In this document: positions 1 through 64,000 of the stretch, piece after piece
Position numbering within the stretch: the first letter of the stretch is position 1
Layout: each line of letters starts with the position of its first letter
Notes under the pieces: model-generated
The model's input: only the letters and a program-made list of their open reading frames with translations
Databases searched by the model: none
Told to the model about the DNA's origin: nothing
Translations under genes and position numbers: made by a program
Source of the DNA: Microcoleus sp. FACHB-831
Lineage (GTDB): Bacteria; Cyanobacteriota; Cyanobacteriia; Cyanobacteriales; FACHB-T130
Assembly: GCF_014695585.1 (NCBI RefSeq)
Contig: NZ_JACJON010000040.1
Span: 62,001-126,000 of the forward strand
Length of the DNA: 64,000 bases
Direction: 5' to 3'

Positions 1-2
1 TC

Positions 3-1109
3 GAGGCACTTGGCAAGATTCAAGACTGCATTGACAAACTTGGCATCGGGCGCATTGTCACCGTCAGCGGTCGCTATTACGCGATGGATCGAGATAATCG
101 CTGGGATCGCGTCAAACTTGCCTACGACGTAATGACGACTGATGGCCCGGGCACTGGTCAAGCAGCCGTAGAATTATTGAAGGCTTCCTACGCAGAAGGT
201 ATCACAGACGAGTTCGTCCAGCCCACCCGACTTGCCCCCGGTGCAGTCGAAGCCGGAGATGGAGTAATATTCTTTAACTTCCGCCCAGATAGGGCAAGGG
301 AACTGACTCAAGCTTTCGTAAATTCAACCTTTAAAGGTTTTCCACGAGAACATATCGTTCCTCTGTCATTTGTCACGTTTACCCAATACGACCCCACGTT
401 ACCCGTCTTGGTGGCTTTTGAGCCTCAGAACTTGAATAATATTTTGGGGGAAGTAATATCTAAGCACGGCCTGCGACAGCTTCGCACTGCTGAAACAGAA
501 AAATATGCCCACGTCACTTATTTCTTCAATGGTGGCTTAGAACACCCCTTTGAAGGAGAAGACCGGGAACTCGTTCCTAGTCCAATGGTTGCGACCTATG
601 ACATGGCACCAGCAATGTCCGCAGAAGCAGTGACGGATGGGGTAATTGCCGCGATTGAAAAACACATTTACTCGCTGGTTGTGATTAACTACGCCAACCC
701 AGATATGGTTGGGCACACTGGGAAGATAGAACCCACAATTCAAGCCCTCGAAACAGTAGACCGATGTATGGGGCGTCTGCTAGAAAGCATTAATAAAGCT
801 GGTGGCACGGCGATTATAATAGCCGATCACGGCAACGCAGAATCTATGCTGGATGACGAAGGCAACCCCTGGACGGCGCACACAACGAACCCCGTGCCAT
901 TTATCCTGGTAGAAGGCGAGGGATTAAAAATCCCCGGATATGGCACTGATGTAGCTTTGAGAACCGATGGCCGTCTGGCGGATATTGCGCCGACGATTCT
1001 AGACATTTTAAAGCTGCCGCAACCGCCTGAAATGACTGGGGTATCAATGATAATCCCAGCTGATTTTGAAATCAGAAAAAATCGCACCCCAGTGCGAGTT
1101 TCCCTATGA
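3..1109 (+). CDS. gpmI: 2,3-bisphosphoglycerate-independent phosphoglycerate mutase, 3' part
   Basis: Glycolytic enzyme that interconverts 3- and 2-phosphoglycerate using two Mn/Zn ions. The reading frame is open from the window edge, so the N-terminal third with the phosphoserine and first metal site lies outside. Visible family motifs are the substrate-binding stretch IFFNFRPDRARELT, the segment NYANPDMVGHTG with metal-binding Asp and His, and ADHGNAES with the Asp-His metal pair near the C-terminus. The C-terminal alkaline-phosphatase-like fold is intact to the stop. secG follows on the same strand after about 125 bases that contain a palindromic GGACTCC repeat. Family assignment is firm; only the 5' end is missing. 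Confidence 0.96.
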   Translation, partial: EALGKIQDCIDKLGIGRIVTVSGRYYAMDRDNRWDRVKLAYDVMTTDGPGTGQAAVELLKASYAEGITDEFVQPTRLAPGAVEAGDGVIFFNFRPDRARELTQAFVNSTFKGFPREHIVPLSFVTFTQYDPTLPVLVAFEPQNLNNILGEVISKHGLRQLRTAETEKYAHVTYFFNGGLEHPFEGEDRELVPSPMVATYDMAPAMSAEAVTDGVIAAIEKHIYSLVVINYANPDMVGHTGKIEPTIQALETVDRCMGRLLESINKAGGTAIIIADHGNAESMLDDEGNPWTAHTTNPVPFILVEGEGLKIPGYGTDVALRTDGRLADIAPTILDILKLPQPPEMTGVSMIIPADFEIRKNRTPVRVSL

Positions 1110-1135
1110 TTGGGGAATAAGGAATGGGGGCTGGG

Positions 1136-1191
1136 GAGACGCGATAAATCGGTGTCTCTACAAGGACTCCGGAGTCCGGAGTCCGGACTCC
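1136..1191. repeat. GAGAC palindrome plus GGACTCC/GGAGTCC heptamers
   Basis: The gpmI-secG spacer holds an imperfect inverted repeat (GAGAC...GTCTC, 1136-1158) followed at 1164-1191 by GGACTCC and its complement GGAGTCC in alternation, so the segment is self-complementary. The same heptamer occurs in tandem after lipB (about 19318-19390). Confidence 0.75.
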
Positions 1192-1234
1192 AAATGCCCA
1201 ATTACAAAGTACCAAGTACAAATTAGAAATTACC

Positions 1235-1468
1235 ATGACTCTTGTTACCATCATCCAAGTAATCTGGACACTATCTGCTCTGCTCCTGGTTGTTTTAGTG
1301 TTGCTGCACAGTCCCAAAGGCGATGGTATTGGGGGCATTGGGGGTCAAGCGCAGATGTTTACCAGTACTAAAAGTGCAGAAACTGCTTTGAACCGAGTCA
1401 CCTGGACATTGAGTGTTATTTTTATGGGCTTAACTGTAGTTTTAAGCGCGGGTTGGTTGCCAAAATAG
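1235..1468 (+). CDS. secG: Preprotein translocase subunit SecG
   Basis: Small membrane partner of the SecYEG protein-export channel. The 77 residues give two hydrophobic helices (about 5-25 and 55-74) separated by a polar loop. The first helix is followed by LLHSPKGDG, the usual SecG motif, and then a Gly-rich turn (GIGGIGGQAQMF) typical of the family. Length matches cyanobacterial SecG. secY lies in this window too, but 38 kb away in the ribosomal cluster. The downstream spacer contains tandem GGAGTTA heptamers. Confidence 0.93.
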   Translation: MTLVTIIQVIWTLSALLLVVLVLLHSPKGDGIGGIGGQAQMFTSTKSAETALNRVTWTLSVIFMGLTVVLSAGWLPK

Positions 1469-1470
1469 AA

Positions 1471-1497
1471 GTTGGAGTTAGGAGTTAGGAGTTAGAT
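1471..1497. repeat. Tandem GGAGTTA heptamer repeat
   Basis: Four near-perfect copies of a 7-base unit (GGAGTTA) directly after the secG stop. It is one of the heptamer (STRR-type) repeats found in many spacers of this window. Confidence 0.8.
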
Positions 1498-1523
1498 GGG
1501 TTGGAAAGTTTAAAAGTAGAAAG

Positions 1524-2429
1524 GTGAAATATTTAGACCTCCAAAGATTTAAATTTTCAAGTCTCTACAAGACTCATAATTCTTATTCTTCTAACTCAAA
1601 ACGTGCTAGGCAAAGCTGCGCTAATAAGACTCAAAACGTGCTAGGCACCGCTACGCTAACAAAACTATTGGCAGCGATCGCTACCTTTTTTTTGGTCGTT
1701 TTAACCCATTTTCATAACTTGGGTAATGGCGATGTTGCTATAGCCCAAAAGCCACCCCAATTATCTGAAACTGCCCTACCCGCCGCTCAAGTTCACCCTT
1801 TGCCGCCCTTTTTGTTGCAATGGCAAGATAAGACTAATAGCGGCGATTACTTTTCTGGGGTGAAGCAAACTTCGGTTGGCTATTTGGTTTGGTCTAAGTT
1901 TCCAGTTAAGGTTTACCTGGAACGACCAGTAGAGTTAGATTCAGCATCCTTTGAGGGACGAAAATTTCAGGAATGGGTAAAAGGCGTGTTGCAGGCGGTG
2001 CAGGAATGGAAGGTGTATTTGCCCCTAGAGGTGGTAGAGAAGCCTGAAATAGCGGATATTAGAATCGGGCGATCGCGCCCTCCCCTACAAGCATCTTTCA
2101 ACCGCGAAACCAGAGAATTTCAAATTCCTCGCGCCCGTTCTGCCCAAACCCGCTATGAGTTTTACATTAGTCAACAAGGAATTTTATCTCATCGCTACAA
2201 TATCCAGCTTAGTCCCGACCAAGTAGGCAATTACATCGCCGCCGCTGCACGTCACGAACTAGGTCACGCGCTGGGAATTTGGGGTCACAGCCCATTAGAA
2301 ACAGACGCCTTATATTTTTCCCAGGTACGCAATCCTTCCCCAATTTCTCCCAGAGATATTAATACATTGAAGCGAGTTTACCAGCAACCAACTCGTCTAG
2401 GTTGGTCATTATCTAGCCCAAATCTTTAA
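1524..2429 (+). CDS. Membrane-anchored or secreted matrixin-like zinc metalloprotease
   Basis: Predicted peptidase of the metzincin type (M10-like). The C-terminal part carries HELGHALGIWGH, the HExxHxxGxxH zinc site with catalytic Glu, preceded by an Ala-rich helix. A hydrophobic segment (about residues 47-63, LLAAIATFFLVVLTHF) with a following polar stretch ending near AIAQ looks like a signal peptide or anchor, so the enzyme probably acts in the periplasm or outside. The start is uncertain: the GTG at 1524 gives about 45 residues before the hydrophobic segment, and this lead is encoded partly by two copies of a dispersed 35-base repeat (1594 and 1629). A TTG nearer the hydrophobic segment may be the true start. 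Substrate unknown. Confidence 0.75.
   Translation: MKYLDLQRFKFSSLYKTHNSYSSNSKRARQSCANKTQNVLGTATLTKLLAAIATFFLVVLTHFHNLGNGDVAIAQKPPQLSETALPAAQVHPLPPFLLQWQDKTNSGDYFSGVKQTSVGYLVWSKFPVKVYLERPVELDSASFEGRKFQEWVKGVLQAVQEWKVYLPLEVVEKPEIADIRIGRSRPPLQASFNRETREFQIPRARSAQTRYEFYISQQGILSHRYNIQLSPDQVGNYIAAAARHELGHALGIWGHSPLETDALYFSQVRNPSPISPRDINTLKRVYQQPTRLGWSLSSPNL
1594..1661. repeat. Two direct copies of a dispersed repeat inside a coding region
   Basis: The stretch ACTCAAAACGTGCTAGGCA plus a following GCTGCGCTAA or GCTACGCTAA occurs twice, 35 bases apart, in the N-terminal coding part of the metalloprotease. A related copy in reverse orientation lies at about 13236-13260 (TAGCGTAGCC...AGCACGTTTTA). As 35 is not a multiple of 3, the two copies are read in different frames. 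Confidence 0.7.
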
Positions 2430-2495
2430 ATAGTTTTTTAACGCAAAGACTTATATAGACGGGGATTTATCGCGTCTTTCAATAGCGCTTTGCCC

Positions 2496-3560
2496 TTAGG
2501 TATTACTGGCTACCTGACAAATTACCAAGAGATGAGACTTATTTTTATTAGTTCCGAGATGGGCGAGTTCAAGCCCAGCTTGTGATAGTTCTTGCAGCAA
2601 TTCAGGTAGTTCATAAGCATGATGTCTCCAAATAGTAATTTCTTCACCTTCAGAGATTTCAACTTTCTTATTTATCCCTTTAATATCAAACTCTATAGAG
2701 TAGTTATGATTTAATTTAATATTTGCAACTTTGCTGTCTGTTTCTACATCATACTTTCTCACTAATTCACAATCTTCTGCTTGAATACCAATTTTTTCTT
2801 TAATTCCTGCGTATACTCGATCTACATGATATTTAAAACCGCCTCTGGCTATTCCATCCCATTTGGCATTAGAACCACTTTCGCTAGTGAAAATCAGTAA
2901 ATCGTTTTTACCCATGCTGTCTCTAAAGTTTTTGAGCGCCTGGGATCTATTCTTATGATTGCTAATTGTTACGCCTAAATGTAAAAATACGTTTGCTGTA
3001 TTGGCAGTTTCAAGATTAGCCTCATGTTCTACTAATAGTTTATTCAAAGAATTATTTTCTACGTCAATGCTATAGCTACTAAATTTTGTTTTGGGAAACC
3101 ACTTAGTAAAATTATCTCTAGATATGGCAAGCATCTCTTCGCTAATATCTACAGCAATATATTTATTAATTTTCCCTAGTTTTAATAATTTAGAAATAAA
3201 TTCTTTAACAGGATATGAGTTGCCAGAACCTACATCTATAATATTTAATTGCTCAACTTCTTGGGTGAGGGAGTTAATAAAGCTAAAATTGTTCCTCAAT
3301 AGGTCAATTTCCAGGTTGGATGAACGATACCATCTAGGAATAAGATGTTTTAAATAAAAGTTATTCCAGCTTGTCGCTCCTTTGCCTTTGTAAGAATATT
3401 TTAAAGGTATTTCTCGTTTTACTTCTAAGGCATGAATTATCTCTAAAACTTCTTCTTCAGAAAAGATAGAGTAAAATTCATCACTTGGGTGAACGTTGCG
3501 AGGGAGGGAAATATTAGATGAAGAGGAAGGTTGCGAATTTGCATGAAAATTTGTAGCCAT
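2496..3560 (-). CDS. EgtD-like SAM-dependent methyltransferase
   Basis: 354-residue protein resembling the Methyltransf_33 family that includes the histidine N-alpha-methyltransferase EgtD. Visible SAM-binding features are IIDVGSGN (about 107-114, motif I) and YIAVDISEEML (about 134-144, motif II), followed by an acidic SIDVENN. The first 30 residues are low-complexity (Ser/Asn-rich). The gene is clearly richer in A/T than its neighbours and contains no GCGATCGC octamer, which suggests transfer or relaxed sequence pressure. No EgtB-like sulfoxide synthase sits beside it, so ergothioneine synthesis is not implied; the methyl acceptor is unknown. Confidence 0.72.
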   Translation of the reverse strand: MATNFHANSQPSSSSNISLPRNVHPSDEFYSIFSEEEVLEIIHALEVKREIPLKYSYKGKGATSWNNFYLKHLIPRWYRSSNLEIDLLRNNFSFINSLTQEVEQLNIIDVGSGNSYPVKEFISKLLKLGKINKYIAVDISEEMLAISRDNFTKWFPKTKFSSYSIDVENNSLNKLLVEHEANLETANTANVFLHLGVTISNHKNRSQALKNFRDSMGKNDLLIFTSESGSNAKWDGIARGGFKYHVDRVYAGIKEKIGIQAEDCELVRKYDVETDSKVANIKLNHNYSIEFDIKGINKKVEISEGEEITIWRHHAYELPELLQELSQAGLELAHLGTNKNKSHLLVICQVASNT

Positions 3561-3702
3561 TGTTCTTACTCCTTGGCTTTATTTGCCTTTGCTAAAACTT
3601 GATAGGTTTCAGATAAAGTACAAGTTTATCTTGGTTTTATGCAAGCATTATTTAAAATATTCAATTTCTTCTAGGGATTAGATTTTACAACCCAAAGGTA
3701 TT

Positions 3703-3720
3703 AGCCTGCACGGGCAGGCT
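3703..3720 (-). terminator. Hairpin downstream of the glycosyltransferase gene
   Basis: AGCCTGC ACGG GCAGGCT forms a perfect 7-bp stem with a 4-base loop, just past the 3' end of the minus-strand glycosyltransferase gene. There is no long T run, so termination is only likely; the sequence also resembles a dispersed hairpin repeat. Confidence 0.5.
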
Positions 3721-3753
3721 GTAGAGTAGGCGGATAATTGAGCAAGAGCGTAT

Positions 3754-4911
3754 TTAATAACGCCGTCCGCTGAGGGGAACTTTTCGCTCCTGCAAAACTT
3801 CGGTGTAAAGCTTTTCTAACTGGCTGATATTGTTCCTGAGCGTGTAACGTTCTAAAACCCTCGCCCTTGCTTTTTGACCCAGCAAAGTTGTTAACTCTGA
3901 ATGATCGCGAAAGACTGGTAAAAGCGTTCTTAGCTCCGTTACGACGCGCTGCGTCTTAATCACGACACCAGCGCCTTTCTCCAATACTTCACCATCGGCA
4001 CCAGCATCAGTCGCGAGACAGGCTAGGCCACACGCCATCGCTTCTAATAAAGAAAGTGACAAGCCTTCGACCAGAGAAGGTAAAACAAATACATCAGAAC
4101 CGCGCAGAATTTCGATGCGCCGCTGTTCGTCAGCCTCGACGCCCCACCAGATGATGCCATCTTCAGAGTTATAGATTGGTTCTAAAGATGGCCTTAATGG
4201 GCCGTCGCCAACAATGACTAACTTGCTGCCTTGACCCATATCGGACTGGTTCCAGCCTTTTAGCAGCGCTTCGATGTTTTTCTCTGTTGAAATCCGCCCC
4301 AGGTATACGAAGACGCGCTGGGCTTTCAACTTAGATTTTAAGTTAGAAGGGCCGGGAGAATATTTTTGGACATCGACTCCGTTGGGAATTACGGCGATTT
4401 TTGCCTTCGGAACGCCGAGTCGTGCGAGTAAATCGCGCTGAACTTGAGAAAAGATAATTGTCCGGTCGTAGTTAGCCAAAAAAGGAGCGTACAACTGATA
4501 CGCAAGAAGTTGCGTTCCCGATTTGAGATTGCGTCGCTTGGTATCAAATTGGGCGTGGAAGGTAGCAACTAGGGGGATATTCAGTTCCTCGCAAATCTCC
4601 GGCAGCAGGAAGTCTAGAGGAGAGAGTGTGAGGGAAGCGTGTACTACGTCTGGCTTTAGCTTCTGGAGCGATCGCGCTAAGATTTTGCTCGATTTGAGCG
4701 TGGGAATCGTGTAAACCTGGGACTTGTAGAGGAAGGGCAGAGAGACTTCTTTGAACCCAGGCCACTGATCCTGATTAGGTTCTTCTTCTTCGTCGGCGAA
4801 GTGCAAAAAGCTGACTTGATAGCCTCGGTCTAACAGTGCATTGGTGACTTCTCTAGAGTATGTGACATTACCGCAAAAAGGTGATTTCTTTCCCAGCCAA
4901 GCGATATGCAT
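3754..4911 (-). CDS. Family 4 glycosyltransferase
   Basis: 385-residue GT-B fold enzyme expected to move a sugar from a nucleotide-sugar to a lipid, glycan or small molecule at the cytoplasmic face of the membrane. The N-terminal Rossmann domain starts with MHIAWLGKKSPFCGNVTYSR, a GT4-style acceptor-domain start. The C-terminal domain shows GVDVQKYSPG, YLGRISTEKN and FVLPSLVEGLSLSLLEAMACG, which holds the family's E-x7-E nucleotide-sugar motif. It ends next to a hairpin. The upstream spacer to the MFS gene is made of TGAGTTTTGA-type heptamers in opposite orientations. Substrate cannot be named. Confidence 0.88.
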   Translation of the reverse strand: MHIAWLGKKSPFCGNVTYSREVTNALLDRGYQVSFLHFADEEEEPNQDQWPGFKEVSLPFLYKSQVYTIPTLKSSKILARSLQKLKPDVVHASLTLSPLDFLLPEICEELNIPLVATFHAQFDTKRRNLKSGTQLLAYQLYAPFLANYDRTIIFSQVQRDLLARLGVPKAKIAVIPNGVDVQKYSPGPSNLKSKLKAQRVFVYLGRISTEKNIEALLKGWNQSDMGQGSKLVIVGDGPLRPSLEPIYNSEDGIIWWGVEADEQRRIEILRGSDVFVLPSLVEGLSLSLLEAMACGLACLATDAGADGEVLEKGAGVVIKTQRVVTELRTLLPVFRDHSELTTLLGQKARARVLERYTLRNNISQLEKLYTEVLQERKVPLSGRRY

Positions 4912-4920
4912 TTTTTAAGA

Positions 4921-4990
4921 GTTTTAAATTTTGAATTGTGAGTTTTGAGGTTTGAGCGATGGAGTCAAAACTCATAATTCAAAACTCATC
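4921..4990. repeat. Head-to-head heptamer repeats (TTTTGAG/CTCAAAA type)
   Basis: Spacer between the MFS and glycosyltransferase genes. TGAGTTTTGA units (from 4939) are followed by TCAAAACTCA units (from 4965), so the spacer can fold into a long imperfect hairpin. Confidence 0.7.
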
Positions 4991-6608
4991 ACTTTTCATT
5001 TCCTGTACGGGAAATATACCAGGTTAAGACCCCTCCTGCGATCGCAATCGCTGCTAAACCCAGAAATACTGTCTGCAACCCCAAAATTGTCTCGGCAACT
5101 CCTGCTAAGGCTAAAGGCAGACTCAGCGCTATATTAATGACGTTGTTCTGCAAGCCAAACACTTTCCCCCGCATTTGGTCTGGGGTTTCTGCCTGGATCG
5201 TTGTCTGCATCGGTACGGCCACCAAGGCGGCAAAAGTACCTAAACAGGTTGTCAACAGCAATGACAGCCACAGACTGTGAGTAAATATACCCAATCCGAC
5301 CAGAGACGCTGCCATTCCCATAGAACCATAGAGGCTAAGCTGGGTATGGGAGAATTTTCTTCCTGCGTGGCCCACTATTGTAGCCCCGAAGGCCATGCCT
5401 AAACCGCCAGCGGCTAGTAAAAAGCCGAACTGGGAGGCTCTGATGCCAGGAAGCACTGTTGCCAGACGCACTGCCAGAACTGAAAGGGCGGCAAAGATGG
5501 AAAACAAAATTATTAGCTGGATCAGGGCATTGCGGACGTTTTTGTTGGAGCGCAGATAACTCACTCCGTCGCGCACGTCTTGCCAAACATGAGGAGATTC
5601 ATGCTCGATGCTGGTGTTTTCGCCAGTTTTGATTAACAGCAACACCAGTCCGGCGATCGCGTAACTTCCGCCTACCACAAGTTCCTTGCCAATGTCAACC
5701 CCTAAACCAAAATTAGCGGCGATCGCGTCGGCAATTCCCAAAACTGGTTCGCCAACTGCAAAGCCCACAATTACCGATGCCATCATCGTCATCGTGTAAA
5801 GTGAGTTAGCCGACAGCAGATGTCGGGGTTCGACAATCAGGGGAATAGTTGCCTGCTCTGCGGGTGCAAAAAACTGTGTCAGGGTAGAAACTAAGAAAGT
5901 GATGCCTAGCAGAATGCAGAAACCGAGGGGCAGGGTTCCCAACGGTGCCCAACCCTGGGAAATCCACAGCAGGAAGGGCATAGCTAAAACTAACCCACCG
6001 CGCAGCAGATTGGTTGCCACCATCACCCACTTTTTCGGCCACCTGTCTACAAACACGCCAGCAAGGGAACCAAACACGACGGCTGGGATGGTGAAGGAAA
6101 TCATTACGGCAGAAACCCAGCCGCTGATAGTCTGATCTTCAGACCCAAAGTGATTGGCAATTAGGGCGATCGCCAACACCAGATACACCTTATCTGCCAG
6201 TTGGGAGAATACCTGCCCGCCCCACAAGGCTAGGAAGTTACGGTTTTTTAATACCGGGGCAAAGCCACCTTCTGCAACAATTTCGCCGTTACCAGTTCCG
6301 CCGGAATCAGGCATTAGGGAATTGGCATCAGGGCTAGTTAGCTCATCTGCTTTCATTTCCCCGTTTGAGGTGACAGCAACTTTTGCCTGTTCCTCGTTTT
6401 CTGTTTCCGGGACTTCCAGACGATCCTCAGCGGCAGGAAATGATGTAGCGGGGTTGGCAACTGTATCGGCTGGGTGCGATCGCGAGCCTTTGTCTCCTTT
6501 TGCTGCATTGTTTGCTGGGTACACACCCTTATCCGCTACAGCTTTTAACGAGTGCGAGGCTCGCGTGCGGCTTCGTGCTTCCAAATCAGAATAAGATCGT
6601 TGAGTCAT
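4989..6608 (-). CDS. MFS transporter with a long hydrophilic N-terminal extension
   Basis: 539-residue major facilitator of the MFS_3/EntS-like type, probably a 12-helix efflux carrier in the plasma membrane. The transport part begins near residue 125 (FAPVLKNRNFLALWGGQVFS) and shows the loop 2-3 region with FGSLAGVFVDRWPKKWVM, the motif A relative. The first ~120 residues are charged and low-complexity, unusual for the family, and could be regulatory or disordered. The stop overlaps the end of a heptamer repeat region; recO ends only 3 bases upstream of this start, so both may be co-transcribed. Substrate unknown. Confidence 0.85.
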   Translation of the reverse strand: MTQRSYSDLEARSRTRASHSLKAVADKGVYPANNAAKGDKGSRSHPADTVANPATSFPAAEDRLEVPETENEEQAKVAVTSNGEMKADELTSPDANSLMPDSGGTGNGEIVAEGGFAPVLKNRNFLALWGGQVFSQLADKVYLVLAIALIANHFGSEDQTISGWVSAVMISFTIPAVVFGSLAGVFVDRWPKKWVMVATNLLRGGLVLAMPFLLWISQGWAPLGTLPLGFCILLGITFLVSTLTQFFAPAEQATIPLIVEPRHLLSANSLYTMTMMASVIVGFAVGEPVLGIADAIAANFGLGVDIGKELVVGGSYAIAGLVLLLIKTGENTSIEHESPHVWQDVRDGVSYLRSNKNVRNALIQLIILFSIFAALSVLAVRLATVLPGIRASQFGFLLAAGGLGMAFGATIVGHAGRKFSHTQLSLYGSMGMAASLVGLGIFTHSLWLSLLLTTCLGTFAALVAVPMQTTIQAETPDQMRGKVFGLQNNVINIALSLPLALAGVAETILGLQTVFLGLAAIAIAGGVLTWYISRTGNEK

Positions 6609-6611
6609 GGT

Positions 6612-7547
6612 TTATACGGAATTCAGCTGGGACGAGAAACAAGCATCCATCAACTCTGCCGAGCGAATCGACCGACCGATGTGATACTGGACGTACTGAC
6701 GTAAGGTTTGCTCAACTGACACCCATGCAGCGTTTTCCGCCTTACTCCTTTCGATCTCGGATAGTTCGGCGAGCGACATTTGCTGAAGCAGCGCCAACTC
6801 GATAGCAGTTAGCTTGGTAGTCAGCTTCAGGGGTGTTTGTGGATGGGCATCGGTCGTGTAGCTAGTGGAATCAGACGAATTTTGGTTGCCAGACTTATTC
6901 GCCATACCTACCGCGATCGCGGCAGGGGGTTGCTTTACCCCCGCCCATTGGCTGGACAATGCTGCCAAACTGACGGTTCCACCAGCGGCGGAACTAAATC
7001 CCACTCGCCAATCGGGGTCTTTAAAGTTCGGCTTTAGCGTCTGCTGGGTGATGCAACAAACCTGAACCTGGGGCGCAAGTCCAAATGTGGCTAGAAGGTG
7101 AAAGACTGCATGGGACAAGTGGGCTAATACCAAGAATGCACCGCTACCGTCGCCCTTTGATGCGGGTAAACGCTCCAATCGGCTCAGATGTTCGTTTAAC
7201 AAACAAAATAGTTCCTCCTGTGGCTGATCGCTCAAAGCTTGAGAAAGTACGAATTCAGCTAGATATTGCCCTGCTGAGAGTTTGCCCAAGTCTTTGCTTA
7301 AACCAGGGTAAGACTCCAAGGTTTCTGCCTGAGTTATTTTATCGAGCGATCGCCCTTTGGCAATCATTAGTTCATTAACCACAAATAACCCACTCCGGCC
7401 TCCCAGCGTTGATTTGTGCTTGCGTGCCCCCGGTGCTACCGCCCGGAGCAAGCCAAATTCTTTTGTCAAAATTGTCAGCAGTCGGTCAGACTCCCCCAGC
7501 GGCATGCTTTTGAGATTAATTCCAGTGGCTTTGTAAGTTCGACTCAT
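6612..7547 (-). CDS. recO: DNA repair protein RecO
   Basis: RecO helps RecF/RecR load RecA on single-stranded DNA coated with SSB. The N-terminus [20 protein letters not shown] is the family's OB-fold start ([18 protein letters not shown] follows), then a helical domain with Cys residues (VQVCC) in the zinc-finger region. The ATG at 7547 was chosen because the 20 residues upstream of it in the open frame are non-conserved and come from spacer DNA. The Ala/Ser/Gly-rich insert near residues 210-250 is longer than usual. deoC lies just upstream in the same direction, the MFS gene just downstream. Confidence 0.92.
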
Positions 7548-7624
7548 AAATAGGGGGTTTGACAATGGGGACTGGTGAGTAGGGAAGAAGTAACTGGTGA
7601 GTGGCAAGACTATATCCCCAATCC

Positions 7625-8311
7625 TTAGTCCCCAATCCCCTTTTCTAGCCTATCGCGCTGCCGAATCAAGTCGGGACCGCGAGAAGTGCCTAAACGAGTG
7701 GCTCCTGCCAGAATTAACTCTATAGCTTGCTCGATAGTACGGATTCCCCCCGATGCTTTAATGCCCACTCGCTCTCGCGTGACTTCCTTCAAAAGTCCCA
7801 CGTCTGCAATTGTGGCTCCTCCATACAGCCCTGTGCTGGTTTTTAAGAATGCTACTCCCGCCTCCATACATATTTCCGCAGCGAGTCGTTTTTCTGCATC
7901 TGTCAGCAGGGCGGTTTCCAAAATCGCCTTCACTGTTTGTCCTGTTGACTCGCAAATTTCCGCAATTTCGCGATGCAGCTCGTTTGTTTTCCCTGATTTC
8001 AATAAGCCCAAGTTGATGACTACATCTAGCTCAGTTGCGCCATTGTCGGCTGCTTCTTGCGCTTCATAGAGCTTAGACGCCTTCGTTGTTGCTCCGGAGG
8101 GAAATCCGATCACGGTACATACTTTTGGTGACTTGCCGTGAAGACGCTCAACTGCTAGTCGAACGTAGGCGGGATACACGCACACCGCCGCAAATTTAAA
8201 CCTATCGGCTTCGTCGCACCACTGCTCTACTTGCTCTGGCGTAGCTGCTGGGTTCAGCAGAGCGTGATCGATGAACGGGGCAATATCAATATCTGGATAG
8301 TCTGCCGCCAT
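7625..8311 (-). CDS. deoC: Deoxyribose-phosphate aldolase
   Basis: Class I aldolase that splits 2-deoxyribose 5-phosphate into glyceraldehyde 3-phosphate and acetaldehyde, in deoxynucleoside breakdown. The 228-residue TIM barrel contains [19 protein letters not shown] near the N-terminus, [10 protein letters not shown], the Schiff-base lysine in [11 protein letters not shown], and the second essential lysine in [10 protein letters not shown]. Length is normal. recO lies 77 bases downstream in the same direction. The upstream 290-base spacer separates it from a divergent DUF3592 gene and holds several HIP1-like sites. Confidence 0.95.
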
Positions 8312-8602
8312 TGCTTTTACTCACTCTCACCTATTGTTAAGTTTTATCAGAAAATTAAGAAAAGTTAAAGTAAGTTTACCGAACTTTCCCCAAATTAATC
8401 TTTAGCGGGGATCGCCACAAGCAGGGGATTGGGGTAATCCGTACTATGGCGATCGCATAACTTCGCTAGCAAGCTTTTACCTAGTAGCAATTGCCCTCGT
8501 TTGCCTTATCCGGAAAAAGTTATAGAGAAATTGTAGAATTTAAGGTGAAGTAATTCCCGAATTAGAGTTTAGCCAAATATTCTCTACTAAACGTGAGGCG
8601 AT

Positions 8603-9328
8603 ATGAAGACAGAAGACAAAACGCTGACTATAATAATCACTGTTTTTAGTTTAATTGGCGCTACGTTCTTTGGAATCGGCCTTTTTAGTTTTATTGATAC
8701 ACAAAAATTTATTAAAACTGCTGCTTCTACTGAGGGTGTTGTTTTTGAACTTAACCCAGTGCAGTCTAGAAAAAATAGAGGCTTTACTTATGCTCCCGTC
8801 GTAAAATTTCAAACCCCAGATGGTAAAAATATCCAGTTTCAATCAAGCACTTCCTCAAACCCACCTGAGTTTAGTGTTGGACAAACGGTTCCAGTCCTCT
8901 ACAATCGCAGCAATCCGCAAGAAGCACAAGTAGATTCGTTTGTTCAGCTTTGGCTGCTACCTACGGTTTTTGGCGGTTTTGGCATAATTTTTATGGGAGT
9001 AGGACCAACGCTAATTGTAATTCCTCTCTTATCAAAGAAGAAGGAAAAATGGCTTCAGGAAAATGGTCAAAAAATTCAGACTAAGTTTAGCAATGTAGAA
9101 TGGAATACTTCTCTGAAAGTAAACGGTCAGTCCCCTTACATAATCGTTTCTCAGTGGTGCGATCCAGCTGCTTATGAAGTTTATACCTTTAGAAGCCAAA
9201 ACATTTGGTTTAACCCTGAAGAGTTTATTAAAAGTAGCGGTACAGATTTAATAGATGTATATGTCGATCCAAAGAATATGAAAAAGCACTATATGGATAT
9301 ATCTTTCCTGCCAAAATTGAATAATTAA
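8603..9328 (+). CDS. DUF3592-type membrane protein
   Basis: 241 residues with two hydrophobic helices (about 9-30 and 116-140) and a soluble part between them carrying VEFELNPV-like, YAPVVKFQTPDGK and VPVLYNRSNPQEAQVDSF stretches. This pattern (helix, beta-rich extracytoplasmic domain ending in YNPxNPxxA, helix) is characteristic of DUF3592 proteins. The C-terminal 100 residues repeat a similar theme (IDVYVDPKNMKKHYMD). Function is unknown in the family. The gene has no HIP1 octamer and is A/T rich. It stands alone between divergent deoC and the ABC transporter gene. Confidence 0.68.
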   Translation: MKTEDKTLTIIITVFSLIGATFFGIGLFSFIDTQKFIKTAASTEGVVFELNPVQSRKNRGFTYAPVVKFQTPDGKNIQFQSSTSSNPPEFSVGQTVPVLYNRSNPQEAQVDSFVQLWLLPTVFGGFGIIFMGVGPTLIVIPLLSKKKEKWLQENGQKIQTKFSNVEWNTSLKVNGQSPYIIVSQWCDPAAYEVYTFRSQNIWFNPEEFIKSSGTDLIDVYVDPKNMKKHYMDISFLPKLNN

Positions 9329-9532
9329 AGTTATATAAAAGCTTGCTGGCGATCGCGGATTAGATGAAGTGCTAGTGCGCGATCGCCCATCGATTCAAAT
9401 AGCATAATTTAAAATTTTTATAATTAAGTAAATCTTTACCAAACTGCCTTAATGTTAGTTTTTAGCCCGTTGTGGTGTTATTCCCGCTACAGGTGGGAAT
9501 ACTAACTACTGATATGTTAGAAAAACCCTGAC

Positions 9533-11272
9533 TTGGCTATGTATATGAATAAACCTGACAACTTAAATCGTATCAATGGAAAATTGTGGGAACGGTTTTG
9601 GGCGATCGCGAAACCTTACTGGGTGTCAGAAGAAAAAAAAGGCGCGATCGCGCTTTTAGTAGTTTTAGTAGTTTTGAGGATAACTATCAGCAGACTTGAT
9701 GTGTTCAAAATAGAGCTTTACAGCGACTATATGAACGCACTCTCTGAGAGAGACTCAGCTACATTTTATCGGCTATTATTCACCTACGGCGCTGTGTTGA
9801 TATTTATCGCTCCCATATTAGTTAGCCGCAGATTTGTGAGAGATAAATTAGGGTTGTTTTGGCGGCGGTGGTTGACGAATCATTTTTTAGATAAATATTT
9901 CCGCGATCGCGCTTACTACGAAATTAACCAAACCGGACAAATTGACAACCCGGATCAGCGCATATCTGACGAAGTAAAAGCATTTACTAGAACATCTCTA
10001 GGTTTTTTATTAATTTTTATAGGCGAGTTTGTTGAACTAATTTCTTTTATAGATGTTTTGTGGCGAATTTCTATAAATTTGGTAATTGTAGCTCTTGGTT
10101 ACGCGGGAGTAGGTACGGCGATCGCTGTTGTTGTGGGGAGGAAATTAATTCCGCTGAACTTTAAGCAACTCAAGTTAGAAGCAGATTTTCGTTATGGTTT
10201 AATTCACGTCCGCGACAATGCTGAATCAATAGCCTTTTACAGAGGAGAGGAGCAAGAGTCAGCACAAGTAAAGAGAAAATTTGATAAAGTATTCAATAAT
10301 TTTACTAAACTGATTAATTGGCAGCGAAATTTAGAGTTCTTTACAACGGGATATAACTACGTTGATAACATCATCCCAGTCTTAATAATGTCCTATCCAT
10401 ATTTTGCGGGGGACATTAAGTTGGGAGTTATTCTAAAAGCAGTTATTGCTTTCCGTCATGTTTTGAGCGCGTTTTCGGTAATTGTGAATCAGTTTGACGA
10501 TTTGAGCGCTTTTGCAGCAGGGGTGAATCGTTTAGAAACTTTTGAAGAAGCGTTGGTTGCGCCTGATGAAGCACGTCGAAACGGCGCTAATATTGATACA
10601 ACTGAGGCTTCTCAGTTTGCTTTAGAACATATTACTTTGTCTACCCCGAACCGTGAAAAGACTTTAGTTCAAAATGTTTCAGCAACAGTGGAACCGGGGG
10701 AAGGGTTATTGATTATGGGACAAAGTGGATGCGGTAAGAGTTCTTTATTGAGGGCGATCGCGGGTTTGTGGAATTCTGGTACTGGGCGAGTTTTACGACC
10801 AAAATTAGAGGAAACATTATTTTTACCGCAGCGACCTTATATGATTTTGGGCACGTTGCGACAGCAGCTATTATATCCCCACACGAGTCGTGAAGTTGAG
10901 GAAAATAAGCTGCATGAAGTGTTAGTTATGGTAAATTTAGCAGACTTGCCGGAAAGAGTGGGCGGTTTTGATGCTGAACTAGATTGGGCTGATATTTTAT
11001 CGTTAGGAGAACAACAGCGTTTAGCATTTGCAAGGCTGTTGTTAACAGCGCCTAAATACGCAATTTTGGATGAATCAACAAGCGCCTTGGATATTAAAAA
11101 CGAACAACGTTTATATCAGCATTTGCAAGAGAAAGGGACAACGTTGATTAGTGTAGGTCATCGTCCCAGTTTGTTGGCATTTCACCACCAAGTTTTAGAA
11201 CTAGAGGGGGGTGGTAAGTGGCGATTGGTTCCAGCGGAGGGATATACCTCCGCCGCTTATGGAATGGGGTAA
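9533..11272 (+). CDS. SbmA/BacA-like ABC transporter, membrane and ATPase domains fused
   Basis: 579-residue half-transporter of the ABC_membrane_2 (SbmA/BacA, YddA, peroxisomal ABCD-like) class. Residues 1-330 form the membrane domain, with the family stretch FWRRWLTNHFLDKYFRDRAYYE. The ATPase domain has GQSGCGKSS (Walker A), the signature LSLGEQQRLAFARLL and Walker B YAILDESTSALD. Relatives take up peptides or vitamin-B12-like compounds or transport acyl-CoAs; the substrate here is unknown. A homodimer would make a full transporter. It converges with the metal-binding protein gene 44 bases downstream. Confidence 0.87.
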   Translation: MAMYMNKPDNLNRINGKLWERFWAIAKPYWVSEEKKGAIALLVVLVVLRITISRLDVFKIELYSDYMNALSERDSATFYRLLFTYGAVLIFIAPILVSRRFVRDKLGLFWRRWLTNHFLDKYFRDRAYYEINQTGQIDNPDQRISDEVKAFTRTSLGFLLIFIGEFVELISFIDVLWRISINLVIVALGYAGVGTAIAVVVGRKLIPLNFKQLKLEADFRYGLIHVRDNAESIAFYRGEEQESAQVKRKFDKVFNNFTKLINWQRNLEFFTTGYNYVDNIIPVLIMSYPYFAGDIKLGVILKAVIAFRHVLSAFSVIVNQFDDLSAFAAGVNRLETFEEALVAPDEARRNGANIDTTEASQFALEHITLSTPNREKTLVQNVSATVEPGEGLLIMGQSGCGKSSLLRAIAGLWNSGTGRVLRPKLEETLFLPQRPYMILGTLRQQLLYPHTSREVEENKLHEVLVMVNLADLPERVGGFDAELDWADILSLGEQQRLAFARLLLTAPKYAILDESTSALDIKNEQRLYQHLQEKGTTLISVGHRPSLLAFHHQVLELEGGGKWRLVPAEGYTSAAYGMG

Positions 11273-11316
11273 CGGAGATAGTATGCGATCGCGCTTCTGG
11301 AGAAGCAGGAAATCCC

Positions 11317-12300
11317 TCACTTCTTAGTTGTCGTCGCTGTCTGAAAGGGCGTATATTTTCCCCCCAAGGCTTCCACAATTGTGCGAGTATTTGCCTCAAT
11401 CATTTTGATGTAGGAATCGCCATCGCTACCAGGTGCGCCAATCGAATCAGAATATAACTGACGTGGGGCTAATTTAACTCCAGATTCTTGCGCTACTGTA
11501 TTAATCAAAGCTGGGTTAATTGTTGTCTCTGCAAATATCGCAGCAACTCCAGCTTTCTTAACAGCTTCCACTAACTTTTGTACAGTTTGGGCACTCGGTT
11601 GTTCTTCGGTACTGATGCCAATTAAAGTACCCGCGATCGCTATCCCATACCCGCGAGCATAATATTGAAATGCATCGTGTGTTGTCACCAATTTGCGCTT
11701 ATCGGCTGGAATAGTTTTAATTTCTTCAGTAACCCAAGTATCTAGTTGCTTTAACTCAGCAGTCAGTTTCTCTGCATTCTGGCTAAATTTATCTCTGTCT
11801 TCCGGTGCAAGCTCGATTAATGCATCGCGTATAGCATTGACCATTAGGATGACGTTATCAACATCGCCCCAAACATGGGGGTCTGGCACAACTTCTCCCT
11901 TGCCTTTCTCGAGTTGTAACGGCTTTGCTACCTCACCAACCGCTACCTTGCGAACCTGAACGCCGCTGGCGTTCATTAGCTTAATCAGCCCCGGTTCCAA
12001 ATTATAGCCGTTGTACAGAATTAGCTTCGCTTTCTCCAAAGCTTGAGAGTCTGCTGGTACTGGTTCGTAAACGTGGGGGTCGGCTCCCGGTTTCAATATT
12101 CCTTTGAGCTGAATTTCGTCTCCTGCTACCCGATTGGTTAAGTCCGCGATGATGGTGCTAGTCGCCACCACACTAGGCTTGCCATTTGCGGCTGGGTTAG
12201 CACGGTTATCGGCGCGATCGCAGCCGCTTACCCAGAGTGCCAGTATTACGCTAAACGTCTTCAGCCATCCCTGTTTTCTAACTTGCTTGTGAGCCATCAC
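11317..12300 (-). CDS. Zn/Mn ABC importer substrate-binding lipoprotein (TroA/ZnuA/MntC family)
   Basis: 327-residue periplasmic metal-binding protein of cluster A-I. The lipobox VSGC (Cys27) follows a hydrophobic signal, so it is probably a lipoprotein. Likely metal ligands are His76 (GADPHVYEP), His142 (VPDPHVWGD), His208 (TTHDAFQYY) and Asp285 (YSDSIG). The third ligand is His, as in ZnuA and TroA, whereas MntC and PsaA carry Glu, so zinc (or both Zn and Mn) is at least as likely as manganese. The His-rich loop of classical ZnuA is missing. The gene is divergent from its ATPase gene, sharing a 95-base promoter region. Confidence 0.88.
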   Translation of the reverse strand: MMAHKQVRKQGWLKTFSVILALWVSGCDRADNRANPAANGKPSVVATSTIIADLTNRVAGDEIQLKGILKPGADPHVYEPVPADSQALEKAKLILYNGYNLEPGLIKLMNASGVQVRKVAVGEVAKPLQLEKGKGEVVPDPHVWGDVDNVILMVNAIRDALIELAPEDRDKFSQNAEKLTAELKQLDTWVTEEIKTIPADKRKLVTTHDAFQYYARGYGIAIAGTLIGISTEEQPSAQTVQKLVEAVKKAGVAAIFAETTINPALINTVAQESGVKLAPRQLYSDSIGAPGSDGDSYIKMIEANTRTIVEALGGKYTPFQTATTTKK

Positions 12301-12395
12301 TTCTATCTATCTTTAGTATTCTTTCCCTTTATAGATGTTTTCATAATTCTCTCATTTTTACAGTATGCTCTAGGAAAGCACTTTGGAGGATCAGC
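12301..12395. promoter_or_regulatory. Divergent promoter region of the metal importer
   Basis: The 95-base A/T-rich gap between the binding-protein gene (minus) and the ATPase gene (plus) must hold both promoters. A TATGCT hexamer at about 12363-12368 could be a -10 element for the plus gene, and GGAGG precedes the ATG at 12396. I found no clear Zur-type or Fur-type palindrome by eye. Confidence 0.45.
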
Positions 12396-13211
12396 ATGAA
12401 CACCGTTAGTTTGCCACCAGACGCCGATTGGACTCAGATGGTATGCAATTTGCAAGATAGAGCGCTAGCGACACATGCTGGTACAACGATTAATGTCAGC
12501 CATGTGGGAGTGCAGTACCGGATGGTAGAGGCGCTGCGCGATGTCAGTTTTGCCATACAACCAGGGCGGCTAACTGGAATTATTGGCCCAAATGGTGCTG
12601 GCAAAAGTACCCTGATGAAGGCGATGCTGGGGTTGATTCCCGTTACAAGTGGCACTGTGGTGTACGGGGGTAAACCTTTGATGGAACAACGGGAACGGGT
12701 TGCTTACGTGCCGCAGCGATCGCAGATTGACTGGACTTACCCCGCTACTGTCTGGGATGTCGTAATGATGGGCAGGGTGAAGAAAACTGGCTGGTTCCGT
12801 CGCTTCTCCACAGTTAGCCGCCGCGTAGCAGCAGACGCCCTAGAACGGGTAGGTATGGGCGCTTACCGCGATCGCCCCATTGGGCAACTTTCAGGCGGAC
12901 AGCAGCAGCGAGTCTTCCTAGCACGCGCACTAGCTCAAGAAGCAGATGTTTTCTGTTTTGATGAGCCGTTTGCTGGTATTGACCAAAAAACCCAAGCCAT
13001 CATTTTTAACATCTTCCAAGAATTAGCCACCGCTGGCAAAACAGTTTTAGTTGTCAACCACGACTTAGGCGAATCTATCAACCATTTTGATGACTTGATT
13101 TTGCTAAATACCGATTTAATCGCCGCAGGTTCCCGCCAAGAAGTGTTGAGTAAGGAAAACTTGTATAGGGCTTATGGCGGTCAAGTGATGTTCTTTGCTC
13201 AAGCAGCTTAG
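12396..13211 (+). CDS. Zn/Mn ABC importer ATP-binding protein
   Basis: 271-residue ATPase that powers import together with the permease gene downstream. It shows GPNGAGKSTLMKAMLG (Walker A), the signature LSGGQQQRVFLARALAQ, Walker B DVFCFDEPFAGID and the switch His in VLVVNHDLGES. AYVPQRSQIDWTYPATVWDVVMMG, the Q-loop stretch, is typical of metal-importer ATPases of the ZnuC/MntA/TroB group. The first ~25 residues are an extension. A GGAGG ribosome binding site lies 6 bases before the ATG. It is separated by 124 bases from the permease gene. Confidence 0.92.
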   Translation: MNTVSLPPDADWTQMVCNLQDRALATHAGTTINVSHVGVQYRMVEALRDVSFAIQPGRLTGIIGPNGAGKSTLMKAMLGLIPVTSGTVVYGGKPLMEQRERVAYVPQRSQIDWTYPATVWDVVMMGRVKKTGWFRRFSTVSRRVAADALERVGMGAYRDRPIGQLSGGQQQRVFLARALAQEADVFCFDEPFAGIDQKTQAIIFNIFQELATAGKTVLVVNHDLGESINHFDDLILLNTDLIAAGSRQEVLSKENLYRAYGGQVMFFAQAA

Positions 13212-13335
13212 AAAGTTTTGAATTTTGAGTTTTTTTAGCGTAGCCAAGTAGCACGTTTTAAATTAATCGCTCATAATTCATAATTCATCATCCCTAATTT
13301 ATTATTATCCTGCGGGGTTTACCTAATAGATTCTT

Positions 13336-14241
13336 ATGCTGGAATCACTAATTGAGCCGTTGCAGTATGGCTTCATGCAGCGATCGCTCGTAATTGCCAT
13401 TCTAGTTGGGTTGCTCTGCGCTGTGGTTGGCAGCTATCTCATGGTGCAGCGACTAGCTTTACTGGGAGACGCCATCAGCCACTCAGTATTGCCAGGGTTG
13501 GCGATCGCTTTTATGCTGGGGGCCAATATCTTTATCGGGGCCTTTATTGCCGGGGTTTTGAGTACAATGGCGATCGCCTGGATAAGGACGCGATCGCCCA
13601 TCAAAGAAGACGCCGCGATGGGTATAGTATTCTCCGCCTTCTTTGCCCTCGGCGTCACCTTAATTACCCTCATCCAGAAAGATAACAAAATTGACCTTAA
13701 CCACTTTTTATTTGGCAACCTTTTGGCTGTCACAATTGAAGAAGTCCGCGACACAGCAATTATCGCCGCAATTGTGTTAATTCTTGTCGTGTTGTTGTAC
13801 AAAGAGCTGCTATTTTACACCTTCGATCCGTTGGGCGCAGAAACAGCAGGATTGCCAGTTAATCTGCTCAACTTTGGGTTGATGCTGCTAATTGCCCTAA
13901 CGATTGTCGCCAGCATGAAAGCCGTCGGTGTCATCCTAGTTTTATCCCTGCTAATTACGCCAGGAGCAACAGCCTATCTATTATTTAAGCAGTTGCACCA
14001 AGTAATGATTTTTGGGGCAATAATTGGAATTATATCCAGCATCAGCGGGATGTATCTCAGCTATTTCTACAACTTGCCTTCTGGCCCAGCCATTGTATTA
14101 GTTGTATCGGGCTTATTTGTGTTAGCGCTATTATTTAGCCCCAGTCACGGCATATTCACGAATAAACAGGCTAAATCTGGGCAACTATCGTCAGTACTGC
14201 GAGAGTTAAAAACGTTGCTCGGTTCGCGTAGCCTGCGGTAG
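13336..14241 (+). CDS. Zn/Mn ABC importer permease (ABC-3 family)
   Basis: 301-residue integral membrane protein with about eight hydrophobic helices, forming the channel of the metal importer. The N-terminus LIEPLQYGFMQRSLVIAILV and the motif GDAISHSVLPGLAIAFMLG are diagnostic of the ABC-3 family (MntB/ZnuB/TroC). SMKAVGVILVLSLLITPGATA is the conserved late motif that contacts the ATPase. The spacer upstream contains a copy of the dispersed AGCGTAGCC...AGCACGTTTT repeat. Confidence 0.92.
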   Translation: MLESLIEPLQYGFMQRSLVIAILVGLLCAVVGSYLMVQRLALLGDAISHSVLPGLAIAFMLGANIFIGAFIAGVLSTMAIAWIRTRSPIKEDAAMGIVFSAFFALGVTLITLIQKDNKIDLNHFLFGNLLAVTIEEVRDTAIIAAIVLILVVLLYKELLFYTFDPLGAETAGLPVNLLNFGLMLLIALTIVASMKAVGVILVLSLLITPGATAYLLFKQLHQVMIFGAIIGIISSISGMYLSYFYNLPSGPAIVLVVSGLFVLALLFSPSHGIFTNKQAKSGQLSSVLRELKTLLGSRSLR

Positions 14242-14292
14242 AAATAAACCAAGCGATCGCGCTTACTAACCATTACAAAAAAAAATCATTTT

Positions 14293-14640
14293 TCAATAAT
14301 TTTTATTGGATTTGTATAGGTAGTTTTGTACTAATTTTATATACTGTTTTACTGCTTTTACGTGTTTTTCTGTGGCCTTTACGTGTTCCTTTGCGGACTT
14401 TGTATATTCCTCAGTTGAATTGACCGCATCATCCTGTGCAGCCTTTGCGTGTTTGAGAGAGGCGTTTGCGTGCTGCTGTACGGCCTTGCCGTACTCTTGA
14501 ATTAACTTTACCTGCTCCTGTGGAACCTCCCCGTTCCCCTCTAAAGCCTTTCCAACCTCCTCTACTAACTTCCCATGTTTTTCGCAGACTTTAGCGTGTT
14601 CCTCTGCTGCCTTTGCATTCTCATCTGATATCTGATGCAT
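14293..14640 (-). CDS. Heptad-repeat, histidine-bearing alpha-helical protein of unknown function
   Basis: 115 residues, almost wholly a string of seven-residue units with pattern roughly E-x-H-x-K-x-x (EEHAKVC, EKHGKLV, QQHANAS, KEHVKAT, EKHVKAV). The DNA carries a matching 21-base periodicity, so the gene probably grew by tandem duplication. No signal peptide and no membrane segment. The seven His residues are mostly spaced by multiples of seven, so they would lie on one face of a helix or coiled coil and could bind metal. It converges with the metal importer permease gene. I do not recognise the family; coding is supported by the periodic pattern and an AGGAAGG sequence before the ATG. Confidence 0.6.
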   Translation of the reverse strand: MHQISDENAKAAEEHAKVCEKHGKLVEEVGKALEGNGEVPQEQVKLIQEYGKAVQQHANASLKHAKAAQDDAVNSTEEYTKSAKEHVKATEKHVKAVKQYIKLVQNYLYKSNKNY

Positions 14641-14762
14641 GAGTTGCTCGCCTTCCTATTGCTATAAAGTGTCTTCTGTACAGCTCATTTGTCTAAAATT
14701 TAATAACTATCTGCCCTTCCTAACCTCTACCTTATTGCCAGTATCGGAAGCCTTGCTTAAAA

Positions 14763-14803
14763 ATGCCTGTTCTATCCCGGCATTGCCCACCTAGAACAGG
14801 CAT
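14763..14803. other. Orphan hairpin, 12-bp perfect stem
   Basis: ATGCCTGTTCTA and its exact complement TAGAACAGGCAT flank a 17-base loop. It sits upstream of the heptad-repeat gene and could be part of its leader or a separate repeat; function unknown. Confidence 0.5.
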
Positions 14804-14873
14804 CGGTGGCTCTGAACAACCTACTTTATAAAAAAATCAGGTTGATGGATTTTGTACAGCCCAAATAAAATAA

Positions 14874-14909
14874 CTAGGAGCAATGTAGGCAAGACTACCT
14901 TGCTCCTAG
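14874..14909 (-). terminator. Rho-independent terminator of the Pro/Tyr-rich protein gene
   Basis: CTAGGAGCAA and TTGCTCCTAG pair perfectly, with a further inner GTAG/CTAC stem. On the minus strand the hairpin is followed by TTATTTTATTT, and it lies 20 bases past the stop of the gene at 14929-15534. Confidence 0.75.
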
Positions 14910-14928
14910 CCATTATCAAGATTGTGCG

Positions 14929-15534
14929 TTAATAAGGATACGGCTGGTATGGCGATCGCGGGTAGCGCGGATAGGGTGCATAAGCTGGCGGTAAGTAGCC
15001 CCGATAAGGATTTGGTTGATATCGCGGCTCCTCAACTGGTACGATTTCATAGACATGAGCTTTCACCCTTGCTCCTGGGGGAATTCCATAAACAATCGGT
15101 GTAATTAACTTGTTTCTAGTTAAGGGCTGAGTTTTCCAAATTGTTTCACCGTTGCTATCTGTAAGAGATTCAAAAATAGTTCCAGCAGGCAAGATTTGGT
15201 TATAGGTTCTGACTATTGTTCTGCACTCACTATCCCCCCTATCCCGGCGTCGTCCACGCCATTGCGGTGTCTCGCAAATAGTAGTAGTTTCATTGTTATC
15301 GAAGATCAGTTGAGTACCGCTGGGGTTGACTACTCGCCAATAACGAATGTTTACCAACTCATCGCGTTTATATATGCCATTGTTTCCAGCTAAATCCTTG
15401 GGGGTTTGAGCAACAAGTTGTCGCTCTTGAGTAGGAACAGCAGCGGCAATTGGCTGAATTATAGCTGCGATCGCACTTAGAAAACTTAAGGAGAAAACTA
15501 CTGCGGCGCTACGTTTGTTTAATTTATTGTCCAT
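14929..15534 (-). CDS. Exported protein with a Pro/Tyr/Arg-rich tail
   Basis: 201 residues with a clear signal peptide (hydrophobic stretch about 11-31, AAVVFSLSFLSAIAAIIQPI, ending AAA). The middle, with RYWRVVNPSGTQLIFDNN and two Cys (about 88 and 104), probably forms a small disulfide-linked beta domain. The last ~35 residues are Pro/Tyr-rich (RYQPNPYRGYLPPAYAPYPR), likely disordered and surface- or sugar-associated. I do not recognise a named family. A terminator hairpin follows at 14874-14909 and the gene is divergent from the hydrolase gene at 15721. Confidence 0.72.
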   Translation of the reverse strand: MDNKLNKRSAAVVFSLSFLSAIAAIIQPIAAAVPTQERQLVAQTPKDLAGNNGIYKRDELVNIRYWRVVNPSGTQLIFDNNETTTICETPQWRGRRRDRGDSECRTIVRTYNQILPAGTIFESLTDSNGETIWKTQPLTRNKLITPIVYGIPPGARVKAHVYEIVPVEEPRYQPNPYRGYLPPAYAPYPRYPRSPYQPYPY

Positions 15535-15720
15535 TTAGATAAATACCCCGTCTAGCCAAATCGCTCTACACTTTTAGAGTAAGATTGGCACAAGCGATCG
15601 CACTTCACTCAGTTGATTCACCTGAATGGGTGATTGTAACCTTATTATTGAAACTGTCTAAATTAAGCGCCATCAATCGTAGAGATAATCTAAAATATAA
15701 AATCTAAAAGCCAAAATCGA

Positions 15721-16707
15721 ATGACAGTTCGCGGTTTTTTCCGAGCAGTTAAAGTCGAAAGTGCCAAGCCACCTTACGACACCATCCATTTAAAAGTGCT
15801 ATATCCTGCCCAAATATCGGGAAGCCAACAGCAACTTGCTCAAGGCATACTGCCAGCAGATTCCGATTTAGCACCATTTCCAATAGTTATTTTCTTTGGG
15901 GGAATCAACTGCGAACCCTCTATGTACCACTGGCTTGCAGTTCAGCTTGCCCAACGGGGAATGGTGGTAGTGACATATGCCTGGATTGGCGAAAACCTGC
16001 CAGGGATGGTTAGCCTAAGTCCTGGCGTTGATATAGCTATGGCTAAGCCCGCAACTTATGGCACTGGTTCGACAGCTTTGGCTTTACCTGCACTGCTAGC
16101 CGAACTCGAAAGCCTCCAGGCAAACGGGATACTGGCGGGAATGCTGAACTTGCAACAAATAATTTTGGGCGGTCACTCCGCTGGTGGGAGAATGGCTCTA
16201 GAAAATGCTAACCCCCGCTTTTATCCCCCCGTCGCGGCGGCTTTTTCCTATGGTGCCCACAGCGCCGCAGCCACTATGCTGGGGTTTCCACCGAATACGA
16301 TTTTACCCCTTCCCTCCGATGTGCCAATGCTTCTTATGGGCGGTACAAGGGATGGGGTTATTGCTGCGAACAGATGGATTTATGGCATGAGTGGCGCAGA
16401 TCCTACGGAGTCAATTAGGCGTACTTTTGAGGAGGCGATCGCTGGTGGGCGAGATGACAAGTATCTACTACTGCTGGAAGGGGCTAATCACTTTTCCATC
16501 GCTTATCCGTCAGATAGTACCGTTGGCTCGTCACTTCAAGACTTGCCCGCTACTCAGCCGGAAGATGCAATCCGTTCTCTACTGGGCGACGCTGTTGGTT
16601 TGTTTATTGATGCTCATGTTCGGCACAAAAGGGGAGCATCCCAGGCGCTTGATGAGTTGCTAAGTAGCCATAATCCTTTAGTTGCATTTTATGTTGAGCG
16701 GAAGTAG
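15721..16707 (+). CDS. Alpha/beta hydrolase, dienelactone-hydrolase or chlorophyllase-like
   Basis: 328-residue hydrolase. It shows VIFFGGINCEPSMYHW (oxyanion region), the nucleophile elbow GGHSAGGRM, an acid region MLLMGGTRDGVI and the catalytic His in GANHFSIAYPSD, so the Ser-Asp-His triad is complete. No signal peptide is apparent. The arrangement resembles PET-hydrolase/dienelactone-hydrolase-like cytoplasmic esterases of cyanobacteria; substrate unknown. It is followed after 89 bases by the peroxiredoxin gene in the same direction. Confidence 0.82.
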   Translation: MTVRGFFRAVKVESAKPPYDTIHLKVLYPAQISGSQQQLAQGILPADSDLAPFPIVIFFGGINCEPSMYHWLAVQLAQRGMVVVTYAWIGENLPGMVSLSPGVDIAMAKPATYGTGSTALALPALLAELESLQANGILAGMLNLQQIILGGHSAGGRMALENANPRFYPPVAAAFSYGAHSAAATMLGFPPNTILPLPSDVPMLLMGGTRDGVIAANRWIYGMSGADPTESIRRTFEEAIAGGRDDKYLLLLEGANHFSIAYPSDSTVGSSLQDLPATQPEDAIRSLLGDAVGLFIDAHVRHKRGASQALDELLSSHNPLVAFYVERK

Positions 16708-16796
16708 CGCGATCGCTATAGCATTGGCCAAGGCGATCGCGGTAGCATAACAAAAGTTAACATTGCCTAAAATTTAGTTTTAGCTATCTGCAAGAT

Positions 16797-17255
16797 ATGG
16801 CTATCAAAGTTGGAGATATCGCGCCGGATTTCACCCTTACTTCCCACTCAGGAGCGCAAGTAAGCCTGAAAGACTTTCGAGGCAAAAAATCTGTCGTCCT
16901 CTATTTCTACCCAAAAGACGACACTCCTGGATGCACTAAGGAATCCTGTGCTTTTCGAGATCAATATGAAGTTTTCAAACAAGCAGGTGCAGAAGTAATT
17001 GGCGTTAGCAGCGACTCAACGGCATCTCACGAACAATTTGCTACCAAGTACCAATTACCTTTTACTCTATTAAGCGACACTGGCAATCAGTTGCGGAAGC
17101 TATACGGCGTCCCGTCTACTTTAGGAATTCTTCCGGGTCGAGTAACTTATGTTATCGATCGCAATGGAGTTGTCCAGCATATCTTTAACTCGATGTTAAA
17201 CTTCAACGGTCACGTTGAAGAGTCGCTGAAAACTTTGCAACAACTGGCTAAGTAG
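16797..17255 (+). CDS. bcp: Peroxiredoxin Q (bacterioferritin comigratory protein)
   Basis: Thiol peroxidase that reduces H2O2 and organic peroxides with electrons from thioredoxin. The 152 residues start [14 protein letters not shown] and contain [16 protein letters not shown], giving the peroxidatic Cys46 and a resolving Cys51 five residues later, the BCP/PrxQ arrangement. VIGVSSDS and LPFTLLSD complete the fold. No signal peptide, so it is cytosolic. A strong terminator made of HIP1 sequence follows at 17358. Confidence 0.95.
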
Positions 17256-17357
17256 TGCTGATTGTTCGTAGTTAGCGGTTGCTTTTTGGCTGGCCTAAAT
17301 AAGGATAAAATCAGCCTTATGTGCTTGATATTTGTTTTTTAGAGTTTTCATGTTGTA

Positions 17358-17399
17358 GGCGATCGCGGTTTTCAATTAAGAACCGCGATCGCCTTTTTT
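17358..17399 (+). terminator. Terminator with HIP1 octamers in both stem arms
   Basis: GGCGATCGCGGTT and AACCGCGATCGCC form a perfect 13-bp stem followed by TTTTTT, downstream of the peroxiredoxin gene. Both arms contain the palindromic octamer GCGATCGC. Confidence 0.88.
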
Positions 17400-17424
17400 G
17401 GTATCAGAGCTAAAAATTATAATA

Positions 17425-17457
17425 AGAAACCCGTTCTCTATAAGAAAACGGGTTTCT
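17425..17457 (-). terminator. Terminator of hpf
   Basis: AGAAACCCGTT and AACGGGTTTCT form a perfect 11-bp stem. Read on the minus strand it is followed by TTATTATAATTTTT. It lies 39 bases beyond the hpf stop, back to back with the bcp terminator. Confidence 0.75.
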
Positions 17458-17495
17458 GGGTGTTTGATTTTTTGGGTTAAATTCTCTGCCTTAGC

Positions 17496-18140
17496 TCAAT
17501 GTGCTTTTTCTGGCACAGCGCTATTGCCCAATGCAGTTTTGCCATTTTTGCCATTAGTATGACCGTTGCCATTACGAGGTTCAATTACGCCATAGCCGCC
17601 GTGATTGCGCTCGTAAATCACGTTAATTTCGCCCGTTTCAGCATTGCGGAACATATAGAAATCGTGACCGACTAGCTGTAGCTGTTCTAAGGCTTCATCT
17701 AGGGCCATCGGCGGCATAGCAAAATATTTGGTACGCACTACTTCTGTCGGCAGTTCTGGTTCGCGATCGCCAACCAAATCGCCCACCACTGGCTGTTGTT
17801 CCACAACCTCTCCAGTTTTTGGTAGCGCATTGGTCTTCTTATCCAGACGCCGTTCTTTATATTTACGCAGTTGTCGAGCAATTTTATCAGCAACCAAGTC
17901 TATGCTAGCGTATAGGCTTTCGCTGCTTTCTTCAGCGCGGATCACCGTACCGTTAGCGTAAATTGTTACTTCAGCCGCCTGTTTAGTATTTATCCGGGGA
18001 TTGCGAGCCACTGACAAATGCACGTTTACTTCGGTCGTTAAGTTTTGAAAGTGGCTTACTGCTTTCTCAATCTTTTGATTCACGTATTCGCGAATCGCAT
18101 CTGTGATTTCTATGTTTTTCCCGTGGATAACAAGCTTCAT
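17496..18140 (-). CDS. hpf: Long-form ribosome hibernation promoting factor (LrtA-type)
   Basis: 214-residue protein that binds the 30S subunit and drives 70S dimer formation in the dark or in starvation. Residues 1-105 are the S30AE domain ([20 protein letters not shown], then [11 protein letters not shown]). After a linker, residues about 130-190 form the dimerisation domain ([20 protein letters not shown] and [21 protein letters not shown]). The last ~25 residues are Asn/Gly/Lys-rich. In cyanobacteria this gene is lrtA, a light-repressed transcript with a long leader; here about 480 bases lie between its ATG and the divergent lipB gene, with foldable sequence. Confidence 0.95.
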
Positions 18141-18633
18141 ACTGAATACTCCATGCTGTACCGTAGTGGTAATTCAAAAAGTGTTCTGCGATTGCTGCTA
18201 AAGTAAGTAGCAATCTCGCTTCCGTTTTTGGTGTTAATAAACCAATAACGGAGGTAAAACTTTTAGACAAATCAAGTCTTTGGGTATAGTCACACGTTTT
18301 TCCATGTCCTAGCTTGCAGACTGCTCAACCAGGGGGCTTGTCCCTAGATGGGGCGGGCAAAGCAACGAATGGTGTTGTTGTCTCTTTTCTGTGCTGTTCA
18401 ACCCAATGTGCATGCAGATCGGCGGTTGGGAGATACCCAGCCAAGCTATTGGGTTGTTGTGAAGAGGCTTCCTTTTTCAACTTTTAAGGTTATAACTTCA
18501 GACTAGCACTTTGTATTCTATAGAACATCCCCTTTTGGGTTCTCTTCAGAATCCTTTGCATCACTTGACATTTCTTGATCGCATATAGTTGATTTTTGTT
18601 GGAATTTAAGTCGAATCACTGTTGATTTTTGTC
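18141..18633. promoter_or_regulatory. Divergent hpf-lipB intergenic region, likely long hpf leader
   Basis: 493 bases without a convincing gene. CAACCCAAT (18399-18407) pairs with ATTGGGTTG (18448-18456), enclosing an inner GGTTGGG/CCCAGCC stem (18424-18442, one G-U), so a two-level hairpin can form. Transcripts of the homologous lrtA gene are known to carry a long regulatory leader; that this element is part of such a leader is inference. The rest must contain the lipB promoter. Confidence 0.5.
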
Positions 18634-19326
18634 ATGATTTTAAGTAGAGATGAATGTTCTGCTGGGGATGTTGGCTCGCCGTTAAGGGAATGCTGGTTGT
18701 ACAACCGGGGGCTAATGCGCTATGAAGAAGCCTTGGCATGGCAGCGATCGCTTCAAAGTAGCCGCGTCAACGATCAAAATCTGAATGATGTCTTGATTTT
18801 GCTAGAACATCCCCCCGTCTATACGTTGGGTACTAGAGCAACTCTGGATTTTCTCAAATTTGACCCAGCCGCAACTAACTGGGATGTCTACCGAGTCGAA
18901 CGAGGGGGGGAGGTGACTTACCATTGTCCAGGTCAGCTTGTAGGCTACCCGATTCTAAATTTGCGGTATTACCAGCAAGATTTGCACTGGTATCTGCGAA
19001 AGCTTGAAGAGGTGTTGATTCGCAGTCTTGCTGTCTATGGGCTAAAGGGCGATCGCGTTCCTGGTATGACTGGCGTCTGGCTGGAGGGGAAAAAAGTCGC
19101 CGCTATTGGTATCAAAGTCAGCCGCTGGATTACCATGCACGGCTTTGCTTTAAATGTTTGTCCCGATCTGGGCGGCTTTGAGCGCATTGTTCCTTGCGGC
19201 ATTGCAGATAAACCAGTCGGTAGTCTGGCGCAATTTATTCCAGGAATTGACCTCGATGAGGTACGCGCTGTTGTTGCTACAGCTTTTGCAGAAGTTTTTG
19301 GCGTCAAGCTAATGAATGGGGAATAG
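18634..19326 (+). CDS. lipB: Octanoyl-[acyl-carrier-protein]:protein transferase
   Basis: Moves octanoate from acyl carrier protein to lipoyl domains of 2-oxoacid dehydrogenases and GcvH, the first step of lipoate synthesis. Motifs include [34 protein letters not shown], the Lys in [19 protein letters not shown], and the nucleophile Cys in [15 protein letters not shown]. The ATG at 18634 was preferred over a TTG 12 bases upstream. The downstream spacer contains tandem GACTCCG heptamers and the next gene is convergent. Confidence 0.94.
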
Positions 19327-19390
19327 GGAATAGGGAACTCCAGACTCTGGACTCCAGACTCCGGACTCCGGACTCCGGACTCCGGACTTT
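19318..19390. repeat. Tandem GGGAATA and GACTCCG heptamers
   Basis: Directly at the lipB stop: GGGGAATA units, then CAGACTCTGGACTC, then four perfect GACTCCG copies. Same heptamer as in the gpmI-secG spacer. Confidence 0.82.
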
Positions 19391-19414
19391 CAATGCCCTA
19401 TGCTCAAATACCAA

Positions 19415-20413
19415 TTACCGAGTTATATTGTTGAGCAAAAAATTATCCAAATCTACAAAAGAGCCAGCATAGGTCAAGGTTGGCACCTCGTATCCCTTTA
19501 AATTGACCGTATATTGCTCAAATCCCTTCTCGTTTGCGCCCAACTGTAACAGATAGGTATAGGTTGTTTCTCCCAAGGCGACATCTAGACCAAGCTGCTT
19601 GGTGGCTGATTCCAAACGAAAGGCTGCATTAACTGTATCGCCGATGGCAGTGTAGTCAGGGCGATCGCCCGAACCTGTGTTGCCTACCATTGCATAACCT
19701 GTATTGATCCCAGCGCCGATTCGCATGGGGAAAGGCAATGGATACTTATTGCTCAAATCTACGGTCATTTTATACAGGTCGCTCACTGCCTGTAAAATTT
19801 GCATCATCTCTTCATTGGTGACGCCTTTGGCACCGTGAAACCAGATGGCCATTACTGCGTCGCCGATGTATTTATCGACCCAACTGCCATAGTCTCGGAT
19901 GATATTCCCGGCTTGACGGAACCAAGTACCGATGGCGGCTGAGAGAATCTTTTCATCAATTTGCCTGGTCAGTACGGTAAAGTCGCGGATGTCTACGACC
20001 ATTACTGAGATTAGACGCCTGACGTGCAATGTTGAGGTGATGGTCTCTTTGTCTACCAACCCCATGTTGGTTTGATTGTCACGTTTTACCGATGGGCAAT
20101 GGAACTCTAGTTCTGTCTGGCCAAAAGTGAGGCGATCGCCAGTGCGTAAAGTTACAGGAATGCTTACTCTGCGGCCATTGACAAAAGAACCATTGCGGCT
20201 CCCCAAGTCAATTAGATAAAACTCGCTCGTCTCAGTTGACTGCAACATGGCGTGGTTGCGCGAAATCCATCGATCCGACAACACAAAATTGTTATCGTCG
20301 CTGCGGCCAACTGTCCAGCAGTTACTACCCACCAATGGCAGATAGCGATTACCGGACTCTGTTTTAAGGAGCAGATATGGAGTGGGTCGCACAGTCACGG
20401 GGGCGAGGAGCAA
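19415..20413 (-). CDS. FHA domain adenylate/guanylate cyclase (class III)
   Basis: 332-residue signalling enzyme. Residues about 30-110 are an FHA phosphothreonine-binding domain (WTVGRSDDNNFVLSD, ISRNHAMLQ, DLGSRNGSFVNG). Residues about 135-320 are a class III nucleotidyl cyclase: VMVVDIRDFTVLT with the first metal Asp, KYIGDAVMAIW with the second, and the stretch DYTAIGDTVNAAFRLES with the transition-state Asn/Arg. No membrane segment. Cyanobacteria use several such cyclases for cAMP signals tied to light, carbon or motility. The FHA domain suggests control by a Ser/Thr kinase, but none is adjacent. Confidence 0.92.
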   Translation of the reverse strand: MLLAPVTVRPTPYLLLKTESGNRYLPLVGSNCWTVGRSDDNNFVLSDRWISRNHAMLQSTETSEFYLIDLGSRNGSFVNGRRVSIPVTLRTGDRLTFGQTELEFHCPSVKRDNQTNMGLVDKETITSTLHVRRLISVMVVDIRDFTVLTRQIDEKILSAAIGTWFRQAGNIIRDYGSWVDKYIGDAVMAIWFHGAKGVTNEEMMQILQAVSDLYKMTVDLSNKYPLPFPMRIGAGINTGYAMVGNTGSGDRPDYTAIGDTVNAAFRLESATKQLGLDVALGETTYTYLLQLGANEKGFEQYTVNLKGYEVPTLTYAGSFVDLDNFLLNNITR

Positions 20414-20596
20414 CGACGACTCGTTGCGAAGTGTTAAGTTTTCAATTTATTGTGGCAAATACACAAGATTGCGGGAAGCGTAACTAGCAATATTACTATT
20501 ACTACGGGTATGTTGAGTGGATGTTATCAGGATTTAATAAATCCTAGACTCTGCCGCTCACCTACACCCCTTAAAGCTATTAGCTATTAGCCGCAT

Positions 20597-21334
20597 TTAG
20601 GCCATAGATGCCGCCAGCCAAAACAAGCTGTCTACCAAAATTGTACTCAACACTGCTCCACCAAATGCCCACCAATGCAGGGTTCGCGATCGCAAGGCTG
20701 AAAGACCAACAACTAAGAGTATGGCTACCAGAACGAAAGACCAGCTTATACCCCAGGGGCTATTAACGATCGCGATCGCACTTTGAAAAATCGGTGTTGC
20801 CAGTGCTGGGTCAACTTGCATCAAGCTTCGCCAGTGCGGAATCAGATCGACTATGTAAAAGTATAAGTCCGTTACCACCGTTCCAAACAAGGAACCTAAA
20901 TAAAACAAATTGCCAACCAGTCCCCAACCACGCCACACGCACCACAGGGCAAAGGGTAGACCAATTGCTTCTATGGGCAGGTGGATTGTGGGTTCCCACC
21001 TCAGCCAACCCCAATAAATTGAACCTGCCAACCAACTCCAGCTGAACCCCAGCAGCAAATCTCCCCATACTTGGGTTTTAGGACGCTGCATTAGAGTTAC
21101 ACCCAGCCACACCCAGCCTGCTGTCATCACTAGGCTTACCATCGGCATTAGCCGCACTAGGGGCGCTTGCACAAATACTGGCACTGAAACTAAAAAAGAA
21201 GCTGCGGCAAACACCCACCAAGCTTGACTTATCCCTTTTTTCCAATTAGCAGATGTTAAAAAATCTTTACAATCCTCGGCTGGATACTCAGGGGCGGCAG
21301 AAGATGTGAAGGATGACCAGGTATTGTTAACCAA
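20597..21334 (-). CDS. DUF3120 membrane protein
   Basis: 245 residues with about six hydrophobic helices, Trp-rich (WLGVTLMQRPKTQVWGDLLLG, SWLAGSIYWGWLRWEPTIHLP). The motif WGWLRWEP..HLPIEAIGLP and FYLGSLFGTVVTDLYFYIVD are typical of DUF3120, a family confined to cyanobacteria and plastids with no assigned function. The polar N-terminus (about 35 residues) is variable. The gene stands alone; the next upstream gene, uppP, is divergent. Confidence 0.85.
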   Translation of the reverse strand: MVNNTWSSFTSSAAPEYPAEDCKDFLTSANWKKGISQAWWVFAAASFLVSVPVFVQAPLVRLMPMVSLVMTAGWVWLGVTLMQRPKTQVWGDLLLGFSWSWLAGSIYWGWLRWEPTIHLPIEAIGLPFALWCVWRGWGLVGNLFYLGSLFGTVVTDLYFYIVDLIPHWRSLMQVDPALATPIFQSAIAIVNSPWGISWSFVLVAILLVVGLSALRSRTLHWWAFGGAVLSTILVDSLFWLAASMA

Positions 21335-21673
21335 TGTATTTAATATTATTTACTTAAGTTTACATTACTCAAGATAACACAACATATATCCCAGGGGGGG
21401 GCATATTCTTAATCCTATCTTAAAAATGCGATCGCAATTAATGGTTATTGGTGAAGAGAGTTGAAGATCGGGGAATGTTATTAGAGACGCCGATTTATAG
21501 CGTCTCCCCAGGGAGAGAGGAAAACCTTCTCCAATCCAAAATCATCGCTGCGGAGAAACTCCGCCTGGGCAAAATCCAAAATCCAAAATCGCCAATCCCG
21601 ATGAGGAGCGATCGCGGTAAGTAAAGGTTGATGGTTTTGGTGATATAACGTAGGCATTTGTGGAGTCTGGTTA
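21335..21673. repeat. Spacer with palindrome and CCAAAAT heptamers
   Basis: 339 bases between divergent genes. GAGACGC...GCGTCTC (21484-21506) is an inverted repeat of a family seen elsewhere. From 21531 to 21599 run CCAAAATC-type heptamers interrupted by the hairpin GCGGAG AAA CTCCGC (21550-21564). A similar arrangement lies at 37741-37824. Confidence 0.72.
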
Positions 21674-22633
21674 ATGGCGACAATGTATTTAGAAGCTGCT
21701 AGCAGCGGATGGCAGGTAGTAAATCCAGGGCTGTCAGTGGTGTTCCCCAGTTGGGGACAACCCTTACTGGGGGATGTGACTCCAGGAAATGAAGTTAATT
21801 TATTGCAGGGGATTGTTCAGGCATTCATTCTGGGGATAGTGCAAGGGTTAACAGAATTTTTGCCTATCAGCAGTACTGCACACCTCCAGGTCTTCAGCAA
21901 AGCCTTTGGCTGGGATGCTGTAGCGGGGAAGCCGTTTGTGGCGACAATTCAATTCGGTAGTATCGTCGCAGTTGTAATTTACTTCTGGAAAGATATAGCT
22001 CAAATTTTGACGGGAGGCGTGGAGGCAATTCGTCAAAAAGACTGGGGGCGCGATGAATGGAAAATAATCGTAGGGATAGCAATAGGAACTATACCGATCC
22101 TGGCGGGCGGCTTTATCCTCAAAAAGGCGCTAAACGACGATAAATCGAGTATTAACAGCATGACTACTATTGCTGTTGTTGCAATTGTGATGGCACTTTT
22201 GCTAGGAGCAGCCGAGAAGTTTGGCAGCCGCAAGCGGGATTTTAAGAGCTTGCAGATTATGGATGGGATTTTGATGGGATTGGGACAGGCGATCGCGTTA
22301 GTTCCTGGCGCTTCTCGTTCTGGTTCTACTATGACGGCGGGTTTATTTATTGGATTGGAAAGGCAAGCAGCAGCGAGGTTTTCCTTTTTGTTGGGTATTC
22401 CAGCCTTAGCGATCGCCACTATTTATGAATTTTTTCAAGAGGCGTTAGGCAAAGTCGATCTAACCCTAGTGTTTGTGGGGACGTTATCGGCGTTTGTGTT
22501 TTCTTATTTATCGATCGCGTGGTTGCTGGGGTATCTGCAAAAGAAAAGTACGTGGGTTTTTGTCTGGTATAGGTTAGCTTTTGGGGCGGCTATTTTAGCA
22601 GCAGTAGCTGCTGGGGCGTTGAAAAATTCTTAG
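21674..22633 (+). CDS. uppP: Undecaprenyl-diphosphatase
   Basis: Membrane phosphatase that recycles undecaprenyl diphosphate to the monophosphate lipid carrier for peptidoglycan and polysaccharide synthesis. 319 residues with about eight helices. The two family motifs are GIVQGLTEFLPISSTAHL (about residues 54-71, with the catalytic Glu and Ser) and VPGASRSGSTM (about 212-222, with the catalytic Arg). The first ~45 residues are a variable extension. It is followed by a perfect 25-base palindrome at 22658. Confidence 0.94.
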   Translation: MATMYLEAASSGWQVVNPGLSVVFPSWGQPLLGDVTPGNEVNLLQGIVQAFILGIVQGLTEFLPISSTAHLQVFSKAFGWDAVAGKPFVATIQFGSIVAVVIYFWKDIAQILTGGVEAIRQKDWGRDEWKIIVGIAIGTIPILAGGFILKKALNDDKSSINSMTTIAVVAIVMALLLGAAEKFGSRKRDFKSLQIMDGILMGLGQAIALVPGASRSGSTMTAGLFIGLERQAAARFSFLLGIPALAIATIYEFFQEALGKVDLTLVFVGTLSAFVFSYLSIAWLLGYLQKKSTWVFVWYRLAFGAAILAAVAAGALKNS

Positions 22634-22657
22634 TAATCGATCGTGGTTCGTAGGTTC

Positions 22658-22682
22658 GTAGGGTGGGCACTGCCCACCCTAC
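22658..22682. repeat. GTAGGGTGGGCA palindrome
   Basis: GTAGGGTGGGCA and TGCCCACCCTAC are exact complements around a single C. It lies 25 bases after the uppP stop and could act as terminator; it looks like a dispersed palindromic repeat, with a partial copy (GGTGGGCACTG) at about 22698. Confidence 0.75.
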
Positions 22683-22863
22683 AATTATGTTTAGATGGTG
22701 GGCACTGATGAGCAAATTTCATTATAAGAGAATATTTATTGAGCAATAGAAACCGGAGAATTTAAAACCAAAACTGCCGAGATTTCCACAAGGCTAAGTA
22801 GCGATCGCGCTTGCATCAACTCTCTCCTAATTTATAAAAACTCAAGGTAGCTTTATTAAGTTG

Positions 22864-23346
22864 TCAACAGCCACAATACCCTTTCACTCGTACAATTTTA
22901 TTACGTCCACCACTGCTAACTGTAATGGTAGCATTGTAAAGTGCTGATTCATATCCAGTTTCTGCTAGAACATAATCAACACGCACCCTGATGCCATTAG
23001 CACTATAGGTAATACTAACTGTGTCTCCTTTTTTATTCCGTTTTTCACTTACAAATTTTAATTTAGTGTCTCTACCGTCGATATTCATCAATCCACCCTC
23101 ATATAATGAACCCGATACAAAAACCCGGCGGCTAGAACGTTTACGATGGTCGGCAGGGGATTGCAAAGAGCAGCCACATCCTGATTCAACATCACCCTTA
23201 ATGACCCCAACCACAGGTTGGTTAAGCATTTTGGCACTCGCTGATTTATCTTTGGAAATAGTATTTTGAGATGCTTGACCTGAAAGCATCAACTGAGATA
23301 AGACTGTGGCAGTTACAAGTGTTGAAATAATTGTCTTTTTCATCAT
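22864..23346 (-). CDS. Exported cysteine-motif protein of unknown function
   Basis: 160 residues with a signal peptide (MMKKTIISTLVTATVLSQLMLSG, cleavage near QAS). The mature part has Cys pairs at both ends: SGCGCS in the middle and YCGC at the very C-terminus, while the region between them is beta-rich (KLKFVSEKRNKKGDTVSITY, VRVDYVLAETG, YNATITVSSGG). Disulfides or metal binding by the paired CGC motifs are possible. I do not recognise the family. It opens a stretch of about 3 kb without any GCGATCGC octamer. Confidence 0.68.
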   Translation of the reverse strand: MMKKTIISTLVTATVLSQLMLSGQASQNTISKDKSASAKMLNQPVVGVIKGDVESGCGCSLQSPADHRKRSSRRVFVSGSLYEGGLMNIDGRDTKLKFVSEKRNKKGDTVSITYSANGIRVRVDYVLAETGYESALYNATITVSSGGRNKIVRVKGYCGC

Positions 23347-23807
23347 TTTTCTCCCAAATTACCTAGATCCAACTCTGGTTGCTTGTGTCCTTTGCGGGTA
23401 AAAAAATTGTGCTGCTGCAACCAGCGTACCACTTGAACAAAACAACAATTTTTTATTCATGGTAAATTTTACCTTGGTTGATTGACTTGACACAGTAAAG
23501 TTTGTCTTTAACCCGCTAATGCTTTATAAAGCAAAATTACTCAACTTGTCTGCGCCCTCTGGCTAAATTCTAAACTCATCCTCAAAGTTAACTGACGAAG
23601 CGAACGTGCAGTTTCCATGAGCCATGTTGAATTTATAAGAACCGTGTTTACAATCTGGGCTGTTGCCTAAACCCTTTGTCAAAGAAGCTTGACACAAGGT
23701 ACTTGCTCGCGACGCAATTACTCTCAGACAACTTACGATAAATTGCTAATGTCTGGGGGTTATCCTTTGGTGTAGGGTGGTTATTAAGTCGTCTGGGAGA
23801 CAAGAGG
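23347..23807. other. 461-base divergent spacer, no gene seen
   Basis: Between the cysteine-motif gene and the lipase-like gene. I see no open frame with coding character. TGCTTTATAAAGCA (23520-23533) is a perfect 14-base palindrome. The spacer must hold both promoters; none is clear enough to call. Confidence 0.5.
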
Positions 23808-25862
23808 ATGAGATCATTCAAGTTGACAGCTGCTTTACTGGTACTGGGAGCAACGGTATACAGCACGAAGGCTGATGCAAGACGAGCGCCAAATCACAAA
23901 TCATCACTCCTAAAAGAAGCAACCTCACAATCTCCATCACTGGTAGCGCAAAACGCTAGGAAATGTCCTAAAGATCGCATACCAGTGACAGTAAACGCGC
24001 CTGGTGGTCAATCACCATCCTATGCTGGCAAGCTTAATCCAAACGTAGATCCTGGAACGCGCTGTATCTTCTTTAAAGATGTTAGCTTTGATGGGCGACT
24101 ACAGCGGTCAAGGCCAAGACAAACATGGCTGATAATTCACGGTTGGAGAAACGACTCTGAAGATGGTAAGACGGTGCGTTTAGCAAAAGAAATCGCCAAG
24201 CAAAAACCAGAAGACAGAGTTTTAATTCTTGACTGGGGACAGGCAGCAAAAAATGAAGGTGAAACTAACATTCCTGTTCTCAATGTGAACCTGGGTAACT
24301 ATTATGCTACAAGCTGGATTAGACCCGTAGCTGAAGTGGCAGTCCAAGAACTGAGAAAGAGGGGAATTGACAACAAGGAAGCAAGCGAAAACCTCAATTT
24401 AGTTGGTCATAGCCTTGGCTCAATGCTTGCTGCTGAAATCGGTGCCGTTTATCTGGGACTAGATCCAAAGGGAAATAGAGTAAGCAATGAGGGGGTACGT
24501 GTCAACAGAATAATTGCACTTGATCCGCCATCAGAACTGAATGTCGATATATTTGCCAACATTGGGGGATATGATGTAGACGGCAGGACACCAGCCTACA
24601 CAGCAGCAGAAGGTAAAAAACCAAGGGTACTTCATCCCGAAGCTGTAGACTCACCTAAAAAGTTCCGTGATGTATCTCGGTTTTCTAGAGCATTTGTAGG
24701 GTCGCGAAGCGTTGCTGGAAATCAAGAATTTGCTAGCTGGGCGCATGAGTCATTCCAGATGGAATTTGGTGGTCTTAGTGATGAGCATGGGCGGGTTGTG
24801 GAGACTTTTATCAAACTTATCTCCGAACATCCATTTAAACAACCAGGTTCAAAGGATAGCTTCCTAGACCTTGACGATAGCAAGGAACATAATGATTGCA
24901 ATGGTAAAAGCAATAAATTTATAAAATGTGACGCCTATAACCCCAAACATGAAGGATCAATTGGAGTTGATTCTTCCAATAAACCTACTTCAGTGCGTTT
25001 TAGACAGCCTGGAATGCAAGCTCCTGATGAAGTAGTTGTCAGTGCAAATGGAGACTACACTTACAAGATAGATGGTATCAAGGGAAATAGAACGGTTAGC
25101 ATTACATCTTTAGGTGGGAATCCTAAAATTTTAATAGATAATTATATTCCAGGTAATCCTGATTCGCCTTTATTCAACCGCTCGGCTAGATATTTAGATG
25201 TAAAAGTCGAGTTAGGTCAAGGACAAGCAAAGATAACGATACCGGAAACTAAAGTAACAATTAATTTCACGGGTGTTGGAGAAGTTATTAGCCGCAGAGA
25301 AAATCAACGATGGCAGATAGCAGCTGGTTCCACATCGGCGAAACCAGGTGGTTTAATCCGCACTGGCGGCAGCGATTTATCTTCCAGAGAAATACCCTTT
25401 GAGATTTGTGGCGAGTCTAAAACTTGGGTGCGCCCAACAGCAACAGAACAAAGAAGACACCTCCAGAACATGGGAAGAGGGCGATATTCTCTAGAGGTTA
25501 TTGGAGAACTAGGGGGGGATTATTGGACGCATAATATTTTTTCATTTACGAGTTATCCTGGGGGAAGCGGTACTTTTGATATTACGCATCTTTCTGGGTT
25601 TTGGACACCTCAAAATCCTTCTCGTCCCTCGACGTGCGATAATGCCATCACCGCCCTTAACTCTGGAAAATTAGCTAGAGTCTGGGTGTTAAATTACAGA
25701 GTAATAAGTATCAAATGGTTGGCAAACCGCTATGTTATGGTAGTTAAGCCTACAAGTCGCGGTGCCCAAATAATTAACTTTTCAAGGCGAGAGCGTCAAG
25801 ATTTACTTCCATTAACAGTTGTAGCGGAAAATGGTAGGAAAGTGGCAGTGTTGGCAAAGTGA
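23808..25862 (+). CDS. Exported lipase-like hydrolase of the pancreatic-lipase type
   Basis: 684 residues. The signal peptide is MRSFKLTAALLVLGATVYST with cleavage near KADA. Residues about 100-330 are an alpha/beta hydrolase with the motif set of the animal-type lipase family: LIIHGWRND (110-115), LDWGQAAKN, nucleophile Ser202 in NLVGHSLGSM, acid Asp239 in RIIALDPPSEL, and His313 in WAHESFQMEF. The triad is complete. The remaining 350 residues are beta-rich and of unknown family; they may bind substrate or surface. Substrate class (triglyceride, phospholipid or other ester) cannot be fixed. The gene lacks HIP1 sites, unlike most of the window. Confidence 0.74.
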   Translation: MRSFKLTAALLVLGATVYSTKADARRAPNHKSSLLKEATSQSPSLVAQNARKCPKDRIPVTVNAPGGQSPSYAGKLNPNVDPGTRCIFFKDVSFDGRLQRSRPRQTWLIIHGWRNDSEDGKTVRLAKEIAKQKPEDRVLILDWGQAAKNEGETNIPVLNVNLGNYYATSWIRPVAEVAVQELRKRGIDNKEASENLNLVGHSLGSMLAAEIGAVYLGLDPKGNRVSNEGVRVNRIIALDPPSELNVDIFANIGGYDVDGRTPAYTAAEGKKPRVLHPEAVDSPKKFRDVSRFSRAFVGSRSVAGNQEFASWAHESFQMEFGGLSDEHGRVVETFIKLISEHPFKQPGSKDSFLDLDDSKEHNDCNGKSNKFIKCDAYNPKHEGSIGVDSSNKPTSVRFRQPGMQAPDEVVVSANGDYTYKIDGIKGNRTVSITSLGGNPKILIDNYIPGNPDSPLFNRSARYLDVKVELGQGQAKITIPETKVTINFTGVGEVISRRENQRWQIAAGSTSAKPGGLIRTGGSDLSSREIPFEICGESKTWVRPTATEQRRHLQNMGRGRYSLEVIGELGGDYWTHNIFSFTSYPGGSGTFDITHLSGFWTPQNPSRPSTCDNAITALNSGKLARVWVLNYRVISIKWLANRYVMVVKPTSRGAQIINFSRRERQDLLPLTVVAENGRKVAVLAK

Positions 25863-25985
25863 TATTAAGGTATTTCCAATTAAGCACTAGCAAGTAATTC
25901 ACGCATTTAGAATAACGTAGAATATCCTCTATACATAGGCGATCGCCCTTTCGTTAACTTCCCCCGTTCAATACTCTGTCAATTT

Positions 25986-26534
25986 ATGAAAATAGTACAA
26001 CAACGGTCAGAAATGCTATTCTTAGCTACTGATTCAATAGTAAAAACCCAAAAATCATATAATGCTAACCTTAAACGCTACTTATGGAAATATTCCTTAG
26101 CTGCATTTTTCGCCATTACTGGAACAGCTTTTTTTAGCAATAAAGCCAACGCAACACAATTAAAATTTAAAACCCTAGCTAATCCTGACCTACAGACAGT
26201 ATTGCTAGTGGCACAAACACAAGAAGCTGGAAATGTTATCTACAGGTCTGAGTTTAGAGTAAATCGTCAAAAATATTGGTTTTTTGCCACTCAATACCAG
26301 GGTGGTGCAGTAGTATTAAATATTTCTAAACAAAATTTTAGGGAAACACGACCTTTAAATGTTTTTAAATATCAGTTTATTTCTGATATTAAGAAAGCTC
26401 CGAGTAAAAATGCTAATTTCTATTTTACGGTGCGAGATGGTAATGGCTCGAACGTACCTACTACGATTTATAGGCTAGACCTTACTAACCCTAACAATCC
26501 AGTAGTGAAAAAGATTCGTACATTTCGCAGCTGA
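25986..26534 (+). CDS. Exported protein of unknown function
   Basis: 182 residues. A hydrophobic stretch at about 36-49 (YSLAAFFAITGTAFF) ends in KANA, a likely signal peptidase site, so the true start may be downstream of the ATG used here. The mature part (about 120 residues) is beta-rich with YRSEFRVNRQKYWFFATQYQGG and NFYFTVRDGNG. No family recognised. It is 17 bases before the next exported-protein gene, suggesting an operon. Confidence 0.6.
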   Translation: MKIVQQRSEMLFLATDSIVKTQKSYNANLKRYLWKYSLAAFFAITGTAFFSNKANATQLKFKTLANPDLQTVLLVAQTQEAGNVIYRSEFRVNRQKYWFFATQYQGGAVVLNISKQNFRETRPLNVFKYQFISDIKKAPSKNANFYFTVRDGNGSNVPTTIYRLDLTNPNNPVVKKIRTFRS

Positions 26535-26551
26535 TAAGGAAAAAGTCACGA

Positions 26552-27136
26552 ATGAGATTACTAGCGATCGCTGCAAGTTTAGCAACCATTCTACTGATAA
26601 CCTTTTCTGCTGTAGCTCAGAAAATTGATCGCCTCCCCCCAGCACCGGGAATTAATCTGAGTAGAATTCAGTACGTGCGTGGAGAAACCTCTCCCGATCG
26701 CAAACTTGAACGAGCAATCCTCCAAACCGAGTACAGGAAAGATGCGAGTAATACCTCGTATCCGCTACGGTACTCTTACAACAAAGTTGATTTAAACGGC
26801 GATGGCAATCCAGAAGCAATAGTTTCTGTCAGATCGTTTGCTGTCTGCGGAACAGGAGGTTGCCCTACCCTGATTTTCAGTTCAGATGGAAAAGACTACC
26901 GTTCAGTAGTGTATGAAGTCCTCAGCTTTGGCAGAATCATTGTTACGCCACAAAGAACATCTGGTTGGAACGATTTAATCCAGCCTTATCGCGATCGCGC
27001 TGCAAAAGTTACTCGTTATTACATCTCACGGTTCAACGGTAGAAAGTACACTAACTCAGATACCGTGCGACCGAAATCAACCATTAGTGGCAGAGTTTTT
27101 CTTGTCTCCGATGACGAACATCCTCTGCGCCCTTGA
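26552..27136 (+). CDS. Exported protein with a calcium-loop-like motif
   Basis: 194 residues with signal peptide MRLLAIAASLATILLITFSAVAQ cut near this point. The motif DLNGDGNPEAIV (about 87-98) is the Asp-rich calcium-binding-like strand seen in FG-GAP and related proteins; VCGTGGCPTLIF follows with two Cys. The pattern NGDGxPEAxV...GTGGCxxLIF recurs in small secreted bacterial proteins of unknown role. Likely co-transcribed with the gene 17 bases upstream. Confidence 0.65.
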   Translation: MRLLAIAASLATILLITFSAVAQKIDRLPPAPGINLSRIQYVRGETSPDRKLERAILQTEYRKDASNTSYPLRYSYNKVDLNGDGNPEAIVSVRSFAVCGTGGCPTLIFSSDGKDYRSVVYEVLSFGRIIVTPQRTSGWNDLIQPYRDRAAKVTRYYISRFNGRKYTNSDTVRPKSTISGRVFLVSDDEHPLRP

Positions 27137-27354
27137 GTGCTAGCTAGGAGCTTTGGCTGATTGTGCAGCTATTGGAGGCTAGGCACAATACAAACAAGAT
27201 TGGGTCTAGTATTAGAGTCTTTTGGGAGACAGGGTAATGAGTTTGCTAGATTGGCTGCTGAACAATCAACCGGAACCAGAAGAATCGCAACTCGACCTAT
27301 TCGACAACTCGCAGCTAACCAAACATGAGCGAGCAGACACAGCTACAATCCGCA

Positions 27355-27687
27355 ATGGCTTTACCATTGCAGCGTGAGCAGATTTCTAACTCTACTCAAA
27401 TACTCGCTGGTTTAAGGTTTAAGAAAAAATTGATTCGCCAACTTTGCACAGGAGGAATTATAGGGGAATCTGTTATTTACCAACAAATCCTCGAATAAGA
27501 GAAGCAAGCAGAAGCATTAGCCATTTTTTTCCGCCTACTTCCGCGCCGGATAGGTACGGTTGAACCAGAAGTGCAAGAGCAAATTCGAGAACTATCCACA
27601 GCGCAGCTTGAGCATTTGGGTGAGGCGCTGTTGGATTTCTCAGAAGCGGCGGATCTGACTGTTTGGTTGGAGTCTCGTCAAGGTTAA
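27355..27687 (+). pseudogene. Rpn/PD-(D/E)XK-type gene with DUF4351-like end, truncated and stopped
   Basis: Reading from an ATG at 27355, the frame gives ILAGLRFKKKLIRQL and ESVIYQQILE, then TAA at 27496, then continues in the same frame with EALAIFFRLLPRRIGTV, EVQEQIRELSTAQLEHLGEA and LLDFSEAADLTVWLES to a TAA at 27685. These are the middle and DUF4351-like C-terminal parts of Rpn-family recombination-promoting nuclease/putative transposase proteins common in cyanobacteria. The N-terminal nuclease core is missing, and one in-frame stop splits the rest. A decayed copy is the simplest reading. Confidence 0.72.
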
Positions 27688-27773
27688 AAGCCCAAAGCGA
27701 GCGCGATATCCAAAAACGCGATCGCCCGCTCAAATTCTTATACGCTATAAAACTAACTACTTTTGCTATTGTT

Positions 27774-29123
27774 ATGAGCGAGTCTTCTATCCATCCTGCC
27801 TTAATTACCAAAGTTCTCCCAGATTCCATTGCCGAAGAAATCGGGTTTGAAGCGGGCGATCGCATTGTTTCTATCAACAGCCAGCGTCCCCGCGATTTGA
27901 TAGATTATAAGTTTCTGTGCGCTGATGAAATTCTAGAGTTAGAAGTTATCGACGCCAAAGGTAAAACCCACTCCCTTGAAATAGAAAAAGACTACGACGA
28001 AGACTTGGGATTAGAATTTGAAACAGCCCTATTTGATGGCTTAATTCAGTGTAACAACCGCTGTCCCTTCTGTTTCATCGACCAACAACCACCAGGTAAG
28101 CGAGAAACTCTTTATCTCAAAGACGACGATTATCGCCTCAGCTTCCTCTATGGCTCTTATCTTACCCTGACAAACCTCACCCAACGCGAATGGGAACGCA
28201 TTGAACAAATGCGGCTATCTCCACTCTACGTTTCCGTGCATGCAACTGAGCCAGATGTGCGAATTCGCCTGCTTAAAAATCAACGCGCTGGTCAAATTTT
28301 AGACCAACTCAAGTGGTTCCAAAAGCGGCGGTTGCAAATTCACGCTCAAGTTGTTGTTTGTCCCGGAATTAATGATGGGGAACACTTAGAAAGAACGCTG
28401 TTAGATTTAGCTAAATTTCACAAAGGTGAAGTGCCTGCTGTAGCTTCTGTGGCAGTAGTTCCAGTTGGTTTGACTCGGTTTCGCCCAAATCAAGATGAAC
28501 TAAGCCCAGTAAGCCGGGAAAAAGCTGCTGAAGTGATAAAGCAAGTGCAAGCGTTACAGGCACAATTTCGTCAAAAACTGAAGTCTACTTGCGTTTGGTT
28601 GGCGGATGAATGGTTTCTGATTGCTGGGGAGGAATTACCCCCAGAATCCCATTATGAAGACTATCCCCAAATTGGTAACGGCGTCGGTTCGATTCGGCAA
28701 TTTTTGAAGCAATTTCAAGAAGCTGCACAACAACTGCTACCGCAAGAAGTTTCTCCACCCAGAAAGTTAACATGGGTAGTGGGAAATGCTGTTGAAAAAG
28801 CGTTTCAACCCATCTTGCAACAGCTTAATCAAGTGCAAGGATTGGAAGTAAATATGGTTGCTTTGTGCAGCCAATATTGGGGACAGACAATTACTGTTAC
28901 TGGGTTGTTAACGGGTGAGGATTTGCTTGGCGGGTTGCAGGGGAAAGAATTAGGCGATCGCATCCTTCTTCCATCTGTCATGCTAAAGCACGGCGATACT
29001 CTGTTTCTCGACGATATGAAGGTTGAAGAACTCGCCGATAAACTGGGTACTCCTATTTTGCCCGTCAGCGGAATTAACGAACTAATCGAGGCTTGTATAA
29101 AGCAATCTAAAGGTGAAAATTAA
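27774..29123 (+). CDS. TIGR03279 family radical SAM protein with PDZ-like and DUF512 parts
   Basis: 449 residues from the ATG at 27774. Residues 1-70 are PDZ-like (VLPDSIAEEIGFEAGDRIVS). CNNRCPFCFIDQQPPGKRETLY gives the radical SAM cluster as C-x3-C-x2-C. The C-terminal DUF512 part includes TGLLTGEDLLGGL and LPSVMLKHGDTLFLDDM. This architecture is the cyanobacterial TIGR03279 family, of unknown reaction. The upstream ORF extension (to 27663) overlaps the decayed Rpn gene and was not used. The stop overlaps the next start as TAATG. Confidence 0.86.
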   Translation: MSESSIHPALITKVLPDSIAEEIGFEAGDRIVSINSQRPRDLIDYKFLCADEILELEVIDAKGKTHSLEIEKDYDEDLGLEFETALFDGLIQCNNRCPFCFIDQQPPGKRETLYLKDDDYRLSFLYGSYLTLTNLTQREWERIEQMRLSPLYVSVHATEPDVRIRLLKNQRAGQILDQLKWFQKRRLQIHAQVVVCPGINDGEHLERTLLDLAKFHKGEVPAVASVAVVPVGLTRFRPNQDELSPVSREKAAEVIKQVQALQAQFRQKLKSTCVWLADEWFLIAGEELPPESHYEDYPQIGNGVGSIRQFLKQFQEAAQQLLPQEVSPPRKLTWVVGNAVEKAFQPILQQLNQVQGLEVNMVALCSQYWGQTITVTGLLTGEDLLGGLQGKELGDRILLPSVMLKHGDTLFLDDMKVEELADKLGTPILPVSGINELIEACIKQSKGEN

Positions 29124-29317
29124 TGAGCGTGCATGATGAAACAATCGCCAAAATTCGCCAACTGCCCGAACCGCTTGTTCAGGAGGTGAATGACTTCGTA
29201 GAACTCCTGTTGATGAGAAGCGAAGTAATGGAAGTTGCTGAATCAGACTTCTGCGAATATTTGCCGAATTTACAAGAGTATGAAGAACGTCTAGCGCGAG
29301 GAGAAATCCAGTGGTGA
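29123..29317 (+). CDS. Antitoxin of a MazF-type toxin-antitoxin pair (DUF2281-like)
   Basis: 64 residues: MSVHDETIAKIRQLPEPLVQ, then EVNDFVELLLMRSE, a helical start typical of DUF2281/VapB-like antitoxins, with an acidic tail (LPNLQEYEERLARGEIQW) suited to wrap a toxin. The start is shared with the stop of the radical SAM gene (TAATG), and the end overlaps the toxin start by 7 bases. Such overlap supports a toxin-antitoxin pair. As antitoxin it would block the RNase and repress its own promoter; no separate promoter is visible. Confidence 0.75.
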   Translation: MSVHDETIAKIRQLPEPLVQEVNDFVELLLMRSEVMEVAESDFCEYLPNLQEYEERLARGEIQW

Positions 29318-29661
29318 CAATTGGGCGGGGAGATGTGGTTTTATGCGATCTTAACCCAGTGAGAGGTACAGAGCAGGCAGGAATAAGACCTGTGGTAATT
29401 ATACAAATCGATCGCGCTAATGCCGTTAGTCCTCACACGATAATTGCACCGTTTACAACCAAAATTCGTCGTGTTATTTTACCCTCTCATGTGTTTGTTC
29501 CAGCAGGAATTGGGGGTTTAACTGCGGATTCGGTGTTACTTTGCGAACAGCTTTGAGTTGTAGACAAATCCAGAATTATTAAAGCGATCGGTCATTTGGA
29601 TGATGTCTACCTAGAAGAGTTGGCAAAAGCACTGTGCGCGATTCTAGGTTTGTCACTATAA
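29311..29661 (+). pseudogene. MazF/PemK-type toxin gene interrupted by a nonsense codon
   Basis: From GTG at 29311 the frame gives the PemK/MazF start GRGDVVLCDLNPVRGTEQAG, IRPVVIIQ and later LTADSVLLCEQL, then TGA at 29554. The same frame continues uninterrupted as VVDKSRIIKAIGHLDDVYLE and ELAKALCAILG to TAA at 29659, exactly the missing C-terminal helix of the family. The family usually has Arg (e.g. CGA) at the TGA position, so a single C-to-T change would explain the stop. The 81-residue product may be inactive, or active only by readthrough. Confidence 0.78.
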
Positions 29662-29687
29662 AACACGCGATCGCCAACTTTTACCAT

Positions 29688-29719
29688 AAGTAGAGACGTT
29701 AGATGTAACGTCTCTACTT
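29688..29719. terminator. 14-bp-stem terminator between convergent genes
   Basis: AAGTAGAGACGTTA and TAACGTCTCTACTT pair perfectly around GATG, followed by T on both strands. It lies between the toxin gene and the end of the ABC-F gene and can serve both. It also belongs to the TAGAGACG palindrome family. Confidence 0.8.
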
Positions 29720-29737
29720 TGGTTAAACCTATCTCGT

Positions 29738-31435
29738 TTATTTGCGTTTTGCAGAAGCTTTGGCAGCTTTAGCAGCTTTTTTAGCAGCTTTCTCAGCTTC
29801 TAAAGCTGCTAATCTTGCCTGCTCTTTCTCTTCAGCAATTTTGTCAAGATAGTAATGGTAATCTCCCCGATACAGGCGAAATTCTCCATCGCGAATCTCG
29901 ACAATTTTGTTAGCGACTTTGGAGATAAAATAACGGTCGTGCGATACTAAAATTACCGTACCGTCATAGTTTTGTATCGCCTCTTCCAGCATTTCTTTAG
30001 CTGGAATATCCAAGTGGTTGGTAGGCTCATCCAATATCATTAAATTGACTGGAGTCAACAGCATTTTTGCTAATGCCAGACGAGCTTTTTCACCACCGCT
30101 GAGAGCTTCAACTTTTTTGAATACGGTGTCGCCGCTAAACAAAAATCGTCCTAAGAGGGTGCGGACTTCTTCATTTTTCCACTCTGGCACTTCGTCATGG
30201 ATAGTTTCCATAACTGTTTTTGTCAGTTCCAAGGCTTCCGCTTGATTCTGCTCGAAGTAACCGGGAAGGACGTTGTGATCGCCTAATTTAACTATCCCTT
30301 CCGTTGGCTTTTCCATACCCGTAATTAGACGCAATAGGGTAGATTTGCCAGCACCATTGGGGCCGAGAAATGCGATGCGATCGCCCCGTTCAATTAACAG
30401 TTCCGCGTCTAAAAATAGAATTTTGTCGTCATAAAAATGCGACATTTTTTTAATTTCCACCACCTCTCGTCCGCTGCGCGGCGCGGGGGGAAAGCGGAAG
30501 TGCAGGGTTCTTACTCCCGCCACTGGCGCTTCGATGCGCTCAATTTTTTCTAGTTGTTTTTCCCGGCTCTTTGCCTGGGTGCTGCGGGTAGCACTGGCGC
30601 GGAAACGGTCAACAAATACTTGCTGTTTTTCCAGCTCTTTTTGCTGGCGTTCGTAAGCACTTAACTGCGCTGCTTGATTCTCTTCTTTTTGTTGCAGATA
30701 AGCCGAGTAATTGCCTAAATAAGTAGTAGAAACTCCCCGTTCTGTTTCTACAATTTGCGTGCAGAGACGGTCGAGAAATTCTCTATCGTGGGAAACTATT
30801 ACCATCGGGGTTTTTAATCCTTTGAGGTAAGTTTCTAACCACTCAATCGTTTCTAAATCTAGGTGGTTTGTAGGTTCGTCCAGCAGCAATAAGTCTGGTT
30901 TTTGTAGCAGAATTTTGCCCAAACTCATCCGCATTTGCCAACCGCCACTGAAGGCGCTAACAAGGCGATCGCCATCTTCTGGCTCAAACCCCATCTCTGG
31001 CAACATTTTCTCTATTTTTGTCTCTAAGTTGTAGCCATCAAGTGCTTCAAACTGACGCATATACTTATCCAATTTATGGATAAGTTTGTCTAGTTCCTCT
31101 GGGGTGGCGGTTTGCATATCTCGCTGCACCTGCGACTGAGACTTCATCGCTTGGTTGGCTTCTTTGAAGACTGTCCAAAATTCTTCCCGTACCGTCCGGG
31201 TGGGGTCTACTTCAAATTCTTGGGTGAGGTAAGCTATGTGTAAGCTAGCTGGACGGATGACTTCTCCCGTCGTGGGTTCCATCTCGCCAGCAATAATTTT
31301 TAGTTGAGTGGATTTTCCAGCACCGTTGACGCCGACTAAGCCAATGCGATCGCCTGGTTTGACTTCCCAGTTCACATCCTTAAGGATTTCGCCAGTCGGG
31401 TAAATTTTACTGATATGTTCTAGTCGCAGCATCAA
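29738..31435 (-). CDS. ABC-F family ATPase
   Basis: 565 residues with two ATPase domains and no membrane segment, the ABC-F pattern of translation factors that bind the ribosomal E-site. First domain: GVNGAGKSTQLKIIAGEM, signature SAFSGGWQMRMSLGKILLQ, Walker B LLLLDEPTNHLD. Second: GPNGAGKSTLLRLITG, SGGEKARLALAKM, LMILDEPTNHLD. The linker between them (KQQVFVDRFRASATRSTQAKS) is the interdomain helix region. The C-terminus is Lys/Ala-rich (KKAAKAAKASAKRK). Without close comparison I cannot assign Uup, EttA or another subgroup. Confidence 0.92.
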   Translation of the reverse strand: MMLRLEHISKIYPTGEILKDVNWEVKPGDRIGLVGVNGAGKSTQLKIIAGEMEPTTGEVIRPASLHIAYLTQEFEVDPTRTVREEFWTVFKEANQAMKSQSQVQRDMQTATPEELDKLIHKLDKYMRQFEALDGYNLETKIEKMLPEMGFEPEDGDRLVSAFSGGWQMRMSLGKILLQKPDLLLLDEPTNHLDLETIEWLETYLKGLKTPMVIVSHDREFLDRLCTQIVETERGVSTTYLGNYSAYLQQKEENQAAQLSAYERQQKELEKQQVFVDRFRASATRSTQAKSREKQLEKIERIEAPVAGVRTLHFRFPPAPRSGREVVEIKKMSHFYDDKILFLDAELLIERGDRIAFLGPNGAGKSTLLRLITGMEKPTEGIVKLGDHNVLPGYFEQNQAEALELTKTVMETIHDEVPEWKNEEVRTLLGRFLFSGDTVFKKVEALSGGEKARLALAKMLLTPVNLMILDEPTNHLDIPAKEMLEEAIQNYDGTVILVSHDRYFISKVANKIVEIRDGEFRLYRGDYHYYLDKIAEEKEQARLAALEAEKAAKKAAKAAKASAKRK

Positions 31436-31605
31436 GTAGTCTCCAAAGCAGGGGATGAATAGGTCAGGCGATCGCAGGTGTCGATTTTATCGTAACAAAT
31501 TTTAACTATAAGTTACTGACTGACAACCCCTTGGAGACAGATAAAATATTCAAAGGTGCGAGCAGCGCTTCGCGATCGCGCCTCTCCCCCTACTCCCCCA
31601 CCCGA

Positions 31606-31810
31606 TTAGCTTTCTTGCTGCTGTTGCGCCGCCTGCGTCACTTCCTCTACGCTCAACCCTAGTGCAGTTGCGACTTGCTGGACAATCAATCCCAACGCCA
31701 AAAATCGCGCTACTGCTTCTAATTTTGCCTTGAGTTCAGCATCCTGAAAGGCTTCTTGATAGAACCTCGTATTTTTTAGATCTCTTAAACTAACATTGCT
31801 GCTATGTCCT
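31606..31810 (-). pseudogene. C-terminal remnant of an Rpn-type protein
   Basis: On the minus strand the frame reads SLRDLKNTRFYQEAFQDAE, LKAKLEAVARFLALGLIVQQ, VATALGLSVEEVTQAAQQ and ends at TAA (31606-31608). This is the usual tail of cyanobacterial Rpn/DUF2887-like proteins (FYQE...LKAKL...LLALGL...VAxALxLxVEEV). There is no start codon and an in-frame TAG lies about 20 bases upstream, so only a fragment remains. Confidence 0.65.
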
Positions 31811-32218
31811 TGCGACTATTGTTCGGCAACTTATAAACATAGTTTGACCCTGTTTTCTTTTCTTAAGTTTCAAAGCAAGCGTTGTGAGTCTAGGCAATAT
31901 CTACTTTGAAAGTATATTTTTGAAATGCATCCAATTAGGATGCATTTTAGATGAAAATATAGAAGTCATCAGCAGCCACAACAACTAATTTATCGCCTAT
32001 TAGCTACTTAAGAGGAGCAACAATAAAGGCAGCCATTGTGACGCTCTGATAACAGTAAAATAGTAGGATAAAAATGCGATCGCGCCTCTGCTTTATTGCT
32101 TTTAATCTTTAACATTCTTGACATTTAAAACACCGTTTGGGCAATATTTCGCACAGTACGAAATAGAGCTTTTTGCCTTTAAGTGCAGGTAATTGTATAA
32201 GTTTTGTTTAAACAAAAA

Positions 32219-32251
32219 TGTGCCTAGTTCCTTGACAGGGAACTAGACACA
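32219..32251 (-). terminator. Terminator at the end of the ribosomal super-cluster
   Basis: TGTGCCTAGTTCC and GGAACTAGACACA form a 13-bp stem with one mismatch. On the minus strand it is followed by TTTTTGTTT. It lies 31 bases past the prfA stop. Confidence 0.75.
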
Positions 32252-32281
32252 TCTTTAGAAAAGCGATCGCGCTGTAGATAA

Positions 32282-33379
32282 TTAGCTAGAAGTTGAAGCA
32301 GCCAACTCTGCCAGACGTTCCTGCTGGTCTTGAGAAATACAAGACTGAATAATTTCATCGATATCACCTTCTAAAACCGGGTTCAGCGAAAAATTCTGAC
32401 CCAAGCGGTGATCCGTCGCCCGACTGTCTTTGTAATTATAAGTGCGGATTTTCTCCGAGCGCGATCCCGTGCCCACCTGACTGCGCCGCATCGACGTAAC
32501 AGCTTCCTGTTGTTCGCGCAGCTTGATCTCATAAAGCTTGGCACGCAGGATCTGCATCGCCCGTTCTTTGTTTTGCAACTGCGATCGCTCTTCGGTACAG
32601 AAAATCCTAATCCCCGTAGGCTTGTGCATCAGGTCAACAGCTGTTTCCACCTTGTTGACGTTTTGCCCACCCGCACCGCCAGACCGAGCCGTAGTCATTT
32701 CAATATCCTTCGGGTCGATATGGATTTCCACATCGTCCACCTCTGGCATTACGGCGACAGTAGCAGTTGAGGTGTGAACTCGTCCCCCAGCCTCGGTGAC
32801 AGGCACGCGCTGCACCCGATGGACGCCCGCTTCAAACTTCAGTTTGCTGTAAACTTGGTCGCCCTGAATCTCCAGAATCGCTTCTTTGAAGCCGCCCATC
32901 TCGGCTAGAGACTCGCTTACTAGCTTGACCTTCCAGTTTTGGGTTTCAGCATAGCGCGAGTACATCCGCACTAAGTCGCCAGCCCAGATACTCGCTTCAT
33001 CACCGCCAGTACCAGCGCGGATTTCCAACATGATGTTCTTGTCATCATTTGGGTCGCGGGGCAATAGCAATACTTTGAGGCGCTTTTCCAACTCTTCTAG
33101 CTTTGCTTCTAGTTCTTCGACTTCCAGAGCTGCCATTTGTTGGAACTCTGGCTCGCTTGCCGATTCTTTAACTACCTGTTTTGCTCCCAGCAAGTCTTGC
33201 TGAGTGGTTTTCCAGGTATCGTAGGTGTTGACCACTTCCTCTAGTGAAGAGCGCGACCTGGCTACCCGTTGATACTCGTTGGGATCTCTGGCGACATCGG
33301 GATCGGCCAGTCGGCGAGTTAATTCATTAAAGGTTTGCTCGACAGATTTTAGTTTCTCCAGCAGGTAAGTTTCAGCCAT
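32282..33379 (-). CDS. prfA: Peptide chain release factor 1
   Basis: Recognises UAA and UAG stop codons and triggers peptide release. 365 residues; the stop-codon recognition tripeptide of RF1 is PVT (193-195, in RVPVTEAGG), and the catalytic GGQ is at 237-239 in [32 protein letters not shown] and the C-terminal [17 protein letters not shown] are also conserved. It is the last gene of the ribosomal cluster, just after rpmE, as in other cyanobacteria, and is followed by a terminator. Confidence 0.97.
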
Positions 33380-33478
33380 GACGAGTGCGATCGCTCCTTA
33401 AAAACAGCTTGCGTTGCAAAGCATTAAAACTTTCAACCCAGCATCGGCTGGGTGTTTGTAATAAAGCAAGCAACCCCG

Positions 33479-33733
33479 CTATTTTTTCTGTTTTTTCCCT
33501 GAATCCTCTGTTTGGGATTGATCTTCTGAGAGCATGCCGTATTTCCGCATGAAGCGCTCAACTCGGCCTTCTGTGTCAATGATTTTTTGAGTTCCGGTGT
33601 AGAAGGGGTGATTACCAGACCATACATCAACGTGCAGTTCTGGTTTAGTCGAGCCAACGGTCATCACTTCTTTGCCGTTACAGAACACCTTCGCTTCTGG
33701 ATACCACTTGGGGTGAATATCAGGTTTAGCCAT
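33479..33733 (-). CDS. rpmE: Ribosomal protein bL31
   Basis: 84 residues: MAKPDIHPKWYPEAKVFCNG, then VDVWSGNHPFYTGTQKIIDT and RVERFMRKYG. Only one Cys is present, so this is the zinc-free (C minus) form; the four-Cys ribbon of the C plus form is absent. bL31 bridges the 50S central protuberance and the 30S head. The tail (EDQSQTEDSGKKQKK) is charged. It lies between rpsI and prfA; the upstream spacer has TTGGTAATGG heptamers. Confidence 0.95.
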   Translation of the reverse strand: MAKPDIHPKWYPEAKVFCNGKEVMTVGSTKPELHVDVWSGNHPFYTGTQKIIDTEGRVERFMRKYGMLSEDQSQTEDSGKKQKK

Positions 33734-33750
33734 TTTTTTCCTCTGTTTGG

Positions 33751-33796
33751 ATTAACGGTTAATAGGGTAATTGGTAATGGGTAATTGGTAATGGGG
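33751..33796. repeat. TAATTGG/TAATGGG heptamers upstream of rpmE
   Basis: Tandem 7-base units (GGTTAAT, AGGGTAA, TTGGTAA, TGGGTAA) in the rpsI-rpmE spacer, similar to those upstream of rplQ (36067-36102) and rpsC/rplP (46218-46306). Confidence 0.72.
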
Positions 33797-33869
33797 AAGA
33801 TTTATTCCCCAGTCTGTTGAACAGGCGTCTTGTCTGTGTCCCAGTGCCCAGTTCCCACTACCTACTAGC

Positions 33870-34286
33870 TTAACGCTTAGAGTACTGAGGCGCTTTGCGG
33901 GCTTTGTGCAAGCCGTATTTCTTGCGCTCTTTAGCTCGCGGATCGCGGGTTAGATAGCCTTCTATTTTCAAAGGCTTGCGGTTTTCTGGATCTAGCTGGC
34001 ACAGCGCTCTAGCTACTCCCAGACGTATTGAGTCAGATTGTCCTGTCAATCCACCGCCGTGAGCCTTCACCAGAATGTCATACTCAGTTTCGAGTCCCAG
34101 CGTTTCTAGCGGGGCTTTCGCTGTTGAGATATAGCTGGCATTGTAGTTGAAGTAATTGTCTCCAGGTCTGTCGTTGACAATCAACTGTCCAGTACCGGGA
34201 ACTAGGCGCACTCGTGCAATGGAAGCTTTGCGGCGTCCTGTGCCCCAGTACATTGCTTGTCCGCTCTGTTGTTCTAGTGCTTGCAT
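33870..34286 (-). CDS. rpsI: Ribosomal protein uS9
   Basis: 138 residues. [38 protein letters not shown] and the tail ending KAPQYSKR identify uS9; the C-terminal SKR tail reaches the P-site tRNA anticodon stem. The start overlaps the rplM stop (TAATG), so the two are translationally coupled, as in most bacteria. The family's usual length is about 130. Confidence 0.97.
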
Positions 34287-34741
34287 TAGTTCTGTTCTCC
34301 TGGAAGGGTATTAATTTTTAGTTCTTGGGGTTTTTGCGCGTCGTGGGGATGGTCTGGCCCCTCATAAACTTTGAGCTTGGTGAACAACTGTTTTCCGAGG
34401 GAATTTTTTGGCAGCATCCCCTTGACGGCGTGTTCAATAATTCTCTCTGGCAGACGAGCTTGCAGCTTGGCAAAACTTTCTGTCTTCATACCACCAGGGC
34501 GTCCGGAATGGCGGAAGTAGACCTTCTGCGTGCGTTTTTTGCCAGTGACTTGGACTTTCTCGGCGTTAATGACGATTACGAAGTCGCCCGTATCCATGTG
34601 GGGGGTGTAGGTTGGTTTGTTTTTTCCCCTCAAAATCATGGCGATCGCGCTGGCCAAACGTCCCAATCGGTGGTCGGCAGCATCGATGATGTACCAAGTT
34701 TGGTCTAGGGTATCTTTAGTGGGAAGAGGAGTTTTGTTCAT
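34286..34741 (-). CDS. rplM: Ribosomal protein uL13
   Basis: 151 residues. [39 protein letters not shown] and [17 protein letters not shown] are the family landmarks. uL13 binds 23S rRNA early in 50S assembly. It is coupled to rpsI by a TAATG overlap. The spacer to truA holds two hairpins, one of them with a 19-bp stem. Confidence 0.97.
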
Positions 34742-34761
34742 AAGATTTATGAGTGTTGTAG

Positions 34762-34781
34762 AGACGCGCTGAATCGCGTCT
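34762..34781. repeat. AGACGCG palindrome in the truA-rplM spacer
   Basis: AGACGCG CTGAAT CGCGTCT, a 7-bp stem, a variant of the GAGACGCGATTAATCGCGTC family found after tRNA-Gln. Confidence 0.65.
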
Positions 34782-34797
34782 GAGTTTTGAGCTAGTT

Positions 34798-34843
34798 ATT
34801 AATCATTACTCATTGGTCAAAAGGCCAATGAGTAATGATTAAT
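34798..34843 (-). terminator. 19-bp perfect hairpin overlapping the truA stop
   Basis: ATTAATCATTACTCATTGG and its exact complement flank an 8-base loop. The 3' arm covers the truA stop codon (34839-34841). There is no clear T run, so it may be a terminator, a processing site or an mRNA stabiliser between truA and rplM. Parts of it are heptamer-like. Confidence 0.6.
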
Positions 34844-35663
34844 GACTGAGGACAAACTTGGGCTGGGTGTCAAACCAAACTTCGCGGTCGAACGGCATTT
34901 CTGGGTAGCCAACGCGCAGCAGGCACAGACCTTTGGCGGGGGCAGCATATTTTACTTCATGTCGCCGCTGGTTTACCCAGATTTCGGTGAAGTCTTCGGG
35001 CGATCGCTCTCCCTTGCCTACTTGCACCAGCAAACCCACCAGCAGCCTCACCATACCGTATAAAAATCCGTTGGCCTGAATTTCGATCTGAATAAACTGA
35101 CCTGTTCGGTTACATTCTGCTGCCTGCACGTCTACCCATGAATGAGATCTTCCTGAGTTAGACCTGTGAAAGGCAGCGAAATGGTGCTTTCCCATCATTG
35201 GGTTCAGAGCCGCTTGGATTTTCGATTCATCAAGCGGTGCATAATAATAATGCCAACTGAAGGGCTTTACGAACAAGTTAGGCCGATGGTCGGTGTATAT
35301 CGTATAGCGATAACGCCTAAAGGAAGCTGAGAAGCGAGCGTGCCAGTTTGGGGGTACGGGGGCACTCGCTCGAATCAGAATATCTTTGGGCAGGTGATTG
35401 TTTAGAACTGCCGCCCACTTGTCAGCTGGTATGGAACCTGTGGCGTCAAAGTGTGCGACTTGCGCTGCCGCATGAACTCCGGTATCGGTTCGACCGGCTC
35501 CTATTAGATTTACCGCTCGCTCCTGCACGCTAGAGAGGACTTTTTCTATTTCCTCCTGTACGCTTCGTCCGTTGGTTTGCCGCTGCCAGCCATGAAAATG
35601 AGTGCCCAGGTATTGAATTACCAGGGCAACTCGCTGTTTGTCTGCGTCCTTAGCGTTGTCCAT
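34839..35663 (-). CDS. truA: tRNA pseudouridine38-40 synthase
   Basis: Converts uridines 38-40 of the tRNA anticodon arm to pseudouridine. 274 residues; the catalytic Asp is in GAGRTDTGVHAAAQVAHFD, with QYLGTHFHGWQRQTNGRSVQ at the N-terminus and FLYGMVRLLVGLLVQVGKG near the end. Its position after rplQ and before rplM is the normal cyanobacterial order. The stop lies inside a 19-bp-stem hairpin. Confidence 0.96.
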   Translation of the reverse strand: MDNAKDADKQRVALVIQYLGTHFHGWQRQTNGRSVQEEIEKVLSSVQERAVNLIGAGRTDTGVHAAAQVAHFDATGSIPADKWAAVLNNHLPKDILIRASAPVPPNWHARFSASFRRYRYTIYTDHRPNLFVKPFSWHYYYAPLDESKIQAALNPMMGKHHFAAFHRSNSGRSHSWVDVQAAECNRTGQFIQIEIQANGFLYGMVRLLVGLLVQVGKGERSPEDFTEIWVNQRRHEVKYAAPAKGLCLLRVGYPEMPFDREVWFDTQPKFVLSH

Positions 35664-35708
35664 TGCTATTGACTTTTGACTCTGGGGCTATGACCAGCAA
35701 TGATGACC

Positions 35709-36059
35709 TCAGACCAGCTCGATGATAGCCATTTCGGCATTGTCTCCCCGACGGCGGATGGTTCGGGAAATGCGGGTATATCCGCCCTGGCGATCTCCGT
35801 AGCGAGAAGCGACCTGCTCAAATAGAGCGTGAACGAGATCCTTGTCGTAGATATAGCCCAGGGCTTGGCGACGCGCTGACAACGTGCCGTCTTTAGCTAG
35901 GGTAATTATCTTTTCGACTTCTGGCCTCAGCGCTTTTGCTCGCGTTTGAGTGGTGGTGATCCGACCGTGACGAATCAGTTCAGTAGCCAGCGTCCTAAGT
36001 AGCGCTTTGCGCTGGTCGGCTGGTAATCCAAGTTGTGGGACGCGACAACGGTGACGCAT
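35709..36059 (-). CDS. rplQ: Ribosomal protein bL17
   Basis: 116 residues starting [20 protein letters not shown], with [20 protein letters not shown] and [20 protein letters not shown]. bL17 sits near the exit of the peptide tunnel. It follows rpoA as in most bacteria. The 85-base spacer from rpoA has GGTTAAT heptamers. Confidence 0.97.
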
Positions 36060-36144
36060 AATGATCGGTTAATGGGTAATGGTTAATGGTTAATTGGTGA
36101 TGGATAAGGGCTACCAAAATGGCGATCGCTATTATCCTCTTACC

Positions 36145-37092
36145 TCAACTTTGTTTTGCCGCCTTTTCATGTGGCAAAGTTATGCCTAGCCGCTTCTGCA
36201 AGGCTTCAATTACCTCCTCAGCAGACTTTAGGCCAAAGTTTTTAATTTCTAGCAAATCCTCTTGGGTGTAATCCCGCAAGTCTGCTACCGTGTTAATTTG
36301 GGCACGCTTTAGACAGTTGTAAGCTCTCACCGAAAGCTGCAATTCTTCAATTGGAATCTGGCTTGTGGGGTCTTCATCATCTGTATAGTCGTCTTTCATC
36401 GACTCTAAGGTGATTTCTTTGAGAGGATTAAACAGATCCACCACTATGCTGGCGGCTTGACTAAGTGCCTCTTGAGGACTAATGCTGCCATTTGTCCAAA
36501 TTTCCAAAATCAGCCTATCTCTTTCGAGAGAACCATCAATTCTGGCATCTTCAACGCTGTAATTTACCTTATGCACTGGCATAAATACAGCATCTATCTG
36601 GAGGAAGTCCACAGCTGTGGCTTCATCGCGTCCCCGTTCTACAGCTCGATAACCTTTGCCTTTGTCAACGCGGAACTCCATTTCCAGCGTTGCTCCCTCA
36701 GCTAGTGTTGCCACATATTGCGAGGGAGAAACCACCTCTACTTCGGATGGCAAATCAAATCTTTCGGCTGTTACGGTTGCCGGGCCTTTTACCAGAAGCC
36801 TACCAATTTGGTGTTGCGAGGTATGGCTTTTGAGAACAATTTCCTTCATGTTCAGCAAAATTTCCAGAACATCCTCTCGCACCCCCTTTATTGTGGCAAA
36901 CTCATGGTTAACCCCCGCAATGCGAACCGCTGTCACCGCTGACCCTTCCAGGTTGGACAGCAGAACCCGCCTCAGCGCGTTGCCCACGGTCGTGCCTTGA
37001 CCGCGTTCGAGAGGCTCCAGGACAAATTTGCTATATTGACTCTGATTCTTCTCAGTCTTGGACTCTACACACTCGATCTGAAACTGCGCCAC
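36145..37092 (-). CDS. rpoA: RNA polymerase subunit alpha
   Basis: 315 residues from a GTG start at 37092, which reads (V)AQFQIECVESKTEKNQSQYS as in other cyanobacteria and has AAGGGAGG at proper distance upstream; an ATG 45 bases further up gives a non-conserved extension. The N-terminal domain assembles beta and beta-prime (VLEPLERGQGTTVGNALRRV). The C-terminal domain (about 240-305: CLKRAQINTVADLRDYTQED) contacts UP elements and activators. It lies between rpsK and rplQ. Confidence 0.96.
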   Translation of the reverse strand: MAQFQIECVESKTEKNQSQYSKFVLEPLERGQGTTVGNALRRVLLSNLEGSAVTAVRIAGVNHEFATIKGVREDVLEILLNMKEIVLKSHTSQHQIGRLLVKGPATVTAERFDLPSEVEVVSPSQYVATLAEGATLEMEFRVDKGKGYRAVERGRDEATAVDFLQIDAVFMPVHKVNYSVEDARIDGSLERDRLILEIWTNGSISPQEALSQAASIVVDLFNPLKEITLESMKDDYTDDEDPTSQIPIEELQLSVRAYNCLKRAQINTVADLRDYTQEDLLEIKNFGLKSAEEVIEALQKRLGITLPHEKAAKQS

Positions 37093-37296
37093 GGAGTGAC
37101 CTCCCTTGTTCATAAGACCCCTGGAAAGCACCTTCACGCCTTCCCAACGTTGCTCGATGCAAATTTGCCTAATTTAGATGACAATCCCTACGCACTAACT
37201 TTTTTAGATTTAGCTCATAGGCTGCGAACAGTATTAACCGCCGGGATCGTACTCCAACCGACACTTTTTTCCGCCGAGCCGAAAGTAAAATTGTCC

Positions 37297-37689
37297 CTAG
37301 ACTCGACGCCGCTTGGGTGGACGGCAGCCGTTGTGGGGAATTGGCGTCACATCGCGGATCATAGTAATTTCCAGATTTGCTCCTTGCAGCGCCCGAATTG
37401 CTGTTTCTCGACCTGCTCCAGGTCCACTTACCATTACTTCTACCTGCCGCATTCCCTGATCTACAGCTCTTCGAGCAGCACTTTCGGCGGCTGTCTGAGC
37501 CGCAAAAGGCGTTCCTTTCTTAGCTCCTTTAAAGCCGCTAGAGCCGCTGGATGCCCAGGAAATAACGTCACCATTTATGTCAGAAATTGTGACAATAGTG
37601 TTGTTAAACGTAGACTGTATGAATGCTACTCCGTTGGGTACGTTGCGTTTTTGCTTTTTTGCACCAGTTTTCTTAGTTGGTCGCGCCAT
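37297..37689 (-). CDS. rpsK: Ribosomal protein uS11
   Basis: 130 residues. HIQSTFNNT-type start ([20 protein letters not shown]), [19 protein letters not shown] and the C-terminal [16 protein letters not shown] identify uS11, part of the 30S platform next to the E-site mRNA. The basic N-terminus ([14 protein letters not shown]) is normal. Between rpsM and rpoA. Confidence 0.97.
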
Positions 37690-37740
37690 GTCGGTCTATT
37701 TGACTGTAGTGATAATTGGTTTGCAGCAATTCGATTGGAT

Positions 37741-37824
37741 ATTGGAGATTTTAGATTTTAAATTTAGTCAAAATCTAAAATCCTCGGAGGCGGAGAATCC
37801 CGACCTCCGCAAAATCCACAATTG
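37741..37824. repeat. Heptamer repeats around a GGCGGAG hairpin (rpsM-rpsK spacer)
   Basis: GATTTTAGATTTTA units on one side and AAAATCTAAAATCC on the other, enclosing GGAGGCGGAG...CCTCCGC, then AAAATCC again. It closely resembles the element at 21531-21599. Confidence 0.75.
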
Positions 37825-37832
37825 AAACACAG

Positions 37833-38216
37833 TTATTTAGGCCCTGGAGCCTTTCTCTTGCCAGCAACAGTAAGGCGTCTGCCACGTCTGGTTCGCGCAT
37901 TTGTGCGCGTCCTCTGTCCGCGCACGGGCAAGCCCATGCGGTGACGGCGGCCACGATATGTACCAATGTCAACTAGGCGCTTGATGTTTATTGACTCCAA
38001 GCGCCTAAGATCTCCTTCTACCTCATAGTTGGTTTCTACCGCTTCTCGCAGGGCGGCTACTTGAGGATCGGTTAAGTCTTTTACCCTGATATCGGGATTA
38101 ACCCCTGTTGTCGCCAAAATTTCCTGAGACCGTGATAGCCCGATTCCATAAATGTATGTCAGACCGATCTCTACGCGCTTTTCGCGGGGAAGGTCTACCC
38201 CAGCAATCCGTGCCAC
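37833..38216 (-). CDS. rpsM: Ribosomal protein uS13
   Basis: 127 residues: [40 protein letters not shown] and [18 protein letters not shown]. uS13 is in the 30S head and forms the B1 bridges with uL5; its basic tail touches P-site tRNA. rpmJ is upstream, rpsK downstream. The 200-base upstream spacer has GACTTTA heptamers. Confidence 0.97.
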
Positions 38217-38256
38217 GCTTTTTGTCTCCCTCTTATGCGTTGAATGCTAAATTTTT

Positions 38257-38300
38257 TGACTTTAGACTTTAGACTTTAAACTTTACAATTTAGACTTTGG
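38257..38300. repeat. GACTTTA heptamers (rpmJ-rpsM spacer)
   Basis: GACTTTAGACTTTAGACTTT in tandem, then degenerate copies. The same unit forms the terminator at 54016-54048. Confidence 0.75.
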
Positions 38301-38418
38301 TTTTTATACCATTAACTGTCTATAATCGATTGTTTGCAGTCTACCCTCACCTCTAGGATGAATAGGGTCAGTCTATAGTTTTTCGTCCCTAGTCACTTGT
38401 GTGTTGTGGTTGAACGAG

Positions 38419-38532
38419 TTATCCTTGGCGTTGCTTGTGTTTTGGGTTAGCACAAATCACCATAACTCGTCCGCGCCGCCGAATAACTCGGCATTTCTCA
38501 CAAATTTTACGAACAGATGCTCGAACTTTCAT
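38419..38532 (-). CDS. rpmJ: Ribosomal protein bL36
   Basis: 37-residue protein reading [20 protein letters not shown], then [17 protein letters not shown]. It keeps the zinc site (Cys11, Cys14, Cys27, His32), so it is the C plus form, in contrast to the zinc-free bL31 in this cluster. It helps organise 23S rRNA near the GTPase-associated region. Between infA and rpsM, the standard place. Confidence 0.97.
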
Positions 38533-38635
38533 GCCTCTCCTGGCAATACTGCAAGCTCAGTATTATATCATTTTTTGCTTGTGTTTGTCAGTAAATTGGA
38601 ATTGAGTAATTTAATTAGATAAGCTTTTTTTAAAC

Positions 38636-38860
38636 CTATTTCTTGCGTAGACGGTAAGTGATTCTGCCTTTGGTTAAGTCATAGGGTGTCAGTTCAACTT
38701 TGACGCGATCGCCTGGGAGAATTTTGATGTAATTCCGGCGTATTTTACCGGAAATATGGGCTAAAACATTAAACCCATTATCCAAATCAACACGAAACAT
38801 AGCGTTGGGCAGCGATTCTGTCACCGTGCCTTCCATTTCGATTAAATCTTGTTTAGCCAA
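38636..38860 (-). CDS. infA: Translation initiation factor IF-1
   Basis: 74-residue OB-fold protein: [62 protein letters not shown]-1 occupies the 30S A-site during initiation. Located between adk and rpmJ, as in other cyanobacteria. The 200-base upstream gap to adk shows no gene. Confidence 0.97.
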
Positions 38861-39059
38861 TTTGTCTTTTCCTCAATTAGTACTTGTTTGCTGAAGTTCA
38901 CTCAGCTGTTCCCAACCCTTTACTTCACGAACGGTATGTTAATCAAGGGGTGGCTTAACATATTTTATCAAATATTTATTCCCAAGCAGGTGAGAGACTT
39001 AACTCCTAGTCATCTCACCTAGAGCTGTGACTAACCCCGTACAGATTAAGGAAGGGTAG

Positions 39060-39626
39060 TTAAAGAGCGATCAGCTCTTTAAGAGTGGTTGTAACTTCAT
39101 TAAGGGAGCGATCGCCATCCACCGATACCAAAATTTGGCGATCGCTGTAGTAATCAATTAAAGGAGCAGTCTGCTGACGATATACTTCCAAACGGTGGCT
39201 AATAACCTCCGGCGTATCATCCGCTCTTCCTTCCTTACGCGCCCGTCCCAGCATCCGCTCAACTAGAACTTCGTCCGCTACTTCCATGTTGACTACGCGA
39301 TCGCAGCCTTGACTCATTTCCCGCAACAGGTTGTCCAAAAAATTAGCTTGGTTAACGTTACGTGGAAAGCCATCTAGTATCCACCCAGCTTTAGCATCTG
39401 GCTGATTTAGACGTTCCCGTATCAAATCCAAAATCAAATCATCCGGAACCAACTCGCCGCGATCCATGTAGGACTTTGCTTTCAGACCCAGAGGCGTACC
39501 TTCAGCCTTGGCATTGCGTAAAATGTCACCAGTGGAAATATGAGGAATTTCGCAAACATCAGCCAGTATTTTGGCTTGCGTTCCTTTCCCTGCCCCTGGA
39601 GGTCCCAAAAATATCAATCGTGTCAC
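39060..39626 (-). CDS. adk: Adenylate kinase (short lid)
   Basis: Interconverts ATP, ADP and AMP. 188 residues: P-loop [21 protein letters not shown] site [37 protein letters not shown], and lid [18 protein letters not shown]. The lid is short, without the zinc-finger insertion, typical of cyanobacteria. Between secY and infA; both flanking spacers contain GTTAGTT heptamers. Confidence 0.97.
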
Positions 39627-39735
39627 TTGTCGCTTGTCCTTTGTTAGTTGTTAGTTGGGTAAAGGCTAAGCATTGCGGCAATTAAATTTTGGTATGAGCC
39701 GCTAAATATTTGTCGCGCAACGCCTGCCACCCTTA

Positions 39736-39800
39736 CAGTTGTTAGTTGTTAGTTGTTATTCGCCACTACCCACTAACAAAAACTACTAACCCCTAACCAC
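39736..39800. repeat. TTGTTAG heptamers facing CACTAAC-type units (secY-adk spacer)
   Basis: Three TTGTTAG copies are followed by CCACTAAC, AACTACTAACC and CCTAACC, the complementary orientation; a smaller TTGTTAG pair lies at 39641-39658. Confidence 0.75.
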
Positions 39801-39810
39801 TGAGCGCCGC

Positions 39811-41157
39811 CTACTGTTTGACCATTCCTTCGTAGCGCTGCGAGATAACGTAAGTTTGAATTTGTTTGGCTGTATCAATTGCGACGCCAACCAGAATCAA
39901 TAAAGAAGTAGCTGCCAAACCCCTAAATGTCGTTACACGGATGACTCCTTCGATAGCTGTTGGGATGATGGCCACCAAACCCAAAAATATAGCACCCAAG
40001 AACGTCAGGCGATTCAATACGCGCTCCACATAGTCAGTAGTGGCTTTACCCGGACGAATTCCGGGAATGCTTGCTCCCATCTTCTTCAGGTTCTGCGACA
40101 AATCGACTGGGTTAACAATCAGCGAGGAGTAGAAATAGCTGAAGAACACAATCAATACTAGGTAAACCGTTGCATATATCCAGGGTGTCTGACCGTTTGG
40201 GTTCAAATAATTACTAGAAACCTGGACTATAACTTGATGGAGATTCGCTACTACTTCATTTTTGCTGTTCTTTGTAACCTGTTCTAAAAAACTAGGTAGA
40301 ACTAGGACTGAAGATGCAAAAATAATGGGCATAACTCCACCTTGGTTTAGCCGCAGCGGCAGATAGCTATTGCGCTCCCGATATAGACGACGACCTACCT
40401 GACGGCGTGCAGAAACAATAGGAATTCGTCTGGTTCCTTCTTGCACAAAGACAATCCCCACAATCATGATGAGGAAAACCAGTAGCAGGATAATTACCCT
40501 ACCCACGAACTCGCGATCGCTGTTCTGAGCCTGTTCGATAGTTTTGCCCAGAGATGTGGGCAGAGTAGCAACAATATTTAGAAAAATCAACAAGGATGCG
40601 CCGTTACCAATCCCTCGCTCTGTAATCAGCTCCGACACCCACATAACAAACATGGATCCTGCTGTCAGAGCCAGCGCTGTTGAAGCAACAAATAACGGTC
40701 CTCCGCCATTTATTGCATACCGCTGTAGCAAGGTAGTGGTAATAACACCACTTTGAATTACGGCCCAAACCAGCGATACATACCGAGTTATCTGAGAAAT
40801 TTTTCGCCGTCCTGCCTCACCTTCATCCTTCTGCAATTTTTCCAAAGAGGGGATGGCCGCAGTCAAAAGCTGGATAATGATGGAGGCATTAATATATGGC
40901 AAAATTCCCAGAGCAAAAATGCCCACAGCGGAGAGGCCGCCTCCAGAGAAAATGTCTAAAAAACCAACCAGTTGGTTAGTTTGAAGATCTTGCCCTAGCT
41001 GAGCGCGGTTAATTCCGGGGACTGGTATATGAATGCCAAGGCGAATCAAAATTAGCAAGCCGATGGTGACAAGCAGCCGACCGCGAAGGCCAGCTGCTTG
41101 AGCCATCTGCATAAAAGTCTCTTGAGCTGTTGGGGCTTTGTCTCGACTTACGACCAT
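39811..41157 (-). CDS. secY: Preprotein translocase subunit SecY
   Basis: 448 residues and about ten membrane helices, the core of the protein-export channel, used both in plasma and thylakoid membranes. Conserved stretches are LLILIRLGIHIPVPGINRAQ, SIIIQLLTAAIPSLEKLQKD, RRIPIVSARRQVGRRLYRER and RPGKATTDYVERVLNRLTFL. An internal ATG near residue 16 (MQMAQAAG) is a possible alternative start. Located between rplO and adk. Confidence 0.97.
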   Translation of the reverse strand: MVVSRDKAPTAQETFMQMAQAAGLRGRLLVTIGLLILIRLGIHIPVPGINRAQLGQDLQTNQLVGFLDIFSGGGLSAVGIFALGILPYINASIIIQLLTAAIPSLEKLQKDEGEAGRRKISQITRYVSLVWAVIQSGVITTTLLQRYAINGGGPLFVASTALALTAGSMFVMWVSELITERGIGNGASLLIFLNIVATLPTSLGKTIEQAQNSDREFVGRVIILLLVFLIMIVGIVFVQEGTRRIPIVSARRQVGRRLYRERNSYLPLRLNQGGVMPIIFASSVLVLPSFLEQVTKNSKNEVVANLHQVIVQVSSNYLNPNGQTPWIYATVYLVLIVFFSYFYSSLIVNPVDLSQNLKKMGASIPGIRPGKATTDYVERVLNRLTFLGAIFLGLVAIIPTAIEGVIRVTTFRGLAATSLLILVGVAIDTAKQIQTYVISQRYEGMVKQ

Positions 41158-41219
41158 TAAGGAATACCTCGCACAAAAGGAGTCATTAGTAAGCAGCCAT
41201 TAATCAGCACTCTTCAGTC

Positions 41220-41244
41220 AAAAGCCAGATTAATTCTGGCTTTT
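41220..41244. other. Hairpin in the rplO-secY spacer
   Basis: AAAAGCCAGA TTAAT TCTGGCTTTT forms a perfect 10-bp stem followed by T on the plus strand and preceded by an A run, so it could work as a partial terminator or processing site within the operon. Confidence 0.55.
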
Positions 41245-41280
41245 TGCTGATAAATTCTGACTTATGGCTTACTTTTGTCT

Positions 41281-41751
41281 TCATTCTGGCTTCTGGCTTG
41301 CAGACTCCTCGATTACTTCACAGCTCCCACCCGCTGCCTCAATCTTGTTGCGAGCACCAGCGGTGAAAGCAGCTGCTTTCACGTTCAGACTCACATTTAG
41401 ATCTCCGTCACCAAGAATCTTGAGAGGGCCATCATTTGTTGTAATAATTTTGGCCTTTATCAACGAAGCTAGGGTAACATCTGTATTAGCCGGGAGTGAA
41501 GCCAGCTTACCTACGTTGATCGTAGTGTATTGTTTGCGATTGATGACAGTAAAGTGCTTTAACTTGGGCAGACGCCGATACAGCGGAAGTTGACCCCCTT
41601 CAAAGCCAGGGCGCGTACCTGCCCCCGATCTCGACTTTTGTCCGCGCATCCCTAAACCTGCGCTGGCACCTTGACCTGCTGCAATACCCCTACCTACACG
41701 GCGGCGGCGCTTTGTTGAGCCTTTTTTAGGCTGAAGATTATCTAATTTCAT
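41281..41751 (-). CDS. rplO: Ribosomal protein uL15
   Basis: 156 residues. [40 protein letters not shown] and [12 protein letters not shown] are the family's Gly/Arg-rich N-terminal extension that threads into 23S rRNA. In most bacteria rpmD (uL30) lies just before it; cyanobacteria lack uL30 and no such frame is present here. The upstream spacer is a long heptamer array. Confidence 0.97.
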
Positions 41752-41762
41752 GTCTTTTTCCT

Positions 41763-41859
41763 TTGTTAGTTGTTAGTTGTTAGTTGTTAGTTGTTTAGTG
41801 TTGGTTATTAGCCATCTTTACCTATTACCTACTAACTACTAACTACTAACTACTAACCA
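41763..41859. repeat. TTGTTAG array facing CTACTAA array (rpsE-rplO spacer)
   Basis: Four to five TTGTTAG units, a short unique centre, then four ACTACTA units in complementary sense. The spacer can fold on itself along most of its length. Confidence 0.82.
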
Positions 41860-42423
41860 TTAAGCGTATAGGTTTTCGATGGAAATGCCACGTTCTTCAG
41901 CCACATCAGCAAATGTGCGTAGTGTGGAAAGGGCATTAACGGCAGCTCTAGCGTTGTTCAATGGATTATTTGAACCCAACTGTTTGGCCAAAATATTGCG
42001 AACACCAGCTAATTCCAGCACCGTTCGCACTGCTCCACCTGCAATAACCCCAGTTCCAGGTGCGGCGGGGCGCATCATTACTTTTGCACCTCCACCATCA
42101 CCGTTAATTGGATGGGGAATGGAATTGGACTTAGTTAAAGGAACATCAATTAAGTGCTTTTTGCCGTCTGCGACGCCTTTGCGTACTGCCCCAATAACAT
42201 CGCTAGCTTTACCGACTCCAACACCCACCTGCCCACGTTCGTTACCAACGACAACGATCGCACGGAAGCTGAGTTTTTTTCCACCTTTAACAACCTTGCT
42301 GACGCGACGTATTTGGATCACGCGCTCTTGAAAGGTGCTTTCCTTTTCTTTGCGGGCAGAGCTTTTGCGACGCTCTTTGCCCTGGCTTTTGTCTTTATCT
42401 CTAGGAGTGCGATTTGCGTCCAT
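41860..42423 (-). CDS. rpsE: Ribosomal protein uS5
   Basis: 187 residues. After a basic N-terminal extension (about 30 residues, [18 protein letters not shown]), the core shows [40 protein letters not shown] and [20 protein letters not shown]. uS5 helps decoding accuracy and mRNA unwinding. Its start overlaps the rplR stop by one base (TAATG). Confidence 0.97.
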
Positions 42424-42785
42424 TAGAAATCTAAACCAGCTTCTCGAGCTGCCTCCGCTAAAGCTTTTACGCGACCGTGGTATAAGTTGCCGCCCCGGTC
42501 AAAGACGACTTTTTGAATTCCTTGCTCGAGCGATCGCTGTGCAATCAACTTGCCCACCTGGGCTGATGCTTCACAGCTTGCTCCCGTTGTTAATTGCGAC
42601 TTTACCTCTGGTTCCAGAGTGGAGGCAGCAGCCAAAGTATGCTGCTTTTGGTCGTCAATAACCTGGGCATAAATGTGCTGGTTCGAGCGAAACACTGCTA
42701 GCCTTGGACGGTCTGCTGTCCCGTCTACCTTGCCGCGCACCCGCCGATGTCGAATCCGAATTGATTCTCTACGACTAACCTTCAT
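42423..42785 (-). CDS. rplR: Ribosomal protein uL18
   Basis: 120 residues: [40 protein letters not shown], and the C-terminal [20 protein letters not shown]. It binds 5S rRNA in the central protuberance together with uL5. Two bases separate it from rplF and it overlaps rpsE. Confidence 0.97.
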
Positions 42786-42787
42786 AA

Positions 42788-43327
42788 TTACTTCTTACCT
42801 GCCTTACCAGCTTTACGTCTAACCACTTCACCGGCGTAGCGGATACCTTTACCCTTGTAAACTTCCGGTGGACGGACAGCACGGATTTTGGCGGCTGTGT
42901 TCCCTACGATTTCTTTATCAATGCCGCTGACAATCACGTTGGTGTTGTTTTCCACCGCCAACTGGACGCCTTCGGGGGGTTCAATTTGAACCTGGTGGCT
43001 GTAACCGACATTCAAGATCAGATTGCGGCCTTGAACCTGCGCTCTATAACCGACCCCTTGAATTTCCAAACGCCGCTGAAATCCTGTAGACACGCCTTCG
43101 ACCATGTTTGATACCAGGGTGCGAGACAAGCCGTGACGCTGGCGGGCAGGCCGGGAGTCATTTTTGGCTTTCACCAGTATGGTGGAGCCTTCCTGCTCTA
43201 CTGTCACCTCAGCTGGTAGAATCCTGGAAAGTTGACCTTTAGGACCTTTAATTGCAACTTGTTGCCCATCAATAGCAACTTCTACCTTAGCCGGGATGTT
43301 AATGGGGCGCTTGCCAATACGAGACAT
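42788..43327 (-). CDS. rplF: Ribosomal protein uL6
   Basis: 179 residues: [40 protein letters not shown], and [20 protein letters not shown]. uL6 lies at the base of the stalk near the sarcin-ricin loop. The spacer from rpsH (about 73 bases) is a self-complementary GATTTTG/CAAAATC heptamer element. Confidence 0.97.
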
Positions 43328-43346
43328 TACTCACTACTCCTTACTA

Positions 43347-43397
43347 ATTTTGGATTTTGGATTTTGGATTTAATCTAAAATCCAAAATCTAAAATCG
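43347..43397. repeat. GATTTTG array facing CAAAATC array (rpsH-rplF spacer)
   Basis: TTTTGGATTTTGGATTTTGG, then TTTAATC, then TAAAATCCAAAATCTAAAAT: heptamers in both senses, a potential stem of about 20 bp. Confidence 0.82.
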
Positions 43398-43400
43398 GGA

Positions 43401-43802
43401 CTACCAAATGTAGCACAGCACTTCCCCACCTACACCCTGACGCCGCGCTTGACGATCCGTCATAATGCCACTGGAGGTAGAAATAATTGCAATTCCGATA
43501 CCTCCCAGCACGCGGGGTAATTCTTTGCGGTTGGAGTAAACCCGCAAACCGGGTTTGCTAACTCGCTTCAAGGCGTTAATCAGCGGTTGGCGGTTCTTGC
43601 CCTTGTATTTGAGGGTGATCGCCAAATTTCGCTTGACGCCTTCGCCAACTTCTTCAAACTCACCAATGAAGCCTTCTTCCTTGAGTACTTGGGCAATGCT
43701 GCGGGTCATTTTTGTTGCCGGTACTTCTGTTGTTTGATGCCGCGATAAACCTGCATTCCGAATGCGGGTCAGCATATCTGCAATTGTGTCGTTCGCCGCC
43801 AT
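43401..43802 (-). CDS. rpsH: Ribosomal protein uS8
   Basis: 133 residues: [40 protein letters not shown] and [20 protein letters not shown]. Binds the central domain of 16S rRNA and in many bacteria represses the spc operon by binding near rplE; whether that holds here is unknown. rpsN, which often lies between rplE and rpsH, is not present in the 23-base gap. Confidence 0.97.
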
Positions 43803-43825
43803 TGTTCCCTCTTTACTTTACTGCC

Positions 43826-44371
43826 TCAGCTATCCCGGAAGGGCATACCCATTTCTTTGAGTAAGGCGCGTCCCTCTTCGTCCGTCTTTGCCGTTGTGAT
43901 GATGGAGACATCCATGCCTCGAATTTGATCGATGCTGTCGTACTCTATTTCTGGAAAAATAAGCTGCTCTCTAATGCCTAAGCTGTAGTTTCCGTGACCG
44001 TCAAAGCTTTTCGGACTGACGCCGCGAAAGTCACGAATCCGAGGCAGTGCCAAGCTAATTAGGCGGTCGAGAAAGGCATACATCCGATCGCTTCGCAGTG
44101 TTACCATGACGCCCACTGGCATACCTTGGCGGATCTTGAAACCCGCGATCGCTTTTTTGGCTCGCGTCACTACTGGTTTTTGACCTGCGATCCGGCCAAT
44201 TTCGGTTATAGAAGATTCCAGCGCTTTGGCGTTAGAAGACGCTTCACCCAAGCCCCTGTTGATCGTAACTTTCACTACCTTCGGTACTTGATGGATGTTT
44301 GTGTATTTAAACTGCTCCATCAGTTTGGGGACAAGCGTCTCTTGATATATCGATTTCAGTCGTTGTGCCAT
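43826..44371 (-). CDS. rplE: Ribosomal protein uL5
   Basis: 181 residues: [40 protein letters not shown] and [20 protein letters not shown]. Binds 5S rRNA and contacts P-site tRNA and uS13. Between rplX and rpsH. Confidence 0.97.
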
Positions 44372-44477
44372 AGTTTTTTTGTTCCTCCCTGGGCTTGGTC
44401 AGGGAAATAGTTTTGCCTGTTTTTGTTGAGTTTTGAGTTACGAAAGTAATTCTAAATTCTCCACTCAAACCTCAATA

Positions 44478-44843
44478 TTATTTGTCGATGATCTCACCAG
44501 TTTTCTTCAGCATCCGCACCTTACGCCCATCTTCCGTAAAGGTGTAACAGACACGGCTGGCTACCTTCTCTTTCGTGGAATAAAGCATAACGTTTGAACT
44601 GTGGACAGGAGCCTCCAAAGTGATGATTTGGCCGGATTCTCCTTCTTGTTGAGGTTTGACGTGCTTGGTTATGATGTTAACCCCTTTGACAATCACCTTA
44701 CTGAGTTTTGGTAACGTCCGGAGGATTTCACCTACCTTGTCTTTATCTTTACCAGAAATCACCTGTACCGTATCGCCTTTTTTGACGTGCATTTTATGGC
44801 GTACAGTAGTTTTGGTTTTGGCAGTTTTATATTGTTTTGCCAT
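44478..44843 (-). CDS. rplX: Ribosomal protein uL24
   Basis: 121 residues: [20 protein letters not shown] (KOW motif), [20 protein letters not shown], and the tail [13 protein letters not shown]. It starts 50S assembly. Its start overlaps the rplN stop (TGATG). The N-terminal ~15 residues (Thr/Lys-rich) are an extension. Confidence 0.97.
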
Positions 44844-45211
44844 CAGAGTACCTCGGGAGCTAAAGAAACAATTTTGGTGAAGTTCTTATCGCGCAGCTCA
44901 CGCGCAACAGGACCGAAAACGCGAGTTCCTCTGGGGTTGTTGTCTGCGTTGATAATTACGGCAGCATTGTCGTCGAAACGAATGCTCATACCGCTATCGC
45001 GGCGCATACCCTTGCGGGTGCGGACGATCACAGCTCGCACTACGTCTGATTTTTTTACCGCCATATTAGGAATAGCATCTTTGACAACGGCGATGATCAC
45101 GTCGCCAACGCCGCCATAGCGACGGTTCCCGGCACCCAAGACGCGGATGCACATCAATTTTCGTGCCCCGCTATTGTCAGCGACATTTAGGTAGGATTGG
45201 GGTTGTATCAC
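44843..45211 (-). CDS. rplN: Ribosomal protein uL14
   Basis: 122 residues: [40 protein letters not shown] and [20 protein letters not shown]. Forms intersubunit bridges B5/B8. The length is exactly that of the family. Overlaps rplX by one base. Confidence 0.97.
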
Positions 45212-45226
45212 AATTTATCTCCCTGC

Positions 45227-45293
45227 AAGATTTTGGATTTTGGATTAGTGATAATGGACTTTATTTGTAAATCCAAAATCTAAAATGCAAAAT
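45227..45293. repeat. GATTTTG array facing CAAAATC array (rpsQ-rplN spacer)
   Basis: GATTTTGGATTTTGGATTAG on one side and AAATCCAAAATCTAAAATGC on the other, with about 25 unique bases between. Confidence 0.78.
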
Positions 45294-45530
45294 TTATTTG
45301 AGGATTTCCGCAACGATCCAACGCTTGGTACGACTTAGGGGGCGCGTTTCCTGAATGCGGACGCGATCGCCCTCTTTGCACTCATTTGCCTCGTCGTGAG
45401 CTTTGTATCGCTTGGTACGCACCACAATTTTTCCGTACTTGGGGTCTGGAGAACGGTTTTCCACCGCCACTACGACTGTCTTATTCATCTTGTCGCTTAC
45501 AACCAGACCCACTCTTTCTTTAACTGGCAT
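45294..45530 (-). CDS. rpsQ: Ribosomal protein uS17
   Basis: 78 residues: [40 protein letters not shown] and [19 protein letters not shown]. Primary 16S rRNA binder of the 30S body. Six bases after rpmC. Confidence 0.97.
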
Positions 45531-45536
45531 TGGAGT

Positions 45537-45791
45537 CTACTCCTCGTCTTTTGCATCAGGTTGTGTAACGCTCTCTGTCTCAGAAGAAGCCGCAGCTTGC
45601 CGCCGCTCTCCTTCCACAGTCATCAACTGCGCCAGACGATGTTTGGCATGTTTAAACTGGTGCGGCTTTTCCAAACGTCGAGTTGCTTGCTGCATCCGCA
45701 ATTCAAACAACTGACGCTTGGCAGCTAAAATCTCATCAGCCAGTTGTGCGTCGTTTAAGTTTCTGGCATCTTCTATCTTGGGCAGAGGCAT
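45537..45791 (-). CDS. rpmC: Ribosomal protein uL29
   Basis: 84 residues, two helices: [20 protein letters not shown] and [20 protein letters not shown]. It sits at the tunnel exit beside uL23. The C-terminal ~18 residues (Ala/Ser/Glu-rich) are an extension. Three bases after rplP. Confidence 0.96.
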
Positions 45792-45794
45792 AAT

Positions 45795-46214
45795 CTACGA
45801 CTGTTCCTCTTCACGAGTGATAAACTTCGTCTTAATCGGCAACTTTTGTGAAGCCAAGCGCATGGCCTCTCTCGCGGTTTCTTCGGAAACTCCGGAAATT
45901 TCAAACAACACGCGCCCCGGTTTAACTACAGCCACCCAAAACTCTGGCGAGCCTTTACCAGATCCCATCCGCGTTTCAGCAGGACGCATGGTAACGGGTT
46001 TATCCGGGAAAATGCGAATCCAGATTTTTCCACCCCGACGAATATAACGGGTCATCGCTCGACGGCTGGCTTCAATTTGGCGCGAGGTAATCCAGGCGGG
46101 TTCTGTGGACTGGAGACCAAACTCACCAAAGTTAAGGTTGTTACCGCGAGTGGCTAGGCCAGCCATACGCCCGCGCTGTTGTTTGCGGAATTTAGTTCTT
46201 CTGGGACTTAACAT
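45795..46214 (-). CDS. rplP: Ribosomal protein uL16
   Basis: 139 residues: [40 protein letters not shown] and [20 protein letters not shown]. Organises the A-site tRNA elbow region. Family length about 137. The rpsC-rplP spacer is a GGGAATT/ATTACCC heptamer array. Confidence 0.97.
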
Positions 46215-46217
46215 GAT

Positions 46218-46306
46218 TTGGTAATTGGGAATTGGGAATTGGGAATTGAGAATTGGGAATTGGGAATTGGGTTTGTTCTTTCCTATTACCCATTACCCAT
46301 TACCGC
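46218..46306. repeat. GGGAATT array facing ATTACCC array (rpsC-rplP spacer)
   Basis: Seven GGGAATT-type units in tandem, a T-rich centre, and then three ATTACCC units. Confidence 0.82.
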
Positions 46307-46312
46307 TTCCCC

Positions 46313-47038
46313 TTATTCAGAACGGTCTTCAAAATTCTGACGGCGGCGACGCTGTTGTTGACGGCGTGGTTGAGCCGCAGGAGTAGGCTCTTGTTCCTGA
46401 CCGGGAATTATTTCCCCTTTGAAGATCCAAACTTTGACGCCAAGAATTCCGTAGATGGTTTTGGCTGTCCGGTAAGCATAATCAATGTCTGCGCGGAGGG
46501 TATGCAGAGGTACTCTGCCTTCTCTCGTCCATTCGGTTCGGGCAATTTCCGCCCCATTTAACCGACCGCTTACCTGCACTTTAATTCCTTGAACTTCAGC
46601 GCGTTGGGCGCGTTGAATTGCCTGACGCACGACTCTCCGGAAGGAAACCCGTCTCTCTAGCTGTTGGGCAATGTACTCAGCAATCAGCCCTGCATCGGCA
46701 TCAACCCGTTGTACTTCCACAACGTTAATGCGAATCTGACGGCTGCCGCTGCCCAGTTCTTGTACAAGACCGGCACGCAGTTGTTCAATGCCTGCACCGC
46801 CTCTACCCACAACTACGCCAGGACGAGCTGTATGGATTTCTAAATCTATCTGATCGGCTTTGCGCTCAATTCGCACTGCTGCAATACCAGCATTGCTGAG
46901 AGTTCTCTCAACAAACTGCCGAATTTTGTGGTCTTCTTGCAAAAGTTCGGGATAGCGCTTGGCATCGGCATACCAACGGGAACGATGCTCTTGGGTAATA
47001 CCCAGCCTAAACCCAATTGGATGAATTTTCTGTCCCAC
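46313..47038 (-). CDS. rpsC: Ribosomal protein uS3
   Basis: 241 residues: [22 protein letters not shown]-domain [20 protein letters not shown], and [20 protein letters not shown]. uS3 forms the mRNA entry ring with uS4 and uS5. The last 25 residues are Gln/Arg-rich ([14 protein letters not shown]), a basic tail. Preceded by GGAGG. Confidence 0.97.
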
Positions 47039-47142
47039 AAATACCTCCTATCTAATAGCGTTGAGCGTTGAGTTTTAAGTTTTGAATTTAATAATTAAAA
47101 CTTTTCACTCCTAATTCATAACCCGTTGATGCTAAGTCTTGA

Positions 47143-47508
47143 CTATTCTTGCTCGCTTGCGTCAGCCGCAACAGCAACGGTGATATGGCACGTTGGCTTG
47201 CGAATTTGATAGGCTCTACCTTGAGCGCGGGGTCTAAATCTCTTCAGCGATGGCCCCTGATCGGCATAAGCCTGAGAAATCACCAGGTTATTACGGTCAA
47301 GCCCAGCGTTATGCTCGGCGTTAGCCACAGCTGAACGGACTAACTTACGGATTGGTTCGCAAGCGCGATAGGGCATAAACTCCAAAATAATTAGAGCTTC
47401 TCGATAAGATATTCCCCTAATCTGATCGAGAACCCGCCGTACTTTGTGAGCCGACATTCTGACGTAACGCGCGCTCGCTTTTACTTCTGTATTTGTATCA
47501 ACCGCCAT
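47143..47508 (-). CDS. rplV: Ribosomal protein uL22
   Basis: 121 residues: [40 protein letters not shown], and the loop [20 protein letters not shown] that lines the peptide tunnel. Between rpsS and rpsC. Confidence 0.97.
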
Positions 47509-47519
47509 AATCTTCTCCT

Positions 47520-47592
47520 AGACTTATAAATTCTGAATTATGAATTACAAATTCCGAATTAAATTCATCGTTCATAATTCAAAATTCATAAT
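47520..47592. repeat. GAATTAT/ATAATTC heptamers (rpsS-rplV spacer)
   Basis: AAATTCTGAATTATGAATTA, then ATTCATCGTTCATAATTCAA: 7-base units in both senses. Confidence 0.72.
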
Positions 47593-47870
47593 TATCTACC
47601 CGACTTCTTATCGCTCTTCGAGTGTCCGCGAAACGTCCGCGTGGGAGCAAATTCGCCTAATTTGTGCCCTACCATCTGTTCGCTGACAAAAACGGGAACG
47701 TGTTGACGTCCGTTGTGAACTGCTATCGTATGTCCCACCATCTGCGGCAGTATTGTCGAAGCACGAGACCAAGTTTTGATCAACTGCTTTTCGCCCTTGG
47801 CGTTGAGCTTTTCAATCTTACTCAGCAGATGATCCGCAACAAAAGGACCTTTTTTAAGAGAACGACCCAT
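47592..47870 (-). CDS. rpsS: Ribosomal protein uS19
   Basis: 92 residues: [40 protein letters not shown] and [20 protein letters not shown]. In the 30S head next to uS13. Length matches the family. Between rplB and rplV. Confidence 0.97.
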
Positions 47871-47986
47871 ATTTACAGAATTGTGAGTTTTGAATTATCA
47901 GGCAACCAACTAAATACTAAAGATAGTTAATAAGTTTGAGCTTTGAGTTAAAAAGCCTTACCTTCATCACTCAAACTCATAACTAT

Positions 47987-48850
47987 TTAAGACTCGCGAC
48001 CACCACGGCTACGCTTAGAGGTTTTCCGACGACGACGGACAATCAAAGAATTACTAGGCTTCTTCGGTTTGCGAGTTTTAGCTCCCAAGGTTGGCTTACC
48101 CCAAGGCGTCACTGGCCCCGGACGACCGATAGGCGCACGCCCTTCACCACCACCGTGCGGGTGGTCAACTGGGTTCATCACGCTTCCTCTGACTTTGGGG
48201 CGGCGTCCTTTCCAGCGATTACGACCAGCCTTACCAATGCTTATATTTCTGGCTTCGATGTTGCCGACTTGTCCAATTGTGGCGTAGCACTCGCGACGCA
48301 CCATACGGACTTCACCTGAAGGCAGCTTAATCGTTACATAATCGCCTTCTTTAGCTACCACCTGAGCGGCTGCACCAGCTGCGCGAACAATTTGGCCGCC
48401 CTTACCTGCCACCAATTCCACATTATGAACTGTTGTACCCAAGGGAATTTTGCCTAGTGGCAGAGCATTGCCAATTTCAATTGGTGCGTCGGGTCCAGCG
48501 CTGATGGACGTACCCACCATCAACCCAACTGGGTGGAGAATATAACGTTTTTCTCCATCTTGGTAAAACACTAGGGCAATCCTAGCGTTGCGGTTGGGGT
48601 CGTACTCAATCGCGGCTACTTTAGCAGGTATGTTGCGCTTGTCGCGACGAAAGTCAATTATGCGATAAAGCTGTTTGTGGCCGCCACCGCGCCGCCTGCT
48701 GGTTATGATGCCGCGATTGTTGCGCCCTTGAGGGCTATGGCTGTTGCGAGTTAGTGATTTCTCCGGCTCACTCTTTGTGATTTCAGAAAAGTCAGAAACG
48801 CTACGTTGCCGAGTTCCTGGAGTGTATGGCCGATAAATGCGGGTGCCCAT
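47987..48850 (-). CDS. rplB: Ribosomal protein uL2
   Basis: 287 residues: [40 protein letters not shown], and [20 protein letters not shown], which holds the conserved His near the peptidyl transferase centre. Needed for subunit joining. Both flanking spacers carry heptamer arrays. Confidence 0.97.
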
Positions 48851-48854
48851 AACA

Positions 48855-48960
48855 GAGTTGTTAGTTGTTAGTTGTTAGTTGTTAGTCATTGGTTGTTAGT
48901 TTCTAGTTGCTAGTTGTGGTTAGCCACTAGCCGCTAGCCAAAACCCCACCAGCCACTAAC
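48855..48960. repeat. TTGTTAG array facing CCACTAA units (rplW-rplB spacer)
   Basis: Four GTTGTTA units, degenerate copies (TTCTAGTTGCTAGTTGTGG), then TAGCCACTAGCCGCTAGCC and CCACTAAC in complementary sense. Confidence 0.78.
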
Positions 48961-49268
48961 TAAACTTCTGGGAATAGGATATTTTGGAGCGATTCTCCTG
49001 CTGCTAGAGTCACGATCGCTCTTTTGTAATTCGGCTTAAATCCGATAAATTTGCCGACGCGGCGCTTTTTGCGTGGAGGGCGAATGGTGTTTACGCTCTC
49101 GACTTTGACCTTTAACAGGTCTTCAATTGCCGCTTTTATTTCTGGTTTTGTCGCGGTGGGAACAACTTCAAAGACATACTTGTTCTGCTCCATCAGCAGA
49201 GTAGCCTTCTCGGTCACAATTGGCCGCAGCACCAAATCCGCGAGGTCGCGGGGGTTATACTTAGTCAC
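48960..49268 (-). CDS. rplW: Ribosomal protein uL23
   Basis: 102 residues: [40 protein letters not shown] and [20 protein letters not shown]. Forms the docking site for trigger factor and SRP at the tunnel exit. It overlaps rplD by 8 bases. Confidence 0.97.
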
Positions 49269-49893
49269 TGTAAACCTCCTGGATTTTGGCTAGGGCGGAT
49301 GCGGTTGTCACGATTTTGTCAGCATCCAACACGTCATAGACATTTATGTTAGTGGCGGATATTAGCTTGAGGTTGGCTATATTTCTAGCTGACAAATAAA
49401 CCATTTCTTCGCGTTCATTCAAGATGAGTAAGATTTTTGATTCTGGCTCAACTCCCCAACGCGCGATCGCTTGTACAAGTTCCTTGGTTTTAGGCTGAGG
49501 CAACTTATCAGCAAATGGCTCAACCACAATTATGTCTTCAGCACGACTCTGAATTGCTGTTCTCAGTGCTAGCCGCCGCTCTTTGCGGTTCATCTTGGTT
49601 TCATAGTCCCTCGGCTTGGGACCGAATATCACACCGCCGCCCCGCCACAGTGGGGAACGAATAGAACCAGCTCTAGCGCGACCAGTTCCTTTTTGGCGCC
49701 AAGGTTTGCGTCCTCCACCTCTAACTTCCGCACGGGTTTTGGTGCTCGCTGTTCCTTGACGCGCATTTGCTAGTTGTCTGACTACGGCTCTGTGGACAAT
49801 ATGACTAGCATTCTCTGCTTTAGCAACCTGTAATTCCAGTGTTGCTTGTCCTACTTGTTCGCCGTCCCAGTTTCGCACCACGCATTCAACCAT
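49261..49893 (-). CDS. rplD: Ribosomal protein uL4
   Basis: 210 residues from the ATG at 49893 ([20 protein letters not shown]); the open frame runs 28 residues further up, but that part is spacer-derived and not conserved. [20 protein letters not shown] and [20 protein letters not shown] form the tunnel loop. In some bacteria uL4 represses this operon; not shown here. Overlaps rplW. Confidence 0.96.
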
Positions 49894-49980
49894 CTTCTCT
49901 GTCCTCTGTACGTTTGTCCTTTGTCCGTTTGTTACTGGCCAACCAGCAATTACCGATGGCCAATTACTAATGGCCAATGA

Positions 49981-50616
49981 CTATCGACCTACTTTTTTCT
50001 CAGGCACAATACTAAGAAGCGCACCGGGTTTACCGGGAACAGCTCCCTTGATCAGCAACAAATTGCGCTCGGTGTCCACTCGCACGACGGTCAATTTGCG
50101 AATCGTAACGCGCACGCCTCCCAAACGGCCAGCCATTCTCTTCCCCGGATAAACCCGTCCTGGTGTGGTTCCAGCACCAATCGATCCAGGCAAGCGATGG
50201 TTTTTGGAACCGTGGGACATTGGCCCGCGCTTGAAATTGTGACGTTTTTGATAACCAGCGAAGCCTTTACCAATACTTGTGCCAACTGCATCTACAATTT
50301 GGCCTGCGGTAAAGATATCAGCTTTGACTTCCTGACCTAGTTGAAATTCACCCACATCATCTAGGCGATACTCTTCTAGATGACGCAAAGGCTTTTCTCC
50401 AGACTTTGCCAAGTGACCTAGTTCTGGCTTATTCAGCGACTTTGGTTTGACTTCTTTAAAGCCCAGCTGAACGGCTGTGTAGCCATCCGTCTGCTTGGTT
50501 TTGATCTGCGTAACGGTGCATGGCCCTGCTTGAATGACCGTAACAGGAATGGCTCTTCCTTCCTGGTCAAACACTTGGGTCATGCCGAGCTTGGTGCCAA
50601 GGATACCTATAGACAC
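49981..50616 (-). CDS. rplC: Ribosomal protein uL3
   Basis: 211 residues: [40 protein letters not shown] and [20 protein letters not shown]. Assembly initiator near the peptidyl transferase centre. It is the first gene of the cluster; rpsJ (uS10), first in many bacteria, is absent, as expected in cyanobacteria where it is beside tufA. Divergent from ndhN. Confidence 0.97.
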
Positions 50617-51199
50617 GAGTTTCAGGTTTCTCCCTTCTACACACTACAAATATGTCGGACTACTACCGACAGACAAATTCGCATATCTCCTGCGATCGCT
50701 GCGTAAACAGCTACCGACGGGAAGATGCCCCGCAGATTCGCTATTAACGCTTCTAGCAGGGTCAAGCTTCTAGCAGTTTAAATATTGCTTTCAGCTAACG
50801 AGCGTGAATTTGTTTAATGCCAAACATCAGCACTGGCATACTATCCTGGCCGGCACGGACTTAAGCAGCAAGCTACTTAGTATCCGACTTATGCCTGGGG
50901 GTAGCCTTTTAGGCTGACTTCCGCATTGGAGTCGGAAGTTTTGGCAGCCTTAAATTTTGGCCACGATCGTTAACTATAAACTACATTTGCAAACTTGTCT
51001 AGCAAATTACAAATTTATTTTTACCGATCGCGGAATGGCAAGCACCGTAAGGGCTAATCGAAAAACAACACCAAATAGACAACCTTTCTACACCCACTCT
51101 CAAGCCAGCATTGAACTACTGTTGATGGGCACTCGCCGCCAAACTATAATTAGCCCAGCAGCGATTCATAAAACTTAAAACGGGGCAGAAAGTAATATT
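50617..51199. promoter_or_regulatory. Divergent rplC-ndhN region, leader of the ribosomal cluster
   Basis: 583 bases without a supported gene. Foldable elements are AGCCT TTT AGGCT (50903-50915) and ACTTCCG CATTGGAGT CGGAAGT (50917-50939), adjacent hairpins about 290-320 bases upstream of rplC. They may belong to the rplC transcript leader, where an autoregulatory or attenuation site would be expected, but this is inference. No clear promoter hexamers chosen. Confidence 0.5.
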
Positions 51200-51655
51200 A
51201 TGGCACTCCTAACGACTGGTAAACCCTTTATTCGCGATCTAGAAAAGTCTGGTGCTTTGGGACTATATATGCCCTTGGAAGGCGGGTATGAGGGTCGCTA
51301 TCAACGGCGTCTGCGGGCATCAGGCTACATCACGTTGCGAATCACTGCACGGGGACTAGGTGACTTAGCGGCGTATTTAACTGGCGTTCACGGCGTCCGT
51401 CCTCCTCATCTGGGTAAAAAAGACATCCGTGTTTTCTTCATACCACCTGTCATCAACTACCAGCTAGAACACCTACCACAGCATTCAAAAGGTCTGGTGC
51501 TGTGGATTATTGAAGGGCATATTCTCTCTCGTCAGGAAGTTGAATATTTAACTACCTTGCCAAGCCTAGAGCCTCGCCTGAAAATAATTGTAGAAATGGG
51601 AGGCGATCGCTCCTTCCGCTGGACGCCACTCAAAGATACCTTGGCTGCTGCTTAA
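51200..51655 (+). CDS. ndhN: NAD(P)H-quinone oxidoreductase subunit N
   Basis: 151-residue peripheral subunit of NDH-1, the complex that drives cyclic electron flow and respiration at the thylakoid membrane; found only in cyanobacteria and plastid-type complexes. MALLTTGKPFIRDLEKSGAL, GLYMPLEGGYEGRYQRRLRA, THYIV-like RASGYITLRITARGLGD, and GVHGVRPPHLGKKDIR are conserved. Divergent from rplC. Confidence 0.95.
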   Translation: MALLTTGKPFIRDLEKSGALGLYMPLEGGYEGRYQRRLRASGYITLRITARGLGDLAAYLTGVHGVRPPHLGKKDIRVFFIPPVINYQLEHLPQHSKGLVLWIIEGHILSRQEVEYLTTLPSLEPRLKIIVEMGGDRSFRWTPLKDTLAAA

Positions 51656-51815
51656 GCCAAAAACTAACATACGCTAATCCCCGCTGGGACACCTATATTG
51701 ATTGTGTCCCGGCTTACCCAGGCGATCGCGCTTCTAAAGTTGCAATCAAACCTTTAGATCTGCTTAAAGCTTTTGATACCTTAAAATAACACCGCAGCTA
51801 ATAGGGGAAGCTCTC

Positions 51816-52421
51816 ATGCTGGAAAATCGCGACTATACCTTAATCATCGACAAAAGTGGCAGTATGTCGCTCAACGATCAGCCGGGAGGAAAAACCCGCT
51901 GGGATGTCATGCAAGAATCTACCCTAGCGTTAGCCAGCAAATGCGAACAATTTGACCCGGATGGGTTAACAATTTACGTGTTTTCCGGCAAATTCAAACG
52001 TTACGAGAATGTAACAGCCAGCAAAGTTGCACAAATTTTCCGAGAAAACGAACCATCTGGTCGCACCGATCTAGCAGGTGTCCTCCAAGATGCCACACAA
52101 AACTACTTTCAACGCAAAGCTGCCAAACAAACAAAACTAAATGGAGAAACCATTTTAGTGGTAACAGATGGAGAACCTGATGACCGGAAAGCAGTGATGA
52201 AAGCGATCATTGAAGCCTCTCGTCGAATAGACCGAGATGAAGAACTGGCGATTTCGTTTGTTCAAGTAGGCACCGATCCTCAAGCAACTAAGTTTCTCAA
52301 GATATTGGATGATGAATTACAAAGTGCTGGTGCTAAATTTGACATCGTTGACACTATAACTATTGACGATATGGAAGATATGACCCTGACAGAAGTGTTG
52401 CTGAATGCTATTACTGATTAG
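51816..52421 (+). CDS. Von Willebrand A domain protein, copy 1
   Basis: 201 residues, almost only a VWA domain. The metal-ion-dependent adhesion site is complete: Asp12-x-Ser14-x-Ser16 in YTLIIDKSGSMS, Thr84 in GRTDLAGVL, Asp118 in VVTDGEPDD. No signal peptide, so cytosolic. The C-terminal motif DDMEDMTLTEVLLNAITD is shared with copies 2 and 3. Resembles cyanobacterial ORF176-type or TerY-like VWA proteins of unknown role; likely protein-protein or metal-dependent binding. First gene of a four-gene plus-strand cluster. Confidence 0.85.
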   Translation: MLENRDYTLIIDKSGSMSLNDQPGGKTRWDVMQESTLALASKCEQFDPDGLTIYVFSGKFKRYENVTASKVAQIFRENEPSGRTDLAGVLQDATQNYFQRKAAKQTKLNGETILVVTDGEPDDRKAVMKAIIEASRRIDRDEELAISFVQVGTDPQATKFLKILDDELQSAGAKFDIVDTITIDDMEDMTLTEVLLNAITD

Positions 52422-52531
52422 TAAGTAGTGCGTGCAGATTAGCAGCCACTACTCGCGATCCGGCATAGCTGTAGTGCAGGGTAAACAATAATGTGTGCCT
52501 GCACATATATCGACACTAAGGGGTCAAAATT

Positions 52532-53020
52532 ATGGAATCTATAGACGACTTGTTAGCTCAGATCAAGGCTGAGTATGCCGAACCACATAAACCATTAGAA
52601 CTGCAAAAACCTCAATCGCTACAAGGGGAACAGCTTAGTCAGCAGCAACAACAAGGAAAAAGCGCCGCTAGTGGATATGCTGACACTACAGCCTTCGAGC
52701 GAGAGCTATTTGCATCTAACAAAAATTGCAATGAATCGCCGGAGAACAACTTATTAGCACAGCTCAAAGTTGAGTTTGAGGAAGAACAACGAGCGGAAGA
52801 GATAAAAAAACAGCAGCAAATCCGAGAGGAACAACTGCGACAGGAACAACTCAAGCAGCAACAACGAGCCGCACTTAAAGTAAAAGCGCAGGCTTGGCTA
52901 AAAAAAATTAATCCATCGTCAGAAGAAGGTTTGTGGTTTGAAGAGTTTGCCTGCGCGTACCCCAATAAACTAGAGGCAGCGCTTGATTACCTGCAAGCTT
53001 TGGAGCAAACGCAACCCTAA
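52532..53020 (+). CDS. Slr1339-type salt-stress-family protein
   Basis: 162 residues. The N-terminus ESIDDLLAQIKAEY recurs in the middle as ENNLLAQLKVEFEEEQRAEE, then a Gln/Glu/Lys-rich coiled coil (IKKQQQIREEQLRQEQLKQQ), and the end EGLWFEEFACAYPNKLEAAL plus DYLQALEQ. This layout matches cyanobacterial Slr1339-like proteins; their biochemical role is unknown. It sits between VWA copies 1 and 2, and an AT-rich hairpin follows. Confidence 0.75.
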   Translation: MESIDDLLAQIKAEYAEPHKPLELQKPQSLQGEQLSQQQQQGKSAASGYADTTAFERELFASNKNCNESPENNLLAQLKVEFEEEQRAEEIKKQQQIREEQLRQEQLKQQQRAALKVKAQAWLKKINPSSEEGLWFEEFACAYPNKLEAALDYLQALEQTQP

Positions 53021-53402
53021 AAAAATATTTATAAAGTTGCACGTATTTCTATTAATTTTTTGGTTAAATTTATCTTCAGGATAAATTTAACCAAAAGCTT
53101 GTGGTGGCAAATTTATAATTATTCTAAATTTAGTAATTGCCATACACTCAAATATAACTATGGGGAAAATTTGCCTCGCGTGGGTGAATAAAGCTAATTT
53201 GTCTTGATTTGAGATAGCTTTCCCTGAAGAGCCGTGCGATCGCCAGCATATACGCCGCTTCACCACGAACATACTAAATAGTATTAACTAGCGTAATTGA
53301 GATTTTTGTATATAAATCGCAGGATTATCAGCGATTTGGCATAGGCTAGAGAAAGAAGTAGCGATACTCACAGGAGGTTATCTCTTGGTAGAAGGAGGAT
53401 CT
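53021..53402. other. 382-base AT-rich gap with a long hairpin
   Basis: No gene seen. TTTTGGTTAAATTTATC and its exact complement (53058-53096, 17-bp stem, loop TTCAG) lie just after the Slr1339-type gene, probably a terminator though without a T run. The later part must carry the promoter for VWA copy 2. Confidence 0.6.
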
Positions 53403-54008
53403 TTGGCAGAAAACCGTGATTACACCTTAATCATCGACAAAAGCGGCAGTATGTCAACCCCAGATCAACCGGGTGGCAGAAGTCGCTGGGAAGCCGCGCA
53501 GGAGTCTACAATGGCTCTGGCGAGGAAATGCGAACAATTTGACCCGGATGGGATTACGCTTTATCTGTTTTCAGGACGGTTTAAGCGGTTTGACAACGTG
53601 ACCTCTAACAAGGTGTCGCAAATATTTCAAGAAAATGACCCCTCTGGGACCACTGACTTAGCCAGCGTACTCAAGGATGCCACTGACCGCTACTTTGAAA
53701 ATAAAGCAGCTGGCCAGACTAAGCCGAATGGAGAAACAATCCTGGTAGTCACAGATGGCGAACCCGACGACCGGAAAGCAGTGATGCGAGTGATTATCGA
53801 GGCGTCCAGACGCATGGAGGCAGATGAAGAACTGGCAATTTCCTTCATTCAAGTTGGCACAGATCAAATGGCAACCAGGTTTCTCAAAGTCTTGGATGAT
53901 GAACTCCAAGGTGCTGGAGCCAAGTTTGATATCTGTGACACCATAACGCTTGACGATATGGAGGGTCTGACTTTGAAGGAAGTGTTGCTTAACGCAATCA
54001 GCGATTAA
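53403..54008 (+). CDS. Von Willebrand A domain protein, copy 2
   Basis: 201 residues if started at the TTG at 53403, which gives (L)AENRDYTLIIDKSGSMS aligned with copy 1; another TTG at 53385 adds six residues. Both have a good ribosome binding site (GGAGG at 53394 and CAGGAGG at 53371). The adhesion site is complete (DKSGS, TTDLASVL, VVTDGEPDD), and the C-terminus is DDMEGLTLKEVLLNAISD. Closely related to copies 1 and 3. A heptamer-built terminator follows at 54016. Confidence 0.84.
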   Translation: MAENRDYTLIIDKSGSMSTPDQPGGRSRWEAAQESTMALARKCEQFDPDGITLYLFSGRFKRFDNVTSNKVSQIFQENDPSGTTDLASVLKDATDRYFENKAAGQTKPNGETILVVTDGEPDDRKAVMRVIIEASRRMEADEELAISFIQVGTDQMATRFLKVLDDELQGAGAKFDICDTITLDDMEGLTLKEVLLNAISD

Positions 54009-54015
54009 AAACTTT

Positions 54016-54048
54016 AGACTTTGGACTTTAGATGTCCAAAGTCTTTTT
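54016..54048 (+). terminator. Terminator built from GACTTTA heptamers
   Basis: AGACTTTGGAC and GTCCAAAGTCT form an 11-bp perfect stem with a 7-base loop, followed by TTTT. It lies 8 bases after VWA copy 2. The stem arms are units of the GACTTTA heptamer family. Confidence 0.85.
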
Positions 54049-54095
54049 GACAATCGTGCGATCGCTTCAAGTGTTAATTAAAGGAGGGTATTGGC

Positions 54096-54698
54096 GTGGA
54101 AGATCGCGATTACACGTTAATTATCGACAAAAGTGGCAGTATGTCTACTCCCGACCAAGCAGGTGGTAGAAATCGCTGGGATACTGCTCAGGAGTCTACC
54201 TTGGCATTGGCGAGAAAATGCGAACAGTTTGACCCAGATGGTATTACTGTTTACGTGTTCTCCAGCCGATTTAAAAAGTACGAGAATGTTACCTCTAGCA
54301 AGGTTGCACAAATATTCCAAGAAAACGATCCTGCTGGCACGACGGATCTAGCTAGCGTGCTGAAGGCTGCTACTGACGGCTATTTCCAGCGCAAAGCAGC
54401 AGGTCAAGCCAAAGCGGGTGGAGAAACCATTTTGGTTATAACCGACGGGGAGCCAGATGACCGCAAAGCCGTAATGCGGAACATTATTGAAGCATCTCGC
54501 CAGATGGAACGGGATGAAGAACTGGCAATTTCCATAGTTCAAGTCGGATCGGATGCAACAGCCAGTAGGTTTCTTAAGGCGTTGGATGACGATTTGCAAG
54601 GTGCTGGAGCCAAGTTTGATATCTGCGACACCATTACTCTGGATGATATGGCAGATATGACGCTGGCTGAAGTGCTACTCAATGCCATAAGCGACTAA
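54096..54698 (+). CDS. Von Willebrand A domain protein, copy 3
   Basis: 200 residues from a GTG start preceded by AAGGAGGG at 54080: (V)EDRDYTLIIDKSGSMS. The adhesion site is complete (DKSGS, GTTDLASVL, VITDGEPDD); the C-terminus is DDMADMTLAEVLLNAISD. It is closest to copy 2 by shared stretches such as GAGAKFDICDTITLDDM. Terminator-like hairpin at 54720-54744. Tandem duplication is the likely origin. Confidence 0.85.
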   Translation: MEDRDYTLIIDKSGSMSTPDQAGGRNRWDTAQESTLALARKCEQFDPDGITVYVFSSRFKKYENVTSSKVAQIFQENDPAGTTDLASVLKAATDGYFQRKAAGQAKAGGETILVITDGEPDDRKAVMRNIIEASRQMERDEELAISIVQVGSDATASRFLKALDDDLQGAGAKFDICDTITLDDMADMTLAEVLLNAISD

Positions 54699-54719
54699 AA
54701 ACAAATCCATTTTGGGATG

Positions 54720-54744
54720 GCTGCCTGGTAAGAGAAAAGGCAGC
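54720..54744 (+). terminator. Terminator after VWA copy 3
   Basis: GCTGCCT and AGGCAGC form a 7-bp stem followed by TTTACTTTT. Confidence 0.65.
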
Positions 54745-54801
54745 TTTACTTTTAACTTTGTTTACCTGCCAATTTGGTGAGGAACGCACTAGCATAGAAG
54801 G

Positions 54802-55980
54802 GTGACAGAAATCTACTACCCCTTGAAATCGTTAAGGGAGGGTCACTGGTTTAAGCTAATTTGTGGAGCCAGTTTCCAACACCTCCCTGCTGTTCGGAAT
54901 CTAACTTTGGCTTATACTCTGGCTGGAGCGGACTGTATTGATGTGGCAGCCGATCCAGCTGTAATTGCAGCAGCTAAAGAAGCTATAGAAACTGCCGCGC
55001 ACCTTCGTGGTGATGCTCAGCGACGAGGCTACGGGGTAAGTGGTTCGCCTCTGCTGATGGTGAGCTTGAATGATGGAGAAGACCCGCATTTTCGGAAAGC
55101 AGAATTTAACTCAACCGAGTGCCCGAGCGAATGCCCGCGTCCGTGCGAAACAATTTGCCCAGCGGGAGCGATCGCTTTTTCAGGATTAAGTGAGGGTTTT
55201 TCTGGGGTAATTGACGCCCTGTGCTATGGCTGCGGGAGGTGCGTGCCAGTATGTCCAAGCCAACTAATTTATACTCGTTCCTACGTGTCAGTCAGGGAAG
55301 CGATCGCGCCGTTGATATTACAAAGCGGCATTGATGCCCTAGAAATACACACACAAGTAGGGCGATTAGAAGATTTTAAGCGACTGTGGCAAGCGATCGC
55401 GCCTTGGAGCGATCGCCTCAAGCTCTTAGCAATCAGCTGTCCCGATGGTGAGGGCATGATTGATTACTTATGGGCACTATACGACCTGATAAAGCCACTT
55501 TCGTACCCCCTAGTTTGGCAGACCGATGGCCGTCCCATGAGTGGAGATATTGGCGCAGGAACCACAAGAGCCGCAGTGAAGCTAGGACAGAAAGTTCTCG
55601 CCGCTCGATTACCCGGATATGTACAGCTTGCAGGTGGCACAAACAATAGCACAGTAGAGAAGCTAAGAGCAGTCGGGCTACTCAACAATTTTGGATTGGA
55701 AAATACTTGTGACGAGCCACTTTATAAATCGCCAATCCAAAATCCCAAATCCAAAATTGCAGGTGTTGCTTACGGTAGTTATGCCCGCGTGCTGATGTCA
55801 CAAGTCCTAGAAGAGTTAGAAAAGATAAATAGAGACATATTTTCTCTAGGTGTTGATGTTCAACAACAATCATCAACAGGACGTTTAGAAGATACACCCC
55901 TTTTGCTCTGGCAAGCAGTCGAGCTAGCCAGCTCCCTTGTTTCACAACTCAAATCATCCGTCAATCATTGCAGCAATTAA
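54802..55980 (+). CDS. ldpA: Light-dependent period protein LdpA (Fe-S, clock input)
   Basis: 392 residues from a GTG start. LdpA modulates the circadian period in response to redox state. Two ferredoxin-type 4Fe-4S motifs are present: Cys107, 111, 115, 119 ([19 protein letters not shown]) and Cys141, 144, 147, 151 ([14 protein letters not shown]). The C-terminal part includes [18 protein letters not shown] and [20 protein letters not shown]. Residues about 295-320 ([20 protein letters not shown]) are encoded by a heptamer repeat element, then [13 protein letters not shown] resumes the conserved part. It overlaps the next gene by 13 bases. Confidence 0.9.
55686..55759. repeat. Head-to-head heptamer element inside ldpA
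   Basis: CAATTTTGGATTGG (55686-55699) faces CCAATCCAAAATCC (55732-55745) and ATCCAAAATTG (55749-55759), the same architecture as the intergenic elements, but in frame within ldpA. Confidence 0.8.
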
Positions 55981-57923
55981 TACCCCTAGTGATGAATTCA
56001 AACGGTATAAATCCCTCTAACGAACCGCTTATTTCAGATAGTGAATCGCCGATTGTACAAGAAAACATCACTTTAGGAAGGATGCAGATTACAGACGACC
56101 TTAATAAACTATTAGCGATTTTGCCCGATGAAATTCGACAGCCTTTGGAAAAGCATGAAGCGCGAGATCGTTTAATTGAAGTAGTTTTAGATCTAGGTCG
56201 CCTTCCTGAAGCGAGATTTCCCGAAAAGGCAGAATACCTCTCGCAAACGCCAGTTACACGCGAAAACTTAAATTATTGCGTCCAGCGAGTCGGACACTTT
56301 AGCGGTGATAACCGGGCAGGCATCGAGCAAACTTTACACCGCATCAGCGCTATCCGCAACCGTCAAGGCGAAATTATTGGCCTTACATTGCGGGTTGGTA
56401 GAGCCATTTTCGGAACTATTGGTATGATTCGCGACTTGGTACAAAGCGGCCAGTCGATTCTCATGCTGGGGCGTCCGGGTGTTGGCAAAACTACAGTATT
56501 GCGAGAAATTGCCAGAGTGTTGGCGGATGAATTACAAAAAAGAGTTGTAATTATCGATACCTCTAACGAAATTGCAGGTGATGGAGATATCCCTCATTCA
56601 GCGATTGGTCGTGCAAGAAGAATGCAAGTCGCCAGACCGGAACTTCAGCATCAAGTGATGATTGAGGCAGTGGAAAACCATATGCCAGAAGTCATTGTTA
56701 TTGATGAAATTGGTACCGAGTTAGAAGCTCAAGCGGCTCGTACTATTGCAGAACGTGGCGTGCAACTCGTGGGAACCGCACACGGCAACAGGATCGACAA
56801 CCTAATTAAAAACCCAACCCTCTCCGATCTAGTAGGCGGCATTCAGGCTGTGACGCTGGGAGATGAGGAAGCCAGACGGCGGGGTTCTCAGAAAACAGTG
56901 TTAGAGCGTAAGGCTCCGCCAACGTTTGAGATTGCAGTCGAAATGCTCGAAAGACACCGTTGGGTGGTGCATGAGAGCGTTTCTGACACGGTTGATACCC
57001 TCCTGCGAGGACGCCTTCCCAATCCGGAAGTTAGAACCGTTAGCGAAGCAGGAGAGATACAAATTAGCCGAGAAGTACCCAATGCACCGATAGCACCCCG
57101 GAGTAGAGACGGCGATTCGCTAAGTTCAAGGACGACCTATGGAGGACGTTCCAGCTACGAAACTCCGGCGCGACCCACTGGCTGGCGAGCAAGCGGACAG
57201 ATGATGCCGTTGGCAGGAAAGAGATCAACAGATCAAGGGAGACTAGGAGTAGCAGAGAGTAGAAGCAGAGGAGACTTTTCAAGGAGTGACGAGCGACGCC
57301 CGACAACCGATCAGTCGTCTATTACATCGCCTTCTTTTGACCAACTGCTAGATGAATCTTGGCATCAGCAAGATGGGTTTGGTAATGAGGTAAGGTCGGC
57401 AGGGCCTAATGGTGAGGATCTACCGTTACAGGTTTATCCTTATGGTGTAAGTCGTCAGCAGTTGGATCAAGTGATTGGCGTTCTAAACTTGCCTGTCGAG
57501 GTGACAAAGGATATGGATAGTGCGGATGCGGTTTTGGCGCTGCGAGCGCACGTCAAAACTCACTCCAAATTACGGCACGTTGCTAAATCCCGTCACGTTC
57601 CTATCCATACTATTAAGGCCAGCACGATTCCTCAGATCACTCGCGCTCTCAAGCGTCTGCTGAACATGGATGACCCCAGCCTGCCAGAAGAAGCAGAACT
57701 CACTTTATTTACCCGCAATGGTGATGAAGATGAGATTGAGGCTCTAGAAGAAGCCAGACTAGCGGTAGAACAAATTGTAATTCCCAAGGGACAGCCTGTA
57801 GAGTTGCTACCGCGTTCTGCCCAAGTACGGAAGATGCAACACGAGTTAGTTGAACACTATCGCCTCAAGTCGTCTAGTTTTGGCGACGAACCCAACCGAC
57901 GGCTGCGGATTTACCCAGCGTGA
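55968..57923 (+). CDS. AAA ATPase with R3H domain (SpoIIIAA-like)
   Basis: 651 residues. The ATPase part (about 100-330) has [20 protein letters not shown] (Walker A, 168-175), [15 protein letters not shown] (Walker B) and [13 protein letters not shown] Ser/Arg-rich linker follows, then a C-terminal nucleic-acid-binding R3H domain ([19 protein letters not shown]). The protein is widespread in cyanobacteria beside ldpA; role unknown, probably single-stranded RNA or DNA binding. Start could also be the ATG at 55992, which would remove the overlap with ldpA. Confidence 0.87.
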
Positions 57924-57927
57924 CCGA

Positions 57928-57996
57928 TGAAGTTTGAAGTATAAAGTATGAAGGAAAAGAGTTTTAAACTTCATATTTTATACTTCAAATTTTATA
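57928..57996. repeat. Self-complementary GAAGTAT heptamers
   Basis: TTTGAAGTATAAAGTATGAA faces CTTCATATTTTATACTTCAA before the histidine kinase start. Confidence 0.8.
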
Positions 57997-57999
57997 AAC

Positions 58000-60900
58000 A
58001 TGAGAATTAAAAATTTCCAGCAGGCAGAAGTAACGCTGCAAGATAAAGAAGAACAATTTCAAAGTGCGATTTCTAATATTCCAGGCGCTATTTATCGCTG
58101 TGCCTACGATTCTGACTGGAGAATAATATTTATTAGCGATGCGATCGCTACAATCGCAGGATTCCCAGCCACCGACTTCATTGATAATAAAGTCCGCACT
58201 TTTGCCAGTATTATCCATCCTGAAGACAGGGCAAGAGTAAGAATAGTTGTCCAGCAGGGTGTGGAGGCGCAAAAGCCATATACCATCGAGTACAGAATAA
58301 TACACGCTGACAGCAGCGTAAGATGGGTCTACGAAAAAGGCCAGGGCATTTTAGGCGAAGACGGTAGATTGCAATGGTTAGATGGAGCTATTTTTGATAT
58401 CAGCGATGCCGTAGCGGCGGCTACGCAACGCAAACAACTAGAACAAGACAGAGACAGGTTTTTTAATCTCTCGCTTGATTTGCTTGCCATCGTTGATTTC
58501 CAGGGCTATTTCCAGCGGGTGAACCCTATATGGTCAAAAGTCTTGGGCTATACCAGCCAAGAACTCTCCTCAAGACCATTTATTGAATTAGTTCATCCAG
58601 AAGACCGGGAAAAAACTATTGCCGAAGCGCAAAAAGTCTTGACAGGCACCGAGAGCATTGGTTTTGAAAATCGCTATCGGTGCAAAGACGGATCTTATAA
58701 ATGGCTGTTATGGAATGCAACAGCATATCCAGAACAGCAATTGACGTATGCGATCGCTAGGGACATTACCTCTACAAAACAAGTTGAAGCCAAATTGCAA
58801 GAGTCGGAACATAAATTCCGCAACCTCTACGAAGCAACAGGTGATGGTGTAATGCTCCTAAACGAGCAAGGCTTCTTTGATTGCAACCCTGCCACTTTAG
58901 CAATGTTTGCTTGTACGACAAAAGAGGATTTTTGCGGCAAGCATATAGGCGATTTTTCTCCAGCTAACCAACCTTGCGGTAAGGATTCCCTGAGTTTTGC
59001 ACAAGAGCAAATTGCCATAGCACTCGAAGAAGGAAGCTGCCGATTTGAATGGCTGCACCAGCGCTGCGATGGTTCAGAGTTTCCCACAGAAGTGTTATTA
59101 ACCGCTATAGAAATAGATCAAAAAAAAGTGCTGCAAGCAGTAGTGCGGGACATCACCTCGCGCAAAAAAGCTCTGGCGGCATTGCACGAAGAGAGAGAAC
59201 GGTTCCGCTGGTTGTCCAATGCTACTTTTGAGGGAATTGCAGTCCACGAGCAGGGCAAAATTTTAGAGGCGAACCAAGCCTTAGCAACGATGCTGGGATA
59301 TGAGGTTGCTGAACTAATTGGCACGAACGGCTTGGAACGGTTTACACCAGAATCGCGGGATATAGCCATAAAAAATATGATGGCTGGCTATGAAAAGCCT
59401 TATGAAGCAGTAGGTTTAAGAAAAGACGGGTCAACTTTTCCGGTTGAGCTTCAGGGCAAAACCATTATTTACCAAGGGCGGCAGGTCAGGTTACTCGCAG
59501 TAAGAGACATCACCAGTCGAAAACAAGCTGAGGCGGCGTTACAAGAAAGCGAGGAGAGGTTCCGGGCGATCGCGGAGGCTACTCCTGTGCCCACACTCAT
59601 CACCCGTGTCGCCGATGGCCGGATATTGTACGCAAACCAATCTCTGGGGCCTACTTTCGGTCTTGACTCTGCTGAGATGATCGGTCGCAAAATTCCAGAT
59701 TTTTACTACGAGCCAGCAGAACGCCAATGCTTGCTGGAATTGCTGCAAAGAGATGGGTATGTCCGCAACTATGAAAGCCGTGCTAAGAAGGCAGATGGTA
59801 CGCCATTTTGGGTTGTGGTGTCGATTTGTTTTTTGACATTTAACGGCGAAGAAGCGCTGCTGACTACGTTTTATGACACTACAGAGCGCAAACAGGCAGA
59901 AGAAACGTTGCGGCAGAGCGAAGAGCAGTGGCGGGCGATCGCGGAAGCAGTTCCCAACCCTGTGTTCATCAGCCGTGTCGTCGATGGAACAATTTTATAT
60001 GCGAACGCACAAGTGCTTTCAACTTTCGGACTTAGTGCTGACGAGGTTATTGGTTACAAAACAACTGAACTCTACTACGATGCCAGCGATCGCCAAAGGT
60101 TACTAGAGTTACTTTCAAAAGACGGCCACATCAGCAACAGCGAAGTCAGAGGTAAAAAGCTAGATGGCACTTTAATTTGGTTTGTCATATCGCTACGCTA
60201 CATCACATTCAATAACGAACAAGTATTGGTGGGGGCGTTGTACAACATTACAGAACGCAAACTGGCTGAGGCAGGGCTTATGCAGCGATCGCGCCTTTCC
60301 ACATTAGCCGCCGAGGTGGGAGTCGCACTGGGACAGAATGGGATCTTATGTAACATCATGAACCAGTGTACGGAGACGATAGTGCGGCATCTAGAAGCGT
60401 CAGTTGCTAGTATTTGGACGCTCAACCCAGCAACCAAAGTGCTTGAGCAGCAGGCTCTCGCGATAGCGCACCCCCCGCTAGAAGACTTTGCTACTACTAT
60501 CAATTTTGGCAACGAGATCGTTAGTTTTATCGCTAATCCAACCCTGCCCTACCTCAGCGCTAGTTATAAAACAGAGGAGTTGGGGAGTGGGGGTGGGGAA
60601 ATAGTCGCTGGGGAAGAATTTTCCTCTTCATCTATGCCTAATAATTTCTCGGGCTACCCACTGATTGTAGAAGAGCGGCTTGTAGGCGCGATCGCTGTTT
60701 TAAGCGACGTGGAGATTACCACTACAGTACACAGCACCTTGGGCTGGGTAGCCAACGCGATCGCCCTTGCTATCGACCGTGCTTGGGCGCGGGAAGAACT
60801 GCTGAGTCGCCGGGAAGCTTTGCTCTTCGATCTCGCCAGCCAAATCCGCAACTCTCTCGACCTCGACACTATTTTGGAAACGGCTGTAGTAGAGATCCGC

Positions 60901-62364
60901 AACTTGTTGCAGATAGACTGCTGTGAATTTATGTGGTTTCGCACAGCCGAAGGCGAAAACATTTCCATTGCCAGACAGGAAACGACAGAGAATTTAGAAG
61001 AGGAAGCTATCTCTACAAGGGAAATTTTCTCTCTGGCTCCTTCACGCGATCGCCCCAACGGTCAAGCGTATTGGGAGATAGTTAAAGAATCGAAGAATTA
61101 TGGCTTGTCTAGCTTCATAGGTAACTTTTCGGCTTCGTCAGTTGCGCCTTTAGGAGACAAGTTGTTAAACCTAGAAATTGTAAGAATTGATGATGTGCAA
61201 ACTTTGCGAGAGCCAGGATTGCGCCAGTTGTTAATTTATTTGGGCAAAACCGCTTTACTGTCACTACCGCTTCAGACTTATACTGGTCAAATTGGTGTCA
61301 TTACTTGCGGTCATTGTAGCGAGGCGCGGCTTTGGAGTGATAGCGAAGTGGAACTGTTGCAAGCGGTGACAATGCAACTAGCGATCGCCATCGACCAAGC
61401 GGAACTCTACACCCAAGCCCGCAATTCTGCATCTCTAGCCCAAGCTCAGAGCCAACAGCTAGAGCAAGCCTTACTCCAATTGCAACAAACCCAGACACAG
61501 CTAATTCAGACCGAAAAAATGTCCAGTCTGGGCCAAATGGTAGCTGGTATCGCCCACGAAATTAACAACCCCGTTACCTTCATTCACGGCAACTTGGGTC
61601 ATGCCAGAGCCTACATCAAAGATCTGCTGAGTATTCTGCAACTCTACCAGCAACATTACCCCGAACCCGTGCGAGAGATTCAACAAATTTGCAGGGATAT
61701 CGATCTGGACTTTGTGACAGCAGATTTACCCAAGGTGCTGTCTTCGATGCAAATAGGCGCTGACCGGATTCAACAGATTGTGCTTTCGCTGCGTAACTTC
61801 TCCCGGCTGGATGAAGCTGGCATGAAGCCTGTTGATATTCACGAAGGCATCGACAACACTTTATTGATTTTGCAGCACCGCTTGAAGCCCAAAAGTCAAT
61901 TTTCGGGAATTAATATTGTCAAAGAATACGGCGAGTTGCCACCTGTAGAGTGCTATGCAGGTCAGTTGAATCAGGTGTTTATGAACATCCTAGGCAATGC
62001 TATCGACGCCCTCGAAAGCCAGCCAGAACCTCGGATTATCAATATCTGCACTGAAGTGAAGAGTGGCGATCGCGAAGGTTCTCTGCCTAACCCTGATTGC
62101 CCAACCCCCAATAATACACATGTTGCGATTCGGATTAAAGACAACGGGCCGGGAATGACGGAGCAAGTAAAAAAGCGTCTGTTTGACCCCTTCTTTACCA
62201 CCAAGCCAGTTGGTAAGGGAACAGGTCTTGGTCTATCGATTTCCCACCATGTCGTAGTGGAGAAACATGGAGGGACTCTGCAATGTGTCTCCCAGCCAGG
62301 AGAGGGAGCCGAATTCTGGATTGAGATTCCGGTTGCAGCCGCTGGGGAAGGCTCTGCTACGTGA
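58000..62364 (+). CDS. Hybrid-free multi-sensor histidine kinase (six PAS, two GAF)
   Basis: 1454 residues, no membrane segment, so cytosolic sensing. Six PAS/PAC units are seen between about residues 15 and 755, each ending in a DITxRKQAE-type linker; two GAF domains follow (about 775-930 and 950-1145). The kinase core has the phospho-acceptor His1186 in MVAGIAHEINNPVTF, N box NQVFMNILGNAIDALES, IRIKDNGPGMTEQV, FDPFFTTKPVGKGTGLGLSI. No receiver domain and no adjacent response regulator, so its partner is elsewhere. PAS 5 and 6 look like recent duplicates (RAIAEATPVP, RAIAEAVPNP). GAF domains lack the obvious chromophore Cys-His motif. Confidence 0.92.
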   Translation: MRIKNFQQAEVTLQDKEEQFQSAISNIPGAIYRCAYDSDWRIIFISDAIATIAGFPATDFIDNKVRTFASIIHPEDRARVRIVVQQGVEAQKPYTIEYRIIHADSSVRWVYEKGQGILGEDGRLQWLDGAIFDISDAVAAATQRKQLEQDRDRFFNLSLDLLAIVDFQGYFQRVNPIWSKVLGYTSQELSSRPFIELVHPEDREKTIAEAQKVLTGTESIGFENRYRCKDGSYKWLLWNATAYPEQQLTYAIARDITSTKQVEAKLQESEHKFRNLYEATGDGVMLLNEQGFFDCNPATLAMFACTTKEDFCGKHIGDFSPANQPCGKDSLSFAQEQIAIALEEGSCRFEWLHQRCDGSEFPTEVLLTAIEIDQKKVLQAVVRDITSRKKALAALHEERERFRWLSNATFEGIAVHEQGKILEANQALATMLGYEVAELIGTNGLERFTPESRDIAIKNMMAGYEKPYEAVGLRKDGSTFPVELQGKTIIYQGRQVRLLAVRDITSRKQAEAALQESEERFRAIAEATPVPTLITRVADGRILYANQSLGPTFGLDSAEMIGRKIPDFYYEPAERQCLLELLQRDGYVRNYESRAKKADGTPFWVVVSICFLTFNGEEALLTTFYDTTERKQAEETLRQSEEQWRAIAEAVPNPVFISRVVDGTILYANAQVLSTFGLSADEVIGYKTTELYYDASDRQRLLELLSKDGHISNSEVRGKKLDGTLIWFVISLRYITFNNEQVLVGALYNITERKLAEAGLMQRSRLSTLAAEVGVALGQNGILCNIMNQCTETIVRHLEASVASIWTLNPATKVLEQQALAIAHPPLEDFATTINFGNEIVSFIANPTLPYLSASYKTEELGSGGGEIVAGEEFSSSSMPNNFSGYPLIVEERLVGAIAVLSDVEITTTVHSTLGWVANAIALAIDRAWAREELLSRREALLFDLASQIRNSLDLDTILETAVVEIRNLLQIDCCEFMWFRTAEGENISIARQETTENLEEEAISTREIFSLAPSRDRPNGQAYWEIVKESKNYGLSSFIGNFSASSVAPLGDKLLNLEIVRIDDVQTLREPGLRQLLIYLGKTALLSLPLQTYTGQIGVITCGHCSEARLWSDSEVELLQAVTMQLAIAIDQAELYTQARNSASLAQAQSQQLEQALLQLQQTQTQLIQTEKMSSLGQMVAGIAHEINNPVTFIHGNLGHARAYIKDLLSILQLYQQHYPEPVREIQQICRDIDLDFVTADLPKVLSSMQIGADRIQQIVLSLRNFSRLDEAGMKPVDIHEGIDNTLLILQHRLKPKSQFSGINIVKEYGELPPVECYAGQLNQVFMNILGNAIDALESQPEPRIINICTEVKSGDREGSLPNPDCPTPNNTHVAIRIKDNGPGMTEQVKKRLFDPFFTTKPVGKGTGLGLSISHHVVVEKHGGTLQCVSQPGEGAEFWIEIPVAAAGEGSAT

Positions 62365-62400
62365 TGAGAGAGACTTCCTAAAGAAAATTAGAAAAAATTG

Positions 62401-62431
62401 TTGACAATTCCTCGGTAGCAACTGCTATTAT
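62401..62431 (+). promoter_or_regulatory. Promoter of tRNA-Gln
   Basis: TTGACA (62401-62406), 19 bases, then TATTAT (62426-62431); the tRNA begins 18 bases further. The -35 is a consensus hexamer; the spacing is slightly long. Confidence 0.55.
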
Positions 62432-62448
62432 ATGTAAGGCGAAATCAA

Positions 62449-62520
62449 TGGGGTGTCGCCAAGTGGTAAGGCATCTGGTTTTGGTCCAGACATTCCGAGG
62501 TTCGAATCCTTGCACCCCAG
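62449..62520 (+). tRNA. tRNA-Gln (UUG anticodon)
   Basis: 72-base cloverleaf. Acceptor TGGGGTG pairs with CACCCCA, discriminator G at 62520. The anticodon stem TCTGG/CCAGA encloses TTTTGGT, giving anticodon TTG. GGTTCGAATCC is the T loop. CCA is not encoded. A perfect 28-base palindrome follows. Confidence 0.97.
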
Positions 62521-62527
62521 TTTAATT

Positions 62528-62555
62528 ATAGAGACGCGATTAATCGCGTCTCTAT
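62528..62555 (+). terminator. 28-base perfect palindrome after tRNA-Gln
   Basis: ATAGAGACGCGATT and AATCGCGTCTCTAT are exact complements with no loop, followed by GCTTTTT. Terminator for the tRNA and member of the GAGACG palindrome family. Confidence 0.8.
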
Positions 62556-62614
62556 GCTTTTTAAGGCAAGGCAATGTGTGGCAAGATAAACGGTAAAATT
62601 GCCGCGACCAAAAT

Positions 62615-63403
62615 ATGCCTGCGATCGCTCCTAATATTCTCGCTCTTGATTTTGACGGTGTTCTCTGCGATGGGCTAATCGAGTATTTCCAGACGGCTTG
62701 GCGCACTTATTGCCAAATCTGGTCGCCCAGTAGTCTGACACCGCCTGACGATATGGCTCCGATTTTCTACCGATTGCGCCCGGTAATTGAAGTCGGCTGG
62801 GAAATGCCTGTTTTAATTAGGGCGCTAGTACTGGCAATACCTGAAGAAAAGATTTTGCAGGAGTGGCCCTCTGTAGCCCAGCAAATTCTGCTAGAAGATA
62901 ATCTGAGTGCAGGTGATATTGGCGTAAAGCTAGATAGCCTGCGCGATGAATGGATAGAGACAGACTTAGAAACTTGGTTGGGGTTGCATAGGTTTTATCC
63001 GAGTGTAGTCGAGAAAATGCGATCGCTGCTTGCTGATTCGTCGGTACAGCCGATTATTGTCACTACCAAAGAAGGACGCTTCGTGCGCCAGTTATTGCAG
63101 CAGCAACAAATTGAGATGCGCGACGAATGGATTATTGGTAAAGAGTGCAAGCGTCCCAAACATCAAATTTTGCGGGAATTAATAGAGGCGTCTAACAAGG
63201 ATGCTGTTAGCCTTTGGTTTATCGAAGACCGACTTAAAACCTTACAATCGGTGCAACAGCAACCCGACCTGAATCAAGTAAGGCTATACTTAGCAGATTG
63301 GGGCTACAACACTGCGATCGCGCGGGAATCTGTCCGCAATGACGAACGAATTAAGCTATTGTCTCTATCGCAGTTTGCCCAAGATTTCGATAATTGGCCT
63401 TAG
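62615..63403 (+). CDS. HAD superfamily hydrolase
   Basis: 262 residues. Motif I LALDFDGVLCDGL with the nucleophile Asp and DxD pattern, motif II IIVTTKEGR (Thr), motif III Lys in GKECKRPKHQIL, and motif IV SLWFIEDRLKTL. Residues about 25-130 form a helical cap. A phosphatase of unknown substrate. It is followed by a heptamer-filled gap and the NurA gene. Confidence 0.86.
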   Translation: MPAIAPNILALDFDGVLCDGLIEYFQTAWRTYCQIWSPSSLTPPDDMAPIFYRLRPVIEVGWEMPVLIRALVLAIPEEKILQEWPSVAQQILLEDNLSAGDIGVKLDSLRDEWIETDLETWLGLHRFYPSVVEKMRSLLADSSVQPIIVTTKEGRFVRQLLQQQQIEMRDEWIIGKECKRPKHQILRELIEASNKDAVSLWFIEDRLKTLQSVQQQPDLNQVRLYLADWGYNTAIARESVRNDERIKLLSLSQFAQDFDNWP

Positions 63404-63410
63404 TAAAGTT

Positions 63411-63479
63411 GGGATTTTGGATTCAGATTTAGATGAACGATCCAAAATCCTAAATCTAAAATCTAAAATCTAAAATCCT
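63411..63479. repeat. GATTTTG units facing CAAAATC/TAAAATC array
   Basis: GGGATTTTGGATTCAGATTT, a short centre, then TCCAAAATCC and three CTAAAAT units ending at the start codon of the NurA gene. Confidence 0.8.
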
Positions 63480-64000
63480 ATGCTGGATTTAAACAAACTA
63501 GCCGGACAAATCCCTGGTATCAGCACGCACCTGACAGAAGTTGCAGCTGCTAGCCGCATACGCCTAGAACGCGCCCAAGAATTTTTAGAAGAAGCTTACC
63601 AACAACAGGCAGAGTTGGTGCAGAAACAAGAACAGTGGCAACATCGTATATGTTTCAGCGCCGCCGTTCCCATAGAGCCTTTGGATACTCGCATTTACGT
63701 GCAGACTCCCCCGGCTCAACACACAGTCATTGCTACTGATGGTTCTCAGATGGCGCCAAACCATCATGAAATAGCTTATTGCTATTTAATTAATATGGGT
63801 TTGGTGATGCTGCATTACGGGCAAAGTTTGCACCCAGTTTTAGATAGCGTGCCGGAAGTTTTCTATAAATCTGAAGATCTTTATGTTTCTCGCGAGTGGG
63901 GAATTAAAACAGAGGAATGGATGGGTTATCGGCGCACGGTTTCAGAGGTACTGCTGTTGGCTGAAGCGGCAACAACTTGGGCTAACACTGCTAATGTTAA
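63480..64000 (+). CDS. NurA-type nuclease, 5' part
   Basis: ATG at 63480; the frame is open to the window edge (173 codons). IATDGSQMAPNHHEIAYCYLI holds the DGS motif with the metal Asp of NurA 5'-3' nucleases, which work with HerA helicase in archaea. The N-terminal helix (RLERAQEFLEEAYQQQAELV) fits cyanobacterial NurA-domain proteins. The remainder is outside the window. Confidence 0.82.
   Translation, partial: MLDLNKLAGQIPGISTHLTEVAAASRIRLERAQEFLEEAYQQQAELVQKQEQWQHRICFSAAVPIEPLDTRIYVQTPPAQHTVIATDGSQMAPNHHEIAYCYLINMGLVMLHYGQSLHPVLDSVPEVFYKSEDLYVSREWGIKTEEWMGYRRTVSEVLLLAEAATTWANTANV

Follow-up and report, generated by a model that had tools for sequence, protein, structure and literature searches.

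Location and structure of the repeat cassette

The window (the whole 64,000-nucleotide stretch of Microcoleus sp. FACHB-831 that was analysed) contains the ldpA reading frame (Table 1), the identity of which is given by matches to NF045992 (NCBIfam, E-value 7.9e-179) and to PF12617 (LdpA_C, Pfam); the minus-strand frame overlapping it encodes only 87 aa. Positions 55686-55759 (74 bases) read CAATTTTGGATTGG, then 32 unique bases, then CCAATCCAAAATCCCAAATCCAAAATTG, and the last 12 bases of the right arm are perfectly complementary to the first 12 bases of the left arm. With dinucleotide shuffles as chance controls, the inverted-repeat score of the cassette was 12 (shuffle mean 5.9, none of 60 shuffles as high) and its RNA fold was -16.9 kcal/mol (z = -2.96, 2 of 200 shuffles as low). 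The absolute fold energy was discarded as a rank within ldpA, being uninformative for this cassette (65% of the same-length stretches elsewhere in the gene fold as low). The heptamer hairpin with head-to-head arms that the original prediction had placed in frame inside ldpA is real and beyond chance, and the further proposal that the element is tolerated in protein is supported.

Two tandem, very similar ORFs, which we take to be von Willebrand A-like, lie just upstream of ldpA, both with DYTLIIDKSGSMSTPDQ. The last 13 bases of ldpA also belong to the frame listed for the following gene (by eye ATPase-like), whose true start may be later than listed.

Table 1. Features of the ldpA region and further heptamer pairs (positions in the window)
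Feature	Position	Strand	Remarks
Tandem ORF, first	53385-54008		207 aa
Tandem ORF, second	54096-54698		200 aa
ldpA ORF	54802-55980	+	392 aa, GTG start as listed
Repeat cassette, variable loop	55684-55758	+	encodes residues 295-319, flanked by the conserved blocks GLL and AGVAYGS
Left arm	55686-55699	-	heptamer unit on the minus strand (CCAATCCAAAATTG)
Unique centre	55700-55731	.	32 bases
Right arm	55732-55759	+	CCAATCCAAAATCCCAAATCCAAAATTG
Next gene, listed frame	55968-57923		651 aa
Head-to-head pair of the ldpA heptamer unit	37748-37782	.	touched by open frames of 272 and 108 codons
Head-to-head pair of the ldpA heptamer unit	43347-43396	.	no open frame of 100 codons over the pair
Head-to-head pair of the ldpA heptamer unit	45230-45287	.	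no open frame of 100 codons over the pair
Head-to-head pair of the ldpA heptamer unit	63414-63477	.	no open frame of 100 codons over the pair

Dispersal of the heptamer unit

With at most one mismatch, CCAATCCAAAATC occurs five times in the window (shuffle mean 0.19; none of 100 shuffles reached five). The 6.42-Mb genome has 34 exact copies (reversed control 0) and 155 with at most one mismatch (control 11), and the class A 18-mer (see below for the classes) has 84 exact matches there, with none for the reversed controls. Besides the pair in ldpA, four other head-to-head pairs of the unit lie in the window (Table 1); all five opposed pairs share a single orientation (5 to 0), and among the 18 arrays in the window 6 are unpaired. 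Genome-wide, opposed pairs are again of one orientation, 11 to 0 (29 loci, which include ldpA and one other window site), and 24 of 53 arrays are unpaired. As predicted, the element is a member of a dispersed heptamer family that is often arranged head-to-head. It shares with the STRR (short tandemly repeated repetitive) type of cyanobacterial repeats many dispersed copies in the same genome and tandem units of about seven bases (lag-7 self-match 0.51 in the 26 class A cassettes versus 0.31 in the 84 unclassed linkers). The statement that the arrangement in ldpA is the same as in spacers stands for the unit and the arrangement but not for the exact arms, because the strict pattern (both exact arms with a centre of 10-40 bases) has a single occurrence in the genome, at ldpA.

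The ldpA segment in relatives

We examined 194 ldpA loci (the family and order of the window, plus 80 named ones). The two anchors, GGTN plus 11 residues and AGVAYGS, could be located together in 189 genes (in none from L156, L191, L206, L212 and L225), of which 177 were left after duplicate removal; L015-L019, pieces of genes otherwise in the set, were left out. The anchor-to-anchor segment is present in all 177 distinct genes, with 16-87 residues (median 41; 38 in the window). The gap that had been expected in related LdpA proteins at residues of about 295-320 is absent, because every relative holds such a segment, and a single insertion with a gap in relatives was rejected, the segments of the relatives being of similar length.

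The original prediction had added that a similar-length segment with unrelated DNA in most LdpA proteins would make the match one of chance. Such a segment is largely what was found, but chance does not follow, because in 93 of the 177 genes the other DNA is itself a tandem repeat, with units of 7-9 bases that fill the segment and belong to 11 labelled families, mostly head-to-head hairpins. These are class A (unit ATTTTGG/CCAAAAT, 26 genes), class B (units GGGAGCA and CTGCCCC, 25 genes), class C (unit GTGCTGAG, 12 genes), and classes G (7), E (6), F (6), D (4), M (3), J (2), H (1) and I (1). Regular expressions labelled 80 genes, and by hand 15 labels were added and 2 taken away; classes H and I have one gene each, and M, the least clear family, consists of three Moorena-like sequences. 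No recognised class was found in the other 84 genes. Self-match, measured for classes A-G, peaks at lag 7 (A, C and G), lag 8 (B, D and F) or lag 9 (E). The consensus sequences of equal-length cassettes agree in register at 52% (B-D) and 44% (A-C), part of which reflects shared border codons, versus about 25% for rotations. From these sequences, some classes may have drifted from one another, and the families are perhaps not all independent.

By eye, a further in-frame insert lies within an arm in several cassettes (L072 and L111; L132, L145 and L148; L123; L183; L195; L118). The 22-base core of the insert shared by L132, L145 and L148 has 15, 11 and 7 exact copies in the respective genomes, and is present in 8 of the 10 genomes searched. 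In the loops of L174 and L176 the left and right arms are, by eye, of different unit families (GATGGGGA with ACTCAAC; GGAGGCA with CTCAGCACCCAG), and look as if one arm alone was replaced.

It is very improbable that the cassette of the window goes back to one mobile heptamer element inserted once into the ldpA of its lineage. The genome of the window is the only one of six in its family with class A, the heptamer unit is abundant in it, and its cassette is without the GATTGCC unit that each of the 12 class A cassettes with 41 residues contains (Nostocales); linkers of 16 residues occur in L014 of the same family and in L187 and L204, and are too diverged to define an empty site. However, the family members L010-L013 have longer, not shorter, linkers (54-69 residues, unclassed), and short class A versions exist elsewhere (L079, L084, L131). 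Wide dispersal of a class A element carrying the GATTGCC unit was also rejected, since among seven genomes searched its exact pattern is nearly confined to ldpA: by coordinates it lies only there in G153, G243 and G250, and in the genome of the window it lies in one NRPS-like frame; copies with one mismatch number four in the search as a whole. Because of this confinement in G153, G243 and G250, many class A cases would be inherited or exchanged alleles and not new insertions, and class A at the ldpA of Nostocales is, by its sequence, probably old. The proposed movement of the element as an intact unit is therefore no more than a possibility. For the cassette of the window a separate acquisition is possible, because it is without GATTGCC and is the sole class A case among the six family genomes.

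Turnover of repeat classes

On a protein tree built without the segment, the 93 classed genes take 39 class changes, where 10 would suffice. A DNA tree, also without the segment, takes 30 changes for 68 genes, where 6 would suffice (69 genes were chosen by flank identity, mostly Nostocales where named, and L118 was left out of the tree); its starred branches alone require 17 or more changes of B and 13 or more of A. Class B is scattered on this tree as at random: its 20 changes compare with a mean of 19.4 for shuffled labels, and 361 of 500 shuffles gave as few. Class A is clustered, with 13 changes against a shuffled mean of 17.4 and as few in 2 of 500 shuffles. Not every change on the tree marks a new insertion, because recombination within ldpA can also uncouple the flank tree from the cassette.

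Turnover is also seen between sister genes. The flanks of L085 (class A) and L141 (class E) are 98.2% identical over 390 bases and enclose different cassettes, as do those of L124/L176, L083/L135 and L097/L209 at about 95-97% identity. The cassette borders are at the same codons in the 12 flank-similar, cassette-different pairs compared. Among classed pairs with at least 88% flank identity (which are not independent), 229 differ in class and 139 agree.

Hairpin potential across classes

A hairpin or inverted-repeat signal was detected in 70 of the 93 classed cassettes, i.e., one orthologous place in ldpA holds different repeat classes with paired arms. Of the 86 cassettes in classes A-G, 52 had a fold z-score of -3 or lower, against 3 of the 79 linkers without a class and 3 of the 344 control windows; a z-score of -2 or lower was obtained for 65, 9 and 22 of the same sets; the comparison between labelled sets is not fully independent, because the labels drew on both arms (irrespective of labels, 75 of 172 reach -2). 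One identical stem register for all classes was sought and not found.

That a variable linker resembles the heptamer by chance is hardly credible: the linker is variable among relatives, as such a resemblance would have it, but the shuffle controls and the hairpin signal across classed relatives speak against it. The main rival to the reading that we prefer (see below) is that the hairpin itself is selected in the mRNA or DNA of ldpA, e.g., for translation pausing before the last strand of the fold or for transcript stability, with the sequence free as long as the two arms pair, as in the P6b stem of trnL. Pairing often outlasts a change of class, length is often kept, and the best pairing sums at length 41 are close for B, C and D (94, 90 and, from one gene, 92), with those of A (best 112, then 105, 98 and 91 nearly as good) including one close to them; moreover, pairing appears to be no rule for coding arrays, since the arrays in an oxidoreductase loop (see below) are by eye mostly single-armed. 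On the other hand, 23 of the 93 classed cassettes are without a signal (e.g., L176, with its arms of different classes by eye), the linker has 25 residues or fewer in 21 of the 177 genes and no class in 84, and the single orientation of opposed pairs throughout the genome of the window suggests that the arrangement comes with the element. On balance we regard a selected hairpin as unlikely.

The protein loop

A first structure model from 9 sequences was poor (pLDDT 44) and was replaced by an AlphaFold2 model from 70 sequences (pLDDT 85.5 overall, pTM 0.87). In the latter, pLDDT is 80 for residues 291-300, 56 for 301-310 and 71 for 311-320; a helix (284-290) precedes the loop, residues 291-318 are coil except for a bridge residue (294) and a short helix turn (315-317), and the last strand (319-324) follows. 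Foldseek matched barrel enzymes at TM-scores to the query of 0.27-0.42 among the 50 matches listed. These models indicate a barrel-like fold for LdpA, without a closer structural relative among those matches, and the cassette is predicted to form a low-confidence loop before the last strand.

Between classes, the peptides of the segment are identical at 17% of positions, versus 81% in the flank (27 genes of length 41). The proposal that the insert gives a changed clock-input protein finds no support in such a predicted loop with strongly divergent peptides, and a changed clock input via the cassette is speculation. Selection could also act on the loop at the protein level, as a flexible spacer of about 25-30 residues for which repeats are a cheap source. 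The commonest length in three classes is 41 residues, which is shared by 27 cassettes of four classes (12 A, 11 B, 3 C and 1 D), and the segment has the position of a loop in the predicted structure; but its length spans 16 to 87 residues, many genomes of the same order have short linkers, and the composition differs strongly between classes, which makes a protein spacer quite improbable.

Repeats in other proteins and possible sources

Exact sites of the unit in the genome of the window lie within frames of at least 150 codons in 16 of 30 sampled cases, ldpA included (the sample consists of those of the 34 exact sites that came with a locus; it contains ldpA and two sites separated by 25 bases). 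From the 16 proteins, ten other than LdpA were run against Pfam, and all ten match families. The array is inside or between Pfam domains in eight unrelated hosts (NRPS-like, apolipoprotein N-acyltransferase, FAD-binding, GH116, MHYT-PAS, molybdopterin oxidoreductase, CHAT/STAND and PPDK_N); in L006 and L056 it precedes the first Pfam domain, and may be upstream of the true start. The molybdopterin oxidoreductase (L062 / L231, C67 in the genome of the window), presumably nitrate-reductase-like, has a class A array between two molybdopterin domains. By eye, repeat arrays occur in or near this loop in 7 of 30 homologues, its own included, with class A in L231 and L236, class B in L241, class D in L237 and other units in L233, L245 and L246. 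Repeats in permissive loops are not special to ldpA, because other host proteins and the oxidoreductase loop carry them as well; what stands out at ldpA is the frequent pairing of the arms.

As for possible sources, 12 genomes were scanned for exact matches to patterns of 17-18 bases that represent A, B and C. Nine of these genomes have an ldpA of one of the three classes, and in seven of the nine the ldpA class is also the commonest of the three patterns (the exceptions are G061 and G243, and G167 is narrow, with 27 B to 24 A); in the genome of the window, the 84 matches of A stand beside none of B or C. This agreement is a lead, because overlapping matches entered the counts and the three patterns differ in stringency.

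The sequence comparisons make it probable that dispersed heptamer repeats of the STRR type are tolerated in a permissive loop of LdpA and are replaced by recombination with other arrays or alleles. Filamentous cyanobacteria carry many dispersed tandem arrays of 7-9-base units, part of them head-to-head and capable of forming hairpins; the loop before the last barrel strand would accept such arrays, and one that is in frame and free of stops could serve as a flexible linker. Class changes would then arise when the cassette recombines with other copies or is repaired from them, the donors of new classes presumably being arrays of the same genome and those of recurrences being ldpA alleles of other strains, and the hairpin perhaps helps the exchange. 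The cassette might be near neutral for LdpA, with selection mainly removing stops, frame shifts and misfolding. The segment in the window is most likely a local allele of such a fast-turnover repeat cassette. The exchange is read from a comparison of largely draft genomes, with no event observed directly.

Against this explanation stand the frequent length of 41 across classes, which plain insertion does not predict, the two of nine genomes in which the ldpA class is not the commonest, and the 84 unclassed genes of 177, which include L010-L013 of the window's own family. A more far-reaching idea, which we hold to be doubtful, is a dedicated in-place process that swaps whole hairpins at fixed borders and keeps the frame, the orientation and often the exact length (41 residues between the anchors), so that at ldpA the hairpin shape, and not the sequence, would be inherited.

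The heptamer hairpins of cyanobacteria are an old puzzle, and most work on them has concerned intergenic copies and a single intron. A coding site with different hairpins on near-identical sister flanks makes the exchange mechanism and any function of the hairpin testable, because ldpA provides fixed borders, a readable frame and many natural replicates. With exchange of dispersed repeats as the preferred explanation, ldpA would illustrate a route by which repeats rewrite the loops of conserved proteins, and it carries a warning that such loops may record the history of repeats rather than adaptation.

Comparison with known repeat systems

The SDRs (small dispersed repeats) of Nostoc punctiforme are very short repeats said to sit inside heptamer arrays. 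By analogy, they would correspond to the nested inserts (those of L132, L145 and L148 with the dispersed 22-base core), not to the heptamer arms. REPINs are paired inverted short repeats. The ldpA units, unlike those of REPINs (PMC3116915), are tandem heptamers.

The STRR heptamer hairpins of cyanobacteria are similar to the ldpA cassette in their units of about seven bases, their hairpin potential, their dispersal and their occurrence in filamentous cyanobacteria, but in the portion of the report available to us they are described between genes, whereas the cassette occupies, in frame, a single orthologous position within a conserved protein (PMC2670836). The G-rich heptamers of Nostoc PCC 7120 (GGGGA[T/C]T) are likewise dispersed, with few paired repeats; intragenic copies of heptamers are already known, because 68% of these are reported as intergenic, but their unit is another one, and orthologous class exchange was not seen in what was described of them (PMC4692102).

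Rickettsia palindromic elements, as far as their description extends here, are palindromic dispersed repeats of about 150 bp with a conserved peptide, which are found in frame in unrelated proteins (PMC10969869), as the heptamer arrays are in eight of the ten Pfam-tested hosts. The ldpA cassette differs in its 74 bases, its low peptide identity between classes and its arms, which are short arrays, and in that different unit families share one place instead of one family with a conserved peptide. In a limited literature set (titles and abstract openings), no literature on repeat classes in ldpA or other cyanobacterial coding loops was found.

The closest comparison is with the trnL intron. The trnL start searched for, which we take to be the tRNA start, was present in 6 of 11 loci, and in the six introns read the P6b stem is Class I-like in one and Class II-like in five. 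No link between the trnL class and the ldpA class is visible in these six genomes: the Class I-like genome has ldpA class B, and the five Class II-like genomes have C, D, B, E and A. A group I intron also lies in a tRNA gene of the window's genome (L269, 1450-1840; not trnL by eye), with the heptamer-like AAATTTTGGAT directly behind the tRNA. The ldpA cassette is no such intron, as it is part of a protein-coding frame and is flanked on either side by conserved coding sequence. In the Nostoc trnL intron the P6b stem consists, in the part of the account at hand, of repeats of the type TDNGATT (Class I) or NNTGAGT (Class II), and the authors infer that one class has replaced the other repeatedly and independently (PMC4476775). 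It resembles the ldpA cassette in its head-to-head heptamer stem, in the replacement of classes in situ and in side insertions into the stem; it differs in being the RNA stem of a self-splicing intron with, as described there, two classes, whereas ldpA has 11 labelled families in a protein frame (PMC4476775). Classes A and C of ldpA agree with the P6b classes in the kind of unit and in its orientation, and therefore the ldpA site can be regarded as a coding counterpart of the trnL P6b stem, with more classes.
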